This document shows, one piece after another, positions 1 to 64,000 of a stretch of 64,000 nt of DNA. This stretch comes from Acinetobacter lwoffii (GTDB lineage Bacteria; Pseudomonadota; Gammaproteobacteria; Pseudomonadales; Moraxellaceae). The first letter of the stretch is position 1. Each line of letters begins with the position of its first letter. Under the pieces are notes generated by a model. That model was not told the DNA's origin. It searched no databases and was given only the letters and a program-made list of their open reading frames with translations. The DNA lies in contig NZ_CP077369.1 of NCBI RefSeq assembly GCF_019048525.1, positions 124,001 to 188,000 on the forward strand, written 5' to 3'. The translations under genes were made by a program, and so were the position numbers.

Positions 1-1957
1 CATACATCGGTTGAACGCCGGCTTCTGTGCCTGCACCTTTAGCCGTCTTAGGACGGTTCGGATCTTGAGGAATCAGTTTTGATACAAATGGCAGGCCAAT
101 CGGGTTGGTCAGTGCAATTTGACGGTCCGGATTCACCGACATACCGCCCCATTCAAACACACCCAGGTTACCCGGGAAGACCAGCGTCCCATTTTCAGAA
201 GGTGGGGTATAAATGCCATCGTAATTCAATTTGTGGAACGCAACACGGCAGACCAACTGGTCGAACATGGTCGCACCCCACATCTGTTTATCGGTCAATT
301 TCTCTTGTGGCGCCAGATTAAAATCAGAGAACGGTTGAGTTTTAGAATAGAACTCGCCTTTGGTTTGAGGTCCACGCTTCACAGATTGCGGTACCGGTTT
401 CTCGGTAATCGGTACAATGGCTTTACCATTACGACGATCCAGCACAAAAGCATTCCCGGTTTTGGTCAAGACATAAATAGCCGGAATCATATTCCCGTTT
501 TTATCTTTGATCTCGGTCAATGTCGGCTGTGAAGGTACGTCCATATCCCACAAATCGTGATGGGTAGTCTGGAAGTTCCATACCAGTTTGCCGGTCGTCG
601 CATTCAAGGCCAGCATCGAGTTGGCATAACGCTCGTCCAGCTCAGTCCGGTGACCACCATAAATATCCGGTGTACCGACACCCGTTGGTACGTAGACGAT
701 ATCCAGCTCTGCATCATAGGCCAAAGGTGCCCATGCATTAGGTGAATTATGTACAAATTTTTGACCCGGTGCAGGAATCAAATTCGGATCTTCAGCGCCT
801 GTGTCAAATACCCAAAGCAGTTCACCGGTATTCACGTCATAACCACGGATCACACCCGATGGTTCTTCAGTTGAATAGTTGTCGGTAGTTGAACCCGCAA
901 TAATAATGGTGGTGCCGGTTACTACAGGCGGTGAGGTTGGAATATAACCGCCCGGATATGGGAATGGCATATCTTTTTGCAGATCGACTTCGCCATTTTT
1001 ACCAAAGTCAGAGCAGACTTTACCGGTGGTCGCATTGACCGCAACCAGACGCCCATCATTGACCGGTAAAATCACTTTTTGTGGACATTCAGCCGATGTG
1101 GTTTTCTTCGCAGCGAGACTGCTTTCAAAACCTACCGTATTGTTGACATCATAATAAGATACACCACGGCAGGTTAAATGCTGATAGGTATGATCAGCTT
1201 TTAATTTCGGATCATAGGTCCATTTCGCCTTACCAGTTGCCGGATCAAGCGCAGTCAATTTCTGGTGAGTGGTACAGATGTACATGTTGTCACCCACCTT
1301 GATTGGGGTAACCTGATTGGTGGTTTCACCCGAGTCATTTTCAGTCTTGAATTCGCCCGTGTGATATTCCCAAGCCACCTGCAAATCTTTGACATTTTCA
1401 GTATTAATCTGCTTTAAGGGTGAATAACGCAAACCGGACTGGGTACGGCCATAAGCCGGCCAGTCTTCATCTGCCACACCGGGAATTGGCTGGTGGGTTG
1501 CAGGCTGCTGGGATTTTAATTCACCGCGAATTTCTTGCGGGTCATTAAATACAGCATAAATCATGACAGCGATGGTAATAGCCAGTGAACCACCCAGGGC
1601 AATTTTCGCACCTTTACTTTGATCAAAACCGCGTGTTACTGCCGGAATCAGCAGGGCCAGACCAAACAACCCTAAAATATCTAAACGCGGCGCGAGTGCA
1701 AAGAAATCTGAACCGACTTCCCACAGCCCCCACACCACTGTCGCCAAAACGAATACGGCATAAACCAGAAGTGCAGCACTTTTTCGTTTATACAAGAGAA
1801 CTGCGGTCGCAATAAAGAGAATACCTGCAATGATGTAGTACCAAGACCCACCCAGCACTGCAAGATAAATCCCTCCAATCAGCAGTCCTATACCGAAAAC
1901 AGCGGCAATGACCGCTAAAATCGTTTTCAGTACCGAACCTGATGATGAAGTATTCAT
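1..1957 (-). CDS. gcd: Membrane-bound PQQ-dependent glucose dehydrogenase, 3' part outside window
   Basis: Oxidises D-glucose and other aldoses to lactones at the periplasmic face of the inner membrane and passes electrons to ubiquinone. The ATG at 1957 opens a frame that runs off the window start, giving about 652 codons of an expected roughly 800. The first 140 residues hold about five hydrophobic membrane segments (for example ILAVIAAVFGIGLLIGGIYL). They are followed by the family start of the quinoprotein beta-propeller, DEDWPAYGRTQSGLRYSP, near residues 160-180. The OprB porin gene lies upstream on the same strand, which fits sugar uptake into the periplasm. The PQQ biosynthesis genes are not in this window. 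Identification rests on the N-terminal membrane anchor plus quinoprotein domain and is secure; the C-terminus was not seen. Confidence 0.95.
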   Translation of the reverse strand, partial: MNTSSSGSVLKTILAVIAAVFGIGLLIGGIYLAVLGGSWYYIIAGILFIATAVLLYKRKSAALLVYAVFVLATVVWGLWEVGSDFFALAPRLDILGLFGLALLIPAVTRGFDQSKGAKIALGGSLAITIAVMIYAVFNDPQEIRGELKSQQPATHQPIPGVADEDWPAYGRTQSGLRYSPLKQINTENVKDLQVAWEYHTGEFKTENDSGETTNQVTPIKVGDNMYICTTHQKLTALDPATGKAKWTYDPKLKADHTYQHLTCRGVSYYDVNNTVGFESSLAAKKTTSAECPQKVILPVNDGRLVAVNATTGKVCSDFGKNGEVDLQKDMPFPYPGGYIPTSPPVVTGTTIIIAGSTTDNYSTEEPSGVIRGYDVNTGELLWVFDTGAEDPNLIPAPGQKFVHNSPNAWAPLAYDAELDIVYVPTGVGTPDIYGGHRTELDERYANSMLALNATTGKLVWNFQTTHHDLWDMDVPSQPTLTEIKDKNGNMIPAIYVLTKTGNAFVLDRRNGKAIVPITEKPVPQSVKRGPQTKGEFYSKTQPFSDFNLAPQEKLTDKQMWGATMFDQLVCRVAFHKLNYDGIYTPPSENGTLVFPGNLGVFEWGGMSVNPDRQIALTNPIGLPFVSKLIPQDPNRPKTAKGAGTEAGVQPMY

Positions 1958-2127
1958 ATTGAACACCTATAAAAGTTTTTTTGAAAGTCCATGCACATGA
2001 CAGGCATGAGCACCCTTATTGTTAAATTCTGAGTTATAAATACATCAATGTCTTAAGCAGGCATTGCCCATTACTGCAACAAAGTACCTAGAGATTCAAT
2101 AGTGTATTTGCAACTAAAAACTATGTT

Positions 2128-3387
2128 TTAAAATGACGTATTAAACTTGATTCCGCCCACCCATACATTTTCACCGTCTTTGTCCGCACCGACGTGACGC
2201 ACATATTGCACATTCGGGCGAATAGTGAGCCAGTTGGTGGCATGTAAGCCATAATAAATTTCTGCATCGATTTCTTGATGATGGTCAGTACTGACATCGT
2301 CATTCATGTTGATGCGTGCAATACCAAATGCGATTTCATCTTGAGGGCGTGAATCCATTGCACCCTTATAAACCAGTCCAATATTTTGCATATCGCTGAC
2401 GGTATTGGTTTTGGAGTCATGCACTGTCGCATTTATAAAGCCGGTCAAACCACGCGAAGTATCTCCGTCATGTGCAGTCAATTGTTGCTTGGCAACGATC
2501 CAGCCACCGTGGTGGTGATCTGTTTGATCTGGATTGGAAATGACTTCAGCATCCGCTGTACTGTAGTAATAACCGGCACGATATTCACCCGGTAGTTTCT
2601 GTTCACCCAGTTTAGGCGTCCAAACCACTTCTGCAGGAAGCATTGCCCCTTTAGAACCATCCGTACTCAGATTAAACCCTTTACCACGTTCCAGATTCTC
2701 AGGGTTGTACTCATAAGCACCGACTTGGGCATAAAATTCAGGGTTAATATTGTATTTGACCCGTGCAGCCCATTGGCTTACCGGCCAGTTGTACCACTGA
2801 TCACCGACCCAGTTCCCGACTTGTGAACCGCATAGGGCCAGATTCTGAAAATCGCAGTCAAAACTGTTGAAGTCTTCACCTTCACCGAAGCGCCCGACTT
2901 TCACATCCAGTTTTTGTTCCAGGAATTTTTTCTTGATCCATAAATCAGTCAGACGCCAGGTTTGACCACGGCCCCAGACCTCTTGTACTGAACTCAAATG
3001 ACCGTTTAAAGCAGCAGCGCTTTGAGACAGTGACTGACCGTTACGCTGGGTCACTGTTATTTGTGCTTCAGTGTCTTGCCAACCTGCAATTTTTGCCAGA
3101 TCCAGATGTGCCCCAAAAACAAACTGGTCCGCATATTCAGTTCTATGGTTTGAAGATCTTTGCGCATCGATCAAGGTTGCCATTTCACCGGTATAACCAA
3201 AACTGAAATCATAGCCCTGGTTTTGGAGCGCTGTACGTTGCCCGTTCCAGTCACCGAGCATCCACGGGCTTTCCGAACTGAAAGCAGCTTCAGCATGCAC
3301 AGTGGTCGTGGTTAAGATGAAAGAGGCACAGCAAAGGTAAACGGCCTTCGATAATGGGGAGAGATACATTGAATGTGATACCTTCAT
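2128..3387 (-). CDS. oprB: Carbohydrate-selective outer-membrane porin, OprB family (copy 1)
   Basis: Predicted 16-strand-type sugar porin of the outer membrane. The N-terminus is a signal peptide ending near VHA-EAAF. The mature start SPWMLGDWNGQRTALQNQGYD is the usual OprB opening, and the protein ends in an aromatic residue (FNTSF), as expected for an outer-membrane barrel. The frame can open at GTG 3390, ATG 3387 or ATG 3369. Only the last has a Shine-Dalgarno-like AAGG, about 11 nt upstream, so 3369 is a real alternative. It lies upstream of and co-directional with gcd, so it may feed glucose to that enzyme. A paralogue sits at 29865-31148. Confidence 0.88.
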   Translation of the reverse strand: MKVSHSMYLSPLSKAVYLCCASFILTTTTVHAEAAFSSESPWMLGDWNGQRTALQNQGYDFSFGYTGEMATLIDAQRSSNHRTEYADQFVFGAHLDLAKIAGWQDTEAQITVTQRNGQSLSQSAAALNGHLSSVQEVWGRGQTWRLTDLWIKKKFLEQKLDVKVGRFGEGEDFNSFDCDFQNLALCGSQVGNWVGDQWYNWPVSQWAARVKYNINPEFYAQVGAYEYNPENLERGKGFNLSTDGSKGAMLPAEVVWTPKLGEQKLPGEYRAGYYYSTADAEVISNPDQTDHHHGGWIVAKQQLTAHDGDTSRGLTGFINATVHDSKTNTVSDMQNIGLVYKGAMDSRPQDEIAFGIARINMNDDVSTDHHQEIDAEIYYGLHATNWLTIRPNVQYVRHVGADKDGENVWVGGIKFNTSF

Positions 3388-3851
3388 CACAATATGAAGT
3401 TTTTTATTATACGCCTGTTGATTTTAAAAAATCGTTACTAATAGATAAAAAGTATGAATAAAATGTTATATTTATTAGTATTATTATATGCTTTTTGTAA
3501 ATTTAAAATTTATAAGTATCTGTTTATCATCATATTAAATTTAACAACATCAAACCATAGTTCCAAAGAAAAATTTGATATTCATCAGATAGATTTAGCT
3601 TTAATTTCTTATAAAAGATTCAGAGATAAATCAGCTCCATTACTATTTAATTTTCTTCATTTCAAATCATGCAACGCTACATTTTTTGTTGATTGAATAC
3701 TGAATCACTATTGCGATAAGGCTTTTAAAAACATGAAAAAATTATTGTCATTTCACCATAAACTTTTAAAAATTAGATTATGCTAAAGTTATTCTGATAA
3801 GAAATTGCGTCGCTTTAAAACAATAATCTAGCTTAATAGACGAGAACAAGC
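3388..3851. other. AT-rich intergenic region
   Basis: About 460 nt between the divergent OprB and DUF805 genes. It probably holds both promoters. It contains an 80-codon open frame (3454-3696) that is rich in Phe, Leu, Ile and Lys, as expected of random AT-rich DNA, with no ribosome-binding site or recognisable family. I do not support it as a gene. Confidence 0.5.
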
Positions 3852-4460
3852 ATGAAAGGTTCAATCCTTGATTTTTCTATTCAACACAATACCGGTTTTA
3901 TCTCGGGGGATGATAATCAGCGCTATAGCTTTAATGGCGCGGACTGGCGTAGTGAGCGTCCACCTTCACGCGGTGATCGGGTCGATTTTATCGTCAATAC
4001 TACAGGTGAAGCCTCTGAGATTTATCTGGCCTTAGGCAGTTCTATTTATCTGGGAGAAAAAATTTCCAGTCAGCTCGGCAAATATTCCAATCTGGATCAA
4101 GCCGAGGAAAACTACAGCAGCATTGACTGGTTTGTAAAATGTCTGACCAACTATGCAAACTTTTCCGGCCGCGCACGCCGTAAAGAATTTTGGTTCTTTA
4201 TGCTGTTTTGTGTAATTTTAGGCATTGTTGCTGAGGTAATTGATACAGTTTTAGGCACTAAACCGCTGGTGAATAGCCTGCTTAATCTGGCACTTCTAGT
4301 CCCAAGTCTGGCCGTTGGCGCGCGTCGCTTGCATGATGTAGGACGCTCTGGTTGGTGGCAATTACTGACGCTTACCGTGATTGGTATACTGGTACTGATC
4401 TGGTGGTGGGCAACTGAAACCAAGCAACAAAACAATGAATATGGTGCTCCTGCCAAATAA
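3852..4460 (+). CDS. DUF805 membrane protein with N-terminal cold-shock-like domain
   Basis: A 202-residue protein with two parts. Residues 1-62 (MKGSILDFSIQHNTGFISGD, then GDRVDFIV) have the short beta-strand pattern of a cold-shock/OB-fold domain. Residues 90-200 are a DUF805 integral membrane domain: the FSGRARRKEFW motif, two to three hydrophobic segments, then the conserved ARRLHDVGRSGWW motif and a final membrane helix. DUF805 is of unknown function; the family is small inner-membrane proteins. A hairpin terminator follows at 4472-4495. The soluble domain plus membrane domain arrangement suggests a nucleic-acid or ligand sensor at the membrane, but that is inference. Confidence 0.85.
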   Translation: MKGSILDFSIQHNTGFISGDDNQRYSFNGADWRSERPPSRGDRVDFIVNTTGEASEIYLALGSSIYLGEKISSQLGKYSNLDQAEENYSSIDWFVKCLTNYANFSGRARRKEFWFFMLFCVILGIVAEVIDTVLGTKPLVNSLLNLALLVPSLAVGARRLHDVGRSGWWQLLTLTVIGILVLIWWWATETKQQNNEYGAPAK

Positions 4461-4471
4461 CCGAACCTTAC

Positions 4472-4495
4472 AAATCCCGTCTTGATGCGGGATTT
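4472..4495 (+). terminator. Hairpin after the DUF805 gene
   Basis: Perfect 8-bp stem AAATCCCG / CGGGATTT with an 8-nt loop, followed by TTTGTTTA. The T-tract is weak, so read-through into the next gene is plausible. Confidence 0.55.
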
Positions 4496-4511
4496 GTTTA
4501 TCGATTATTTA

Positions 4512-5000
4512 ATGACTAAATATCAGCAAAATCAGACTTTCTCCATGCTGCAAGATCAATTAGTGAAATTTCCAGATGCTGTATGGGTGCAAATCTATAA
4601 AGATAAAATGCAGCTGATGAATATAGATGGCACGATTACGCATACTCTGCTACCCGATGTGCCTTATGCCCATCCGCGGAGTATTATTGCCGACTTTGAT
4701 GCAGCCGCGGTGACGCTGAAACGGCTGTTACCATCGTCAATGATGAAGAAACTATTTAGCTCTATAGCACTGCTGCAAATTATGGATCTGCCTGAAGACG
4801 GTTTAACCGAAGTTGAAAAGCGCGCGTTACTCGAACTCGGTTATGAAAGTAGCGTGCAAAATGTCATCCTGTTTGACCATGCAGGAAATGCACTGACCAA
4901 AGCCAGAGTTCCACCCCAACATCGAATGACGATCATCAATATTTTACTGGTGATTATCATTATGGTGGTGTTGGCATCGACCTGGTTTTTGACGCTTTAA
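4512..5000 (+). CDS. Hypothetical protein with C-terminal membrane anchor
   Basis: A 162-residue protein I do not recognise. It is soluble up to about residue 140 and ends in one strongly hydrophobic segment (IINILLVIIIMVVLASTWF), a tail-anchor layout. The frame opens further upstream at TTG 4482 or ATG 4485, but those lie inside the terminator hairpin of the preceding gene, so ATG 4512 is preferred; no start has a convincing ribosome-binding site. It sits between the DUF805 gene and a strong terminator at 5017-5043. Confidence 0.7.
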   Translation: MTKYQQNQTFSMLQDQLVKFPDAVWVQIYKDKMQLMNIDGTITHTLLPDVPYAHPRSIIADFDAAAVTLKRLLPSSMMKKLFSSIALLQIMDLPEDGLTEVEKRALLELGYESSVQNVILFDHAGNALTKARVPPQHRMTIINILLVIIIMVVLASTWFLTL

Positions 5001-5016
5001 ATGTTCTTGTAAGAGC

Positions 5017-5043
5017 AAAAATCCCGCACGCTGCGGGATTTTT
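5017..5043 (+). terminator. Rho-independent terminator
   Basis: Perfect 12-bp stem AAAAATCCCGCA / TGCGGGATTTTT around a 3-nt loop, just after the stop of the tail-anchored hypothetical gene. Confidence 0.85.
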
Positions 5044-5148
5044 ATTGAGATAACAATCTAATAAGAGAGTTGATCTGTATAGATGTAGCAGCTTATAGAC
5101 AAAATATCTCTAAAAATCAGCTCAAATAAAATAAGCAAAAATTAGGGT

Positions 5149-5796
5149 TTATTTAAAATAATCTAGCAACTGATTAAAGCGGTCTATTTGATATTTAGGC
5201 TGTGCCAGTGCTAACTCTTCCTGACTACCATAACCATAATTTACCGCAATAGTATCAATACCATTTTGACGGGCACCAAAAATGTCATGCTCGCGATCAC
5301 CGACCATCATGCATTGATCGGCCTGTAATTTTTGTTGCGCTAAAATATACTGAATCAGCTCGGCTTTATTGGTTCGGTCACCATTCAGCTCACTGCCATG
5401 AATGTCGGTAAAATACTGGGCCAGATCAAAATGTTCCAGAATCTGTTTGGCATACACTGTCGGTTTTGCTGTAGCGACAAACAAGCGATAACCACGGCGT
5501 TTCAGTTCTGCCAGCGTTTCTGCTACACCCTCAAAAACATGATTTTCATAGAGACCCTTGACTGCAAAGCGCTCCCGATAACCCATCAAGGCCTGTTCAG
5601 CCAGAACATGATCGGCCTCAACATTTAAAATTTTGGCAAGCGAGGCTTTTAAGGGCGGACCAATAATCCAGTCGATATTGATCTCGTCACTAATCGGATG
5701 ACCAATTTTTTCCAGACCATAGCGTGCAGACGTCGTAATCCCCACTTTCGGATCGGTTAATGTCCCATCCAGATCAATTAAAATATTCTTAATCAC
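5149..5796 (-). CDS. HAD-family hydrolase, phosphoglycolate phosphatase-like
   Basis: A 215-residue HAD subfamily IA phosphatase. Motif I is LIDLDGTLTD near residues 6-15 (nucleophile Asp8 and Asp10). Motif II is VATAKPT, the conserved Lys lies in TNKAEL, and motif III is MVGDREHDIFGA. A helical cap domain lies between motifs I and II. Length and order fit the Gph/5'-nucleotidase-like branch, which dephosphorylates small metabolites in the cytosol; the true substrate cannot be read from sequence. It is divergent from thiD across an 80-nt gap. Confidence 0.88.
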   Translation of the reverse strand: MIKNILIDLDGTLTDPKVGITTSARYGLEKIGHPISDEINIDWIIGPPLKASLAKILNVEADHVLAEQALMGYRERFAVKGLYENHVFEGVAETLAELKRRGYRLFVATAKPTVYAKQILEHFDLAQYFTDIHGSELNGDRTNKAELIQYILAQQKLQADQCMMVGDREHDIFGARQNGIDTIAVNYGYGSQEELALAQPKYQIDRFNQLLDYFK

Positions 5797-5879
5797 CGCC
5801 TATCCCCTCTCATCAGCACCGATATAAATTAATATCGAGAGTTCATTCAAATTTGCCTATACTAATGCAATTTTAGTGA

Positions 5880-6662
<783 letters not shown>

Positions 6663-6687
6663 GATCACACTTCTTAAAATCAAAACT

Positions 6688-6716
6688 AAAAAAGCCTGAG
6701 TCATTCAGGCTTTTTT
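6688..6716. terminator. Bidirectional terminator between thiD and the DUF1176 gene
   Basis: Perfect 12-bp stem AAAAAAGCCTGA / TCAGGCTTTTTT with a 5-nt loop, located between convergent genes. T-tracts on both strands suit both directions. Confidence 0.88.
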
Positions 6717-6740
6717 ATCACTGATATTTTATAAACAATA

Positions 6741-7799
6741 CTATTTGGCCTGATAAATGATTTTGCTTACATAGGTCGGTAAATTCCAAGCACCACCGGC
6801 GAAGCCTTTGCATTGTACGGTCAGACCACTGAAGCTTTTGACAAATTTCTTGCCATTCCAGGCCCATTCGTTCTGACTCAGACAATCGCCCAAACCACGC
6901 ACTTTATGCCCGGAAAATATCTGGCCTTGGTTAAATGTTTCTCCCGAGGTCGTCACCAACTGTTTAAATTGCTTGTTTCGATCCATCAGCCAGAAGCCAC
7001 TACCCATATTATAAGCCCCACGCCAGCATGGAATCTGAATCAGTTGATTCTGGGCATTAATGGGATAAATGGTCATAACATCATCATCCAGAAAACGCTG
7101 GCTAAACAGCAAATCACATTGATCTTCCTTGGTGGTGGCTTGCAGTTTTCGAATCATCTGCTGACTTGTTGCCGTATTCAGTTTTGCTTGAGTGACTTTG
7201 CCTGACTGATATTTTGGTATCTGAATTTTCGGTATCGCTGCAGCTTTGAGCACCGCCTGATTGGATTTTTTCCCCGGCCTGATCAAGGCTGAGGGCGTAG
7301 AAAGTCGACGCTGAAATTCATCCATCTTGAGTAAAACGGCACTGGCACCGGAAGTCGACAGGTTCCAGCGTGATTGCGTATTCTTAAATACAACCGGAGC
7401 TGTTCCCTGTACAGCTTTTAGCAAGGCTCGCGTTTGATCAGTACTGAGGTGCCCTATTCCCTCCCGATTCAGACCAATCACACCATAAGGTGTGCTGGCA
7501 ATTTGTAGCTGAAGCTGTCGTGTAGGTGTGGCAGCAGCTAAGGGTAAAATCTGGACTTGGGCTTTGATACTACTGTTTGCACCCGCAGCACGCTCTAGTA
7601 GCACCGAAACCGGCTGATCAATATCTTGATCCGATTGATAACCGGCAGCGCGGCAGGTGCCGGTATTATCACAGGAAATTTCCCAGTCTTTATGTAAAAA
7701 ATGCAGTCCCTGAATAGCAGCCAGACTCCATGAACTGATACTGGCTAGACCAAATGTGATACTCATGATTTTGATGCTGTAAATCCATTTTTGTTTCAT
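6741..7799 (-). CDS. DUF1176 domain-containing exported protein
   Basis: A 352-residue protein with a signal peptide (MKQKWIYSIKIMSITFGLASIS, cleavage near SLAA). The mature part has the DUF1176 pattern: the opening HKDWEISCDNTGTCRAAGY, a central helical region, and a C-terminal half rich in paired Cys (CDLLFSQ, IPCWRGAYNMG, VQCKGFAGGAW). The function of the family is unknown. The stop codon of the upstream permease gene directly abuts this gene (TAAATGATG). AAGGA lies 7 nt before the second ATG, so 7799 is chosen over 7802. The two genes are clearly one operon. Confidence 0.85.
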   Translation of the reverse strand: MKQKWIYSIKIMSITFGLASISSWSLAAIQGLHFLHKDWEISCDNTGTCRAAGYQSDQDIDQPVSVLLERAAGANSSIKAQVQILPLAAATPTRQLQLQIASTPYGVIGLNREGIGHLSTDQTRALLKAVQGTAPVVFKNTQSRWNLSTSGASAVLLKMDEFQRRLSTPSALIRPGKKSNQAVLKAAAIPKIQIPKYQSGKVTQAKLNTATSQQMIRKLQATTKEDQCDLLFSQRFLDDDVMTIYPINAQNQLIQIPCWRGAYNMGSGFWLMDRNKQFKQLVTTSGETFNQGQIFSGHKVRGLGDCLSQNEWAWNGKKFVKSFSGLTVQCKGFAGGAWNLPTYVSKIIYQAK

Positions 7800-7802
7800 C
7801 AT

Positions 7803-10241
7803 TTAGTCCTTATTTAAAACGCTTGCCGAGGTAGCAGGCTGCATCTGCTCAATCTGCTTCTGTTTATCTTTTTTCTTGCGCTCATTGCTCAGGGTCGCCA
7901 TTAAATCCTGCGCCAAAGCCTTAAGCAGAATCATATCTTCGGCCTGCATCTGTCTCGGTTGTTTATCCAGCAGACATAGACTCCCAACCGCAATTCCATT
8001 TTTATCTTTTAAAGGCACACCAGCATAGAAACGGATATGATGCTGTCTTAATTCTGACAGATGTGGAAAGCGCGGGTCACGCTGCAAGTCTTCTATCACC
8101 AAAGGCTCATTCTGATAGAGCAAATGGGTGCAGACTGAATCCTTGCACATTTGTCGGGTTGCAACAGGCTCCTGAGTAAAAGGACTGATTGGAATATACA
8201 TTTCATGCTGATTCAGCCAGGAAATTTGTGCGTAATCAACGTCAAAGGCTTGACGGGCTTCTTCAATATATTGTTTATAAAGGGTCTGATGACGATGATC
8301 CAATAACCCCAATTCATTTAAAGCCTGCTGCCGTTCTTTTTCATTCTTGATCTCCAGATTCTCAAACCAGCTTTCGCCTTCATTCAAGGTATAAGTTTCG
8401 ATAGTCAGAATCAGATCATCGACATTATTGACCAATGCCTCCAGCTCAAAACGTTGTTGCAGTTCATCCAGAAGCTTCAGCTGCATCACGCCCCAAGTCG
8501 CAAAAATGATTTTCAGCTCAGGATATTGCTGCGCCAGTCTATATTTCAGCAGCCGAATCTGTGCCGCAGGCGCATGATGAAAAATCGACACACATAAAAT
8601 CTTGATCGAAGCTGGCAGTACAATACCCTTTCCTGATTCACTCGATTGAATCAATACATCCGGATCATTTCGGGCAGCAATATTTTTGAGATTCAGCGCG
8701 TGTGCCAACATGGCAGAAATCTGGGTGTCAATTTCCCAACGTGCACCAACGCAATAGACTTCGGGCTGCTCGGCACTCATCTTACTCGGATAGGCTTTTT
8801 GAAACGCATGATTAAAGAACTGCAAGCCCTGATAAAGACGCAACCGGTGTTCGGCAGTGACATCGGTATCATGTCCTTGAGAATAAATCCGAATGGCTGG
8901 AATGGCCACTTCGCCATAGAACATTTGTACCCGACGGGCCACCTCCTCTTCACTGGGCTTTTTCGGTAATTGTGCACAGATGTAATCATTGGCTACCTGC
9001 ATTGCATCATTGACTTCATCAGCCACCAGTCGTTGGTAAAAGCGTTCGGAGGGTGACAATACTGGCGTACTGCCAAGTAAGGTTTTGACAAAACCCAGTG
9101 CCGGTACATAATTGGACAAAACCAGCAGGCAGGCAGTCAAAGGCGTCGACAAGATCAGCCCTACCGGTCCCCAGAGGGTGGTCCAGAACGTAGCAGCCAG
9201 AATAATTGCCAAAGTAGACAGACCGGTACTTTCCCCATAGAGCCACGGTTCAATCACGTTATTGCTGATGAGTTCCAGCACCAGTATCAAGGCCACAGTC
9301 CAGAGCACCATGTCCCAGCCCGGATCAACGGCGAAAGCCAGCGTAATCGGGAAAATAGCTGAAACGATCGGGCCAACATAGGGTACAAAACGCATAACCA
9401 CCGCAACCAGCCCCCACATAATCGCTGCCGGCACACCAATCAATAACAGCCCAATCGCCATGGGAATGCCATAAGTGACATTGACCAGCAGCTGCATGCG
9501 CAAATAGGTTCCGATACTTTTGCCGGCATCATCCAGCGCATCGGTGCCGATATTCAGATTACCGCCCAAGAGTTTCAGAAAGCGGTCATGCAGGTCTTTG
9601 CCATTGAATAAAATCAATACCATAAACAGGAACACAATCCCGATAATCGCCAGTGGATTCAGGATTTTATTCAACCAGTCCAGCGCAGCCTCTTCACTCG
9701 TTGGTTCCAAACCGACCACTTTGACATTCTGCACATTTGGGTCTTCTGTTTCCTGTTCTGGGGTGTCTATCGAATCTTCGACTGTGTCAAAGGTCTGGAT
9801 CGCACCGTCCCACATGCTCGGTCCTTGACGGTAGTTTTCGAGCATTTTCAGTTTTTGCTGGATAGTGTCCTGATATTGCGGCAGTTCCTGACTCAGCTTG
9901 CCGAGTTGTACCCCCAGATAAGTTGCAGTGCCACCCAGAAAGGACAAGGTCAAGCACATGACCAGGCCAATCACCGCCCATTGGGGACAGCCCCAACGCT
10001 TCAAACGGGAAACCAGAGGAGAAAGTAAAAATGCCAGCAGAATGGCCAAAGCCAGCGGAATAAAAATATCACGGCCAAAATACAATGCCGTCATGACTAC
10101 AGCAGCAATTACAAAGCCTGCCATCATTCTGAGTGCATGTTGGGTGCGTTGCCGCTCGGACTGATCCGGCATCAATACTTCAGTCTGTTGTTGCAGGTTG
10201 GCCTGTCGTGGTTTTACTTGACTGTTCTTGTTGTTATCCAC
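7803..10241 (-). CDS. AI-2E family permease fused to a C-terminal GAF domain
   Basis: An 812-residue three-part protein. Residues 35-380 form a PerM/AI-2E-type permease with eight or so membrane segments, including the conserved RFVPYVGPIVSAIFP and a STPLTA loop. Residues 390-630 are soluble and resemble a degenerate cobalamin-binding/Rossmann-like module (IKILCVSIFHHAPAAQIRLL). Residues 640-790 are a GAF domain (DSVCTHLLYQNEPLVIEDLQ, then FYAGVPLKDKNGIAVGSLCLLD). The start is GTG 10241, with AGGA 8 nt upstream. The family includes proposed autoinducer-2 exporters and Na+/H+ antiporters; the substrate is unknown here. The GAF domain suggests ligand- or redox-gated transport, which is inference. 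It is co-transcribed with the DUF1176 gene. Confidence 0.87.
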   Translation of the reverse strand: MDNNKNSQVKPRQANLQQQTEVLMPDQSERQRTQHALRMMAGFVIAAVVMTALYFGRDIFIPLALAILLAFLLSPLVSRLKRWGCPQWAVIGLVMCLTLSFLGGTATYLGVQLGKLSQELPQYQDTIQQKLKMLENYRQGPSMWDGAIQTFDTVEDSIDTPEQETEDPNVQNVKVVGLEPTSEEAALDWLNKILNPLAIIGIVFLFMVLILFNGKDLHDRFLKLLGGNLNIGTDALDDAGKSIGTYLRMQLLVNVTYGIPMAIGLLLIGVPAAIMWGLVAVVMRFVPYVGPIVSAIFPITLAFAVDPGWDMVLWTVALILVLELISNNVIEPWLYGESTGLSTLAIILAATFWTTLWGPVGLILSTPLTACLLVLSNYVPALGFVKTLLGSTPVLSPSERFYQRLVADEVNDAMQVANDYICAQLPKKPSEEEVARRVQMFYGEVAIPAIRIYSQGHDTDVTAEHRLRLYQGLQFFNHAFQKAYPSKMSAEQPEVYCVGARWEIDTQISAMLAHALNLKNIAARNDPDVLIQSSESGKGIVLPASIKILCVSIFHHAPAAQIRLLKYRLAQQYPELKIIFATWGVMQLKLLDELQQRFELEALVNNVDDLILTIETYTLNEGESWFENLEIKNEKERQQALNELGLLDHRHQTLYKQYIEEARQAFDVDYAQISWLNQHEMYIPISPFTQEPVATRQMCKDSVCTHLLYQNEPLVIEDLQRDPRFPHLSELRQHHIRFYAGVPLKDKNGIAVGSLCLLDKQPRQMQAEDMILLKALAQDLMATLSNERKKKDKQKQIEQMQPATSASVLNKD

Positions 10242-10362
10242 CTGAAAAGTCCTAAAATATTATTCCTTCAACATAATTTAGGACTTTCTATATTTTTGTT
10301 ACAAAGGTATTCCTGTAATCATTTGCAAAGATATTTCACTTAAATCTTTTCAGGTAAATAGA

Positions 10363-10803
10363 TTAACTCACGCTTTTGATCCGGCGCATTTTCCGGGTTT
10401 CGAGTTGCACAGGGACTGAAGTATGTTGATGCAGCAATTGCCATTTGCCCTGCTGCTTGCTCAGGCACATGCTGACCCGACACCAGCCCAGCTGGAAAAT
10501 CGGTTCAATCACCGCATAACTCACCCGTACATAACCATCGACTACAGCCAGATCAGAAGTGACATGAATATTAAGGTCTTGGCGTTCGATGCGTATGCCT
10601 TCCGGTATAAATGCCCGATATTGCTGCCAGAGTGCCTGATAGGCTTCTACACCTTTCACTTCCATACTGACATCGACCAGACGGATATCGGGTCGGCATA
10701 ATTGAACAATATCCTGAATTTCAAGTCTGGCTACGGCATTATCCCACTCCTGAAGAAATGCCATGACTTCCTGAGCCAATTTTTCATCCCCAAAAACCTG
10801 CAT
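10363..10803 (-). CDS. NTF2-like / SnoaL-type protein
   Basis: A 146-residue cytosolic protein with an NTF2-like cone fold pattern: an amphipathic N-terminal helix (AQEVMAFLQEWDNAVARL), IVQLCRPDIRLVDVSMEVKG, then beta strands ending in GKWQLLHQHTSVP. Such proteins act as small isomerases, binding modules or oligomerisation domains; the ligand is not predictable. The frame opens at 10854, but the ATG at 10803 has a strong GAAGGA 6 nt upstream and gives a normal-length product. Confidence 0.78.
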   Translation of the reverse strand: MQVFGDEKLAQEVMAFLQEWDNAVARLEIQDIVQLCRPDIRLVDVSMEVKGVEAYQALWQQYRAFIPEGIRIERQDLNIHVTSDLAVVDGYVRVSYAVIEPIFQLGWCRVSMCLSKQQGKWQLLHQHTSVPVQLETRKMRRIKSVS

Positions 10804-11231
10804 AAAATTTCCTTCAACCGGACAAGTCAGACCTGAAATCTGGGATTCAATCAACTCACCGGATTTCTGATCTTTTTGTTCTTATTATTATGCCTATGCT
10901 AAAGCGTTATTCTCGCTTTGCTCTTCACACTGCCGGATTGGATACAGCTCACCTGAAGATTATTTTTTAAATTATTTTTATTTCAATCAGGATGAATATG
11001 CTGTTTCTAGATTGGATGATTCAAAAATCAGCAGCGATTAAAAGTTACTTTAGAACTTTTATCGCATGCCTGTAAATGACATAAAGCGTCATTTAAAAAT
11101 AGAAATAATTTTAGATCTGAATAAAATAGCGAGCTGTTACAGACCAAGTCGATCTGTTTATAAATTTCGTATGGCATTGATAAGGTTTCAAGGCATTTGA
11201 TCATATCATCTCAGCAAATAAAAGCCATCAT
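10804..11231. other. Intergenic region, nothing recognised
   Basis: About 430 nt of AT-rich sequence upstream of the NTF2-like gene and downstream of the tautomerase-like gene. I find no open frame with a ribosome-binding site and no strong hairpin. It presumably carries the NTF2-like gene promoter. Confidence 0.4.
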
Positions 11232-11594
11232 TCAGATAACAGCTTTACGATAAGTCTGCTTTGGCATTTCAATGATTTCGACACAAAGCTGTATTTTTAA
11301 TTCAGGTTGTGGCGCAATATATTGCTGCATCACGTCGAGCACCAATTCGGAAATCGCCTGACGAACTTCGACACTGCGCCCACTCAACAGTGAAACTTTG
11401 GCATGCACATAGGCCTGATCTGTAACAGCATTCAGTCCAATCACATAATCCCGCTGCATAATCGCACGACTTTTTAAATCATTGGGATCAGTGACATGGC
11501 CGGTGTTAAAAAGTGCCTGATGGATCGCGACCAATAAAGGTTTGATCTCGATATGTTGCAGATTGTCAGAATATTCCAGATGCAGGTGCGGTAT
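11232..11594 (-). pseudogene. 5-carboxymethyl-2-hydroxymuconate delta-isomerase homologue without a normal start codon
   Basis: Tautomerase-superfamily protein of the CHMI type, which isomerises an intermediate of homoprotocatechuate degradation using an N-terminal catalytic proline. The reading frame encodes PHLHLEYSDNLQHIEIKPLL followed by the rest of the domain (about 120 residues in all). The codon just before the essential proline, where ATG is expected at 11594-11592, is ATA. No ATG, GTG or TTG lies between it and the upstream in-frame stop (TGA at 11627-11625). The first legal start is TTG at 11534, which would remove the catalytic proline and the first strand. It is either a start-codon mutation (pseudogene), a very rare ATA start, or a sequencing error. 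No 4-hydroxyphenylacetate genes are nearby. Confidence 0.75.
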
Positions 11595-11668
11595 TAAAGT
11601 GGTCTCAAATCGAAAACGTGAGGATCAGAGCGGCAGGAAAATAATCAGCCCAGAATTTCAGTAATAAT

Positions 11669-11702
11669 GAGAATAATACGATACATCAACCGTATTATTC
11701 TC
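11669..11702. repeat. 12-bp perfect inverted repeat
   Basis: GAGAATAATACG / CGTATTATTCTC with a 10-nt loop, between phnA and the tautomerase-like gene (both minus strand). It could be an AT-rich terminator for phnA or an operator. There is no good T-tract on the minus strand. Confidence 0.6.
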
Positions 11703-11730
11703 TCGTCAGAATTTTAGTCTAGGGCTAAAT

Positions 11731-12078
11731 TTAAGCTTTCTTTACATATTCTGATTTCAGTTTCATCGGGCCGATTCCCTCGATTTTACAATCAATATCA
11801 TGCCCATCGGCAGCATCAGGCAGCAAACGGATATTTTTTACCTTGGTGCCCACTTTCACCACTGAAGATGAACCTTTGATTTTCAGGTCTTTAATCACCG
11901 TTACGCTATCACCGTCCGCCAGCACATTGCCGTTGGCATCCTTAATGATCACTTGTTCTTCAGTGACTTCACCTTCTTTCCACTCGTGTTCGCATTCAGG
12001 ACAGATCAGTAGATCGCCATCTGCATAAGTATATTCAGATTGACATTTTGGACAGTTTGGACAGTTTGGCAGATCCAT
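11731..12078 (-). CDS. phnA: PhnA/YjdM family zinc-ribbon protein
   Basis: A 115-residue protein of the PhnA (YjdM) family. An N-terminal zinc ribbon CPNCPKC...CPEC lies within the first 35 residues, followed by the characteristic SH3-like domain [26 protein letters not shown] and an NIRLL segment. Despite the historic name it is not a proven phosphonoacetate hydrolase, and its function is unsettled. The start at 12078 is supported by GAGG with a 5-nt spacer; the longer frame to 12216 is not needed. Confidence 0.92.
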
Positions 12079-12202
12079 AAGAACCTCGAAAAAAAGAGAA
12101 AAATAAAATAAATGAAACAAATAAGCGCACAGTATAGCATCTTTGTCTGGAGCACTCATGGATAGGACATTGGGATGAAACCTACACAGGAGATCGAAGG
12201 AA

Positions 12203-12649
12203 TTAATTGTCTGCAATCTGGGGATTAACCAGCAAAGATAGGAGTTGCAGTGATTCCTGCCAGCTCAAATGACACACCGCTGGCGGCACCACATCCGGAT
12301 AACCCACCTGAATAATATGCAAACCGGTACCGATTGACACTTTTTCAAAGATGATCGTCACCTCTATTTCACCCTGCAATTCCGGGGTAGAGAACTGATC
12401 GGTATAGCGCAGCAGCTGATTGGGAATGACCTCATGATAAATGCCATGAAAATGATGCTGGGTCCCGGTAGAAAAATTGGTAAAGGTGGTTTTATAGCTG
12501 CCGCCGGGTTTGACTTCCGCATGTTCTACTTTGGCAATAAAGCCATGTGGTGCCAGCCATTTGGCCAGTGCATCCGGATGCACAAAGGCACGATACACCC
12601 GCTCCGGTGGTGCACTGAACACACGATGCATTTTTAAGGTGTAACTCAT
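12203..12649 (-). CDS. SRPBCC / AHSA1-like domain protein
   Basis: A 148-residue START-fold protein of the Activator-of-Hsp90-ATPase-like (AHSA1) family. It opens with [31 protein letters not shown] and keeps the PGGSY and [16 protein letters not shown] motifs, as well as a C-terminal [12 protein letters not shown] helix. These proteins bind hydrophobic ligands in a helix-grip pocket; the ligand is unknown. It stands alone, with an upstream region rich in TGAGT/ACTCA motifs (12726-12800). Confidence 0.87.
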
Positions 12650-12835
12650 TTTTTCTTGTCCTTTGTTCTTATTATTTTTTTATTGCGGGATATTCCCTAC
12701 ATTTATTGTGACTAAATCATCAGCCTGAGTTAAGTACTCATTTGAGTTATTTTATCCAGTTTTGAGCTGGCTATATATAATGAGTATGTATCTATACTCA
12801 AGCTCAAATCTTCGTGTAGCAATTAAATAGAGCAA

Positions 12836-12859
12836 TAAAAAAACCCGGCAGCACCGGGT
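12836..12859 (-). terminator. Terminator of the RraB-like gene
   Basis: On the minus strand the stem is ACCCGG / CCGGGT with a 5-nt loop, followed by a run of seven T. It lies just downstream of the stop at 12893. Confidence 0.85.
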
Positions 12860-12892
12860 CTCTTATTTTAAATGCTTTAAATACAAGCATGA

Positions 12893-13282
12893 TCAGCTAC
12901 TACGCAGGCTGCTCTCTTCGTCATCCAGCTCATCATCATAGACATAGGCCATGCAGCCCCAGCCATCATATTCGCCCTGAAATTGTGCAGCGATTTTGCT
13001 GAACCATTGTTCCAGATCCACGATATCTTCGTAGGCAGGCTCCATATACACATAAATCGTGATAATCCATTCCAGGGTATCGCTTTCTTCGTCCTGAAAC
13101 AGGCTGATTTTTTGCTCTTCTTTTAATAGATGCAAGGCACAGCGATCTGCCTGCGCTTCATCCGCAAAGGCAATCGAAAATTCAATTTCGTGCGCTTCTT
13201 GCAAGTCGTCGCCATCCTGATGCATTTGCCACAGTACATTGCCATTTTCATCGTCAGGGAATTGATTGTAATCACGTGACAT
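12893..13282 (-). CDS. RraB-like ribonuclease E inhibitor family protein
   Basis: A 129-residue acidic protein. It opens with a Pro-Asp-Asp-Glu segment, has the two-strand core IEFSIAFADEAQADRCALHLL, and ends with the RraB hallmark EYDGWGCMAYVYDD followed by an acidic tail. RraB proteins bind RNase E and change the set of mRNAs it degrades. Family membership is inferred from the YDGWG motif, size and charge; regulation of RNase E is not shown here. It is a single-gene unit with its own terminator. Confidence 0.78.
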   Translation of the reverse strand: MSRDYNQFPDDENGNVLWQMHQDGDDLQEAHEIEFSIAFADEAQADRCALHLLKEEQKISLFQDEESDTLEWIITIYVYMEPAYEDIVDLEQWFSKIAAQFQGEYDGWGCMAYVYDDELDDEESSLRSS

Positions 13283-13456
13283 AGAAGTATCCTTATTATG
13301 ATGCTGTTTTATTCTGCATTTAAGATTAGCTGATTTTTGTACAATTATCGAGATACAGACAAAAAATATTATCTTTTAACCATAAATAAACATATGATTT
13401 TTATAAATATAAAAATAAGTAAGGGGATCAATATATTCGAGATTCCTCAAGGCCAA

Positions 13457-13480
13457 AAATCCTGAAAAATATCAGGATTT
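13457..13480 (-). terminator. Terminator after the DUF4041 gene
   Basis: Stem AAATCCTGA / TCAGGATTT with a short AT loop, 65 nt downstream of the DUF4041 stop, followed on the minus strand by TTTGG. It shows transcription ends before any nuclease domain could follow. Confidence 0.65.
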
Positions 13481-13543
13481 AAACCAACTTATAGCATTCA
13501 GAATACTCTGGTAAAAATCTTCTAGACCTATGAATGTCATGAT

Positions 13544-14476
13544 CTACGCGATGTGTGGATGCAGATGGTCTTGTTTCAGTTGCAAAAGCAGCGCAGCAAA
13601 CTTGAGTTCCTCTAGACGCAGATCAAGATAGGATTCCCGAATCATCGCCTGACTCAGTGCCTGCCCGGTATAATTCAGCAAGACATAATCATCCTTTAAG
13701 GCTTGCAGCATCTCGCCTAGATTTTCTGTGCTTAATTGAGAGAGATATAAATCTGCCTTACAGTTGAAAGCCAGACTAAGGATTTCAATAGTACTTCGAC
13801 GGCGATTGTCGTCGACATAATTACAGCTCGCCACCTGCTGTGTTTCTATGGCCTGTTGAATTCTGTCACGGACATTGCGTAAATGCCGAACCGCATCCGT
13901 TTCGCTATAACCCTCAATCAGCTGCTCTAAAACCTGTGTTGCGGGAAGCTGCAAGCCGAAGCGCTGGGCCTGTATTTTATGCTCTAAAGCACTCAATACC
14001 TCTTGCAAGCGATGCTGTTGTTTGGCCTGTTCATAATAACCGTGCAAACTTTGTCGGGCCTCCTGCTCAACCTCGGCCACGGCCTGCGCCTGAAACTGGG
14101 CAAGATAATCTTTTACTCTTGCGATATAGGCTTTGAGATCATCGATCATGATCGAAGCATCCAGCTTGGTCGCTTCAACAAAGTTTTCGGCCTGCAAAGT
14201 CCGGTTAATAATATATTGCTCGATATCCCAGATATCCTGATATTTTTTATATTTATTCAGCGCAATGTTTAAACTGCCATTCTGTACCCGCAGTTGGGTG
14301 ATTTCATAATTCAATTCATCAACTTGAGTTTCATAATCTGCCAATTTGCTGCGGGAATGATCCAGATTTTCCTGTAAAAACTAAATATTGCTGCGTAATG
14401 AAGCCTGTACCTTCAAGCTCCATAGCAATGCACATATTGAAATACTCGCGAGAACGAAGAGAGCCATACTGAGCAT
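13544..14476 (-). pseudogene. DUF4041 (SNIPE-associated) protein with in-frame TAG and no nuclease domain
   Basis: The frame opens at ATG 14476, with AGGA 7 nt upstream. It encodes a membrane segment (MALFVLASISICALLWSL), meets TAG at 14383-14381 (codon 32), then continues in the same frame for 278 more codons. The later part has the DUF4041 pattern: coiled coil (VDELNYEITQLRVQNGSL), ALEHKIQAQRFGL, a DRIQQAIETQQVASCNYVDD segment, IEILSLAFNCKADLYLSQL, and ESYLDLRLEELKFAALL. In known full-length members this domain precedes a GIY-YIG-type nuclease and the protein acts at the membrane against incoming phage DNA. Here the frame stops right after DUF4041 and a hairpin follows. It could be a decayed remnant, or a short form that lost the nuclease. 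The downstream part could start at TTG 14344. Confidence 0.72.
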
Positions 14477-15061
14477 CGTTCTTTCCTTTAACCCCGGGCA
14501 GCGCCCTAAACCATCAAATTAAAAATTTATTATAAAGTAATGATTGATTTTGCATCACTTCAGCCAGATAAGCAAAGCCATTGATCACCACTAAGTCATT
14601 CATTCATTTTATTTTTCTACAAAATTTTTATGTGAAAGTCATGTAGGACAGACTGCTTTCCGGCTCAAATCAAATCTATTCTGAAACAACTTACGATATT
14701 TTTTATATCAAAGGATATAATTTGAAAGTTTAAAAATAATGAAAGGAAAATTAAAAAACCATAAAAATAAAGGCATCAGGCCTATAGTGGGAGATAAAAG
14801 AATAAAAATTCTCTAGGCTCATCATCAAGAGATAAACCGAACATTAAAAATTTATGTGCGGTAGTGACAACCGATCAGGCAATGGATCAGTAGAAAATTT
14901 CATTTGAACATGCTTGTAAAGCTACTCATCTCCAAGCTACTATCGAAATAAATTCTCACACTTTTTATTCGGGTTGCCCAGTTTAAGGGCTTGAACCTCA
15001 TTATATTTATGAGCTTAAAAAGCATGTGTCCGGTTGAATCTAACTATTAAGCAGAATCAAA
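14477..15061. other. Intergenic region with no supported gene
   Basis: About 585 nt, AT-rich, between the DUF4041 gene and the pseudouridine synthase. It has one 25-codon basic micro-frame (14739-14816, MKGKLKNHKN...) without a convincing ribosome-binding site. No strong hairpin or RNA family was recognised. Confidence 0.4.
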
Positions 15062-15727
15062 TTAGAACGGTATGGCTGCCTTAATTTCGACCGGGACACC
15101 ACTCAAAGGCTGGGTAAAAGCCAGATAACTGGCATGCAAGGCCATACGATTTAAAGGACTGCGCTGGGGTTCAGGATGATAAATTTTGTCGCCAGTAATG
15201 GGATGACCAATATGCAGCATATGGACGCGAAGCTGGTGGGAACGGCCGGTAATGGGGGTCAGTAACACCCGACTAATGTCTTGCTGAGGTAGATATTCTA
15301 ATGCCTGATACAGGGTTTTGGCAGCCTTGCCCAGTTCAAAATGCACCATCTGACGCGGACGGTTTTCCCAGTCGGTAATCAAAGGCACTTCGACGCTGCC
15401 CTCACCTTCGAGTTTGCCTTGTACCAGCGCGACATAATTTTTAAGTACCGTGCGTGCCTGAAACATTTTACTCACCGCCACTTCTGCATCGCGGTGTTTG
15501 GCAAACATCAAAATACCTGAAGTGGCCATATCCAGACGATGGGTAATTTTGGCCTGCGGATATTTATCCAGCACACGTAAATAGGCACTGTCATGATGCT
15601 CAGGTAAACGCCCTGGAACTGACAATAATCCGGCCGGCTTTTCAATCACCACCAGATCATCGTCTTCATAAACAATATGCAGCGGTTCTTGCGGTGGACA
15701 ATAGACAAAGTCGTTATTGATGGGCAT
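15062..15727 (-). CDS. rluA: RluA-family pseudouridine synthase
   Basis: Converts uridine to pseudouridine in 23S rRNA and/or tRNA. The catalytic motif ITHRLDMATSGILMFAK carries the essential Asp near residue 66. The rest of the RluA fold is present: VYEDDDLVVIEKPAGLLSVP at the start and ITGRSHQLRVHMLHIGHPI at the end. The short single-domain form without an S4 domain matches the dual-specificity RluA (23S U746/tRNA U32) type. The start at ATG 15727 is preferred over TTG 15769, although its ribosome-binding site is weak. Confidence 0.88.
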   Translation of the reverse strand: MPINNDFVYCPPQEPLHIVYEDDDLVVIEKPAGLLSVPGRLPEHHDSAYLRVLDKYPQAKITHRLDMATSGILMFAKHRDAEVAVSKMFQARTVLKNYVALVQGKLEGEGSVEVPLITDWENRPRQMVHFELGKAAKTLYQALEYLPQQDISRVLLTPITGRSHQLRVHMLHIGHPITGDKIYHPEPQRSPLNRMALHASYLAFTQPLSGVPVEIKAAIPF

Positions 15728-15811
15728 TTTAAGGGTACAGCATCTGGAACAATGCGCGCAAAATAACAAGCGGCTTCTAGGCTGTCAATTACCGTGCTTG
15801 ACCAGCTCAGC

Positions 15812-16525
15812 TTAATCTGCCAGATAATAATCGACCGTCGAGACTACACGCACTTTCTTCAAATACGGGGTATTGCTGTCGCGATCTTCAATACTAAACA
15901 GCCCCTGATTGGCGGACTTGATTTTGCCCAGACTGCTTTTTGAATCTGCCGCAAATTTTTCGGCTACACTGCGCGCATTTTCGGTGGCCTGTTCAATCAT
16001 CGCCGGCTTGATGTCATTCAGCTTGGTAAATAAATATTCCGTTCTTTGTCCAGAATCATCTCCGGCAAAGGCAATGCCTTTTCGACCCAAAGCCACCAGA
16101 CGACTTTGTGCCGCACGCACTGCATCTATTTTATGGGTATAGACTGTAATGGTCTGGCTGGCGGTGTAACGTAGCGCGACATTGGCATCCCCGCCATATT
16201 GCTGGGCGTATTTATCGGTGATACTCGGTGAAGCACTGGTAATTTCTTCCGTGCTAAATCCTTCATTTTTTAAGAAGGTCTGAATTTCCTGGGTATTGGT
16301 TTGCATGGTATCGTACAATTCGGCCAAATCCTGACTGCCGGCATTAAAGCGGATTGGCCATACCGCCACATCGGCTTTGACTTCGCGTTCCGACAAGCCT
16401 TTGACCGAAACTATACGTTCATACTGTTTAATTTTCAGCGCGCTATTGCCCAGAATCCATCCTGTAATAATCATTCCCAAGCCGATCAAGGCGCCTAAAA
16501 TCAGGGCCGGTTTGAATTGATTCAT
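15812..16525 (-). CDS. SIMPL (DUF541) domain protein, membrane-anchored periplasmic
   Basis: A 237-residue protein with an N-terminal membrane or signal segment (ALILGALIGLGMIITGWILG) and a SIMPL/DUF541 domain: RIVSVKGLSEREVKADVAVW, a central ITDKYAQQY, AMIEQATENARSVAEKFA and KVRVVSTVDYYL at the end. Family members lie in the periplasm and their role is poorly defined (stress and signalling links have been described). It stands alone upstream of the pseudouridine synthase, co-directional. Confidence 0.86.
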   Translation of the reverse strand: MNQFKPALILGALIGLGMIITGWILGNSALKIKQYERIVSVKGLSEREVKADVAVWPIRFNAGSQDLAELYDTMQTNTQEIQTFLKNEGFSTEEITSASPSITDKYAQQYGGDANVALRYTASQTITVYTHKIDAVRAAQSRLVALGRKGIAFAGDDSGQRTEYLFTKLNDIKPAMIEQATENARSVAEKFAADSKSSLGKIKSANQGLFSIEDRDSNTPYLKKVRVVSTVDYYLAD

Positions 16526-16647
16526 CCTTCAACTCCTTTGAAATCTTTTTTCGTTCTTATTGATCCTGCCACGCTATCAAGTAGCGATAAAATGATACTA
16601 ATTCAATCTTATTTTTATCACTCGAAGATTCAATCACAACATCGTAC

Positions 16648-16896
16648 TTAACCTTGATTTATCAGATAGATTGCAATTAACGGCGTCAGGTTAAACAGCA
16701 GAATCCCAATTTTATAGAGCGCCATCCCTGAATAATGAATCACATCGAAACTGGTATCTGACAGCTGAAACCATTTTCCATGCACCTGTTTCATCCAGTT
16801 TCGGGCAAAGACAAAGACCACGAACCAGATCATGAGAATGACATAATTGATCAGTGTGCAAAACAGTAAAAAGCGACACCAGATATCGAGATTCAT
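16648..16896 (-). CDS. Small DUF6868-like membrane protein
   Basis: An 82-residue protein with two hydrophobic segments (FCTLINYVILMIWFVVFVFA and YKIGILLFNLTPLIAIYL) separated by HGKWFQLSDTSFDVIHYSGMALY. This layout fits the DUF6868 group of small bacterial membrane proteins, of unknown function. The start ATG at 16896 follows AGGGGAATCCTC. It is an isolated gene. Confidence 0.75.
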   Translation of the reverse strand: MNLDIWCRFLLFCTLINYVILMIWFVVFVFARNWMKQVHGKWFQLSDTSFDVIHYSGMALYKIGILLFNLTPLIAIYLINQG

Positions 16897-17425
16897 GAGG
16901 ATTCCCCTAAGGGGCAGCTGATGTTTTAAAATAACAGATCATGTTGAGAAATGAAGGGCTTATTTGTATCTTGCGCAGCTAGATATTTTTCTTAAATTTA
17001 TGATTTATATTTATTTTAATTTTTTATTCTGCGTATATTACTAGAGAATTTTTTAGGGTGTTGGGAAAACTCGCAATGGTTTACTTCAACTATCATTCTT
17101 TGTAAGACCTGATCTTATAGCCTATAAACTTTTGGTCTATAGCGTCCTAAGCCGGATCGAGACCTTTTGGGTTCGTACTGCACTCGCGTTTTGCGCCGCT
17201 CACAGCATGCTACTCTTTCCGATCCCATCACACCCTTGAAAGCTATATTAGGCAAAGATGGACGGGATTAATTTCCTATGTTTTTTTAATTTCGATTAAA
17301 TCTGAAAATTTATTTCACTATTAACCCCAATATAGAGAAATAAATTCCATTTCTTATTTTTTACGCTTTTTTATTCGCCAAAATGAGACTTTATTGCAAT
17401 TTATATTCAGGAAATAATTACTATT
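16897..17425. other. Intergenic region with no supported gene
   Basis: About 530 nt. It is mostly AT-rich, but the part at roughly 17140-17240 is clearly richer in GC than its flanks. It does not fold into a tRNA shape by eye and shows no ribosome-binding site; it may be a decayed gene or repeat. Nothing else was recognised. Confidence 0.4.
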
Positions 17426-17689
17426 TTATTGAAAGAATGTTCCCTGAATCCATTGCGCACTAAACCACCAGGCACTGATCGCTGACATCCCGCACAGAAG
17501 ATTGGCCAAGACCTTGTTGAGCCTGGTCAGTTCAGAACTATAAATTTTCAGATTAAGCAGATAAGCGATCACAGCGTAAAACGAGCCAATCGCGCCCCCA
17601 AAAAGAATCAGGATCAGCGGCCATGCAGAATAGAAATGGGCTTTTTTATCTAATTTTCCTGATTCTGGCGCGTGCTGTTGAATATCCAT
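17426..17689 (-). CDS. Hypothetical two-helix membrane protein
   Basis: An 87-residue protein starting MDIQQHAPESGKLDKKAHF, followed by two hydrophobic helices (WPLILILFGGAIGSFYAVIAYLL and VLANLLCGMSAISAWWFSAQ). GAGGG lies about 9 nt before the ATG at 17689, so this start is preferred to 17725. No family recognised. Confidence 0.7.
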   Translation of the reverse strand: MDIQQHAPESGKLDKKAHFYSAWPLILILFGGAIGSFYAVIAYLLNLKIYSSELTRLNKVLANLLCGMSAISAWWFSAQWIQGTFFQ

Positions 17690-17802
17690 AGGTGATAGCC
17701 CTCTTTTTAATATATGCACTTGCACTATTTCTAGGCAGATATTTATCCTTTAGAAAATATTTGCCTTCTAGGACTTTCACTGAAGCAAGAAGCAGACCAG
17801 TT

Positions 17803-18024
17803 TTAACGTACAAAAAGCTGTCGGGTATGATGATTGATATAGGCATTTAGCCCATCCCCATATTGAGCGAGCTGTTTCATGTTTTCGACATGCTGATAAC
17901 TGGCACTGCTATAGCTATAGGTATAAACTTTCGAGGTTTTTTTGAATTGAACGCGAATAAACTCGTTACCAATCTCGTAATTGGCAACACCTGAGTCGTG
18001 ATTAAGATCAAGATAATGTTGCAA
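17803..18024 (-). CDS. Small KTSC-like protein
   Basis: A 73-residue protein. SGVANYEIGNEFIRVQFKKT followed by a VYTYSYSSAS strand and a terminal helix with NAYINHH resembles the KTSC fold found in small bacterial and phage proteins; the match is weak. It must start at TTG 18024, because no ATG or GTG lies between the upstream in-frame stop and that codon. AGGG sits 8 nt before the TTG. Confidence 0.6.
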   Translation of the reverse strand: MQHYLDLNHDSGVANYEIGNEFIRVQFKKTSKVYTYSYSSASYQHVENMKQLAQYGDGLNAYINHHTRQLFVR

Positions 18025-18125
18025 TTGAGCTGCCCTAAATACTTTGAATCTAGAGTTTTAGATGGGGTTTTATTGATTATTTTTCAATCAATCTTAAACT
18101 ATAAATAGGGATGTTTAAATAGCAA

Positions 18126-18151
18126 AAAGCCCTATCGAGTAATAGGGCTTT
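18126..18151 (-). terminator. Terminator after the zinc-ribbon gene
   Basis: 10-bp perfect stem AAAGCCCTAT / ATAGGGCTTT, loop of 6 nt, followed on the minus strand by TTGC. It is 38 nt beyond the stop. Confidence 0.8.
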
Positions 18152-18188
18152 CATTCAAAACAGAGGGTAACTGTTTGAGTTGTTTTGC

Positions 18189-18332
18189 TTAGGCATTCTT
18201 ATTGTTAAATTGATTGCCTTGGCATTTGGTACACGGTGGTAAACGATCAGTACCAATTTCTAAGTAGGTGCGGTGTCCGCATTGAACACAAAAATAGAAG
18301 CCTGTTCCGGGTTTTTCGCCAGCAGTAACCAT
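18189..18332 (-). CDS. Small zinc-ribbon protein
   Basis: A 47-residue protein with a CVQC...CTKC zinc-binding pair: MVTAGEKPGTGFYFCVQCGH, then PPCTKCQGNQF. It is a rubredoxin-like zinc ribbon; partner and function are unknown. GGAG lies 7 nt upstream of the ATG at 18332, which decides the start against the longer frame at 18431. Confidence 0.82.
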   Translation of the reverse strand: MVTAGEKPGTGFYFCVQCGHRTYLEIGTDRLPPCTKCQGNQFNNKNA

Positions 18333-18694
18333 CTTTGTTCTCCATGGTTTTAGAAATGGTCTGACTAGTATAACCCTCTGGTAATGAATGTCTATTGTCC
18401 ATTTTTGTAAATGATAGTGTCGTTTGGGCAAAGTAGTATTTCTAATTATTATTTAGTAACTTATTAATTAAGTGATAATTTATTATTTTTTTCAAGTTAA
18501 CTAGTTTAATAACATTGAGATAAGTGATGCATAAGGCCAAGTATAGCGCAGTGCGTTAATACAAAATTATCACCATAGCCATATGAAATTTTATATTCCC
18601 TTAAAGTTATAGACGTCTTTAATCTAATGTGGTTCCGTTAATTAGACCACTCAATTCAGTTTTATAAGTGATAAATCCGCTCTAAATATTTAAA

Positions 18695-19522
18695 TTATGC
18701 TGCCATTACTTTTAGTAAATGTTGATCATAAAATTCATCCGGTGTTGCCTTATTCAAACTTGAATGAGGACGTATCATGTTATAAAAATCCAAATATTCA
18801 GCAATTGATTGTTTCGCTTGTTTAACCGTATCGTAAGCCTTCAAATAGACTTCCTCATGCTTCACGCTGCGCCATAAACGCTCAATCATCACATTATCCA
18901 TCCATCGTCCTTTCCCATCCATACTGATACGGATATTTCGCAATTTTAACTCATTCAAAAATGCCTCGCTTGTGAATTGACTGCCTTGGTCTGTATTAAA
19001 CACCTCTGGACAACCATATTTCACAATTGCTTCTTGCAACGCATCTATGCAAAAGTCTGTTTCCATACTGATCGATACTCGATGAGCCAGTACTTTACGA
19101 CTATGCCAATCTATAATTGCACACAGATAGACAAAGCCTTTAGCCATAGGAATGTACGTGATATCTGTACACCAGACTTGATTAGAGTGATCGATGACCA
19201 TGTTTTTCAACAGATATGGGAAAATACGGTGTGCAAGATTAGGCTTACTGGTATTGGGTTTTGGATACAAGGCATGTATTCCCATCAAGCGCATTAAACG
19301 TCGGACTTTACGCCGACCTATTTGATGTCCTTGACGCTGTAGCATATCTCGTATCATTCGACTGCCCATAAATGGGTAGTCGAGATGAATTTCATCGATT
19401 AGACGCATCAAACTCAAATCAGTTGATGAAATCTCTTTGGGCTTGTAATACAACGTACTGCGATTGATTTGAATCAATTGCGATTGTTGTCGTACCGAAA
19501 GTTGATGGGTCTTATCGATCAT
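18695..19522 (-). CDS. IS3-family transposase OrfB (integrase catalytic domain)
   Basis: A 275-residue DDE transposase. The catalytic triad is visible in WCTDITYIP (Asp), VFNTDQGSQFTS (Asp) and MIERLWRSVKHEEVYL (Glu). An HTH_21-type helical region precedes it (YYKPKEISSTDLSLMRLIDE). OrfB begins with ATG overlapping the OrfA stop as ATGA. The -1 slip at A6 (GGC AAA AAA TGA) places OrfA in frame with this ATG and would make the OrfAB fusion. Confidence 0.94.
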   Translation of the reverse strand: MIDKTHQLSVRQQSQLIQINRSTLYYKPKEISSTDLSLMRLIDEIHLDYPFMGSRMIRDMLQRQGHQIGRRKVRRLMRLMGIHALYPKPNTSKPNLAHRIFPYLLKNMVIDHSNQVWCTDITYIPMAKGFVYLCAIIDWHSRKVLAHRVSISMETDFCIDALQEAIVKYGCPEVFNTDQGSQFTSEAFLNELKLRNIRISMDGKGRWMDNVMIERLWRSVKHEEVYLKAYDTVKQAKQSIAEYLDFYNMIRPHSSLNKATPDEFYDQHLLKVMAA

Positions 19523-19824
19523 TTTTTGCCGCTCAGCTGCCCTATTTTTCTGAGCGCACCTTCTAAAAAATCAATTTGCAATGCCTGATGTCCTATCTTG
19601 GCATGTAGAGCTTTGAGGTCAATCTCTGGTTCTTGTTGTGCTGTTGGTCGTGAAAAAATATTGACTGATTGCTCAAGCAGTTGATTTTTCCAATCGATGA
19701 TTTGGTTTTGATGTAAATCGAATTGAGTAGAAAGTTCAGCGAGTGTGTGGTCGCCTTTAATTGCTGCGAGAGCAACTTTAACTTTAAACTCTGCTGAATG
19801 ATTACGACGTTTTCTTCGTGTCAT
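19519..19824 (-). CDS. IS3-family transposase OrfA (helix-turn-helix)
   Basis: A 101-residue DNA-binding subunit. MTRRKRRNHSAEFKVKVALA and LAELSTQFDLHQNQIIDWKN are the HTH_Tnp_1 pattern, followed by a leucine-zipper-like stretch (LKALHAKIGHQALQIDFLEGAL) used for oligomerisation. It ends SGKK-stop at the frameshift signal. An upstream in-frame ATG at 19842 is possible, but MTRRKRR is the usual opening. Confidence 0.9.
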   Translation of the reverse strand: MTRRKRRNHSAEFKVKVALAAIKGDHTLAELSTQFDLHQNQIIDWKNQLLEQSVNIFSRPTAQQEPEIDLKALHAKIGHQALQIDFLEGALRKIGQLSGKK

Positions 19825-20050
19825 GGTTGACTCCAAAAACAAGCATTTCCCATGCTTATTGGGGAGTAGATTATCACTTATAGGCGTGGTCTAAAATCCT
19901 AGAACCACATCAAATCATTGAGGAAGCTCAATTGCTTAAGTTTAAAAAGAAAAGTACCTGTTTGTATTTTCTTGATAAAGACATTAATGCTCTAAATAAA
20001 AACCCCACTTCACAGTAGGGTCTTTTTTAAACAATATCAACAACTTTAAT

Positions 20051-20116
20051 CCACTCCAACCCTCCTTAAAAAAGTAGGGAGTTCCCCTCTTTTTCAAAGA
20101 GGGGCTAGGGGTGATT
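20051..20116. repeat. REP-like palindromic element, copy A
   Basis: Contains the perfect hairpin CCCCTCTTT / AAAGAGGGG at 20084-20104 (3-nt loop) next to CTAGGGGTGATT. On the complementary strand it reads CACCCCTAGCCCCTC, matching copies B (32727-32760) and C (43371-43410). It lies between the IS3 element and the acnD stop and may double as the acnD terminator. Confidence 0.7.
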
Positions 20117-20128
20117 AAAAAAAAAAGA

Positions 20129-22747
20129 TTAAGCCACATTTCCTTCCAAGAAATCCTGTGCAAAGCGCTGTAATACCCCACCCGCTTCATACACATGTAC
20201 TTCTTCTTCAGTATCCAGACGACAAGTGACTGGAACTTCAATAATCTGGTTCTTACCATCATCGGTTGAACGCTCAATCACTAAAGTTAAAGTCGAACGT
20301 GGCGCAATATTACCAATCACGCTATACAGCTCTGTACCATCAAGACCTAAAGTCTTACGATCTGTACCCGGCTTAAACTCAAGCGGCAACACGCCCATAC
20401 CGACCAGATTGGTACGATGAATACGCTCAAAACCTTCAGCGACAATTGCTTCTACACCTGCCAGACGTACACCTTTCGCTGCCCAGTCACGACTCGAACC
20501 CTGACCATAATCCTTACCAGCAATAATAATCAACGGCTGTTTACGGTTCATGTAGATTTCAATCGCTTCCCACATCCGCATTACTTCGCCTTCAGGTTCC
20601 ACACGCGCTTTCGAACCCTGCTTGATCGTGCCGTCTGAACGCACTACCATCTCATTAAACAGTTTCGGGTTGGCAAAAGTCGCACGTTGCGTCGTGAGGT
20701 GATCACCGCGATGCGTTGCATAAGAGTTAAAGTCTTCCTCAGGCACGCCCATTTTTTTCAGGTATTCACCTGAAGCACTGTCAAGCACAATGGCATTCGA
20801 TGGTGACAAATGGTCGGTGGTGATGTTATCGCCCAAGATCGCCAGCGGACGCATATTCGATAATGTACGCGGTGCAGCCAAAGCCCCTTCCCAATACGGC
20901 GGACGACGGATATAGGTACTTTGTGGACGCCAGTCATACAGCGGACTTGTTGCTTTTTCATTCACACCCAAGTCGAACATCGGAATATAGATTTTTTTGA
21001 ATTGTTCTGGTTTTACAGCAACTTTCACCAGCGCATCAATTTCTTCATCCGATGGCCAGATATCTTTCAGATAAATCGGATTGCCGTCTTTATCGTTTCC
21101 TAAAGCATCTTTTTCGATGTCAAAACGAATCGTACCGGCAATCGCATAAGCCACCACTAAAGGCGGTGAAGCCAAGAATGCCTGCTTCGCATAAGGATGG
21201 ATACGTCCATCGAAGTTACGGTTGCCCGAAAGCACCGCTGTTGCATACAGGTCACGGTCGATAATTTCTTGCTGAATTTTTGGATCGAGTGCACCCGACA
21301 TCCCATTACAGGTCGTGCATGCATAGGCCACGATACCAAAGCCCAATTTTTCTAAATCTTTAAGTACGCCTGCTTCTTCCAAATATAAAGCAGCCGCTTT
21401 AGAACCCGGTGCAAAAGAAGATTTTACCCAAGGCTTACGGACCAAGCCCAATTCATTGGCCTTACGCGCCAGCAAACCGGCTGCCACCGTATTACGTGGG
21501 TTTGAGGTATTGGTACAAGAGGTAATCGCCGCGATAATCACCGCGCCATCTGGCATTAAGCCTTCTGCTTCTTGTGCGCGAGCAGCATCTAGATTACCGG
21601 CAATACCTTTTTCTTTCAGGTCAGAGGTTGATACACGTGCATGCGGATTCGATGGGCCAGCGATATTACGTGTCACAGTCGATAAATCGAAATGCAGCAC
21701 ACGTGGATATTCCGCTTGGGTCATATCCGATGCCCAAAGCCCGATCTCTTTGGCATAAGTTTCGACCAGTTTGACTTGCTCAGGCTCACGACCGGTCAAG
21801 GTCAGATAATCAATGGTGTTCTGGTCGATATAGAACATCGCAGCCGTTGCGCCATACTCAGGCGTCATGTTGGAAATCGTGGCGCGATCACCCACCGACA
21901 TGCTGTCAGCACCTTCACCAAAGAATTCTAAATATGCGCCAACCACACGCTCTTTACGCAGGAATTCAGTTAATGCCAAGACGATATCCGTTGCGGTAAT
22001 ACCCGGCTTGCGCTGACCTACCAATTCCACACCAATGATATCAGGCAGACGCATCCAAGACGCACGACCAAGCATCACATTTTCAGCTTCAAGACCGCCC
22101 ACACCAATTGAAATCACACCTAAAGCATCTGTATGTGGCGTATGTGAATCTGTACCGACACAGGTGTCCGGGAATGCCAGACCATCACGGTTTTGAATCA
22201 CCGGAGACATTTTCTCCAGATTGATCTGGTGCATGATGCCATTGCCCGCAGGAATTACATCAACATTTTCAAACGCGGTTTTAGTCCATTCAATAAAATG
22301 GAAACGGTCTTCGTTACGACGGTCTTCAATGGCACGGTTTTTCTCAAAGGCATCCGGATCAAAACCACCAAACTCAACCGCCAGTGAATGGTCGACAATC
22401 AATTGAGTTGGAACTACCGGATTGACTTTAGACGGGTCACCGCCCTGTTCTGCAATCGCATCACGTAAACCGGCAAGGTCGACCAGTGCCGTTTGCCCCA
22501 AGATGTCATGACACACTACACGTGCCGGATACCAGGGAAAATCATGTTCCTGTTTACGCTCAATCAGCTGGCGTAAAGACTGTTCCAGAATGGCAGGATC
22601 ACAACGACGCACCAACTGCTCTGCCAGGACTTTGGAAGTATAAGGAAGTTTGGCATATGCGCCTGGCTGAATATCTTCTACGGCCTGTCGCACGTCATAA
22701 TATTCCAGCTGGGTGGATTGCAGCGGTTTACGGTAGTTGTTGTTCAT
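20129..22747 (-). CDS. acnD: Fe/S-dependent 2-methylisocitrate dehydratase AcnD
   Basis: Dehydrates 2-methylcitrate in the methylcitrate cycle for propionate catabolism. The 872-residue sequence follows the AcnD branch of aconitases rather than AcnA/AcnB: RKPLQSTQLEYYDVRQAVEDI, AGNGIMHQINLEKMSPVI and CVGTDSHTPHTDALGVI. The [4Fe-4S] ligands are Cys in TSCTNTSNP near residue 410 and the pair in ACTTCNG near 475. It is normally encoded with prpB, prpC and prpF; none is visible here, so it stands alone between the IS3 element and a divergent multicopper oxidase. Confidence 0.9.
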   Translation of the reverse strand: MNNNYRKPLQSTQLEYYDVRQAVEDIQPGAYAKLPYTSKVLAEQLVRRCDPAILEQSLRQLIERKQEHDFPWYPARVVCHDILGQTALVDLAGLRDAIAEQGGDPSKVNPVVPTQLIVDHSLAVEFGGFDPDAFEKNRAIEDRRNEDRFHFIEWTKTAFENVDVIPAGNGIMHQINLEKMSPVIQNRDGLAFPDTCVGTDSHTPHTDALGVISIGVGGLEAENVMLGRASWMRLPDIIGVELVGQRKPGITATDIVLALTEFLRKERVVGAYLEFFGEGADSMSVGDRATISNMTPEYGATAAMFYIDQNTIDYLTLTGREPEQVKLVETYAKEIGLWASDMTQAEYPRVLHFDLSTVTRNIAGPSNPHARVSTSDLKEKGIAGNLDAARAQEAEGLMPDGAVIIAAITSCTNTSNPRNTVAAGLLARKANELGLVRKPWVKSSFAPGSKAAALYLEEAGVLKDLEKLGFGIVAYACTTCNGMSGALDPKIQQEIIDRDLYATAVLSGNRNFDGRIHPYAKQAFLASPPLVVAYAIAGTIRFDIEKDALGNDKDGNPIYLKDIWPSDEEIDALVKVAVKPEQFKKIYIPMFDLGVNEKATSPLYDWRPQSTYIRRPPYWEGALAAPRTLSNMRPLAILGDNITTDHLSPSNAIVLDSASGEYLKKMGVPEEDFNSYATHRGDHLTTQRATFANPKLFNEMVVRSDGTIKQGSKARVEPEGEVMRMWEAIEIYMNRKQPLIIIAGKDYGQGSSRDWAAKGVRLAGVEAIVAEGFERIHRTNLVGMGVLPLEFKPGTDRKTLGLDGTELYSVIGNIAPRSTLTLVIERSTDDGKNQIIEVPVTCRLDTEEEVHVYEAGGVLQRFAQDFLEGNVA

Positions 22748-23261
22748 AAGCTTGCCTGCCCTCGTTTATCTCTATTTTTATTCATCAATAGATATTGATG
22801 AGTTACTTTTGTAATAGCAGCATTGTACGCTGCACAAATAGCATTTCCCAAATTTTATATTTTTCAAATACTTAATTATAAAAATCGGTATTTTCGCAAG
22901 AATTTGTTACATAGACTTTAGAATTTTTGCTTTAAAGCGGTCTTTTGCTAAAAAAATCTGAATAATTCGCCTCATTCTTTAGTCTTATGTTGCAAAATAT
23001 TTCTCTAAATTTTTATTTTATTATTAATATAAACCACTAATATCATTAATAAATAATTAATTTTATTTGCATTTTTCTAAAGATAAAAAAATATAGTCTC
23101 CCTGGTTTTCCTAGGCCTGTCCTGCCGCCGCATTTAGCAAAATTTCAATCCCCTAATTTGGGATAGCAGATTTTCCAAAACTATCAGAAGCTCAGTGTGA
23201 CGCATATCACATTATTCGTAATCCTCACATTAAAACAATAACCATAACAGGCAGAACTGAA
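22748..23261. other. Divergent regulatory region between acnD and the multicopper oxidase
   Basis: About 514 nt of very AT-rich DNA without a supported gene. It must contain both promoters. It includes a perfect CRP-type site (23196-23211) close to the multicopper oxidase start. Confidence 0.6.
23196..23211. promoter_or_regulatory. CRP/Vfr-type operator
   Basis: TGTGACGCATATCACA matches the CRP consensus TGTGA-N6-TCACA at every half-site base. It lies about 50 nt before the multicopper oxidase ATG and far (449 nt) from the acnD start. A CRP-family regulator is present in this genus; which protein binds is inference. Confidence 0.6.
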
Positions 23262-25394
23262 ATGTTGAAAATCGCAATATTCGGAGCTATAGCCGCCATT
23301 TTGACGCTCTTAGCTCGCGGTTGGGATGGAACAAAAAATCCATCGCCGCCGTCAAATCCCCCTAACCCGTCCCAACCCTCTCATCCCTCACACCCCACAC
23401 CTCCACCCAAGCCATTACATCCCGTTCCGACAACATCAGACAGCTTGATTAGCAACCCACCCCTGTTACCGAAAAGTGCCAAAGGCAAATATGAGCTGAT
23501 CGTGGCCTATAAGACTAACAAGCTCTATAACCCCAGAAACGGCTTATGGGATCAGGTGCTGCTGAGAGGCTATTTAACCAAACCCAGTTTATTTGATAAG
23601 AAAAAAACTGGTGAATATGTTGAGGATCAATTGGTCGGGCCACAGATTCGGGTCAAACAGGGTGAAACCATGGCGCTTAACCTGAATAACCAGCTTCCAC
23701 CCGAGTCAGAAACAACCTGTCCAACTCATGTCGAGAATGTAAATGAACCACACTGCTTTAATACCACCAACCTGCATACCCATGGCTTCTGGGTCAGTCC
23801 TCAAGGCAATAGTGATAATGTTTTCCTGAAATTCAAACCTCAGGAAAAATTTGATTATGAGTTCAAAATGGAACCGAATCATCCTGCAGGGACTTACTGG
23901 TATCATGCCCATCTGCATGGCTCAACTGCTCTTCAGGTGTCGAATGGCATGGCAGGCCCATTGATTATTGAAGGCTCAAGAACACCAAAAGTCAAAAATG
24001 GCAAAGTCACTTCAACTGGAGATATGGATATTCTATGGAAAGAAAAAAACAGTTACCCCAACGAAAACATCCTGTTGTTCCAGCAAATCCAATATCGCTG
24101 TAGCAATCCCGATCCTAATGTCACATTTGCTGTTCCCAATAACTGTGAAGGTGAAGGTGTAGGCATGCTAGAAAATTATAATGACCTGTCTATTGGCGGC
24201 TTCTGGACCAACCAGAATTACTACACGTCTATCAACGGTAAAATTGTGGGAGAAATGAAGGTTGAACAGAATGTATTTAACCGCTGGCGCATGATTCATG
24301 GCGGTGTACGCGATACTATTGGTTTAATCATTAAGGAAATTCCTGACTCCAGTAAGTTTACTGCAGAGCAAACCATTAAAGCCTGTTCAGCCTATCAGGA
24401 GGCAGACAAGAAAGCTGAATTTGAGAAGCTGAATAGCCTGAATGTGCATACCATCGCGCAAGATGGCTTAACCATGAATCATGTACAGACCAGAACCCTG
24501 TCCATGTTCCATCCTGGTTATCGTCATGATGCAATGGTTGCCTTTCCGACCACCAATAGATACTGCCTTTTTGACACCAAATTGAATATCGATGATGAAA
24601 TTAACGCGCCATTACCCAATGTAGGTCCTCAAATTGCTCCAAATCACCGCCTCAATGCCCAACTGCTTGGATGGGTCAATGTCAAAGCAGCCAAGACCAA
24701 AGCTCAGACTGCTGCACAGTTCCTGAAAGATCGGGCACAAAAAATTGGTTTAAGCAAAGACATCCAGACCCAGTTATCTCAGCTTAATCTTTCTGCGTTT
24801 AGTGATCATCCATCACTGATGACGCCGGAAATTGATAAAATAGTTGCTGCCCGACCAAAACAATATAGTGCTTTTTCGCTCGGCCCCGACCCTAGAACTG
24901 GCATATTTAAATTTGGCTTCCGACATAAAAAAGATGGAGATACACTGAGTTTTGGAGATTTCTTTGATGGAGATGGTTCAGTAGATGGCGAATATGTCCG
25001 TCAGTTACAAGTTGGACAGACTGATGAATGGGAACTGACCAGCGCTGGTTTTGGTGGTCATCCGTTCCATATTCATGTTAACCCGTTCCAGATTGTTAAA
25101 ATTTTGAATCCTCAAGGTAAGGATGTCAGTGAGGCAGTAGCCCCAGAAGATCCGGTAAATCCAGTTCTGGATGATGTGCAATACCGTGGCATGAAAGGAC
25201 AGTTTAAGGACACACTTTTTGTAAAACAAAACTATACCTATATTGTCCGCAGCCATTACAAGAAATTTGAAGGTGACTTCGTACAACATTGTCATATCCT
25301 TGACCATGAAGATCAGGGCATGATGGAAACCGTACGAGTCTGTGGAGGCAAATTCCCTTGTGATTCACCATTACCGGCTAGCCATCACCACTAA
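23262..25394 (+). CDS. Multicopper oxidase (laccase-like)
   Basis: A 710-residue exported multicopper oxidase. An N-terminal hydrophobic signal or anchor (LKIAIFGAIAAILTLLARG) is followed by a Pro-rich, His-dotted linker at residues 27-56. The four copper motifs are present: TTNLHTHGFWV, YWYHAHLHGSTALQV, HPFHIHVNPFQIV and HCHILDHEDQGMM, giving one T1 and a trinuclear T2/T3 centre. Substrate is open: phenols, metals or bilirubin-like compounds. No lipobox is seen. It is divergent from acnD and has a CRP-type site upstream; a terminator follows at 25408-25437. Confidence 0.9.
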   Translation: MLKIAIFGAIAAILTLLARGWDGTKNPSPPSNPPNPSQPSHPSHPTPPPKPLHPVPTTSDSLISNPPLLPKSAKGKYELIVAYKTNKLYNPRNGLWDQVLLRGYLTKPSLFDKKKTGEYVEDQLVGPQIRVKQGETMALNLNNQLPPESETTCPTHVENVNEPHCFNTTNLHTHGFWVSPQGNSDNVFLKFKPQEKFDYEFKMEPNHPAGTYWYHAHLHGSTALQVSNGMAGPLIIEGSRTPKVKNGKVTSTGDMDILWKEKNSYPNENILLFQQIQYRCSNPDPNVTFAVPNNCEGEGVGMLENYNDLSIGGFWTNQNYYTSINGKIVGEMKVEQNVFNRWRMIHGGVRDTIGLIIKEIPDSSKFTAEQTIKACSAYQEADKKAEFEKLNSLNVHTIAQDGLTMNHVQTRTLSMFHPGYRHDAMVAFPTTNRYCLFDTKLNIDDEINAPLPNVGPQIAPNHRLNAQLLGWVNVKAAKTKAQTAAQFLKDRAQKIGLSKDIQTQLSQLNLSAFSDHPSLMTPEIDKIVAARPKQYSAFSLGPDPRTGIFKFGFRHKKDGDTLSFGDFFDGDGSVDGEYVRQLQVGQTDEWELTSAGFGGHPFHIHVNPFQIVKILNPQGKDVSEAVAPEDPVNPVLDDVQYRGMKGQFKDTLFVKQNYTYIVRSHYKKFEGDFVQHCHILDHEDQGMMETVRVCGGKFPCDSPLPASHHH

Positions 25395-25407
25395 AGATCC
25401 GCTCACT

Positions 25408-25437
25408 AAAAGCCAATGATTTCGATTGTTGGCTTTT
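25408..25437 (+). terminator. Terminator after the multicopper oxidase
   Basis: Stem AAAAGCCAA / TTGGCTTTT with a 12-nt loop, T-tract on the plus strand. Confidence 0.75.
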
Positions 25438-25508
25438 TTGTTTGCCTCTATTTGATGCTTGCTGCACAATAACTGCATTGATTTATAGTATTCAAACCGG
25501 GGCTTATT

Positions 25509-26234
25509 ATGGCAGCGTCTCCTGCTTTTACATTGTTTAGTCTGAATGGTGTAGATGCACAAAAATTCCTTCAAGGTCAGGTGACTTTGAATACTGAAAC
25601 TTTGGCGGAAAACCAGACACGCTATACTGCGATCTGCAGTCTGAAAGGACGCATTCAATTTGGCTTGTGGCTTAAAAAAATCAGTCCGGAAAGTTTTGAA
25701 ATCGTCAGCACTGAAGATCAGGCTACGGAACTGACCAATCATATTAAAAAATTTGGTGCCTTTTCAAAAATGAAACTGGAACTGGTCGGTCCAGTTTATC
25801 CAGTCATCAATGGCATTCATACTGACTTTGTGGCGACTGAAACCGATGTGACGATGTGGGAACAGCAAGCCATTGAATCAGGTCAGGCCTGGATTCAGGC
25901 TGCCACTGCAACCCTGTTTCAACCACAAGAATTACGTTTGCATCAACGCGAAGGCATTCACTACGACAAGGGTTGCTATCTGGGTCAGGAAGTGATTGCG
26001 CGTTTATGGTTTAAAGCCAAGCCAAAACACTGGTTACATCTGGTTCAAGGCACAGGTGCCGCGCCTGATGTTGCGACCAAACTGAATAATGATGTTGAAA
26101 TCGTCAATAGCATCGCGATTGAAAATGGTTATAAAGCGCTAGTCGTGGCAAAACCTGAAGCATTGGCTGAGCTAGGTCTCGAAGTTCTGGAGCTTCCTGA
26201 AGCTTTGAGCGGTGATGTAACGCGTCCGCAATAA
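25509..26234 (+). CDS. ygfZ: Folate-binding protein YgfZ
   Basis: A tetrahydrofolate-dependent GcvT-like protein that helps assembly or repair of certain Fe-S enzymes such as MiaB. The diagnostic motif KGCYLGQEVIARLWFKAKPK appears near residues 157-176, with the redox-relevant Cys. An N-terminal FSLNGVDAQKFLQGQVTLNT and FQPQELRLHQREGI complete the pattern. 241 residues is within the family range. It is single-gene, with a shared terminator at 26251-26282. Confidence 0.93.
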   Translation: MAASPAFTLFSLNGVDAQKFLQGQVTLNTETLAENQTRYTAICSLKGRIQFGLWLKKISPESFEIVSTEDQATELTNHIKKFGAFSKMKLELVGPVYPVINGIHTDFVATETDVTMWEQQAIESGQAWIQAATATLFQPQELRLHQREGIHYDKGCYLGQEVIARLWFKAKPKHWLHLVQGTGAAPDVATKLNNDVEIVNSIAIENGYKALVVAKPEALAELGLEVLELPEALSGDVTRPQ

Positions 26235-26250
26235 TCACTGCATAACTCAT

Positions 26251-26282
26251 AAAAAAGCCAAGATAAAATTCTTGGCTTTTTT
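26251..26282. terminator. Bidirectional terminator
   Basis: 12-bp perfect stem AAAAAAGCCAAG / CTTGGCTTTTTT with an 8-nt AT loop between convergent ygfZ and the hypothetical gene at 26286. Confidence 0.88.
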
Positions 26283-26285
26283 ATT

Positions 26286-26645
26286 TTAGAAGCCATGAAA
26301 CAGCTTGTTCATGTCTTTTACCACATAATCTTTAAAATGATAGGCCCGCGCATGTTTGGCATCAAACTTTGCCGTGAGTTCACCTTTTTGAAAGACATAT
26401 ACTCGGTCTTCCTGACTCATCAAAAACTCTGCACCAAGTTTCATCAGCAGCGCATCAATCTTGTCTTCATCGGCAATCGATTCATCAGCATTGATTCTGT
26501 CATAGTGACGTTTAATGGTTTTGACAAACATGGTTAAATCCTGGGAGTCTGATTCAAACCGAGATTTAATCAGAGAAGTCGGCTGAAGCAAAGTAATCCT
26601 TTTGATATCTGCAGGATTGATCAGAAACCTGTGCAAATCATGCAT
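26286..26645 (-). CDS. Hypothetical protein
   Basis: A 119-residue protein of unrecognised family starting MHDLHRFLINPADIKRITLL, with an acidic middle (INADESIADEDKIDALLMKL) and a C-terminal AKHARAYHFKDYVVKDMNKL. No signal peptide or membrane helix. The frame extends upstream to TTG 26714; neither start has a strong ribosome-binding site, so the N-terminus is uncertain. It stands alone with a shared terminator. Confidence 0.55.
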   Translation of the reverse strand: MHDLHRFLINPADIKRITLLQPTSLIKSRFESDSQDLTMFVKTIKRHYDRINADESIADEDKIDALLMKLGAEFLMSQEDRVYVFQKGELTAKFDAKHARAYHFKDYVVKDMNKLFHGF

Positions 26646-26794
26646 CGATTTAATCGGTATATTGTGCTTCGATGATTTGTATTTAGTGACAAATTGTATA
26701 TTTACAAAGCACAAAATCCTTTTATGATGTAAGTGAAAATGATTAAAACGGCACCAAGGAATAAGGTGCCAGCAATAATAAGGTTATAGGAACC

Positions 26795-27592
26795 ATGAAA
26801 AAATTAGTACTCGCTACAGTTCTTGCCCTTTCTGCGCAATTCGCTCTGGCAAATACCGTAAAAGATCAAGTCGATCCCCAATTCCAAAAAGTTGAGGCCA
26901 TGGTCAAAGCCAATAATTTTAAAGGTGCCTATGACGCTTTGAATCAATTGGCCAGTCAGGGAAATGCCCAAGCTTTATATAACTTAGGCTATTTGACCCA
27001 AACCGGCCAAGGTACAACCAAGGACGAGAAAAAAGCCATTCAGCTTTACGAGCAGGCAGCCAGCAAAGGCTATCCGGTGGCCAATTATGTACTGGGTAAA
27101 AACTATGCAGCCGGCACACTCGGCCTCAAACAGGATTTGGCCAAAGCCAAACAGCATCTGGAACGCGCTTCAGCAGCCAAATTTGATGATGCCAGCATTG
27201 ATCTGGCCATACTGCTATTTTCTGAAAATACGACAGCGTCAAATAAAGCCGGACTACAAAAGCTGCAACCGCTGATCAGCAAAGGCAATATGCAGGCCAT
27301 TCATGCCAAAGCCTTATATGACATCAGCAGCGGTTTCAAAAACAAAGATGAAAAACCGATTCAGCAAGGCCTAAGCAGCATTCAGGAACTCGCCAAAAAA
27401 GGTTATATTCCGGCGCTGATGGCAGTAGGTAATATGTTTGCCAATGGCAGTATTGTTCCGCAAAATCTGCCAGAAGCTAAGAAAATCTTTGCTGCATTGG
27501 CGCAGCAAAATGTTCCGCAGGCCAAAGAGTCTTTGGCAGCGGTAGACAAAATGCTGGCTGAGCAGAAAAAAGCGCATGCGAAGAAAAGTTAA
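26795..27592 (+). CDS. Sel1-repeat (SEL1-like) exported protein
   Basis: A 265-residue protein with a signal peptide (MKKLVLATVLALSAQFALA) followed by helical Sel1-type repeats: QALYNLGYLTQTGQGTTKDE, PVANYVLGKNYAAGTLG, DASIDLAILLFSEN and PALMAVGNMFANGSIVPQN. Such proteins are periplasmic scaffolds; the partner is not predictable. It ends in a Lys-rich tail. RBS: AAGGTTATAGGAACC before the ATG at 26795. Confidence 0.85.
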   Translation: MKKLVLATVLALSAQFALANTVKDQVDPQFQKVEAMVKANNFKGAYDALNQLASQGNAQALYNLGYLTQTGQGTTKDEKKAIQLYEQAASKGYPVANYVLGKNYAAGTLGLKQDLAKAKQHLERASAAKFDDASIDLAILLFSENTTASNKAGLQKLQPLISKGNMQAIHAKALYDISSGFKNKDEKPIQQGLSSIQELAKKGYIPALMAVGNMFANGSIVPQNLPEAKKIFAALAQQNVPQAKESLAAVDKMLAEQKKAHAKKS

Positions 27593-27616
27593 GTTAATTC
27601 CACAAAATTAAAATAT

Positions 27617-27645
27617 AAAAAGCCCCATGCAATTTGGGGCTTTTT
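27617..27645. terminator. Bidirectional terminator
   Basis: 10-bp stem AAAAAGCCCC / GGGGCTTTTT with a 9-nt loop, between the Sel1 gene and the convergent AEC transporter. Confidence 0.85.
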
Positions 27646-27675
27646 TTAGTAGCAGAGCATCCATCTGCTAAAAGA

Positions 27676-28602
27676 TTATCCCCACCACAAGGCAATTAAG
27701 CCACTGGTCACGATAAAACCGACAATAGTACTCATCAACAATGGCGTTAAGGTTCGATCATTCAAACCATACGCCTGTCCCAGCATGCCAAAAATCGTCG
27801 GCATCGGCAAAGCTGCAATTAGCGTACCAGCATGGACCATTTCCTGACTTAAATCAGTTAACTGGCTCAGTCCCAGATACATCAATAACGGCATCATGAT
27901 ATTGCTGGAAAATACCAGATAGAAACTTTGCAGGTTGACATATTTCAGACTCATTCCCACGATCCCACCTCCAATGGCAAACAAGGCCAATGGTGAGGCC
28001 GTCTGACCAATCAAGGCAAAGACCTGATCGAGATAGACTGGAATTTTAATCTGGAAAACTGCACAGGCCATGCCCAGCATCACTCCCATAAATAAGGGAT
28101 TCTTTAGCAAGGTCAGTAGCACACTTTTCAAAATGGCGCCAAGGTTCGCCTGATGTTGTGTGCCCAGCGCAGCCATGACCAGCACCAGCGGAATCAGCAA
28201 CACGCTTTCAATGATGACCACCAGAGAGGTATAGGTCATCGCCTGTTGTCCGATCAATAAGCTAAGCACAGCTGTACCAATCAGCCCGGTATTTGACATT
28301 GCAGCACCCAGCGACAAGACTGCACTTTGCGAATGCGTATTCTGAAAATGACGGCGCATGATCCAGAAACCGCTACCATAGAGCAGTAAGGTCACGCTGC
28401 TATACACGGCAAAGTATTCAAAATACCAGATTTCATGCAGGTCTTTGGAGGCAAGGGACTGAAAGAACAGCAAGGGCAAGGCTACTTTAATCACAAAGGC
28501 ACCGACCGTCCCCACCTGTTCTTTGTTTAACACTTGACTCTTTACAGTCAGATAACCCAGCGCCAACAATAAAAATATGGGCACAATGACCGCAAAAATC
28601 AT
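27676..28602 (-). CDS. AEC-family transporter (auxin efflux carrier fold)
   Basis: A 308-residue inner-membrane protein with about ten hydrophobic helices, typical for the auxin-efflux-carrier family. Conserved features include LGAAMSNTGLIGTAVLSLLI and IGGGIVGMSL. Homologues carry small organic acids such as malate; the substrate is not predictable here. The start is ATG 28602, and the old yellow enzyme gene lies upstream on the same strand, 60 nt away. Confidence 0.85.
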   Translation of the reverse strand: MIFAVIVPIFLLLALGYLTVKSQVLNKEQVGTVGAFVIKVALPLLFFQSLASKDLHEIWYFEYFAVYSSVTLLLYGSGFWIMRRHFQNTHSQSAVLSLGAAMSNTGLIGTAVLSLLIGQQAMTYTSLVVIIESVLLIPLVLVMAALGTQHQANLGAILKSVLLTLLKNPLFMGVMLGMACAVFQIKIPVYLDQVFALIGQTASPLALFAIGGGIVGMSLKYVNLQSFYLVFSSNIMMPLLMYLGLSQLTDLSQEMVHAGTLIAALPMPTIFGMLGQAYGLNDRTLTPLLMSTIVGFIVTSGLIALWWG

Positions 28603-28662
28603 AATGCAGTATCCTCTTGCCAGTGATATTCCATTATAAGAATTTCTGAGACTAAAGCAGTG

Positions 28663-29772
28663 TTAAAAAGGCTCAAACAGGTGATTCAAACCATGGGGTG
28701 CAGAGCGCAGATATTGCGGTGAAATCTTGATTTTTTCCTCAAGTGCTGCCGCTGCATGCCAAGGCCAATGGGGATCATAAAGAATGGCACGAGCCAGTGC
28801 GATAGCGTCGGCTTGGCCCTTTTGTAAAATATCTTCTGCCTGCTTAGCTTCAGTAATCAAACCGACGGCAATCACGTGAATATTCACGACTTTCTTGATC
28901 GCATCTGCAAAAGGCACCTGATAATTCGGCTTCACATCAATGTTCTGTTTGGCATGTAAACCGGCACTAGAAATATGAATATAGGCAGCACCCGCAGCTT
29001 CCAGTGCTTTGGACAATTCAATTGAAGAGTGAATGGTCCAGCTATCTGGCTGATCCATCCAGTCGCTGGCCGAAATACGCACTCCAATCGGATAACCGTC
29101 TGGAACCGCCGCCTTCATGGCTTGTAATACTTCCAGAGTCAGGCGCATCCGGTTCTCCAGTGAACCGCCATACTGATCATCACGTTTATTGGAAAGTGGT
29201 GACATGAACTGATGCAGTAAATAACCATGCGCTGCATGCAGCTCAATCAGGTCAAAACCAGCCTCAACTGCACGTTTGGCACTTTCTGCAAAGTCAGCAA
29301 TGACCTGCTCAATTTCCAACTGGCTTAATGCCTTAGGTGGATGTTCATCGGCCTGAAAAGGAATATCACTGGCAGAAACAGTTTGCCAGCCATGTGCTTC
29401 ATTCGGCTTAAACTGACCTTTACCTGCCCATGGTTTATCTGTGGAAGCTTTACGTCCGGCATGTGCGAGCTGAATGGCAAAAGGCATCGGGGAGATGGAT
29501 TTGACTTTTTCTAGTAAAGTCTTGATCTGCTTTGCCTGTTCGTCATTCCATAACCCCAGATCGGCATAACTGATCCGGCCTTCTGGCTGTACCGCAGTCG
29601 CTTCGACGATACATAAACCTGCACCCGATAAGGCATAGTTAGCCCATTGCTGCTCGTGCCAATAGGTAATTTCCCCCTGCTCTGTTGCAGAGTACTGACA
29701 CATCGGCGCAATTACGATTTTATTTTGAAGTTGCAGTGATCCAAATTGAATAGGTTGAAATAGTAATGCCAC
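28663..29772 (-). CDS. NADH:flavin oxidoreductase, old yellow enzyme (YqjM/NamA type)
   Basis: An FMN-dependent ene-reductase of 369 residues. Motifs: FQPIQFGSLQLQNKIVIAPM (N-terminus), IQLAHAGRKAS, ELHAAHGYLLHQFMSPLSN (active-site HxAHxYL), YGGSLENRMRL and DAIALARAILYDPHWPWHAA. The compact form and the early Cys (PMCQYS) place it with YqjM-like thermophilic-type enzymes. GAGGA lies 8 nt before the GTG at 29772, so this start is chosen over 29805. It reduces electrophilic alkenes with NAD(P)H; the true substrate is unknown. It is likely one unit with the AEC gene. Confidence 0.87.
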   Translation of the reverse strand: MALLFQPIQFGSLQLQNKIVIAPMCQYSATEQGEITYWHEQQWANYALSGAGLCIVEATAVQPEGRISYADLGLWNDEQAKQIKTLLEKVKSISPMPFAIQLAHAGRKASTDKPWAGKGQFKPNEAHGWQTVSASDIPFQADEHPPKALSQLEIEQVIADFAESAKRAVEAGFDLIELHAAHGYLLHQFMSPLSNKRDDQYGGSLENRMRLTLEVLQAMKAAVPDGYPIGVRISASDWMDQPDSWTIHSSIELSKALEAAGAAYIHISSAGLHAKQNIDVKPNYQVPFADAIKKVVNIHVIAVGLITEAKQAEDILQKGQADAIALARAILYDPHWPWHAAAALEEKIKISPQYLRSAPHGLNHLFEPF

Positions 29773-29816
29773 GCTGTATTTCCTCTTTTTATTGCACAGT
29801 TTCACTCTAGAAATAA

Positions 29817-29840
29817 AAACAGGCTCCCAAGAGCCTGTTT
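29817..29840 (-). terminator. Terminator of the second OprB gene
   Basis: 10-bp perfect stem AAACAGGCTC / GAGCCTGTTT with a 4-nt loop, then TTTATTTC on the minus strand, 25 nt beyond the porin stop. Confidence 0.85.
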
Positions 29841-29864
29841 AGTTATAACGTGAACGATCAAACT

Positions 29865-31148
29865 TTAGAAGATGATTCGTGTAGTCAAACCGAGTACCAG
29901 TGCATCATCCACATTGTTGCTTGAACCTGGATTAATGACATATTGCAGGTTTGGACGCAGCATCAGCCACTTTGTTGTGTTATAGCTATAGTTCAGTTCA
30001 ATATTGTATTCTGCATCAGCATTGAAAGCTGGCCGTGAATCAGCAAAGCGATCATTCACATGCACACGGTTGACCGCCAGACCTAAAATGTCGTTCGGTT
30101 GACTGTCCGCAAGACCGATATATTTCACACCGATTTGTTGTGAATTATCCACTTTATTGGTATCGCGGTCATGCCAGGTAAAGTTGGCAAATGAATGCAA
30201 ACCCTGACGGCCCTGACCTGTAGACGTTAACTGTTGCTCTACAGCTAACCAGCCGGCAAAGGTACGGTTTTTGGCATCAGTAGGATTGGCAATATCCTTT
30301 TGGTTGGCAACATCATCGGCAGTATTGTACATCCCGCCGACACGGTAGCTGCCCGGCAAGCCATTCACCAATGATTTCGGCGTCCAGATTACTTCTGCCG
30401 GAATCGTCACGCCATCGGCATGGTCGGTATCCAGACTCCAGCCCTGACCTTCTTTAGCGCCATTACCATTATCTGGATTAAACTCATACACACCGACTTG
30501 TACTGCAAGTTCAGGATTGAGTTGCTGCTTCACGCGCGCACCCCATTGTGCTACAGGCGTATTCATCCAGATATTGCCCTGCCATTTTCCCATTTGCGCT
30601 GCACAAAATGCAGTACTGGCAAAATCACAAGCCATGACATTAAAGTCCATGCCCAGACCAAGACGACCCGCCTTAATACTGAGTCCCTGCTCTTTATAAT
30701 TCTTTTCAATAGACAGCTCGCTCAGACGGCTATCCTGATTACCACGTCCGAAAGTACCTTGTACATTGGCCAGTTGCGGTGCACTAGGATCCTGCAAGTC
30801 ACGGACAGAGGTACTTTGACCCTGACGTGCACTCATCACGGCACGTACGGTGACGCCATTCCATCCTGCCAGCTTTTCCATGTCCAGTTGAGTACCTAGC
30901 CATAATTGGGCAGAAGTTAATGGATCTGCGCCCTCATTACGACCACCATCAGCAAGATAGGCGGTATCGGTTAACAGATTGGCTTCAAATTTAATTCCCT
31001 GTTGGGCCAGTTCTGTACGTTGACCATTCCAGTCACCCAGTAAATATTGACCTTGTGGATCAAATGCAGATTCCGCTTGAGCGGTTGTCATGGCAGCCAT
31101 TAAAGGCAATAGAGCTAGACCTAAATATTTCATGTAAAACCTAAACAT
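29865..31148 (-). CDS. Carbohydrate-selective outer-membrane porin, OprB family (copy 2)
   Basis: A 427-residue OprB-like porin. The signal peptide FYMKYLGLALLPLMAAMTTA is followed by QAESAFDPQGQYLLGDWNGQ, the OprB opening, and the protein ends in an aromatic residue (TTRIIF). It shares the LGDWNGQRT, AQWGARVK and LRPNLQYV motifs with the copy at 2128 but is clearly divergent, with longer loops. Its sugar specificity is unknown. ATG 31133 (MKYLGLALL) is an alternative start. Confidence 0.88.
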   Translation of the reverse strand: MFRFYMKYLGLALLPLMAAMTTAQAESAFDPQGQYLLGDWNGQRTELAQQGIKFEANLLTDTAYLADGGRNEGADPLTSAQLWLGTQLDMEKLAGWNGVTVRAVMSARQGQSTSVRDLQDPSAPQLANVQGTFGRGNQDSRLSELSIEKNYKEQGLSIKAGRLGLGMDFNVMACDFASTAFCAAQMGKWQGNIWMNTPVAQWGARVKQQLNPELAVQVGVYEFNPDNGNGAKEGQGWSLDTDHADGVTIPAEVIWTPKSLVNGLPGSYRVGGMYNTADDVANQKDIANPTDAKNRTFAGWLAVEQQLTSTGQGRQGLHSFANFTWHDRDTNKVDNSQQIGVKYIGLADSQPNDILGLAVNRVHVNDRFADSRPAFNADAEYNIELNYSYNTTKWLMLRPNLQYVINPGSSNNVDDALVLGLTTRIIF

Positions 31149-31532
31149 TCGGAGAGAAAAACAAGCAAGGTTTTTAAATTGCTATTAGGTGCATGAATTT
31201 ACATAACTTTTCATACAAATTCCCAGCATTTTTTTTATTACTCATTAAACTTTTAGTTATGTCTTAAACATAAAAATATAATTTTTATTTAAAAAATCTT
31301 AAATTATTTATATATTTTTCATCAGCTTATAATGTATTGATAATTTCCATTCGATTTACTTCTAAGAAAATTCGCTATAAAAACATAGAAACCCAGTTTA
31401 TTCTTTAAGCAATTACAGCTTAAATAAATATGAAATACCCAGTCATTTTCCAGCGATTTCACCCAGATTAACGCTTGCAATCCCAGCCAATTCACCCAAT
31501 ATTAGCTGCATCTCCCTCGCCACTGATGTGTT
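31149..31532. other. Divergent intergenic region, AT-rich
   Basis: About 384 nt between the OprB-like porin and mutM. It presumably holds both promoters. No gene, repeat or riboswitch recognised. Confidence 0.4.
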
Positions 31533-32393
31533 ATGCCTGAATTACCAGAAGTTGAAACCACCAAAACCAGTTTATTGCCTTTATTAGAGCAACGCGTAAA
31601 ACGTGTTGAAGTACGTCAGTCAAGTTTGCGCTGGCCTATTCCGGAGAATATAGAAAAGCTGGTGGGGCAAAAATTACTGAAGCTCACTCGCCGTTCTAAA
31701 TATATTCTGGCGGAGTTTGAACACGACACCATGCTCTGGCATTTAGGCATGTCGGGGAGTTTCCGTCTATGCGAGAGCAATGAAGAATTACGCAAACATG
31801 ACCATCTAATCATTCAGTTTGAAGATATCGAACTGCGTTATCATGATCCTCGCCGTTTTGGCTGCATTCTTTGGCTGGATGCACAATCACAAAGCAAATT
31901 GATCGATACGCTGGGGCCAGAGCCCTTAAGCGAGAACTTTAATGCCAAGTATTTATTTGAAAAATTGAAGAATAAAAATGTTGGCACCAAAGTTGCAATT
32001 ATGGATAACCATGTGGTGGTGGGCGTAGGCAATATTTATGCGACTGAAAGTCTGTTTAATCTGGGGATTCATCCGGCGCAACCGGCCTCGACTTTAAGCT
32101 TGATGCAGATTGAAAAGTTAGTGCTGGAAATTAAGCGCATTTTGAAACAGGCAATTGATCTGGGTGGTTCAACCTTAAGAGACTACACCAATGCCATGGG
32201 CGAAAATGGCTATTTTCAGCAAACCCTGCTAGCTTATGGCCGTGCCGGTGAAATGTGTGTGAACTGCGAGACCACGCTTGAAAATATTAAATTGGGGCAA
32301 CGGGCTTCAGTTTTTTGTCCTGAATGCCAACCTTTGAAAAAGATCCATCTCCCTGTCAAAAAAGTGTCAACTGTACGAGGGAAAAAGTCATGA
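31533..32393 (+). CDS. mutM: Formamidopyrimidine-DNA glycosylase
   Basis: Excises 8-oxoguanine and ring-opened purines from DNA and cuts the strand. The catalytic N-terminus PELPEVETTK (Pro1 nucleophile, Glu2) is intact. The helix-two-turn-helix NHVVVGVGNIYATESLF is present, and the C-terminal zinc finger is CVNC...CPEC. The protein is 286 residues; it extends about 16 residues beyond the zinc finger (usual length about 270), with a Lys-rich tail. Its stop overlaps the next gene start as ATGA, so it is co-translated with ppiC. Confidence 0.96.
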   Translation: MPELPEVETTKTSLLPLLEQRVKRVEVRQSSLRWPIPENIEKLVGQKLLKLTRRSKYILAEFEHDTMLWHLGMSGSFRLCESNEELRKHDHLIIQFEDIELRYHDPRRFGCILWLDAQSQSKLIDTLGPEPLSENFNAKYLFEKLKNKNVGTKVAIMDNHVVVGVGNIYATESLFNLGIHPAQPASTLSLMQIEKLVLEIKRILKQAIDLGGSTLRDYTNAMGENGYFQQTLLAYGRAGEMCVNCETTLENIKLGQRASVFCPECQPLKKIHLPVKKVSTVRGKKS

Positions 32394-32674
32394 AAACAGC
32401 CATTGTGCGTCATATTCTGGTTAAAGATAAAGAAACCGCTGAGCAGCTTAAAAAGAAGATTTTAAGTGGTGCCGACTTTAATAAAATCGCAAAACAGTAT
32501 TCAACCTGTAATTCTGCCAAACGTGGCGGTGAGCTAGGTGAAGTGAAGAAAGGCCAACTGGTTCCAGTGATTGATAAACTGGTATTTACTGCCGCTGAAC
32601 GTGTATTACATGGCCCGGTTAAAAGCCAGTTTGGTTTTCATTTGGTCGAAATTAAGTTTCGGATGGATTTTTAA
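32390..32674 (+). CDS. ppiC: Parvulin-type peptidyl-prolyl isomerase
   Basis: A 94-residue cytosolic parvulin: VRHILVKDKETAEQLKKKI, the AKQYSTCNSAKRGGELGEVK core, and the closing GPVKSQFGFHLVEI. It has no signal peptide. It catalyses cis-trans isomerisation of prolyl bonds. The ATG overlaps the mutM stop; the longer frame at 32324 lies inside mutM and is rejected. Confidence 0.93.
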   Translation: MKTAIVRHILVKDKETAEQLKKKILSGADFNKIAKQYSTCNSAKRGGELGEVKKGQLVPVIDKLVFTAAERVLHGPVKSQFGFHLVEIKFRMDF

Positions 32675-32726
32675 GCAATATTCCGCAAGGGGATGGAGGT
32701 TATTTTATTCTTAAAGAAATAGTTTC

Positions 32727-32760
32727 ACCTCCCCCTAACCCTCTCCTAAAAGGAGAGAGA
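32727..32760. repeat. REP-like palindromic element, copy B
   Basis: CACCTCCCCCTAACC followed by the hairpin CTCTCCT / AGGAGAG at 32741-32757. It lies between convergent ppiC and mscL and may act as a terminator. Confidence 0.65.
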
Positions 32761-32778
32761 AAATTTTGATACACTGAA

Positions 32779-33216
32779 TTATGCTTGTGGACGCTTTTTC
32801 AATTCATCACGAATTTCACGCAGTAATTCAATATCGGCTGGGGTAGTCGGAGTTTCCTCGACTGGGCCTTCTTGTTTACGTAAACGGTTCATGAACTTCA
32901 CCAATAAAAATACGACCCAAGCCAAGATTAAGAAATTAATTAAAATCGTTAAAAAGTTACCGTAAGTCAGTACATTCACACCCGCCTTAGTCAAAGCATC
33001 CAGAGATTGTAAATTGTCTGGGTTTCTTCCCAAGATAAAGAATTTTTGCGTAAAATCGACGCCACCACCGGTGATCACGGTAATTAGAGGCATAATGATG
33101 TCTTTCACCAATGAATCGATGATCTTGCTAAAAGCACCACCGATAATGACACCAATCGCCAGATCCATCATGTTGCCTTTGATCGCAAACTCTTTAAATT
33201 CTTGAATAATGCTCAT
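32779..33216 (-). CDS. mscL: Large-conductance mechanosensitive channel
   Basis: Opens in the inner membrane under high tension to release solutes on hypo-osmotic shock. The sequence is the classic Msc[21 protein letters not shown] (first helix with the gate), [35 protein letters not shown] (second helix), and a cytoplasmic helix [10 protein letters not shown]. 145 residues. GGGAG lies 5 nt before the ATG at 33216, which is chosen over 33228. Confidence 0.97.
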
Positions 33217-33336
33217 AACTGCTCCCATATGTTATTTTCAAGTTTTGGGTCAAATTATACCTGAATAAATACTTTTAATTTTGACTTAGTTTAATGCGTT
33301 TTAGTAAATTATGATTTAAGCATAACGTAAATATAA

Positions 33337-33370
33337 AAAAACCGTAATCTTCGAAAAGATTACGGTTTTT
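33337..33370 (-). terminator. Terminator of typA
   Basis: Perfect 15-bp stem AAAAACCGTAATCTT region with its complement around a CGAA tetraloop, 24 nt after the typA stop. Confidence 0.9.
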
Positions 33371-33393
33371 GAAAACCCGAAATAATCTAGCGA

Positions 33394-35232
33394 TTATTTA
33401 CCTGAACGGTTACGTTTACGTTCGTTTTCAGTCAAGAAACGCTTACGGATACGGATTGACTTAGGTGTTACTTCTACTAGTTCATCATCTTCAATAAACT
33501 CAAGCGCTTGCTCAAGCGTATATTCAATCGCAGGAACCAGCGTTAACGCATCGTCAGTACCAGAAGCACGTACGTTCGTTAACTGTTTTGCTTTAGTCGG
33601 GTTAACTGTCATGTCGTCTGAACGAGAGTTAATACCGATGATCATACCTTCATAAACTTCTAACTGTGGTTTCGCGAATAGACGACCACGGTCTTGAAGT
33701 GTGAACAGTGCATAGCCCAGGCAAGTACCTTGAACCATAGAAATCAGTACACCGTTTTGACGTTTCGCAACAGTACCTTGCTTCATTGGACCGTAGTGCG
33801 AGAAGCTAGACGTCATGATCCCTGTACCAGAAGTCATGGTCAGGAATTCAGAACGGAAACCAATCAGACCGCGTGAAGGAACAGTTGCCTCAATACGGAT
33901 ACGGCCTTTACCGTCAACTTCCATATTGGTCATTTCGCCTTTACGATGACCCATTTGTTCCATTACAGCGCCTTGGTGCTGTTCTTCAACGTCAAAAGTA
34001 ACGTTTTCGTATGGCTCTTGTTTTTCACCATCAATTTCTTTAATGATTACTTGTGGACGAGATACGCCCATTTCGAAACCTTCACGACGCATGTTTTCAA
34101 TCAGAACTGAAAGGTGAAGTTCACCACGACCAGATACTTTGAAACGGTCTGGACTATCAGTATCTTCAACACGTAATGCTACGTTGTGAATCAATTCGCG
34201 GTCTAGACGTTCACGGATATTACGTGAAGTTACGAACTTACCTTCTTTACCAGCAAACGGTGAGTTGTTTACCTGGAATGTCATCGATACTGTAGGTTCA
34301 TCTACAGACAATGGAGGTAAAGCTTCAACATTTTTCGGATCACAGATGGTGTCAGAAATGTTGAGTGCATCGATACCCGTTACACAAACGATATCGCCTG
34401 CAGAAGCTTCTTCAACGTCAACGCGATCTAGACCATGATAACCCATGATTTTTAAGATACGGCCGTTACGTGTTTTGCCATCTTTATCGATTACAGTTAC
34501 TTGTGTGTTTAATTTCACTGAACCACGCTGGATGCGACCAATACCGATAACGCCTACGAAGCTGTTATAGTCAAGTGAAGATACTTGCATTTGGAATGGA
34601 CCATCAACGTCAACCGCTGGTGGTTCAACGATGTCTACGATCGTTTGGAACAACGGAGTCATATCTTCAGCAAGTTCTTCTGGAGAAGGACCAGCCACAC
34701 CACGAAGGCCTGAAGCATAAACAACTGGGAAGTCTAACTGTTCGTCAGAAGCACCTAAGTTGTCGAACAAATCGAATACTTGGTCAATTACCCAGTCTGG
34801 ACGCGCGCTTGGCTTGTCCACTTTGTTAATAATCACAATTGGTTTCAAACCACGTGCGAACGCTTTTTGCGTTACGAAACGAGTTTGTGGCATCGGGCCT
34901 TCTTGTGAGTCTACAAGAAGAAGTACGCAGTCAACCATCGACATTACACGTTCAACTTCACCACCGAAGTCGGCGTGTCCCGGGGTGTCCACGATGTTAA
35001 TGCGGTATTCAGTATTGGTACGTTCATCTAACCATTTGATTGCAGTGTTTTTTGCAAGAATGGTAATACCACGTTCGCTTTCAATAGCGCCAGAATCCAT
35101 GACACGCTCGATCTCACCCGCGCGATCACCGAGAGCACCTGATTGTTGCAAAAGTTTGTCTACAAGAGTGGTTTTACCATGATCGACGTGCGCAATAATG
35201 GCGATGTTACGGAGAGTTTTAATATCTGACAT
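33394..35232 (-). CDS. typA: Ribosome-associated GTPase TypA/BipA
   Basis: A translational GTPase that binds the ribosome and is needed at low temperature and for 50S maturation. The G1 motif AHVDHGKTT is at residues 14-22, then RGITILAKN (switch I), DTPGHADFGGEVERVM (G3) and NKVDKP (G4). Elongation-factor-like domains and the BipA-specific C-terminal domain follow (TVAKRQNGVLISMVQGTCLG). 612 residues, normal for the family. It is a single-gene unit. Confidence 0.97.
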   Translation of the reverse strand: MSDIKTLRNIAIIAHVDHGKTTLVDKLLQQSGALGDRAGEIERVMDSGAIESERGITILAKNTAIKWLDERTNTEYRINIVDTPGHADFGGEVERVMSMVDCVLLLVDSQEGPMPQTRFVTQKAFARGLKPIVIINKVDKPSARPDWVIDQVFDLFDNLGASDEQLDFPVVYASGLRGVAGPSPEELAEDMTPLFQTIVDIVEPPAVDVDGPFQMQVSSLDYNSFVGVIGIGRIQRGSVKLNTQVTVIDKDGKTRNGRILKIMGYHGLDRVDVEEASAGDIVCVTGIDALNISDTICDPKNVEALPPLSVDEPTVSMTFQVNNSPFAGKEGKFVTSRNIRERLDRELIHNVALRVEDTDSPDRFKVSGRGELHLSVLIENMRREGFEMGVSRPQVIIKEIDGEKQEPYENVTFDVEEQHQGAVMEQMGHRKGEMTNMEVDGKGRIRIEATVPSRGLIGFRSEFLTMTSGTGIMTSSFSHYGPMKQGTVAKRQNGVLISMVQGTCLGYALFTLQDRGRLFAKPQLEVYEGMIIGINSRSDDMTVNPTKAKQLTNVRASGTDDALTLVPAIEYTLEQALEFIEDDELVEVTPKSIRIRKRFLTENERKRNRSGK

Positions 35233-35310
35233 GTAAATTCAATGCGTATGTAATTTGAGGGCAAATTATACAGAAAAATACAAAACTTTTATAGTCACTG
35301 TAACCACACT

Positions 35311-35343
35311 CCTCAACTTTTTTTGCCCAGTTGGGGCTTTTTT
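35311..35343 (+). promoter_or_regulatory. Leader hairpin with T-tract before the purine permease (possible attenuator)
   Basis: CCTCAAC (35311-35317) can pair with GTTGGGG (35330-35336, one G-T pair), and an alternative GCCC (35325-35328) pairs with GGGC (35334-35337). Both end at a T6 run (35338-35343). It sits about 65 nt before the permease start with no upstream plus-strand gene, so it looks like a leader terminator. It could also be a typA-promoter-proximal accident. Confidence 0.45.
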
Positions 35344-35406
35344 GATTTTGTAAAGACGTGTAACTCGATTAGAATAGCGCCACCCAGACTTAATTTGCAT
35401 TGACAC

Positions 35407-36777
35407 ATGTCTGATTTTAATCAATCTCCTCCTTCTAAAGATCAACTCGACCTGGTATATGGTCTGGAAGATCGACCAAAACCACTGATTGCTTTTTTAG
35501 CTGCATTCCAGCATTTATTAGCGATTATTGTCCCGATTGTGACTCCTGGCCTGCTGATTTGTTTAGCGCTCGGTGTTTCCAAAGAAGACACCAACATGAT
35601 TTTGTCCATGTCCTTGGTGATCTCGGGCATCGCAACTTTTTTACAGTCTAAAAAAGTCGGACCTTTTGGTGCCGGTCTGCTGATTGTCCAAGGAACCAGC
35701 TTTAACTTTATCGGTCCAATTATTGGTATTGGTTCAGCCATGGTGGCTGCAGGTACACCTGTAGAAGCAGTAATGGCTTCTATTTTTGGTGTGGTGATTG
35801 CAGGTGCATTTATTGAAATGGGCGTGTCACAAATTCTGCCTTGGATCAAAAAACTGATTACACCGCTGGTGACCGGAATTGTCGTGCTGCTGATTGGTTT
35901 GACCTTAATTAAAGAAGGTTTAATCAGTATGGGCGGTGGTTATCAGGCCATGAGCGATAAAACTTTTGCCAATGCTGACAACCTGATCATGTCTTGTACC
36001 GTCTTGGCGTTGATTATTATTCTGAACCGTATCCGGATTACCTGGGTAAAAAGTTCTGCCATTTTGATCGCCCTAATCTGTGGTTATGTTCTGGCGGGCT
36101 TTATGGGGCATCTGGATTTCTCTGGTCTAAAAGATGCACCGTTGGTACAGATTCCAACCCCAATGCATTTCGGTTTAAGCTTCTCCTGGAGCCTGTTTAT
36201 TCCAATGGCATTCATTTATCTGGTGACGTCTTTAGAAGCGATTGGTGATATCACTGCGACTTCAAAGCTTTCCAACCAGCCAGTTGATGGTCCAAAATGG
36301 ATGCAGCGCATTAAAGGTGGTGTACTGGTGAATGGCGCGAATTCATTCCTTGCCGGTATTTTTAACACCTTCCCGAGTTCAGTATTTGCACAGAACAATG
36401 GTGTGATTCAGCTAACAGGTGTAGCGAGCCGTTATGTCGGCATCTGGATTGCTGCTTTGCTGGTTATTCTTGGTTTGCTGCCTGCAGTTGCTGGTATTAT
36501 TCAGGCCGTTCCACAAGCGGTACTGGGTGGTGCAGTGATGGTGATGTTTGGGGCAGTCGCAGCCTCTGGTATTAACATCCTGTCTGGTGTTCATTTGGAC
36601 CGTCGTGCCCTGCTGATCATTGCGATTTCACTGGCGCTGGGTTTAGGTGTTGCACAAGTTCCACAAATTCTTGAGCATCTTCCTGAGTTATTCCGTAATA
36701 TCTTTAGCTCAGGCGTTGCTACTGGTGGTATCGCTGCCCTTATTCTGAATGTAGTACTTCCTGAAACAAAGAAGTAA
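35407..36777 (+). CDS. NCS2-family purine (xanthine/uric acid) permease
   Basis: A 456-residue nucleobase:cation symporter-2 with about 14 hydrophobic segments. Signatures: AFLAAFQHLLAIIVPIVTPG (first helix), SFNFIGPIIGIGSAM, TSLEAIGDITATSKLSNQP and NTFPSSVFAQNNGVIQLTGV. This pattern is that of the XanP/UacT branch, so xanthine or urate is likely. A hairpin with a T-tract lies in the leader. A terminator follows at 36788-36826. Confidence 0.87.
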   Translation: MSDFNQSPPSKDQLDLVYGLEDRPKPLIAFLAAFQHLLAIIVPIVTPGLLICLALGVSKEDTNMILSMSLVISGIATFLQSKKVGPFGAGLLIVQGTSFNFIGPIIGIGSAMVAAGTPVEAVMASIFGVVIAGAFIEMGVSQILPWIKKLITPLVTGIVVLLIGLTLIKEGLISMGGGYQAMSDKTFANADNLIMSCTVLALIIILNRIRITWVKSSAILIALICGYVLAGFMGHLDFSGLKDAPLVQIPTPMHFGLSFSWSLFIPMAFIYLVTSLEAIGDITATSKLSNQPVDGPKWMQRIKGGVLVNGANSFLAGIFNTFPSSVFAQNNGVIQLTGVASRYVGIWIAALLVILGLLPAVAGIIQAVPQAVLGGAVMVMFGAVAASGINILSGVHLDRRALLIIAISLALGLGVAQVPQILEHLPELFRNIFSSGVATGGIAALILNVVLPETKK

Positions 36778-36787
36778 TTTCATGTCC

Positions 36788-36826
36788 AAAGAACACTGTC
36801 TAGGTCAGACTTAGGCAGTGTTCTTT
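36788..36826 (+). terminator. Long hairpin terminator after the permease
   Basis: Outer stem AAAGAACACTG / CAGTGTTCTTT; the inner part CTAGGTC / GACTTAG can pair further, giving a near-perfect long hairpin followed by TATATTGG. It ends just before the rsmC ribosome-binding site. Confidence 0.75.
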
Positions 36827-36843
36827 ATATTGGAGAGATACCT

Positions 36844-37878
36844 ATGGATCCTAAAAGCGAAGTTTTATTAAGACAATATGATTTTTTGTCGGGTCGCATC
36901 TTACTGATTAATGCACCAACAGATGATCTGCTCGCTGAATTCGATGCCTCTATCAATCCCGCTGTCTGGACATGGAATTTTAATGATTTTCAATATTTCC
37001 AGTCACAACAAGCAGATGTGCATTTTGGTGCAGAGATGCCTGAAGCTGAGTTTGATCAGGCAGTTATTTTTGTACCCAAGTCTAAAGAACTGTTGAATTA
37101 TTTATTGCATAATGTGGCAGCGCAGCTTAAACCGGGCAGCAGTATTTTTCTGGTCGGTGAAAAGAAAGGCGGGATAGAACGCGCAGCCAAACAGTTGCAG
37201 CCTTTTGGTAAAACTCTCAAACTTGACAGCGCACGTCATTGCCAGCTTTGGCAATTGGTTCTAGAGCATACGGTCGAGAAAAAAGCACTTGCAGACTGGG
37301 CGCAGCGTTATACCGTTTCGACACCAAATGGCGACTTAATTATTTGTGCACTTCCAGGCGTCTTTAGTCAAAACCGTTTGGATGTAGGAACTGCCACGCT
37401 ATTACCTTATTTGTCACAAATCACTTCAGGTAAAATCGCTGACTTTGGTTGTGGTGCAGGTGTGATTAGCGCATATCTGGCAAAGTTGAATCCGAAAAAC
37501 CGGATTTTTGCCATGGATGTTGATGCCTTTGCACTGGCTTCTACCCAAATGACATTTGAAGAAAACCAGCTCATTCCTGAACAGATTGAAATCAAAGCGG
37601 TTACAGGCATTGAGGATGCACCGTTATTCCTGCATGCCATTGTCAGTAATCCACCTTTTCATATGGGAATCGAAACCGATTACACGGCAAGTGAAACCTT
37701 ATGTAAAACCTCGCGTCGTCATTTAAAATCGGGCGGTGAGCTTTGGATTGTGGCCAACCGTTTCTTGAACTACCCGACCCTGATTGAACAAAACTTTGGT
37801 CGCTGCACAGTAAAAGCGGATCAACAAGGCTTTAAAGTGCTCTTCGCCAGCACTCAAAAAAATGTTAAGGAATCATGA
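36844..37878 (+). CDS. rsmC: 16S rRNA (guanine-1207-N2)-methyltransferase
   Basis: Methylates G1207 of 16S rRNA in the 30S subunit. 344 residues with a tandem layout: an N-terminal degenerate MTase-like half and a C-terminal catalytic half with [20 protein letters not shown] (SAM site near residue 195) and the adenine/guanine-N6/N2 motif [13 protein letters not shown]. Its stop codon overlaps the next gene start, so the two are probably co-transcribed. Confidence 0.92.
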
Positions 37879-39341
37879 TGAGCGAAACGCAAAACACGAT
37901 GCAGCTGCAGCGTAAGCTGGGTGCTCGTCATCTGAATATGATCGCGATTGGCGGATCAATTGGTACAGGTCTATTCCTGGCCTCAGGGGCGACCATTGCC
38001 AATGCTGGACCAGGTGGTGCACTACTTGCATATGTACTGATTGGGATCATGATTTATTTCCTGATGACCAGCTTGGGTGAACTTGCCACGCACAATCCGA
38101 CCTCAGGTGCATTTTTCACTTACGGCACCAAATATGTCGAAGGTGGTTTTGGTTTCGCTTTAGGTTGGAACTACTGGTACAACTGGGCCATTACCGTAGC
38201 TTTTGAGCTGGTTGCCGTTCAGTTCATTATGAAATTCTGGTTTCCCGATATACCGGGCGTGTACTGGAGCGCCATTTTCCTTGCCATTATTTTCGGGATT
38301 AATGCCCTGACGGTAAAAGGCTTTGGCGAATCTGAATTTTTCTTTTCTCTGGTGAAAGTTCTCGCGATCATTGCCTTTATCATCATCGGAATCTGGATGA
38401 TCGTGAAGATCATGCTCACCCCGGGTGCGGAAGCATTTGTTAACTGGAGCATTGGTGATGCACCCTTTGTCGGTGGTTTCCAGGCATTAATTGGCGTGGC
38501 GATGATTGCCGGATTCTCCTTCCAGGGTACCGAAATGGTCGGTGTGGCGGCAGGTGAATCGAAAGATCCAAAGAAAACCATCCCGGTGGCCATCAAACAG
38601 ATTTTCTGGCGTATCCTGTTGTTTTATATTGTGTGTATTTTCATTATCGGCACCTTGATTGCCTATAATGATCCACGTTTATTACAGGCCGCTGCAACAG
38701 ATAATATTGCGCTTTCGCCATTTACCTTATTGTATGAAAAAGCCGGTTTTGCCTTTGCCGCCAGTATTATGAATGCGGTGATCTTGACCGCTATTTTGTC
38801 TGCAGGTAACTCGGGCATGTATTCGTCTACTCGTATGCTGTTTGATATGGCACGTAAAGGTAGTGCACCTAAAATGTTTGCACGTCTGGATCCGCGTGGT
38901 GTGCCGATGAATGCACTCTATGCCACTACGGCGATCGCAGCTCTGTGCTTCCTGACTACTTTCTTTGGTGAACAGGAAGTCTTTAACTGGCTGCTGAATA
39001 TGTCGGGGATGTGTGGCTTTATCGTCTGGCTCGGGATTGCCATTTCCCATTACCGTTTCCGTAAAGGGTATCTGGCACAAGGATATAAACTGGAAGATCT
39101 GGCTTATCGCGCTAAATTCTTTCCTTTCGCCCCTTGGTTTGCGTTTATCCTCTGTGCGATTGTCGTCCTTGGACAGAACTATCAGGATGTTTTGTCTGGT
39201 CAATGGATGGGTGTGTTATCGACCTATATCAGTATTCCGCTATTCCTAGCCATTTGGTTCGGCTACAAATGGAAGAAAAAAACTAAACTAGTATCTTATC
39301 AAGAGATGGATGTACAGCCCATGAAACTTGATCAGGAATAA
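37878..39341 (+). CDS. APC-family amino-acid permease
   Basis: A 487-residue amino-acid:proton symporter with about 12 hydrophobic segments. Conserved: RHLNMIAIGGSIGTGLFLAS (first helix, unwound region), FSFQGTEMVGVAAGESKDPK and YSSTRMLFDMARKGSAP. It belongs to the AAT group (LysP/AroP-like); the amino acid is not predictable. AAGG lies 7 nt before the second ATG (37878), so I start there rather than at 37875. The stop codon lies at the first base of a 21-bp tandem repeat. Confidence 0.88.
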   Translation: MSETQNTMQLQRKLGARHLNMIAIGGSIGTGLFLASGATIANAGPGGALLAYVLIGIMIYFLMTSLGELATHNPTSGAFFTYGTKYVEGGFGFALGWNYWYNWAITVAFELVAVQFIMKFWFPDIPGVYWSAIFLAIIFGINALTVKGFGESEFFFSLVKVLAIIAFIIIGIWMIVKIMLTPGAEAFVNWSIGDAPFVGGFQALIGVAMIAGFSFQGTEMVGVAAGESKDPKKTIPVAIKQIFWRILLFYIVCIFIIGTLIAYNDPRLLQAAATDNIALSPFTLLYEKAGFAFAASIMNAVILTAILSAGNSGMYSSTRMLFDMARKGSAPKMFARLDPRGVPMNALYATTAIAALCFLTTFFGEQEVFNWLLNMSGMCGFIVWLGIAISHYRFRKGYLAQGYKLEDLAYRAKFFPFAPWFAFILCAIVVLGQNYQDVLSGQWMGVLSTYISIPLFLAIWFGYKWKKKTKLVSYQEMDVQPMKLDQE

Positions 39342-39380
39342 AAAATTATTCATTAAAAATAAAAAATTATTCATTAAAAA
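39339..39380. repeat. Perfect 21-bp tandem duplication
   Basis: Two identical copies of TAAAAAATTATTCATTAAAAA, the first starting with the TAA stop of the amino-acid permease and the second directly abutting the terminator stem. No further copy in the window. Confidence 0.9.
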
Positions 39381-39404
39381 ATCAGCTTACGGGCTGATTT
39401 TTTT
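39376..39404. terminator. Bidirectional terminator
   Basis: AAAAAATCAGC / GCTGATTTTTTT with a 6-nt loop, between the permease and the convergent C39-like gene. Confidence 0.85.
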
Positions 39405-39414
39405 ATTTCTTGAA

Positions 39415-39966
39415 TTAACTATGACGCATCACGAAATTGCGATCATCAATCACAATCACTTGCTGGCAAATTCCGCCTACCCGACGTTGCTGCTCAAACA
39501 CATGCGCCGGCATTGTCTCAAAGCTATCAAAGAAGCTGATTTCATTTTCATCGATTGCATAAACTAATGAATGATTACCCACACCTTCTAGGGTATCGTA
39601 AAATACAATCACGAAACGTCCTGCCTCTACATTTTCCTGAATTTCTGTATAAGACAATGGCTGTTCTGTAACAGGAATATTTAAGCGATGGGCTTGTTGA
39701 TAGAAATCGACTTCAATTGGCTGTTTATCTGCATCATGTTCAGTATAAAAATCGACATCCAAACCCAGTGTTTTTAAGGCAACCGCAAGTGCGATGCTAG
39801 AGCTTCCCATTTCAAGATCATGCTGACAGAGCTGAGTTAAGTCAGAAATATTCAAATCAATGCCATAATGATGAAAAATCATCCATATTGCAAAAATTCC
39901 GCCATTGGCTTCCAGATTTTGCAAGTCTTCAGGAATTTCAACACTCATATTTTTACTCAACGACAT
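39415..39966 (-). CDS. C39-like peptidase-fold protein lacking the catalytic cysteine
   Basis: A 183-residue protein with the overall pattern of a C39 papain-like peptidase. The N-terminal site reads NGGIFAIWMIFHHYG, where the family normally has a catalytic Cys two to three residues before a similar helix. The His region GNHSLVYAID and the Asp region SFFDSFETM are kept. This suggests a binding-only or regulatory homologue. Starts ATG 39966 and ATG 39948 are both possible; the latter has GAG 7 nt upstream. Function unknown. Confidence 0.65.
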   Translation of the reverse strand: MSLSKNMSVEIPEDLQNLEANGGIFAIWMIFHHYGIDLNISDLTQLCQHDLEMGSSSIALAVALKTLGLDVDFYTEHDADKQPIEVDFYQQAHRLNIPVTEQPLSYTEIQENVEAGRFVIVFYDTLEGVGNHSLVYAIDENEISFFDSFETMPAHVFEQQRRVGGICQQVIVIDDRNFVMRHS

Positions 39967-40000
39967 CTTAACAGGCTAAGTGTAGTCAAAATGCAGACAT

Positions 40001-40032
40001 AAAAAAAGCGACTCCAGAGAGTCGCCTTTTTT
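40001..40032 (-). terminator. Terminator of ompA
   Basis: Stem GCGACTC / GAGTCGC with CAGA loop, flanked by A7 on the left and T6 on the right; it ends 20 nt beyond the ompA stop. Confidence 0.88.
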
Positions 40033-40052
40033 AATCAGTATTCAATAACGAA

Positions 40053-41111
40053 TTATTGAGCTGGTTGTTCAGCTAAAACAGTACGGCTACCAGTAATCGT
40101 CGCGAATACACGACGGTTCATAGCACGACCTTCTTTAGTGTTGTTGTCAGCAATCGGTTGATCCCAAGCGAAACCTTGAGTAGACAAACGAGATGCATCT
40201 ACGTTGTATTCGTTCACAAGTGAAGATTTAACAGAGTTAGCACGAGCTAGAGATAAACGTTCGTTTAATGCACGTGGACCAGTGTTGTCTGTGTGACCTT
40301 CGATGCGAGCAGTAGCATTTGGATATTCAACTAACTTCTCAGCAACTTTTGCGATTTCTGGTTTGTATTGATCTTTGATATTTGATTTGTTGGTATCAAA
40401 GAACACACGAAGTTCCATGTTCAGGTCTTCAGTCAACTCTTGTGGAGCTGGAGCAACCGGAGTTACAGGCTCAACTGGAGCAACTTCTACAACAGGAGCA
40501 GCTGGCTTCAAACGTCCGCCTAGAACTACGTTAAGACCAGCAAGTGCTGTATAGTTCCAGAATTTTTCGTCAAAGTGGTAAGTACCACGAGCTTCGGTAC
40601 GTAGCGCTAATGCATCGTTGATGTGCCAGAATGCACCAACACCAGCGTTACCTAAAGTACCTTCTTCTTCAAGACCACGACCTGCACGACCAATAGCAGC
40701 ATCTGTAGCGCCATCAAATTCATATTTGTAGTGACCCGCACCCAAAAGCATGTATGGCTTCACTTTGCTGTCATAGTTACCAGTGAATACATCAGAAGTT
40801 GCATAGAAGTTACCCGCAATATTCTGACCTTTGTATTCAGCACCAGGTAGATCAGTCATATCGCCTTTAACCTGGCTATATTCAGCTTCAAAACCTAGCC
40901 ATGGCGTTAATTCAACACCAATCGCCGCACCTACAAATAAATCATCTTCCATTTGACCAAAGGTGGTTAACTCTCCATCGTCACCGCCATTGTTGTGCTG
41001 AGTGTCTTGGAAAGTATAACCTAACATCAACGGAGTAACAGTTACGCCTGCATTGGCAGCAGCAAAAGGTGCAGCTACAAGCATAGCTAAAGCAATACGA
41101 CTCATTTTCAT
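40053..41111 (-). CDS. ompA: Outer-membrane protein OmpA
   Basis: A 352-residue OmpA: signal peptide ([21 protein letters not shown]), an eight-strand barrel ([20 protein letters not shown] to [10 protein letters not shown]), a Pro-rich hinge ([16 protein letters not shown]) and the peptidoglycan-binding C-terminal domain with [12 protein letters not shown] and [20 protein letters not shown]. It strongly resembles Acinetobacter OmpA/Omp38, a major porin and cell-wall anchor. GGAGG lies 8 nt before the ATG at 41111, which decides the start over ATG 41168. Confidence 0.97.
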
Positions 41112-41485
41112 GGATTTATCCTCCAGAGATAACAATTGTTGTTCAAGCTCAAGCCCGTAATAGGCCATCCTGAGATAGGCTTTTTATTACCCCAGTATTA
41201 TTCTTAAGCTATTCACATGGCATCATACAAACACTTTTTTATTTTTCCAAGTGCTTGATTAATCTAATCAAGTAAATTATTGACAAAATTACTTACAATT
41301 TCCGTTGTAATTCAGTAATTTTTTACTCAATTTTTTATTCTGAATGACCTATTGTGATTGCCAATTATTTTTAACAGCTTTCTTGAAACTTAAGTAAGTA
41401 CTGATTTACACGCTCAATAAAGCATAAAAAACGTATAATTAATAACATCTTTATCATAAAAATAATATATAAATCAGGTAACTCT
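41112..41485. other. Divergent regulatory region upstream of ompA and the pseudopilin
   Basis: About 374 nt, AT-rich. It contains an 8-bp inverted repeat CTTGATTA / TAATCAAG (41254-41272) with a 3-nt loop, of unknown role. No gene supported. Confidence 0.5.
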
Positions 41486-42007
41486 ATGTATAAAAAAATA
41501 ACAAGAGCGTTCACTATTGTTGAGTTAATTATCTGTATTGCATTAATTGCAATTGTCGCCAGTATCGCCCTACCGTACTTCCATGAATATCGATCCAAAC
41601 AGGAAGCCAAAAATATTCCGATCAAATTATCTCAAATTAATCGCTATGCACGCAGCCAGGCTGCAGTGTTTCATCAAAATATTGTGATTTGCCCGAGCCA
41701 AGATTCTCTCAGTTGCCAAGCCAATCAATGGAACAAAAACATGCTGGTTTTTATCGATAAAAATAAAAATAGGCAAGTGGATGTAGACGAACAAATTTTA
41801 CATATTGATGTACTTAACCTCAAATACGGCAACCTGAGTTGGCGAGGAACTTTGAGTTTACCGAGTGTCACTTATCAAGCGCACACTGCCTTGCCGATTG
41901 GTTCAAATGGTAGTTTCTATTATTGTTCTACCCATCTTTCTAGCCAACAGCGTATTGTACTCAGCAAAATGGGCCATATCCGGATCGAAAGTCTCTCGTC
42001 TTGCTAA
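41486..42007 (+). CDS. GspH/FimT-family type II/IV pseudopilin
   Basis: A 173-residue prepilin-like protein. The N-terminal motif RAFTIVELIICIALIAIVAS has the Phe and Glu5 of a prepilin, but Ala rather than Gly at position -1. The C-terminal part with a Cys pair (IVICPSQDSLSC) and SSC end fits FimT/GspH minor pseudopilins, used at the tip of type IV pili or secretion pseudopili. It is alone; no other pilus genes are near. Confidence 0.82.
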   Translation: MYKKITRAFTIVELIICIALIAIVASIALPYFHEYRSKQEAKNIPIKLSQINRYARSQAAVFHQNIVICPSQDSLSCQANQWNKNMLVFIDKNKNRQVDVDEQILHIDVLNLKYGNLSWRGTLSLPSVTYQAHTALPIGSNGSFYYCSTHLSSQQRIVLSKMGHIRIESLSSC

Positions 42008-42117
42008 CAGAACTATCCAGTTTATGCTTCGCTGCGATTAACGCTTCAATCCTGAGTTTTTTTCAATATACTGCTTAAGTCTGAAAAATTGATTAAAACT
42101 CATACGGAGAGAAAACA

Positions 42118-43293
42118 ATGACTGACATCGTAATTGTCAATGGTGCACGTACAGCCATGGGTGGCTTTCAGGGTAGTCTTGCAAGTGTAACTGCGCCCGA
42201 ACTCGGTGCGGTCACCATTAAAGAGGCAATTTCCCGTGCGGGTCTGCAACCAGCGGATATTGAAGAAGTCATTATGGGTTGTGTACTCCCGGCAGGTTTA
42301 AAGCAAGGGCCTGCACGTCAAGCGATGCGTCAAGCTGGTCTTCCAGATTCTACTGGTGCTGTGACCATTAATAAATTATGTGGTTCAGGCATGAAAGCCG
42401 TCATGCAGGCTGCTGACATGATTAAAGCAGGTTCTGCTGATATCGTGGTTGCCGGTGGTATGGAATCCATGACTAATGCTCCTTATGTATTGCCAAAAGC
42501 ACGTGGCGGTTTCCGCATGGGTCACGGTGAAATCAAGGACCATATGTTTCTGGATGGCTTGGAAGATGCTGAAACAGGTCGCTTGATGGGTTCATTTGCC
42601 CAAGATATGGCAAATACCAAAGGTTATAGCCGTGAGCAGATGGATGATTTTGCAATTCGCTCATTAAAGCGTGCGCAAACTGCGGTCAATGAAGGCTACT
42701 TTGCTGATGAAATCGTGCCTGTAACAGTTAAAACCCGCAAAGGCGATGTGGTTGTTGATAAAGATGAGCAACCATTTAATGCCAACATCGATAAAATTCC
42801 AACTTTACGTCCAGCGTTTGCTAAAGACGGTACGATTACGGCGGCTAATGCCAGCTCGATTTCAGATGGCGCATCAGCTTTAGTAATTACCTCGGCTGAC
42901 AATGCAGCAGCAAAAGGTTTAAATCCTTTAGCCAAAATTGTGGCGTATGCATCGAATTCTCAACATCCATCTGAGTTTACCATTGCTCCAGTCGGTGCAA
43001 TCCAGAAAGTACTGGATAAAACCGGATGGACCGCTTCTGATGTCGACCTTTGGGAAATCAATGAAGCCTTTGCCATGGTCACCATGTGTCCAATGGATGA
43101 ATTCAAGCTAGACCCTGAAAAAGTCAACATCAATGGTGGTGCATGTGCACTCGGTCATCCTGTGGGTTCAACCGGTTCACGTATTATCCTGACTTTGATT
43201 CATGCACTAAAACGTACCGGTGGAAAAAAAGGGATTGCAGCCCTGTGTATTGGTGGTGGTGAAGCGACAGCTGTGGCGATTGAATTACTTTAA
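42118..43293 (+). CDS. Acetyl-CoA C-acetyltransferase (thiolase)
   Basis: A 391-residue biosynthetic-type thiolase that joins or splits acetoacetyl-CoA. Catalytic residues: Cys in TINKLCGSGMKAVMQAAD near residue 89, His in GGACALGHPVGSTGSR near 347, and the second Cys in ALCIGGGEATAVAIE near 377. It lies between the pseudopilin gene and a VOC-family gene, with a REP-like element downstream. It may serve beta-oxidation or ketone-body use. Confidence 0.92.
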   Translation: MTDIVIVNGARTAMGGFQGSLASVTAPELGAVTIKEAISRAGLQPADIEEVIMGCVLPAGLKQGPARQAMRQAGLPDSTGAVTINKLCGSGMKAVMQAADMIKAGSADIVVAGGMESMTNAPYVLPKARGGFRMGHGEIKDHMFLDGLEDAETGRLMGSFAQDMANTKGYSREQMDDFAIRSLKRAQTAVNEGYFADEIVPVTVKTRKGDVVVDKDEQPFNANIDKIPTLRPAFAKDGTITAANASSISDGASALVITSADNAAAKGLNPLAKIVAYASNSQHPSEFTIAPVGAIQKVLDKTGWTASDVDLWEINEAFAMVTMCPMDEFKLDPEKVNINGGACALGHPVGSTGSRIILTLIHALKRTGGKKGIAALCIGGGEATAVAIELL

Positions 43294-43370
43294 AAGAAGT
43301 CTCCCTTTACTAAAGGTAAGCAGTATTACTGCGCAAGAGATAGATTGATGCATTGCTATAATTGAAAAAT

Positions 43371-43410
43371 AATCCTCCCCTAACCCCTCCTTTATCAAAG
43401 GAGGGGGATT
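43371..43410. repeat. REP-like palindromic element, copy C
   Basis: AATCCTCCCCTAACCCCTCC followed by perfect stem CCCCTCCTTT / AAAGGAGGGG (43384-43406, 3-nt loop). Shares the CTCCCCTAACCCC core with copies A and B. Confidence 0.75.
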
Positions 43411-43526
43411 TTAAATCCCTTCACATGCAGGGATTTTTTATTCTTACATTTTGATAAAGTTTGCTCACACGCAATACCGCAAAGTGGCGTAGATTAAAAC
43501 AAACAAAATAAAAAGGGAGCTCTCCC

Positions 43527-43976
43527 ATGCAACTGAATCATTACCTCAATTTCCAAGGTCAGGCTGAAGCGGCCTTTAACTTTTATAAATCCGTTTTTGG
43601 CGGCGAATTTTCAAGCCTAAGTCGTTATGGTGAAATGCCACCCGAAGAAGGTGTCACACTGTCTGAAGCGGATAAAAATAAAATTCTACATATCTCACTT
43701 CCCATCAATGAGTTTACCGAACTGATGGCATCCGATACGAATGATCAATTTTGCGCGCAAACCAATACCGTGTTCACGCAAGGTAATAACCACTATATTT
43801 CAATTAACTTAGACGCAAGCGAACAAGCTGAAGCACAACGACTTTTTAATGCTTTATCGGTGAATGGTCAAATTGAGATGCCGCTAGAAAAAACCTTTTG
43901 GGGCGCACTTTATGCTGCCTTTAGCGATCAGTTTGGAATTCACTGGATGATCAACTGTCAACTTGAAGAAAGTTGA
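43527..43976 (+). CDS. VOC-family protein (PhnB/glyoxalase-like)
   Basis: A 149-residue VOC-fold protein: LNHYLNFQGQAEAAFNFYKSVFGG, RYGEMPPEEG and FWGALYAAFSDQFGIHWMIN. This is the PhnB/3-demethylubiquinone-methyltransferase-like group, which usually binds no metal and has an unknown role. GGGAGC lies before the ATG. Terminator at 43995-44022. Confidence 0.87.
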   Translation: MQLNHYLNFQGQAEAAFNFYKSVFGGEFSSLSRYGEMPPEEGVTLSEADKNKILHISLPINEFTELMASDTNDQFCAQTNTVFTQGNNHYISINLDASEQAEAQRLFNALSVNGQIEMPLEKTFWGALYAAFSDQFGIHWMINCQLEES

Positions 43977-43994
43977 GAATTTTAATCAAGATAT

Positions 43995-44022
43995 AAAAAA
44001 GCCGGAATCAATCCGGCTTTTT
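43995..44022. terminator. Terminator after the VOC gene
   Basis: AAAAAAGCCGGA / TCCGGCTTTTT with a 5-nt loop. Confidence 0.88.
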
Positions 44023-44023
44023 G

Positions 44024-44053
44024 ACAGGAGCATAATTTAAATTATGCTCCTGT
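44024..44053. repeat. Perfect 30-bp palindrome overlapping the DUF934 stop
   Basis: ACAGGAGCATAATTT followed without a loop by its exact reverse complement. It includes the last codons and stop of the DUF934 gene and directly follows the VOC terminator. Confidence 0.85.
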
Positions 44054-44527
44054 TTGATAATGTGCCTGTGCAACCGCAGTCGATGCCTGATACGGATTTT
44101 TGAAATCATTCAAACCGGCAGCGGCTTCCTGAATATCTTTACCTTCTTTAATTACGAAAGTATCGAAACCAGAACGCTTCATGTAATTCAGCACATCTTT
44201 GAACACGTCACCAGTGGCTCGTAGTTCACCTTGGAAACCCTGACGGCGAAGAAGTGCTGCAAATGAATAACCACGGCCATCATTAAAACCGGCAAACTCA
44301 ATGAAGATTGCATCAAGCTGATCTAATGGAAATTCATGATTTTCAGGAGAAGCATCTACAGTTAAGTACAATGCTTTTTTACCTGAAACATTGCCAATCC
44401 GATCTAACTGGTCCACAGTCAGAACCACATCACCCTGCGGCAAAACACCATCTTCACCAATCAATTGATAGGTATTGTCTGCAATCGTGCCATCTTTAGA
44501 GAGCACTTGAAGTGCGGTATTAAGCAT
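44042..44527 (-). CDS. DUF934 domain-containing protein (sulfite reduction partner)
   Basis: A 161-residue protein of the DUF934 family, which is nearly always encoded next to cysI. LYLTVDASPENHEFPLDQLDAI and GRGYSFAALLRRQGFQGELR are the conserved core, followed by a MKRSGFDTFVIKEG motif. It may act in siroheme or sulfite reductase function; the role is not proven. Its ATG overlaps the cysI stop (ATGCTTAA), so translation is coupled. Confidence 0.88.
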   Translation of the reverse strand: MLNTALQVLSKDGTIADNTYQLIGEDGVLPQGDVVLTVDQLDRIGNVSGKKALYLTVDASPENHEFPLDQLDAIFIEFAGFNDGRGYSFAALLRRQGFQGELRATGDVFKDVLNYMKRSGFDTFVIKEGKDIQEAAAGLNDFKNPYQASTAVAQAHYQTGA

Positions 44528-46163
44528 ATGCACGCTCCTTAAATGGTTGAATGCCGACACGGCGATAAGTATCGATAAACTCTTCACCATCCTGACGCAG
44601 GTCAAGATAAGTATTCAGAATTTCTTCTACGATATCCGGCACGACTTCGGCTGCAAATGATGGCCCAAGAATGTCACCAATCGAAGCATCATGATCGGCA
44701 TTACCGCCTAAAGTGATCTGGTAGAACTCAGCGCCTTTCTTGTCTACACCCAAGATACCAATATTACCAACGTGGTGATGACCACAGGCATTCATACAAC
44801 CTGAAATATTTAGATCCAGTTTGCCTAAATTGTAAATCGTATCCAGGTCATCAAAACGGCGTGAAATCGCTTCAGAAATTGGAATGGATTTCGCATTGGC
44901 CAATGAACAGAAGTCACCGCCTGGGCAGCAGATGATGTCGGTCAAGAAACCGATATGCGCACGTGCCAGGTTATTTTGGTCAAGAGTTTGCCATACAGCG
45001 AACAAATCTTTTTGCGGTACATCCACCAGTGAGATGTTTTGTTCATGCGTGGTACGCAGCTCACCGAAAGTGTACTGATCTGCAAGATCTGCAATCAGGT
45101 TCATTTCTTCGGTGCTGACATCACCCGGTGCAATTCCGGCACGTTTCAGTGAAATCGTCACAATACGATAACCTTTCACTTTATGTGCATTGGTATTAAT
45201 GTTGAACCACTGTTTGAATTTCGGATATTGCGCGAACAATTCAGTGAAATCTTCATCTGCATAATCTTGGTAATCGAATGGCGTGAAGTTCTCATCCATT
45301 TTTGCCAAGGTGTCTGCATCGATTTTCAGTGTTTTAACCGTATGCTCAAATTCAGCTTCAACTTTCTCGGCAAATACTGCTGGTGTTAAGGCTTTTACCA
45401 GAATCTTGATACGCGCTTTATATTTGTTGTCGCGACGGCCATGCAAGTTATACACACGAAGCACTGCTTCCAGATAAGCAATCAGGTCTTCACGTGGCAA
45501 GAACTCACGGATAAAGCTACCAATCACTGGCGTACGGCCGAGACCACCACCGACTTTGATTTTATAGCCCATTTCGCCTGCTTCATTACGCACGATATAC
45601 ACACCGATATCGTGGAATGCAGTAGCTGCACGGTCAGTTTCTTCCAGCGCAGAAACTGCAATCTTGAACTTACGTGGCAAGAAGGCAAATTCCGGATGGA
45701 AGGTTGACCATTGACGGATCAATTCACAAGTCGGACGCGGATCGGCAATTTCACCTGCAACCACACCTGCATACTGATCCGTCGTGGTATTACGGATACA
45801 GTTACCTGAGGTCTGAATCGCGTGCATTTGCACAGTCGCCAGTTCAGCCAGCATATCCGGCACATTTTCCAGCGCCGGCCAGTTAAACTGGATGTTTTGA
45901 CGGGTCGAAATATGCGCGTAGCCACGGTCATATTCTTTTGCCAAATCAGCCACTTTACGAAGTTGTTTTGAGTTCATCAAACCATATGGCACGGCAATAC
46001 GTAACATTGGCGCATAACGCTGTACGTACAGACCATTTTGCAGACGAAGCGGACGATACTCATCTTCAGTGAGTTTACCGGCTAAATAACGTTCCGTTTG
46101 GTCACGGAACTGTGCAACACGTTCATTAATCAGTTGCTGATCGAAATCAGTATATAAATACAT
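44520..46163 (-). CDS. cysI: Sulfite reductase hemoprotein (nitrite/sulfite reductase)
   Basis: Reduces sulfite to sulfide by six electrons in assimilatory sulfate reduction, in the cytosol. The coupled siroheme/[4Fe-4S] ligands are visible as CCPGGDFCSLANAK and SGCMNACGHHHVGNIG near residues 425-475. Other siroheme motifs are TRQNIQFNWP and SGNCIRNTTTDQYAG. 547 residues, normal for the ferredoxin-type or CysI branch. It overlaps DUF934 by 8 nt, giving a two-gene operon. Confidence 0.92.
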   Translation of the reverse strand: MYLYTDFDQQLINERVAQFRDQTERYLAGKLTEDEYRPLRLQNGLYVQRYAPMLRIAVPYGLMNSKQLRKVADLAKEYDRGYAHISTRQNIQFNWPALENVPDMLAELATVQMHAIQTSGNCIRNTTTDQYAGVVAGEIADPRPTCELIRQWSTFHPEFAFLPRKFKIAVSALEETDRAATAFHDIGVYIVRNEAGEMGYKIKVGGGLGRTPVIGSFIREFLPREDLIAYLEAVLRVYNLHGRRDNKYKARIKILVKALTPAVFAEKVEAEFEHTVKTLKIDADTLAKMDENFTPFDYQDYADEDFTELFAQYPKFKQWFNINTNAHKVKGYRIVTISLKRAGIAPGDVSTEEMNLIADLADQYTFGELRTTHEQNISLVDVPQKDLFAVWQTLDQNNLARAHIGFLTDIICCPGGDFCSLANAKSIPISEAISRRFDDLDTIYNLGKLDLNISGCMNACGHHHVGNIGILGVDKKGAEFYQITLGGNADHDASIGDILGPSFAAEVVPDIVEEILNTYLDLRQDGEEFIDTYRRVGIQPFKERAYA

Positions 46164-46318
46164 GGCGTACAGCTAGTAGTTTCTATTATATCGCCGGCAA
46201 GGATAGCGAGATTGAACCTATCAATAAAATGCTTTTTATACATATTTCATAGCGGTTTTATTGATAAGCCTGTCAAAGTTTCACGGATCTCAGTATTTAC
46301 AGCATTCGATTAAATTTA

Positions 46319-46355
46319 AAGTAATAATGATTAAATTCTTCAATCATTATTACTT
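46319..46355. repeat. AT-rich 14-bp perfect hairpin
   Basis: AAGTAATAATGATT / AATCATTATTACTT with a 9-nt loop, between the CoA-transferase stop and the cysI start (both minus strand). It could end transcription of the CoA-transferase gene, or be an operator of cysI. Confidence 0.65.
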
Positions 46356-46417
46356 ATTTTCATATAGAAAGATTTATCTCTACTTTCATTATCTACTTTA
46401 TTAACACTTTAAAAATT

Positions 46418-47539
46418 CTACCAATTTTGACTCTCTCCCAATTGCTGTCCTACAAATTCATAACGTATCGTGGAACGTGAAAATTTAATCGGGCAAGCCA
46501 GTTGTGCTTCGGTTTGCTGACTATTGGATTTGAGTGGCACCTGTACAACCCATCCCCGCTGCTGGGCCAGATCAGAATGTAAAGCTTCTTCAAGTTTGAG
46601 TACCGGTTCGACACAGACGTCTAGCGCGGCAAACAGCGTTTGCCATGCAGCCAATGACTTGGTCTTGATTTTATTCTGAATCGCCTGTTTCACCGCAGCA
46701 TGATCTTCAGCGGCATAAGAAGCACCTTTTTCCAAAAGAATCGGCAGCTCTAAAGCCTGTGCCAGCCCCTGCATAAATTGTGGTTCCAGACTGCCAATCG
46801 ACAAATAACGCCCATCCTGGGTTTCATAATAGTCGTAAAAAGTACCGCCATTCAGATACCCTGATTCAGGCCGTTGATGCTGATTGCCAGCCAGACTGGC
46901 AGAAGCCGCCAAATTATTCATCGTCACCACGCAATCGGTCATGGAAATATCAATATACTGCCCTTTGCCACTTTGTTGGCGTTCAATCACCGCAGCCAGA
47001 ATCGCAATCACGGCATGCATGGAACCACCTGCAACATCGGCGACCTGAATTCCCAAGGCAGGTGGGCCATTTTCAATCCGACCACTGTGTCCGACAATTC
47101 CAGATAAAGCCAGATAATTAATGTCGTGCCCTGCCTTATCTTTATATGTGCCAGTTTGGCCATAACCGGTAATGGAACAGTAAATCAATTTTGGATTAAT
47201 TTCGCTTAAGGTTTGATAATCTAAGCCTAGACGTTGCATTACACCGGGGCGAAATTGCTCAATCACAATGTCATAATCTGCAATCTTGGATTTAACCAGT
47301 TCGATATTCACAGGATCTTTCAAATCCAGTGCAACCGATTGCTTGTTTCGATTCAAATAACTTTGTGAAGTGGCTTGTCCATTGGCAAAGGGTGGCATTA
47401 ATCGCAACAGGTCCGGTCGGGTCGGTGATTCAATATGCACAACTTCTGCACCTAAATCAGCAAGATATAATGTGGCAAATGGGCCGGGTAAAAGTGTAGA
47501 AAAGTCGAGGATTTTCAATCCTTTTAATACATATGACAT
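46418..47539 (-). CDS. CaiB/BaiF-family CoA-transferase
   Basis: A 373-residue family III CoA-transferase. Motifs: LKGLKILDFSTLLPGPFATL, LADLGAEVVHIESPTRPD, YLNRNKQSVALDL, and the catalytic Asp region TGYGQTGTYKDKAGHDINYL. Family members include alpha-methylacyl-CoA racemase and carnitine or formyl-CoA transferases; the acyl substrate is unknown. The start MSYVLKGLKIL at 47539 is the family start; the frame extends to 47620 without need. It is divergent from the AraC regulator. Confidence 0.85.
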   Translation of the reverse strand: MSYVLKGLKILDFSTLLPGPFATLYLADLGAEVVHIESPTRPDLLRLMPPFANGQATSQSYLNRNKQSVALDLKDPVNIELVKSKIADYDIVIEQFRPGVMQRLGLDYQTLSEINPKLIYCSITGYGQTGTYKDKAGHDINYLALSGIVGHSGRIENGPPALGIQVADVAGGSMHAVIAILAAVIERQQSGKGQYIDISMTDCVVTMNNLAASASLAGNQHQRPESGYLNGGTFYDYYETQDGRYLSIGSLEPQFMQGLAQALELPILLEKGASYAAEDHAAVKQAIQNKIKTKSLAAWQTLFAALDVCVEPVLKLEEALHSDLAQQRGWVVQVPLKSNSQQTEAQLACPIKFSRSTIRYEFVGQQLGESQNW

Positions 47540-47752
47540 TGGAGTATTTGCTCTACTTATATTGCTTTTTTCAGCATAATAGGCACATAAATGCACAAAA
47601 ACAATGTCATGTTCAGCCATTTACCTTGATAGTTTCGGCAATCTAATATGTAAGAAAATGGCAAAGGTATTCTTGTAAATTGCCATTGCTTTATTATTTT
47701 TCGTCATTTAGGTCAATTATTAGTGAACATTAAAGAGACTGAAGGATTAAAC

Positions 47753-48763
47753 ATGAGTCGTGATACGATCAGTATCCACTTCGTCAATGCTGCCTTATCT
47801 GGCGTTAAGCGCTTGGGCATGGATGTCGATACTTTATTGTCTCACGTCGGGATTGAAGCAGAACTGCTGCATCAGCCCAAAGCGCGTATTTCGCCTGAAC
47901 AATATACCCGCTTTATTAAAATGCTGTGGATGGTGACCCAGGACGAGCATGTCGGCTTTGACAAACAGCAACGCCGGTTGGGTACTTTTGCGATCATGTG
48001 CCAGCTCATCATTCATGCCAAAACCCTCGGTGATGCACTAGAACTTTCTTCCCAGTTCTACAAACTCTTTGGTGATGAATGGTCGGTGACCCTGGAGCGT
48101 GACAAACACGAAGCTCGTCTTGTTCCACTCATTCCAAATGCAATGGATCCGGATCATTTTATTACTGAAAGCATGTTGATGATCTGGCATGGCTTGGCGT
48201 CTTGGCTCATTGAACGTCGCCTGCCACTGGAACGCGTGCATTTTAGCTATCCACGTCCAGCCCATGCCGATGAATATGATGCCCTGTTCTTTGCGCCGGT
48301 GATGCAGTTCGACATGCCACGTACCGAAATTACTTTTGCTGCGGACTATCTGGACCTGCCAATTCGTCAGAATGAAGAAACCTTAGAAGAGTTTTTGAAA
48401 GCTGCGCCGGCACAATTGCTAGTGAAATTCAAAAACACCAACTCGCTGACTTCACGGATTCGTGATGTGCTGAAGAGCCAGATTGGGGAAGAAATGCCGA
48501 CATTAAACGATGTCGCGTCGATGTTATATCTATCACCACAAACCTTGCGCCGCCGTCTGGCAGCCGAAGGCAAAAGCTATCAAGGCGTAAAAGATGCCTT
48601 ACGCCGTGATGCTGCAATTCACTTATTACTTAATCCGGATCTAACCCTTGAAGATGTTGCACAACAAGTCGGTTTCAGTGAAACTAGTACTTTCCACCGC
48701 GCCTTCAAGAAATGGACCGGTGTAACCCCGGGTCTGTATCGTCAATTGCATGGCTATCATTAA
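47753..48763 (+). CDS. AraC-family transcriptional regulator (Arabinose_bd type)
   Basis: A 336-residue regulator. The N-terminal half matches the Arabinose_bd-type ligand domain found in many fatty-acid or alcohol regulators (FVNAALSGVKRLGMDVDTLL, LGTFAIMCQLIIHAKTLGDA). The C-terminal 100 residues are an AraC HTH: LNDVASMLYLSPQTLRRRLA and LEDVAQQVGFSETSTFHRAF. GAAGGA lies 6 nt before the ATG at 47753. It sits between a CoA-transferase and the thiolase-FadB operon, so it may control them; this is inference. Confidence 0.88.
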   Translation: MSRDTISIHFVNAALSGVKRLGMDVDTLLSHVGIEAELLHQPKARISPEQYTRFIKMLWMVTQDEHVGFDKQQRRLGTFAIMCQLIIHAKTLGDALELSSQFYKLFGDEWSVTLERDKHEARLVPLIPNAMDPDHFITESMLMIWHGLASWLIERRLPLERVHFSYPRPAHADEYDALFFAPVMQFDMPRTEITFAADYLDLPIRQNEETLEEFLKAAPAQLLVKFKNTNSLTSRIRDVLKSQIGEEMPTLNDVASMLYLSPQTLRRRLAAEGKSYQGVKDALRRDAAIHLLLNPDLTLEDVAQQVGFSETSTFHRAFKKWTGVTPGLYRQLHGYH

Positions 48764-48812
48764 TCAAATGATGTTGCGAAATAACATTTAAAAATTAAAA
48801 TCAGTTCTCTCC

Positions 48813-48838
48813 GCCTAAGCATTAGCTTAGGCTTTTTT
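48813..48838 (+). terminator. Terminator after the AraC regulator
   Basis: GCCTAAGC / GCTTAGGC with an ATTA loop, followed by T6. It separates the regulator from the thiolase operon. Confidence 0.88.
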
Positions 48839-48961
48839 ATAATTACAATTGGCTAAATCGCTCAATTGATCTGACCCGTTCTCGTCATTGCACTTCAAAA
48901 ATTAAGGATTACACTCGAATCATTAGAATAATTTTCATTAAATCAATAAAAGGAACATGCT

Positions 48962-50167
48962 ATGAGCGAGGCATATATTATTGACGCCATTCGTACGCCA
49001 CGCGGAAAAGGCAAAAAAGATGGATCTTTACATCAAGTAAAACCCATTTCATTACTGACTGGTTTACTCAATGAACTGAAAGACCGTCACGGACTGGACA
49101 CCTCAAAAGTCGATGATATTGTGCTGGGTTGTGTCACCCCGATTGGTGATCAGGGGGCCGATATTGCCAAGACCGCTGCCATTGCTGCGGGTTGGGACAA
49201 TGATGTCGCTGGCGTGCAAATCAACCGTTTCTGCGCTTCCGGACTCGAAGCTGTCAATCTGGCCGCACAAAAAGTCCGTTCTGGCTGGGAAGATCTGGTC
49301 GTTGCAGGCGGCGTCGAATCCATGTCCCGCGTAGCGATGGGTTCTGATGGCGGCCCTTGGGCGCTTGACCCTGAGACCAATATGGCCTGTGACTTTATTC
49401 CGCAAGGTATCGGTGCAGATTTAATTGCCACGATTGACGGTTATAGCCGTGCAGATGTAGATCAGTTTGCCGAACAATCACAAAAGAAAGCAGCGGCTGC
49501 TCAAGCCAATGGTTATTTCAACGCTTCTGTTATCCCGGTAAAAGACAGAGCCGGTGTAGTGATTCTGGACAAAGATGAATTCATCAAACCGACAACAACA
49601 GCAGAAGGCCTGAGCAAACTCAATCCAAGTTTCGCCACTATGGGGCAAATGGGCTTTGATGCAATTGCCCTGCAAAAATATCCTGAAGTCGGTGCTGTTA
49701 ATCATGTGCATCATGCCGGGAATTCTTCAGGCATTGTCGATGGTGCAGCGGTGGTTTTGATCGCATCGGAACAAGCAGTAAAAGAACAAGGTCTGAAGCC
49801 ACGTGCCAAAGTGCTGGCCACTGCACTGGTCGGTGCAGATCCAACCATTATGCTGACTGGCCCTGCCCCGGCTGCTCGTAAGGCCTTGGCTAAGGCGGGT
49901 TTAACCATTGATGATATTGACCTGTTTGAAGTTAATGAAGCCTTTGCTGCAGTGGTGATGCGCTTTATCAATGAGATGAAGGTTGATTCTGCTAAGGTGA
50001 ATGTCAACGGCGGTGCAATTGCCATGGGACATCCACTCGGTGCGACTGGAGCCATGATTTTAGGCACTTTGCTGGATGAGCTGGAACGCCAGGGGAAAAA
50101 ACGTGGATTAGCCACACTTTGCGTGGGTGGTGGTATGGGCATCGCAACCATTATTGAACTGGTATAA
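48962..50167 (+). CDS. Acetyl-CoA C-acyltransferase (beta-oxidation thiolase)
   Basis: A 401-residue thiolase of FadA/FadI type that releases acetyl-CoA from 3-ketoacyl-CoA. Cys in [18 protein letters not shown] near residue 91, His in [18 protein letters not shown], and the second Cys in [17 protein letters not shown]. It precedes the FadB-like gene by 11 nt; the two form a beta-oxidation operon. The paralogue at 42118 is a different branch. Confidence 0.92.
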
Positions 50168-50178
50168 GGAGAAAAATA

Positions 50179-52314
50179 ATGAGCGCAATTCAATATCAAA
50201 AAAATGAAGATAATATTGTTATTTTAACGTTTGATTCTCCAAACCAGTCTGCCAATACCATGAATGCCGACTTTCGCACGGCACTGGATGAAGTCGTTAC
50301 CCAGTTACAAGCAGATAAAGATATTGCCGGGATTATTTTCCGTTCAGCGAAAAAAACTTTCTTTGCTGGCGGCGATCTGGATGAACTGATTCAAGCCACT
50401 CCTGAACATGCAACTGAATTCTTCAATATGATTGAAGAGATGAAAGCCAAACTACGCTATATCGAAACTCGCGGTATTCCTGTCGTTGCTGCACTGAATG
50501 GTACGGCGCTTGGCGGTGGCTGGGAAATTGCCCTGTGTGCCCATCATCGTATTGCCCTGAATGACCCTAAAAGCAAATTTGGCCTGCCTGAAGTTACACT
50601 GGGTTTATTACCAGGGGGCGGTGGGATCGTCCGTAGCGTCCGCCTGCTCGGTCTGCAAAATGCCCTTCCTTTATTGATGGAAGGCAAACAGTTTGGAGTC
50701 GATAAAGCCAGATCTTTAGGGCTGATTCATGAGGTCGCAGACAGTACCGATGAACTGTTGAAAAAGGCCATTGCCTGGATCAAAGCCAATCCAAAATCTC
50801 AGCAGCCATTCGATGTAAAAGGCTATAAAATTCCGGGTGGTAGCCCTTCGACACCAGCAGTTGCCCAGATGCTGGCAATTGCTCCGGCGATGCTGCGCGA
50901 TAAAACCAAAGGCTGTTATCCTGCGCCTGAAGCGATCATGTCGGCTGCGGTAGAAGGTGCACAGGTCGATGTCGATACTGCCCTGACCATTGAATCGCGT
51001 TACTTTACTTATTTGGCGACCAGTCAAATTTCTAAAAATATGATTGGCACTTTCTGGCATGGTCTGAATGCAATCAAGTCCGGTGCCAGTCGCCCTCAAG
51101 GTATTGAAAGGTGGAAAGCCACTAAAGTCGGTATTCTAGGTGCGGGCATGATGGGTGCTGGGATTGCCTATGCGACTGCCAGCACAGGCATTCCAGTGGT
51201 CCTGAAAGATATTTCATTAGAAGCGGCTGAAAAAGGCAAAGCCTATAGCCAGAAACTGCTGGATAAAAAAGTCGCTCAAGGGCGTTTATCAGCCGAGAAA
51301 CGAGATCAGTTTTTAAGCCTGATTCAAACAACTGCATCTAATGCAGATCTAGCCGGTTGCGACCTAATCATTGAAGCCGTATTTGAAAATCCCGCGCTCA
51401 AGGCTCAAGTCACGCAAGAGGTAGAGCAATATCTTGCCAGCAACGGCGTGATGGCATCGAATACCTCGACCCTGCCGATTACAGAGTTAGCCCAGGCTTC
51501 AAAAAATGATCAGAACTTCATCGGCCTGCATTTCTTCAGTCCGGTCGATAAAATGCAGCTGGTGGAAATTATCAAAGGTAAAAATACCTCGGCAGAAACG
51601 CTGGCCAAAGCTTTCGATTTCGTGCAGCAAATTGGCAAATTACCGATTGTGGTGAATGACAGCCGGGGATTCTTTACCAGCCGCGTGTTTGGTACCTTTG
51701 TGCAGGAAGGTTTACGCCTGCTGGCAGAAGGTGTACATCCGGCGCGAATTGAAATGGCTGCACTCAAAGCCGGTATGCCGGTGGGTCCGTTGGCGATTCA
51801 GGATGAAGTGTCCTTGACCCTGTCTGAACATGTGGCCAATGAAAGATACAAAGCTTTAGAAGCACAAGGTCAGACCATCACTAAATCACCCGCTGATGAC
51901 GTGATTCACAGCATGATTCACGAATTTAACCGTAAAGGTAAGGCTGCAGGCGCAGGTTTTTATGATTATCCGGCCGATGCCAAAAAGCAGCTCTGGTCTG
52001 GTCTCAGCCACTGGAAAAAAGACAACGATATTTCTGAACAGGAAATAATTGACCGCTTCCTGTTTGTACAGGCATTAGATACCGTGCGCTGTCTGGAAGA
52101 AGGTGTCCTGGAATCTGTGGTCGATGCCAATGTCGGTTCTATTTTTGGTATTGGCTTTGCCGCCTGGACGGGCGGTGCTGTGCAATTCCTGAATCAGTAT
52201 GGTTTAGCCAAAGCCGTGACCCGTGCCAAAGTACTTGAAAATAAATATGGCGAACGCTTCAAAGCCCCACAACTCCTCAAAGATCGCGCAGCACACGCCC
52301 AGCCGATTCAATAA
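50179..52314 (+). CDS. FadB/FadJ-like multifunctional enoyl-CoA hydratase/3-hydroxyacyl-CoA dehydrogenase
   Basis: A 711-residue fused enzyme of fatty-acid beta-oxidation. The N-terminal crotonase domain has AALNGTALGGGWEIALCAHH and FGLPEVTLGLLPGGGG. The second half begins with the NAD-binding KVGILGAGMMGAGIAYATAS near residue 316, then SNTSTLPITELA and FIGLHFFSPVDKMQLVEI, and two dehydrogenase C-terminal domains (FVNDSRGFFTSRV-like region). GGAG precedes the ATG. Forms the alpha subunit to the upstream thiolase beta subunit. Confidence 0.92.
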   Translation: MSAIQYQKNEDNIVILTFDSPNQSANTMNADFRTALDEVVTQLQADKDIAGIIFRSAKKTFFAGGDLDELIQATPEHATEFFNMIEEMKAKLRYIETRGIPVVAALNGTALGGGWEIALCAHHRIALNDPKSKFGLPEVTLGLLPGGGGIVRSVRLLGLQNALPLLMEGKQFGVDKARSLGLIHEVADSTDELLKKAIAWIKANPKSQQPFDVKGYKIPGGSPSTPAVAQMLAIAPAMLRDKTKGCYPAPEAIMSAAVEGAQVDVDTALTIESRYFTYLATSQISKNMIGTFWHGLNAIKSGASRPQGIERWKATKVGILGAGMMGAGIAYATASTGIPVVLKDISLEAAEKGKAYSQKLLDKKVAQGRLSAEKRDQFLSLIQTTASNADLAGCDLIIEAVFENPALKAQVTQEVEQYLASNGVMASNTSTLPITELAQASKNDQNFIGLHFFSPVDKMQLVEIIKGKNTSAETLAKAFDFVQQIGKLPIVVNDSRGFFTSRVFGTFVQEGLRLLAEGVHPARIEMAALKAGMPVGPLAIQDEVSLTLSEHVANERYKALEAQGQTITKSPADDVIHSMIHEFNRKGKAAGAGFYDYPADAKKQLWSGLSHWKKDNDISEQEIIDRFLFVQALDTVRCLEEGVLESVVDANVGSIFGIGFAAWTGGAVQFLNQYGLAKAVTRAKVLENKYGERFKAPQLLKDRAAHAQPIQ

Positions 52315-52330
52315 CTTAGGCACTTAAATA

Positions 52331-52356
52331 AAAGAGGAACGTGTTTCCTCTTTTTT
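52331..52356 (+). terminator. Terminator of the beta-oxidation operon
   Basis: AAAGAGGAA / TTCCTCTTT with a 5-nt loop, then TTTAT; 17 nt after the FadB-like stop. Confidence 0.85.
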
Positions 52357-52474
52357 ATCTTCTGGATTTGCTTAATGCACTGGATAGACTCATCTGATGA
52401 CAGATTTCGATCTGCTTTTTGATCAATTTATGTTATAAAGTTACATAAGTTTGATATCCACGTGGGTAAGACCT

Positions 52475-52822
52475 ATGACTGATCACAGTTCACCTGAAAA
52501 ATCTCCTTGGGGCTGGAAAGCACTTATCATCTTCTGTATTTTAGGTGGATTATTCATGCTTATTTTTTGGCTCGCGATAAGTAATGAACCGGATTACATG
52601 CCAAGCCAGCAAAATAAACAAACTACCCAGCAACACGCTTTTAAAAATGCACCGACGATGTCTCCAGAAGCCATTGCCAAAGCGCAAGCAGATCGTGAAG
52701 CACGTGAAGCTGCCAATACTGCTCATCCAGGTACGACAGCCGCTGAACACAATATGTCAGCTGAAGAACATGCCAATATGGATAATGCCGAGCACAGCTC
52801 AAATGCAGCACATGGCCACTGA
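52475..52822 (+). CDS. Hypothetical membrane-anchored, His-rich protein
   Basis: A 115-residue protein with one N-terminal membrane helix (WKALIIFCILGGLFMLIFWL) and a long soluble tail rich in Ala, Glu and His (NMSAEEHANMDNAEHSSNAA, ending HGH). The His content could bind metal, which is speculation. It starts MTDHSSPEKSPWGWK at 52475; the frame opens at 52451. No family recognised. Terminator at 52843-52871. Confidence 0.7.
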   Translation: MTDHSSPEKSPWGWKALIIFCILGGLFMLIFWLAISNEPDYMPSQQNKQTTQQHAFKNAPTMSPEAIAKAQADREAREAANTAHPGTTAAEHNMSAEEHANMDNAEHSSNAAHGH

Positions 52823-52842
52823 TCCAGATTCAGTCTATGCAT

Positions 52843-52871
52843 AAAAAAGCGAGGTCAATGCCTCGCTTTTT
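52843..52871. terminator. Bidirectional terminator
   Basis: AAAAAAGCGAGG / CCTCGCTTTTT with a 6-nt loop, between convergent genes. Confidence 0.88.
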
Positions 52872-52891
52872 CGTATTTGAATGGCTGAAAA

Positions 52892-53323
52892 TTAAAGCTT
52901 TAAATACATATCAATATGCGGAATTCCACAATCCAGATATTCCTCGCCTTGAGCTTCAAATCCCAGCGCTTGATAGAAGCCAATGGCGTGCACTTGCGAA
53001 GACAGCTTTACCAACTTACGCTGCTCTGCACGCGCATAGTCAATCACGGCCTGCATCAAGCGCTGACCAACACCTAAACCGCGTGCTGTGGTTAGGACTG
53101 CAACCCGACCGATACTGTTATTTGACAATAAGCGTGCTGTAGCAATCGCCTGATCCTGCTGAAAAACAATGAAATGTACAGCAACCGCATCCTCAGCATC
53201 CCACTCATCTTCAGCTGCAATATGCTGTTCTTGAATAAACACGACTTCACGAATCACTTTGGCATGCGCTGCCAAATCCTTCCAGCTCCCGGAAATTATT
53301 TTAAGTTCTGGGCTATTTAGCAT
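52892..53323 (-). CDS. GNAT-family N-acetyltransferase
   Basis: A 143-residue GNAT: WKDLAAHAKVIREVVFIQEQ, GRVAVLTTARGLGVGQRLMQAVIDYA (acetyl-CoA binding R/Q-x-x-G-x-G/A) and KLSSQVHAIGFYQALGFEAQ. It resembles ElaA-like small acetyltransferases; the substrate is unknown. Its ATG overlaps the stop of the upstream methyltransferase gene (ATGCTAA), so they are coupled. Confidence 0.9.
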   Translation of the reverse strand: MLNSPELKIISGSWKDLAAHAKVIREVVFIQEQHIAAEDEWDAEDAVAVHFIVFQQDQAIATARLLSNNSIGRVAVLTTARGLGVGQRLMQAVIDYARAEQRKLVKLSSQVHAIGFYQALGFEAQGEEYLDCGIPHIDMYLKL

Positions 53324-54540
53324 TTAGATCCGATTCCCTGCTGATCCCATTGATCATTAAGCAACAATTCCAGTGAATGTTTCTGGATACCATACATCTC
53401 TTTCAAGGCCTGGATTTGTGCCAGAACCGCCTGATCAGGTTGTTGATAGTCTTTGCGTTTTGTCGCCAGAATCATTTTATTTTTACTGGTATGTTCCAGC
53501 GCCACAAATTCAAAAACTTTGGTTTCATAACCATAAGCTTTGAGCAGTAAAGCACGTATGGTATCGGTCAGCATTTCTGCCTGCTGTCCGGCATGAATGC
53601 CAAACTGTAACATCGGGCTGAGGACTTTCGGTGCTTGTAACTGTGGACGTAATTCCTTATGACAACATGGTGCACACATGATCATCTGTGCATTTAGGCG
53701 AATTCCGCTATGAATCGCAAAATCTGTTGCTACATCACAGGCATGCAAAGCAATCATCACATCCAGACGTTCCGGTGTATAAGTACGGACATCCCCTTGG
53801 AAAAAGTCCAGCTGATCAAAACCGGATTGCTGCGCGACATTCTGGCAGAATTCAACCATTTTCGGATTAAGCTCTACCCCGGTGACATACGGCGTTTGAC
53901 CATGTTTTTGCATATAGTCATATAAAGCACAAGTCAGATAGCCCTTACCCGAACCAAAATCCACCACGCGCAGGCCTTAAGCCTGTGGCTTAATCTGTGC
54001 CAATGCACCTGAGAAGATTTCTACAAACTTATTAATCTGCTTCCATTTACGCGCCATGCTCGGAATGATTTGCGCTTTTTGATCGGTAATACCGAGATAT
54101 TGGAGAAAGATGCTGTCCTGATCGACATAACGTTGTTTAATCCGGTCATGGCCTTGTTCAGCAGGCTTCACCTGATTCATCGTGGCTTTATGTTTGCTAC
54201 GCGTTAACATAGCTTTTTTCTTGTTTTTTTTCAGCTGTAATTCTTCATCTACTGTCATCAGATTGGCCTGTTTGCAACACGCCAGTAGTGAAGTAACCTG
54301 GAATAATGCTTCATCTAAAGGATAATTTTTCGTGACATCCTGCGTCTTGTAACGATATAGACAGCTCAATACGCGCTGTTCATTTAATGTAATGACTCGC
54401 AAGGTCATTTTCTCTAAATCCTGCAGTTCACCTTTATACTGGCTTAAGATCAGGCGATCGAATTGATTCCTTTCAACAGCTTGCTGAAAGGTATCCAAGA
54501 ATTGCTGTTCCTGATCTGAGAGAGTTGCCAACGTTGACAT
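53317..54540 (-). pseudogene. Class I SAM-dependent methyltransferase interrupted by an in-frame TAA
   Basis: One continuous reading frame of about 408 codons, broken by a single TAA at 53979-53977. Upstream: MSTLATLSDQEQQFLDTFQQ with an N-terminal helical domain, ending AQIKPQA-stop. Downstream resumes at once in the same frame with GLRVVDFGSGKGYLTCALYD (SAM-binding motif I), TGVELNPKMVEFC (motif II), APCCHKELRP, and a C-terminal KMILATKRK. The catalytic core is all downstream of the stop. A likely ancestral AAA (Lys) became TAA, or the base is a sequencing error. The start at 54540 has AGG 8 nt upstream; the downstream half might be made from an internal start. Confidence 0.85.
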
Positions 54541-54633
54541 AGATAAAACCTGAAATGAATTGCGCATCAAGTTTAAATCTTCTTAACCTAAAAGCAAAAT
54601 TGAATTACTATACAAGTGTATATTTGAAAAAGA

Positions 54634-55287
54634 ATGACAATCATGCAGAATGCTCCACTGGTTCCAGATTATGATCAAAATGAGGAACGGATTAACTATA
54701 TTAGTCATGGTGTAGGTGCCGGGCTGTCCATTATTGCCGGTATTCTTTTGATTATTAAAGGGTCTTACCTGAGTACTGGACAATGGATTGGTCTTTGGGT
54801 TTATGCACTGAGCATGATTCTGTTATTTTCTGCTTCCATGCTTTACCACATGGCCACTGCAGCAGACCGCCGTTATTTTTATAAAAAAATCGATCATACT
54901 GCGATTTATTATTTAATCGCCGGAACTTATACCCCTTTCCTATCGATTGCCATTCCGACCGCCAAAGCCCAGTATTTATTGATTGCACTGTGGGTGATTG
55001 CCCTTCTTGGTACACTTTTCAAGTTCGTTTTCATTCATCGTTTCCAGAAACTTTCTTTAGCGGCTTATCTGGCCATGGGCTGGCTGGCGCTGCTGGTGAT
55101 TGATGATATGCAGCAATATTTAAGTGTTCAATCTTTAACCTTTCTCATCATTGGTGGACTCGCTTATACCGTGGGTGCATTGTTTTACGCTTTAAAAAGA
55201 GTAAGATATACCCACGCTATCTGGCACATATTTGTATTGATAGGCGCAGGATCACATTTTCTGTCTATCTATCTTTACGTGATTTAA
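54634..55287 (+). CDS. Hemolysin III / PAQR-family membrane protein TrhA
   Basis: A 217-residue seven-helix protein of the hemolysin III/PAQR family. Motifs: EERINYISHGVGAGLSIIAG, SASMLYHMA with the conserved His, KIDHTAIYYLIAGTYTPF, and HAIWHIFVLIGAGSHF (terminal His residues, metal-binding in PAQR). Known members tune membrane fluidity; the hemolysin name is historic. ATG 54634 or 54643. Confidence 0.92.
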   Translation: MTIMQNAPLVPDYDQNEERINYISHGVGAGLSIIAGILLIIKGSYLSTGQWIGLWVYALSMILLFSASMLYHMATAADRRYFYKKIDHTAIYYLIAGTYTPFLSIAIPTAKAQYLLIALWVIALLGTLFKFVFIHRFQKLSLAAYLAMGWLALLVIDDMQQYLSVQSLTFLIIGGLAYTVGALFYALKRVRYTHAIWHIFVLIGAGSHFLSIYLYVI

Positions 55288-55429
55288 TCATCTCCTTTTT
55301 CATTTCAGTGACCCTGAGCGAGTTGAAGCGAGAAGATTGCAGTTGTTTTTTTAAAAAATTACGCCTTTTTTAAAAAGATTACGCTTTTAAAACTAAGTTT
55401 TTTTATTTTTAGTAAGTGTAAGGTTTTCC

Positions 55430-56737
55430 ATGGCGTCGTCTAATTCTGCTGCTCAGCCAGCACAAAATTCAAAATTTCGCGTTTTAACAGCAAGCTTGGT
55501 AGGCACTACAATCGAATTCTTCGATTTTTATATTTATGCCACCGCTGCTGTCATTATTTTTCCGTATCTGTTTTTCCCTACCAGTACAGATCCGATGACC
55601 GCAACCATTCAGTCTCTTGCGACTTTTGCCATTGCATTTATTGCCCGTCCGATTGGTGCAGCATTATTTGGTCATTTAGGTGACCGGATCGGACGAAAAG
55701 CCACCTTGGTTGCAGCTTTGCTGACTATGGGGATTTCAACCGTTGCGATTGGTCTATTGCCAACTTATGCGCAAATCGGAATTGCTGCGCCACTGTTACT
55801 TGCACTGTGCCGTTTAGGTCAGGGCTTGGGTCTGGGTGGTGAATGGTCAGGTGCGGTACTTCTTGCAACTGAAAATGCCCCGGAAGGCAAACGTGCCTGG
55901 TATGGCATGTTCCCGCAACTGGGTGCTCCGATCGGCTTTATTCTGGCAACAGGTTCTTTCCTGACGCTTGGCGCTTTCATGTCTGAAGCTGACTTTATGG
56001 CTTGGGGCTGGCGTATTCCGTTTATCTCAAGTGCCTTGTTGGTAATTGTCGGTTTATGGATCCGTTTAAAACTGCATGAAACGCCTGCTTTCCAGAAAGT
56101 GCTGGATAAACAAAAAGAAGTAAATGTTCCTTTTGTTCAAGTGTTCAAAAAGCACTCTCGTATGCTAGTTCTGGGTACGATTGCTGCAATCTGTACATTT
56201 GTTGTGTTCTACCTTACTACGGTATTTGCATTGCAATGGGGAACCAAACAACTCGGTTATTCCCGTGAAGAATTCCTGCAATTGCAGTTAGTTGCAACCC
56301 TGTGTTTTGCTGCATTCATCCCGCTTTCAGCAGTATTGGCAGAGAAATTTGGCCGTAAGACTACTTCCATTGCGGTATGTGTCATTTCTGCGATCTTCGG
56401 TATCTTCTTTGCAGATATGCTTGAATCTGGCAGCACCTTGGTGGTGTTCCTGTTCTTGTGTATTGGTCTGGCGATCATGGGCTTAACTTATGGGCCAATC
56501 GGTACTGTATTGTCTGAAATTTTCCCGACTTCAGTACGTTATACGGGTTCTGCATTAACCTTTAACTTGGCAGGTATCTTCGGTGCATCATTTGCACCGC
56601 TAATCGCAACCAAGCTGGCAACGGCCTATGGTTTGTCTGCAGTCGGTTATTACCTGACCGCAGCATCTATCCTGTCGCTTGTCGCGTTTTTACTGATTCG
56701 TGAAACCAAGAATGATGATGTAAATAATCAGATCTAA
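55430..56737 (+). CDS. MHS-family MFS transporter (metabolite:H+ symporter)
   Basis: A 435-residue 12-helix symporter. LTASLVGTTIEFFDFYIYAT, FGHLGDRIGRKATLV, LGGEWSGAVLLATENAPEGK and YGMFPQLGAPIGFILATG are the MHS hallmarks (ShiA, ProP, KgtP group). The substrate is likely a carboxylate or betaine; it cannot be fixed. Upstream has an imperfect ~19-nt tandem repeat (55348-55384). Terminator at 56754-56780. Confidence 0.9.
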   Translation: MASSNSAAQPAQNSKFRVLTASLVGTTIEFFDFYIYATAAVIIFPYLFFPTSTDPMTATIQSLATFAIAFIARPIGAALFGHLGDRIGRKATLVAALLTMGISTVAIGLLPTYAQIGIAAPLLLALCRLGQGLGLGGEWSGAVLLATENAPEGKRAWYGMFPQLGAPIGFILATGSFLTLGAFMSEADFMAWGWRIPFISSALLVIVGLWIRLKLHETPAFQKVLDKQKEVNVPFVQVFKKHSRMLVLGTIAAICTFVVFYLTTVFALQWGTKQLGYSREEFLQLQLVATLCFAAFIPLSAVLAEKFGRKTTSIAVCVISAIFGIFFADMLESGSTLVVFLFLCIGLAIMGLTYGPIGTVLSEIFPTSVRYTGSALTFNLAGIFGASFAPLIATKLATAYGLSAVGYYLTAASILSLVAFLLIRETKNDDVNNQI

Positions 56738-56753
56738 GGTTTTAGATCAATTC

Positions 56754-56780
56754 AAAAGCCAGCACTCGATGCTGGCTTTT
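56754..56780 (+). terminator. Terminator after the MHS transporter
   Basis: AAAAGCCAGCA / TGCTGGCTTTT with a 5-nt loop, then TTATG. Confidence 0.85.
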
Positions 56781-56868
56781 TTATGATTTCACAACAAAAC
56801 TTGGCTACTTATCTTGTTAAATTTGCTCAACAATCAAATGAACTGAATTCAAAAAATGAGGCAAGGCC

Positions 56869-57270
56869 ATGCAGGATCTTATTGAATACCTATCGCAGGA
56901 GCAGTTGGTCAATATCATTATTTTGCTGGAAGATGATAAAAAATTAGAAGCTGTTCGCTATATCACCGAGAATACGCCCTTGGATGAAGCTCAGGCACTG
57001 CAAGTGATTGATGAAATTGTGCGGGAACATGACGTGGTCATGAAGCATGAAAGTACCGGTCCACGCTTTAGTGATGACGCCGGTGATATCGACCTGGTGA
57101 CACCGCCACTGGAAATCCCCACCCATCCTAGTTTAAGCACATCCACAGAAGCTGAAATTACTGCACAACAATTACGTGAAAATGTGCCAACCCGAAAAAT
57201 CGAAAAGAAAATCTGGATGATGGCGGCCATCGCGGTGGTGTTGCTGATTCTGGTCTGGATCATCAGTTAA
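56869..57270 (+). CDS. Hypothetical tail-anchored protein
   Basis: A 133-residue protein with a helical, L7/L12-like N-terminal segment (MQDLIEYLSQEQLVNIIILLEDDKKLEA) and a C-terminal membrane helix (WMMAAIAVVLLILVWII). A low-complexity linker (STSTEAEITAQQ) joins them. It stands convergent to a metallophosphoesterase. AGGCAAGGCC precedes the ATG. Function unknown. Confidence 0.75.
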   Translation: MQDLIEYLSQEQLVNIIILLEDDKKLEAVRYITENTPLDEAQALQVIDEIVREHDVVMKHESTGPRFSDDAGDIDLVTPPLEIPTHPSLSTSTEAEITAQQLRENVPTRKIEKKIWMMAAIAVVLLILVWIIS

Positions 57271-57294
57271 CACGGTACAGAACGCCGACTGAAT

Positions 57295-58305
57295 TTAAAT
57301 CAGTTCAATAATATCAATGGTAGGCGGCACCCGGAAACGGAAAGGCACACCGACCAAGCCGGTACCGACAGTGACGAACACATCTGCATGTTCATGACGG
57401 TACATGCCCTTTTTATGTCCCAAAATTGAAACCTTTTTCATGACGTAATTAGTTAGCCAAGGCAGCTCTACCTGTCCGCCATGAGTATGCCCGGACAGCA
57501 TCAGAGGGCGCGTCGGCAGTTTGGGAATCATATCGACCGTATCCGGGTTATGCGAAAGAATGACCCAAGGCTTGTCCTGAGGCAAGTCTGGCAAACTGCG
57601 CATATCGGCTTTTCCAGCCCAGAGATCACCCACGCCCAAAAGTCGGAATTCATCAAATTCGACAATTTGACCTTCGATATCCATGACCTGATTGACTTGC
57701 AGTGCATAGTGCAACAGTTCGCGAATCGGCGGTCCGGGATATTGTTCGTCATGATTGCCATTGACCGAATAGACCGGAGCGTGAATCTCTTTTAAAACCG
57801 CCAGTTCCTGTGCCAGTTTATTTTTTGGCTCGTAAGTCCAGTCGCCAGCAACCACCACCAAATCAGGTTGAATATGATTTAATTTGTGTACAATTTGTCG
57901 CAACTGCCGCTCATGGCCCGAAAACAGACCGATATGCAAATCTGCAATCAGGGCGATTTTCACCGGCTGCTTTAAACGTTTATCTGCATTGATCTGATAT
58001 TTTGTCGTTTTCACTTGAATTAGATGCGGCTCGATAAAGCGTGCATAAGTCAAAACCCCACTGAGTAAAAATACAAAAATGGCTTCATGCAGTGAATAAT
58101 AACCTGTCCATCCAGCATAAATACTGAAGAAAACCAAAGGGATTAATAAATAGGCAAGATAAAACGCCAGCAAATGACCAAAAGCTTTAAAGGGATGAAT
58201 GGTTTCGGTACGTGATTGGCTCGACCATGCCTGAGCCACAGCCCAGATGGCTAAAATCGCCATTCCCAAGTAAAAATAAAACAGTACGGAATTCGAATCC
58301 CACAT
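57295..58305 (-). CDS. Metallophosphoesterase, membrane-anchored (YaeI/YkuE-like)
   Basis: A 336-residue protein with three to four N-terminal hydrophobic segments (residues 8-105) and a calcineurin-like phosphoesterase domain: IALIADLHIGLFSGH, VVVAGDWTYEPKN, VNGNHDEQYPG, ILSHNPDTVDMIP and LMLSGHTHGGQVELPW. These are the di-metal ligands Asp, His, Asp, Asn, His, His. The substrate may be a phospholipid; inference. Confidence 0.87.
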   Translation of the reverse strand: MWDSNSVLFYFYLGMAILAIWAVAQAWSSQSRTETIHPFKAFGHLLAFYLAYLLIPLVFFSIYAGWTGYYSLHEAIFVFLLSGVLTYARFIEPHLIQVKTTKYQINADKRLKQPVKIALIADLHIGLFSGHERQLRQIVHKLNHIQPDLVVVAGDWTYEPKNKLAQELAVLKEIHAPVYSVNGNHDEQYPGPPIRELLHYALQVNQVMDIEGQIVEFDEFRLLGVGDLWAGKADMRSLPDLPQDKPWVILSHNPDTVDMIPKLPTRPLMLSGHTHGGQVELPWLTNYVMKKVSILGHKKGMYRHEHADVFVTVGTGLVGVPFRFRVPPTIDIIELI

Positions 58306-58406
58306 AAATTGGCCTTATTCAGTCGAGCAGCAGATTACTGGCTTTATATTTATCTTTTCATAGCTGGCAATTATACTCAATTCTAATTTTTCATTCTTCG
58401 ACTTAT

Positions 58407-60041
58407 ATGGCCACTGCTCCCCGCGATCAAGTTCACCTTCAATCCTCAGGTTTTATCCGCACTCATCGCTATAAAGCTGGCATTTTACTGAGCTGTAGCC
58501 TGGTTCTGGGTCTGCCTGCGTGTAGTACCTTACCCAAGCAAACCGAACAGCCAAGCCAGATGGCATTTGAAACGGATACATCGCAAACCAGCCTGGCACA
58601 AATTGTTGAACCTTTACGTGATCAGAACATCGGGTTGACTGGTTATCGCGTGCTGTATGATCCGCTTGAAGCACTGGCTGCTCGGATTCAGCTGATTAAT
58701 AAAGCGGAACGCAGTCTGGATCTGCAATATTACATCTGGGATAACGACCGAATCGGTGCCCTCGCCCTGCATGCGATTATTCAGGCAGCAGATCGTGGCG
58801 TAAAAGTGCGCCTGTTGATGGATGACAATAATGCCAAGAAAATGGAAGGGATTTATCTGGCCTTAAACCAGCATCAAAATATCGATGTCAAACTGTATAA
58901 TCCCTATCGCTTTCGTAAATACCGCGCCATGGACATGGTGCTGGATTTAAAGCGCATTAACCGCCGCATGCACAATAAAAGCTTTATTGCCGATAACCAG
59001 ATTGCCTTGATTGGCGGGCGCAATATGAGTAACCAGTATTATAATGTCAGTGAAAGCTATCAGTTCTCTGATGTCGATGTGATGCTGGTCGGTGCAGCAT
59101 CGGATGAAATCATTCATTCCTTCGATGAATACTGGAATGATGATTATGCCTATCCGGTACAAGAGGTGGTGAATCCACGGCATCATGGCTTACGTTTTCC
59201 AAGCTTAAAACTACAGCTAGAAACCCATAGTCAGGATCCAGCGACTCAAAATTATCTGGATCTGGCTAATCGTTCCAGAGCCTTTGACCAATGGCTGGAA
59301 CAAAACATTCAGCTGGATTGGGTTGAAGCCGAAGTAGTCAAAGATCCACCGAGCAAAATCAAGGCCAAAGCCAAAACCGAAGAACATCTCAATTTCCAGT
59401 TATTACAGCGTCTGGAAAAACCTGAACAAAGTGTCGATATTGTCTCTGCCTATTTTGTTCCGGAAAAAATTGGTGCAGACCGTTTAAAGAAACTGGCGAA
59501 TGAGAATATCAAGGTTCGCGTCCTGACCAACTCTTTTAAGGCCAACGACGTTGCCGTGGTGCATGCCTTTTATGCCAAATATCGTCAGGATCTATTGGAA
59601 AATGGGGTGCAGCTGTATGAGTTCTTGGCAGCGCCAGAAGCTAATCACCTTAATGCCAATACTGAGGAAATTTCGAAAAAAGCTAAAGTCAGCCTGAAAG
59701 GACTGAGCCGTTCCAGCCTGCATGCCAAACTGATGGCACTGGATCAAAAACAGGTGTTTATTGGTTCTTTTAACTTTGATCCGCGTTCAGCCTATTTGAA
59801 TACTGAAATTGGCGTGTTGCTGAACAGTCCGTCTTTGGCACGTGCAGTACACGACACCATGGACAAAAATTTAAGCAAATATGCGTATAAACTGGTGCTG
59901 GATGCGAATCAGAACATTAACTGGAAAATCAAGAAAGCCAATGGTGACGTTCAAACGTTTACCAAAGAACCAAAAATGAAATGGTATCAGAAAGCTGGAC
60001 TTAAACTGGTGTCGTGGCTGCCTATTGAAGGCTTTATGTAA
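58407..60041 (+). CDS. Phospholipase D-family protein (cardiolipin synthase C-like)
   Basis: A 544-residue protein with two HKD motifs: MHNKSFIADNQIALIGG near residue 190 and LHAKLMALDQKQVFIGSFNFD near 438. An N-terminal hydrophobic stretch ends GLPACSTLP, a possible lipobox, so it may be a lipoprotein anchored to the membrane. It probably transfers phosphatidyl groups to make cardiolipin. It is divergent from the metallophosphoesterase; a palindromic island follows at 60182. Confidence 0.85.
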   Translation: MATAPRDQVHLQSSGFIRTHRYKAGILLSCSLVLGLPACSTLPKQTEQPSQMAFETDTSQTSLAQIVEPLRDQNIGLTGYRVLYDPLEALAARIQLINKAERSLDLQYYIWDNDRIGALALHAIIQAADRGVKVRLLMDDNNAKKMEGIYLALNQHQNIDVKLYNPYRFRKYRAMDMVLDLKRINRRMHNKSFIADNQIALIGGRNMSNQYYNVSESYQFSDVDVMLVGAASDEIIHSFDEYWNDDYAYPVQEVVNPRHHGLRFPSLKLQLETHSQDPATQNYLDLANRSRAFDQWLEQNIQLDWVEAEVVKDPPSKIKAKAKTEEHLNFQLLQRLEKPEQSVDIVSAYFVPEKIGADRLKKLANENIKVRVLTNSFKANDVAVVHAFYAKYRQDLLENGVQLYEFLAAPEANHLNANTEEISKKAKVSLKGLSRSSLHAKLMALDQKQVFIGSFNFDPRSAYLNTEIGVLLNSPSLARAVHDTMDKNLSKYAYKLVLDANQNINWKIKKANGDVQTFTKEPKMKWYQKAGLKLVSWLPIEGFM

Positions 60042-60341
60042 GTTTGATTCTTTGAACAGCAATCCTAAAAAGTTTCTTATGGAATAATGGCGTCAATTAA
60101 CGAGTTTAGAAAAAACTCCTTAATTATTTTCAGTGAACAACAGCATCTTTTCATTTTAAATTAAACGATTATAGTCTATATGCTACTTTTGTTTCGGCAA
60201 AAGTAGCCAAAACCATTTGTCACCCGCAAAACTCGTCCACTATGATCAACGATCAGATTCATCGCAAAAACAATCATTTTTTAATATCGTCCTGCCTCAG
60301 ACAGTTGCGGGTGACGTTTCCACGTATCCTCTATAATCCAT
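60042..60341. other. Palindrome-rich intergenic island before the IS5 element
   Basis: No gene. Holds GCTACTTTTG / CAAAAGTAGC (60182-60207, TTTCGG loop) and an 11-bp inverted repeat GTCACCCGCAA (60219-60229) / TTGCGGGTGAC (60305-60315) enclosing 75 nt. Confidence 0.6.
60182..60207. repeat. 10-bp stem-loop GCTACTTTTG/CAAAAGTAGC
   Basis: Perfect stem with a TTTCGG loop, about 140 nt after the phospholipase-D stop. It may act as a terminator or be part of a dispersed repeat; no second copy was found in this window. Confidence 0.7.
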
Positions 60342-60357
60342 AGATCTCTTGCGAAAG

Positions 60358-60828
60358 TTAATTTAAGAGCATCCAATTCACCATTCCAGCAATTAAATTC
60401 ATTCTTAGACCAAATCGTTTCCGTCTATTTCTATAGCGTTCTGTTAATATCCGAAAATGTTTAAGTTTGCCGTTGATATGTTCAATGGCTGTCCTACGCC
60501 GACTGATTTCTTGGTTGATCTTTTTTGCTATTTTGGGTAATGATAAATTCTTAGGTTTCTTGATTGGAATGAGTAACTTACTCTTAATCTGATGAAATCC
60601 TTTATAGGCTAAATCTGCCATGATACAAGGATAAATAATCATCTCCTTCAAATACTTACGCGCAATCGTCAGATCATGTTTTCTGCCACTTTCGACCTGT
60701 ATACTTACAATTTTCTTTAGTCTTGGGTTAAAAATGACCTGTGTTTTTAGCGTATGTTTCTTCTTTTTACCACTATAGAATTTTCTTTGTTTTTTTGGGA
60801 TGCTCAATCTGTGACTCAGTGACATCAA
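60358..60828 (-). CDS. IS5-family transposase, C-terminal frame (DDE domain)
   Basis: Catalytic part of the transposase: VIFNPRLKKIVSIQVESGRKHD, IMADLAYKGFHQI (Asp) and SRRRTAIEHINGKLKHFRIL (Glu). The true protein would be joined to the upstream frame at an A7 run (60790-60796): upstream codons read CCC AAA AAA ACA and this frame reads AAA AAA CAA, so a +1 step gives HPKKQRKFYSG. It could be programmed, or be a single-base indel. Confidence 0.88.
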   Translation of the reverse strand: MMSLSHRLSIPKKQRKFYSGKKKKHTLKTQVIFNPRLKKIVSIQVESGRKHDLTIARKYLKEMIIYPCIMADLAYKGFHQIKSKLLIPIKKPKNLSLPKIAKKINQEISRRRTAIEHINGKLKHFRILTERYRNRRKRFGLRMNLIAGMVNWMLLN

Positions 60829-61171
60829 CGATCACATAATCCCCCTCACTAAACTTTTGATTCCTTTTAGGCAATGCGAAAATCCGTGATTGAATCAGAG
60901 CATTTTCAACTTTTTGAATAGTACGATTCACATTGCTTTCAGCTAGGTTATAGTCAGCGGATAACTCAATTTGAGTTCTATAACAGCGTAAGTAATTTAA
61001 AGTTAACAACAATTGATCCTCTAAACACAACGAATGAGGTCTTCCAGATTTTTTCTTGGCAAGTTCAGCGTGTTGTAACACCGATACCATTTTTAAGAAT
61101 AATGGACGAGGAACTCCAACGAGTCGTTTAAATTCCCCATCATTAAATCTAGTTAAATTTTCATATTTCAT
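60773..61171 (-). CDS. IS5-family transposase, N-terminal frame
   Basis: A 132-residue DNA-binding half: FNDGEFKRLVGVPRPLFLKM, LCLEDQLLLTLNYLRCYRTQ (HTH region) and VIVDVTESQIEHP, the start of the catalytic domain with the first Asp. It ends 12 codons beyond the A7 run. The ATG at 61171 is the only early start. Confidence 0.88.
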   Translation of the reverse strand: MKYENLTRFNDGEFKRLVGVPRPLFLKMVSVLQHAELAKKKSGRPHSLCLEDQLLLTLNYLRCYRTQIELSADYNLAESNVNRTIQKVENALIQSRIFALPKRNQKFSEGDYVIVDVTESQIEHPKKTKKIL

Positions 61172-61262
61172 GGGGCTAGTATAAACAATTTTTTACTTTC
61201 GCAAGAGATCTCATGTATAAAAAAATTAAAGTCGATCAATTTACAAACTAACTCGGATTATC

Positions 61263-62072
61263 TTATTGAGGCTTTTTTAATACCCGTGACTGAAGTTCAA
61301 CTAGGCCAGTCTGCATTTTTTCCTGGACCACACGGGTAAGGCTTTCAACCGTATGCCCTTCCGTGGCAATTGCAGGTAAAGCCACTAAATGTGCAATGAC
61401 TTGCGGCATTTCCAGTACTTTTTTGACATGGGCAGCAAAACTGATGTCATTGACAAACGGCGCAACCATATCCAGTTCGCCCTGCTGATTCACATAACAA
61501 ATCAGACAGATTTGTACAGGACGCTGCGCTTCAATCGCGGCGCCTAAAATCCGGCCATGCACTTTTTTGATGGCTCGTCCATCAGAAGTCGTCGCTTCAG
61601 GAAAGAACAGCACCGGAATATTCTGTTTGAGAAAATCGGTAATTTGTTCACGGATCCTGACGGAATCTCCTGAACCCCGTTTAATAAATAAGGTACCCCC
61701 ACCCTTGGCCAATTTGCCTAGAATCGGCCAGTTCTCGATTTCTGCTTTCGCCAGAAAAAATACGCGCGCTCCGGAACCCAGAACGGCAATATCCAGCCAA
61801 GACACATGATTACTGACCCATAAGGCGGGTTCACGTGGAATCTCGCCATGCACCTGCACTTCGATATTGAATACTTTGCATAACTGACGGCAAAAATGTT
61901 GCACATAGCGCGTATTGGTCGGGTTATTCGGATTTTTATATAAGCCATGACGAAAAACCAAGTAAAACCCTTCACTAATGGTAGCCAATGAAGCTGTGAT
62001 TTTCCGGCTATACAGGAAAAACTTGGCCAAGCCTTCGATATCTGGAGTCTGGTTTTGTACAGTCGAGTTCAT
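61263..62072 (-). CDS. plsC: 1-acyl-sn-glycerol-3-phosphate acyltransferase
   Basis: A 269-residue LPLAT-family acyltransferase of the inner membrane that makes phosphatidic acid. Motif I is NHVSWLDIAVLG (His and Asp in HX4D), motif II is GGGTLFIKRGSGDS, and motif III is VLFFPEATTSDGRAI. It opens near a hydrophobic segment (LATISEGFYLVFRHGLY). No other lipid genes adjoin. Confidence 0.9.
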   Translation of the reverse strand: MNSTVQNQTPDIEGLAKFFLYSRKITASLATISEGFYLVFRHGLYKNPNNPTNTRYVQHFCRQLCKVFNIEVQVHGEIPREPALWVSNHVSWLDIAVLGSGARVFFLAKAEIENWPILGKLAKGGGTLFIKRGSGDSVRIREQITDFLKQNIPVLFFPEATTSDGRAIKKVHGRILGAAIEAQRPVQICLICYVNQQGELDMVAPFVNDISFAAHVKKVLEMPQVIAHLVALPAIATEGHTVESLTRVVQEKMQTGLVELQSRVLKKPQ

Positions 62073-62261
62073 AAAAACGTCATTAAATCCTAAGCGAGAT
62101 ACAGGGAATATCCATGAATTAAACTCATTCTATACTGTTCATTCGCAACTTGCATTGATAATAAAAATCGGCCAATAACATCTATATCTTCAATTTTAAT
62201 TGGATTAAAAAATCATTCAAAATAAAGCTATCGAAATATTAGATTGAAAAGGATCGTAGGC

Positions 62262-62393
62262 ATGCCAGATCAAACCCAGCCCGCGAACGACACACCTCAA
62301 CCTTTACAAGTGCTCAAATATATTTTGGGCGGCACCGTTATCTATGCCGTGGTACTGGTAACACTTGTACAACTGTTTATCAGCGCACTTTAA
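62262..62393 (+). CDS. Small single-helix membrane protein
   Basis: A 43-residue protein too short for usual ORF tracks: MPDQTQPANDTPQPLQVLKY followed by one membrane helix (GGTVIYAVVLVTLVQLFISAL). AAGGA lies 8 nt before the ATG, a good ribosome-binding site. It stands alone between plsC and hflX. No family recognised. Confidence 0.65.
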   Translation: MPDQTQPANDTPQPLQVLKYILGGTVIYAVVLVTLVQLFISAL

Positions 62394-62470
62394 ACCAAAG
62401 CCGCGCTAATTCAGTATCTGCACAGCCTTTTTTCAACTACACTAAAGTTTTCAAGTGGAGATGGGCCTGA

Positions 62471-63811
62471 GTGGAATATTTACAACAACATCGAGGGAAA
62501 GAGCGCGTCATTCTGGTGAGTGTCAGCGTACAAATGCTGGATGACCTTGATGCTGAAGAGTTTCGTTTGCTGGCACAGTCTGCAGATGCTGAAATTCTGG
62601 AACATATTCATGCTCAGCGGATCAAACCTGACGCCAAATTTTTTATCGGCTCCGGCAAGGCAGAAGAAATTGCTGAACGTGTTGAAGAACTGGAGGCCAA
62701 TTTGGTCATTTTTGACCATGCCCTGACCCCGGCCCAAGCCCGAAATCTGGAACAGGTGATCAAATGCCGCGTGGTCGATCGTACTGAACTGATTCTGGAT
62801 ATTTTTGCCCAGCGTGCCCGTACCTATGAAGGTAAGCTGCAAGTCGAACTGGCACAGTTACAACATTTATCTTCACGTTTAATTCGTAGTCGTGGCAATC
62901 TCGACAGCCAGAAAGGCGGGATCGGTTTACGTGGTCCGGGTGAAACCCTGCTGGAAACTGACCGCCGTTTGCTGCGTATCCGTATGGGACAGCTCAAGGC
63001 ACGTATTGATAAAGTCCGCCAGACCCGGATGCAAGGCCGTGTTGCCCGTCAAAAAGCGGCTGTGCCGACGGTATCTTTGGTGGGTTATACCAATGCTGGT
63101 AAGTCTACCCTGTTTAATTTACTCGCCAACAGCGATGTCTATGCAGCCGATCAGCTGTTTGCCACTTTGGACCCAACCTTACGGCGTCTGGAATGGGATG
63201 GAATCGGCAATCTGGTACTGGCCGATACGGTAGGTTTTGTCCGTAATCTTTCCCATTCACTGGTAGAATCCTTTAAGGCAACGCTGGAAGAAACCGTTGA
63301 AGCCACACTGTTACTGCATGTGATTGATTCAAGTAGCCCAGAGATGCTAGAACAGATTGAAGCCGTTGACAAAGTGCTGAAAGAAATTGGGGCCGATGTT
63401 CCCATCCTTCAGGTCTACAATAAAATTGACTGTAGCGGTGAAGAAGCCAAAATTATTTATCGACGCCCGGGCGAACCGGAACGGGTCTATGTCTCGGCAC
63501 ATAGTGGCGAAGGTATCGACCTGCTGCGTAAAGCGGTACATGAGTCCTTGATGGGGCAACTACAGTCCTTCGATTTAATCCTGAAACCTGCCTACGGCAA
63601 GCTGCGTAACCAGCTCTATGGTCTGAATGTGATTCAGTCTGAACATTATGATGATGAAGGCCAGTTGCATCTGCATATTCGAATTGCCCCACAGAAACTG
63701 GAACAGTTGATTAAACAGGCGCATTTACCTTTAGATGAAATCCTGGGCAAACAGGCGCAGCAATTTCAACGTCCACTGGAAGCGTTTGAAATCCAGTCAA
63801 AGATCGAGTAA
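62471..63811 (+). CDS. hflX: Ribosome-associated GTPase HflX
   Basis: A 446-residue translational GTPase that splits stalled ribosomes and aids heat shock recovery. N-terminal domain (VSVSVQMLDDLDAEEFRLLA, RIKPDAKFFIGSGKAEEIAE), the HflX helical block LIRSRGNLDSQKGGIGLRGP, then G1 GYTNAGKSTLFN near residue 205, DTVGFVRNL (G3) and YNKID (G4). The start is GTG 62471 with GGAG 10 nt upstream. Confidence 0.95.
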   Translation: MEYLQQHRGKERVILVSVSVQMLDDLDAEEFRLLAQSADAEILEHIHAQRIKPDAKFFIGSGKAEEIAERVEELEANLVIFDHALTPAQARNLEQVIKCRVVDRTELILDIFAQRARTYEGKLQVELAQLQHLSSRLIRSRGNLDSQKGGIGLRGPGETLLETDRRLLRIRMGQLKARIDKVRQTRMQGRVARQKAAVPTVSLVGYTNAGKSTLFNLLANSDVYAADQLFATLDPTLRRLEWDGIGNLVLADTVGFVRNLSHSLVESFKATLEETVEATLLLHVIDSSSPEMLEQIEAVDKVLKEIGADVPILQVYNKIDCSGEEAKIIYRRPGEPERVYVSAHSGEGIDLLRKAVHESLMGQLQSFDLILKPAYGKLRNQLYGLNVIQSEHYDDEGQLHLHIRIAPQKLEQLIKQAHLPLDEILGKQAQQFQRPLEAFEIQSKIE

Positions 63812-63839
63812 AACTTGATAAGTAAACTTATTAATATTA

Positions 63840-64000
63840 ATGATCATAGCAATGAACTGGATAAAACGAATAGATTGGCCGGCATGGATCGGCACCCTTT
63901 TACTAATTATTGTCTTTCGGGAAGCTTCAGTCTGGTTAATGACCCAACTGAATCATCCTGAATTAGGTAATCTGGTCGGATTATTAAGCCTTTTAATTGC
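63840..64000 (+). CDS. N-terminal fragment of a membrane protein, continues beyond the window
   Basis: The first about 53 codons of a protein with a hydrophobic segment: MNWIKRIDWPAWIGTLLLII, then FREASVWLM and GNLVGLLSLLI. In-frame ATGs at 63840 and 63852. The pattern recalls CidA/LrgA-type holin-like proteins but is too short to be sure. Confidence 0.55.
   Translation, partial: MIIAMNWIKRIDWPAWIGTLLLIIVFREASVWLMTQLNHPELGNLVGLLSLLI

Follow-up and report, generated by a model that had tools for sequence, protein, structure and literature searches.

What becomes of an anti-phage nuclease that has lost its nuclease? SNIPE (PD-lambda-1) is a membrane-bound DUF4041/GIY-YIG anti-phage nuclease (PMC13190303, PMC9519451), characterised in 2026 as a nuclease-dependent system. 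The window analysed here, a stretch of 64,000 nucleotides from Acinetobacter lwoffii contig NZ_CP077369.1, contains a related gene that ends before any nuclease domain and is interrupted by an amber codon close to its start. The first-pass annotation saw in it either a decayed defence gene or a nuclease-less form whose amber is suppressed or which is read as two pieces. Which of these is it, and what would the intact protein do?

The interrupted gene

The gene occupies 13544..14476 of the window and comprises 310 codons plus stop, as delimited by its sequence and by intact orthologues. It lies on the minus strand, as do all of the features described below; the strand had not been given before. 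A Shine-Dalgarno-like AGGAAAG (14481..14487) precedes the ATG at 14476-14474, and a hydrophobic N-terminal segment follows directly (codons 2-22, 14411..14473). This segment is a probable membrane helix by comparison with intact orthologues, in 40 of 40 of which the 17-residue hydropathy maximum is N-terminal and reaches at least 2.06. The in-frame TAG is codon 32 (14381..14383), and 278 sense codons lie beyond it, up to the stop at 13546-13544. The ribosome-binding site, the hydrophobic start, the position of the TAG and the length of the frame beyond it are thus all present in the sequence, as the first-pass annotation described them. The first in-frame start past the TAG is a TTG at 14344, which opens a frame of 266 amino acids (13544..14344); these 266 codons align end to end with two intact relatives, at 97% and 95% identity. 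Judged by its sequence, the reading frame past the TAG is far beyond chance.

An AlphaFold2 model of an intact relative (locus L002; mean pLDDT 85.7, pTM 0.50) shows a single helix formed by residues 2-169, with a small head; codons 26-169 of the interrupted gene (13970..14401) correspond to a part of this helix, and the match to PF13250 (DUF4041) covers codons 235-287 (13616..13774). When the short protein of this type was compared with the PDB, no structural match was found at E <=0.001. Its sole viral structural match at that threshold was a 372-aa siphovirus protein labelled as a helicase (BFVD A0A8S5M6J8; E 2e-4, TM 0.34).

A terminator had been proposed beyond the gene. There is indeed a 9-pair hairpin at 13480-13457 (feature 13457..13480), and the 61-base stretch that holds it beats shuffled sequences in folding (z -3.56), but a consensus terminator scan found none 3' of the gene, and the hairpin is best described as a possible weak terminator. 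No promoter-like site turned up on the strand of the interrupted gene in a simple scan. Elsewhere in the window, at 18695-19842, two minus-strand frames that by eye resemble an IS3-type transposase adjoin an aconitase-like gene.

Relationship to SNIPE

The match of the window gene to PF13250 (E 4.4e-5, 23.7 bits) falls under the Pfam gathering cut-off of 27, and four short relatives score in the same region (L002, 23.8 bits; L024, 22.5; L036, 26.7; L051, 28.1), so that the group would consist of borderline, divergent members of the family. The assignment to DUF4041 holds nonetheless: although the Pfam match is sub-threshold, a profile of the short relatives matches one of five full-length homologues with a probability of 100 and E 3e-56 over 307 columns, which map to positions 4-332 of the 562-column long-form profile. 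By this profile alignment, the short protein corresponds to SNIPE from the membrane helix through to the end of DUF4041. The homology thus extends over nearly the entire short protein, which like SNIPE has a hydrophobic N-terminus, a long helical part and a DUF4041 head. Unlike SNIPE, it has neither the linker helix nor the nuclease, and in the window copy the TAG separates the hydrophobic N-terminus from the rest.

The absence of the nuclease, also noted in the first pass, was confirmed: no GIY-YIG family matches the window gene, whose frame stops before such a domain, and scanning four short relatives gave no nuclease domain either. PF13455 (the MUG113 type) was also sought across the genome of the window, with no hit. 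Could a nuclease act in trans? PF13455 is present in 27 of 175 genomes of the genus, with 7 among the 43 carriers of the short gene and 20 among the 132 others, and for this nuclease type the idea was rejected. In NCBIfam, none of four short forms reached the cut-off of any family. PADLOC gave no match for L002; for L024 its matches were of the coiled-coil type, and those for L036 included a weak one to PD-Lambda-1 (8e-8). Two short and two long forms match PHROG 1847. A complementary half of SNIPE was also encountered: a 414-aa E. coli protein (L154:922-2163) has a MUG113/T5orf172 nuclease and no DUF4041 match, with hydrophobic N-terminal stretches by eye, and is annotated beside a 3'-5' exonuclease.

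Distribution and origin of the short form

An intact relative was used as the query against 175 genomes of the genus Acinetobacter, one per species. Matches were found in 47, of which 43 carry the short gene and the other four have long forms only (three genomes) or a weak match in an 807-codon frame. The 43 carriers comprise 40 with intact short copies, the window's genome, one with another TAG (G096) and one in which the copy is split in two (G032). The intact copies encode 310-344 aa and all stop before any nuclease. The idea of a decayed nuclease gene does not survive this comparison. Since intact orthologues have about the same short length and no nuclease, the loss of the nuclease is old in the clade, and the amber is a separate and apparently recent event. 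The first pass had also allowed for an ordinary short member of the family, with a sense codon at position 32 and nuclease-less homologues of similar length; as to the homologues, that description fits.

No short forms were seen outside Acinetobacter in the order, phylum, plasmid and phage samples. The 390 genomes of the order gave the gene itself and three long forms; the 398 genomes of the phylum gave the gene itself, ten forms in frames of 481-604 codons and one frame of 244 codons (L126), which by eye lies among transposase frames and where the long-form profile matches a stretch further on. In a scan that required conserved peptide patterns, all 29 loci were from Acinetobacter. Four plasmid records match, and the same four match a full-length form over 87-90%. 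Six phage records match; the one opened (L139) encodes 558 aa, with a nuclease recognised by eye. This gene and four others of 558 codons (L151, L152, L153 and L156) lie between repressor CI and integrase genes, in one Peduoviridae phage and in E. coli prophages.

A tree was built from 57 rows (40 short and 17 long, the truncated row L126 having been dropped) and rooted at its midpoint. All 40 short forms fall on one side of a single branch with a support of 98/100. Nearest to them are four full-length Acinetobacter SNIPE homologues (G155, G073, G072 and G097), which have 522-581 aa and the MUG113 nuclease that the short forms do not have, and the other 13 long forms lie outside. On this midpoint-rooted tree the short clade is nested among nuclease-bearing forms, and it is likely that the short form descends from the long one, the direction being that implied by the root.

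The chromosomal locus

The short gene has a single chromosomal locus. Upstream of it in the window is an rluA-like pseudouridine synthase gene (15062..15769; PF00849) and downstream an rraB-like gene (12893..13282; PF06877). In all 43 carriers the short gene adjoins the rluA-like gene, and in 42 of them the rraB-like gene was found as well (the exception, L039, was viewed with 1.5-kb flanks only). The long genes opened, on the other hand, lie elsewhere, several of them in prophages, and for the four long Acinetobacter forms neither flanking gene is within the 7-8 kb fetched.

What is found at this site in genomes that lack the gene? Thirty of the 132 gene-less genomes were sampled, and 26 gave an orthologous rluA-like locus. 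In 23 of these the rraB-like gene comes next, after 83-285 bp in 16 and after 537-917 bp in seven, where a different frame lies between (L099, L108-L111, L114 and L115); in three it was unseen. The rluA-rraB site may be a small insertion hotspot. No relics of the gene were found at the 26 empty loci at E <0.001; a likeness over 27 residues at L115 (E 0.005), on the far side of the rluA-like gene, was taken as chance. Presence was mapped on a tree built from both flanking proteins (42 rows with the gene and 26 without, 68 in all). The carriers were clustered, and at least five changes of presence are needed (bootstrap range 4-6), two of them forced by well-supported branches. An early gain followed by later losses would fit this pattern.

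The amber codon

Codon 32 is a sense codon in the ten relatives compared, and among the genomes compared the TAG is private to that of the window. Its copy has four private synonymous codons and three other private codons, the stop included; eight close relatives have 0-3 of each kind. By these counts the TAG looks recent. Nine genomes, including that of the window, have copies 95-100% identical to the query, and two of these nine copies are interrupted, at different codons: in the close relative G096 (locus L018), an assembly of one contig, the orthologue has its TAG at codon 145. As the codons differ, the two stops are independent. The G096 amber is a case of repeated loss of the gene within the group of close relatives. 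The split copy of G032 is not counted as a sure loss, since its rluA-like gene is split as well.

The stop in the window probably abolishes the function of this copy. Two other explanations would leave the strain with a working gene. The frame beyond the TAG has a dN/dS of about 0.09-0.20 against its relatives, as would be expected if the TAG were read through or if the gene functioned in two pieces, but a recent TAG explains this equally well, and both ideas appear very improbable. Suppression, raised in the first pass, sits poorly with the sense codon in all ten relatives compared, and no tRNA with a CTA anticodon was seen in a pattern-based, non-exhaustive search of the genome. (At five of the nine sites that it returned, ARAGORN gave tRNA-Ala, tRNA-Glu, tmRNA or nothing; the other four share the letters of the tRNA-Glu. 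There are no tRNA genes in the window.) Nor are two working pieces likely, since the TTG at 14344 is not preceded by any visible ribosome-binding site and such a split would cut the anchor off from the rest. That the TAG is an assembly or sequencing error and the gene of this strain intact is an improbable explanation too, if less so: only one codon differs, in one assembly, but the contig is 3.2 Mb long and the assembly is listed as 100% complete, and the different TAG of G096 indicates that interruptions do seem to occur.

Selection on the short gene

Copies of the short gene are under purifying selection. Among the copies of the eight close relatives and two outgroups, dN/dS is 0.09-0.29, and for the window copy against these ten it is 0.10-0.21 (0.09-0.20 for codons 33-310). 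Within the short clade, the best kept parts are DUF4041 (mean identity 0.58) and the rod (0.48), with 0.49 for the whole protein. The flanking genes have mean identities of 0.81 and 0.80, and the short gene therefore evolves faster than its neighbours. Distances between its copies run parallel to the distances for the rluA-like gene (Mantel r 0.68; 0 of 999 permutations). It is not a typical housekeeping gene, being faster than its neighbours and not found in 132 of 175 genomes.

Loss of basic residues from DUF4041

In SNIPE, a conserved positive surface of DUF4041 is reported to promote DNA binding (PMC13190303). Twelve DUF4041 columns carry a basic residue in 10 or more of the 11 SNIPE-like long forms (of 17). 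Of these columns the short clade has kept five and lost seven, whereas of the other conserved columns it has kept 43 and lost two (Fisher p 9e-5, in a post hoc test for which the pattern had been seen beforehand, the classes and thresholds were our choice, the six most distant long rows were omitted and the 40 short rows represent one clade). Unlike its nearer SNIPE relatives, the short clade has thus lost most of the conserved basic columns, and the Acinetobacter long forms are basic at all seven of those that it lost. Divergence alone does not account for this: in seven long forms of non-Acinetobacter origin (38-47% identical to the Acinetobacter SNIPEs), 6-7 of the seven columns are still basic, whereas the 40 short forms, with 40-57% identity, keep 0-5. 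One of the two basal short groups (eight rows) keeps 2-5, and the other 32 rows keep 0-2.

The pattern is not one of SNIPE as a whole. The six distant long rows (16-22% identity) are basic at 2-4 of the seven columns. The E. coli SNIPE, recognised in L149 and L155 by all nine residues named in the paper at their published positions, is basic at three of them (K154, K161 and K221), and its DUF4041 has basic residues at many further positions that are not basic in the short forms. Since these proteins lack several of them, the seven columns mark the branch of SNIPE nearest to Acinetobacter and not every SNIPE. Heads of the short forms carry a net charge between 0 and -8, and those of the long forms one between -3 and +7; in three distant long rows the head is negative, as in the short forms. 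We infer that the seven columns would belong to the DNA-holding surface of SNIPE, and that the short clade has probably lost DNA binding.

The C-terminal helix

In SNIPE, mutations including those at L253, W257 and E264 strengthened defence against phage Bas14; W257R strengthened binding of the phage tape-measure protein, and a crosslinker at N250 caught this protein in a W257R I308V mutant (PMC13190303). The matching helix of the short protein (281-296) is the most conserved of the segments compared in the short clade. Its pairwise identity is 0.75 in 20 short representatives, thinned from 40, and 0.54 in 12 long forms, a set not thinned likewise, whereas identity over the whole domain is equal (0.55) in the two sets. 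The C-terminal helix is thus more conserved in the short clade than in SNIPE-like long forms. In 39 of 40 short forms the W257 position holds K, and in the remaining one R (12 of 20 long forms have K there as well); the L253 position holds L in 36 of 40. Of the five SNIPE positions mapped, only these two sites are well conserved in the short clade; the N250 and E264 positions are mixed, and the E223 position is mostly L or I. A phage arms race would predict variation here, and the conservation of the helix suggests a constant partner for the short protein.

Function of the short protein

Why would a SNIPE-like protein without a nuclease be maintained? The explanation that we favour, by a little over even odds, is that the short protein is a domesticated descendant of SNIPE that no longer cuts, is tethered to the membrane and binds a protein, and that the copy in this strain was inactivated recently. 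A SNIPE-like ancestor would have lost the GIY-YIG nuclease together with the linker helix, and later most of the conserved, putatively DNA-holding basic residues, leaving a short protein that would act without cutting and largely without holding DNA. The intact product is predicted to be a rod, presumably anchored in the inner membrane, that bears the DUF4041 head. This tethered head would bind a protein partner via its C-terminal helix, which in SNIPE faces the tape-measure protein. Our first choice of partner is a host envelope protein, which seems likelier than a phage protein given the unusual conservation of the helix. In the window's strain, a conserved gene would then have lost its function recently. 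The wider proposition, that one Acinetobacter lineage domesticated a phage-defence nuclease as a SNIPE without its blade and much of its DNA grip, whose tethered head stays at a single locus surrounded by housekeeping genes for the sake of a new and constant protein partner, we regard as a coin-toss.

Superinfection-exclusion proteins block DNA injection without cutting, and it is possible, if distinctly less probable than domestication, that the intact short protein is still anti-phage, binding the tape-measure protein or a host entry protein at the inner membrane and stopping injection in this way. It shares its ancestry with SNIPE and has retained the hydrophobic N-terminus, and K or R stands at the W257 position in every short form (though K is also common in long ones); its patchy presence, with 3 of 43 copies interrupted (one of them doubtful), would suit a dispensable trait. 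On the other hand, the nuclease of SNIPE is essential and its tape-measure edge is variable (PMC13190303), whereas the matching helix here is the best conserved of the segments compared. The genes identified at the locus include no defence-like neighbours, and the distances of the short gene follow those of the rluA-like gene (r 0.68). Regulation or poisoning of full-length SNIPE through mixed coiled coils is far less plausible still: in G097 an intact short copy does coexist with a full SNIPE located elsewhere, but it is the sole such genome, and for the remaining 39 of the 40 intact short copies that search turned up no full-length form alongside.

Among the matches listed for DUF4041, SNIPE, and GIY-YIG with Acinetobacter, no report of a nuclease-less SNIPE clade was found in the literature. 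Short genes of this kind would be misassigned by any annotation that takes DUF4041 to mean phage defence. The short clade is a natural separation-of-function set, in which one can see what selection keeps once cutting is gone, and it makes testable whether DUF4041 alone can stop the entry of DNA or instead serves the host.
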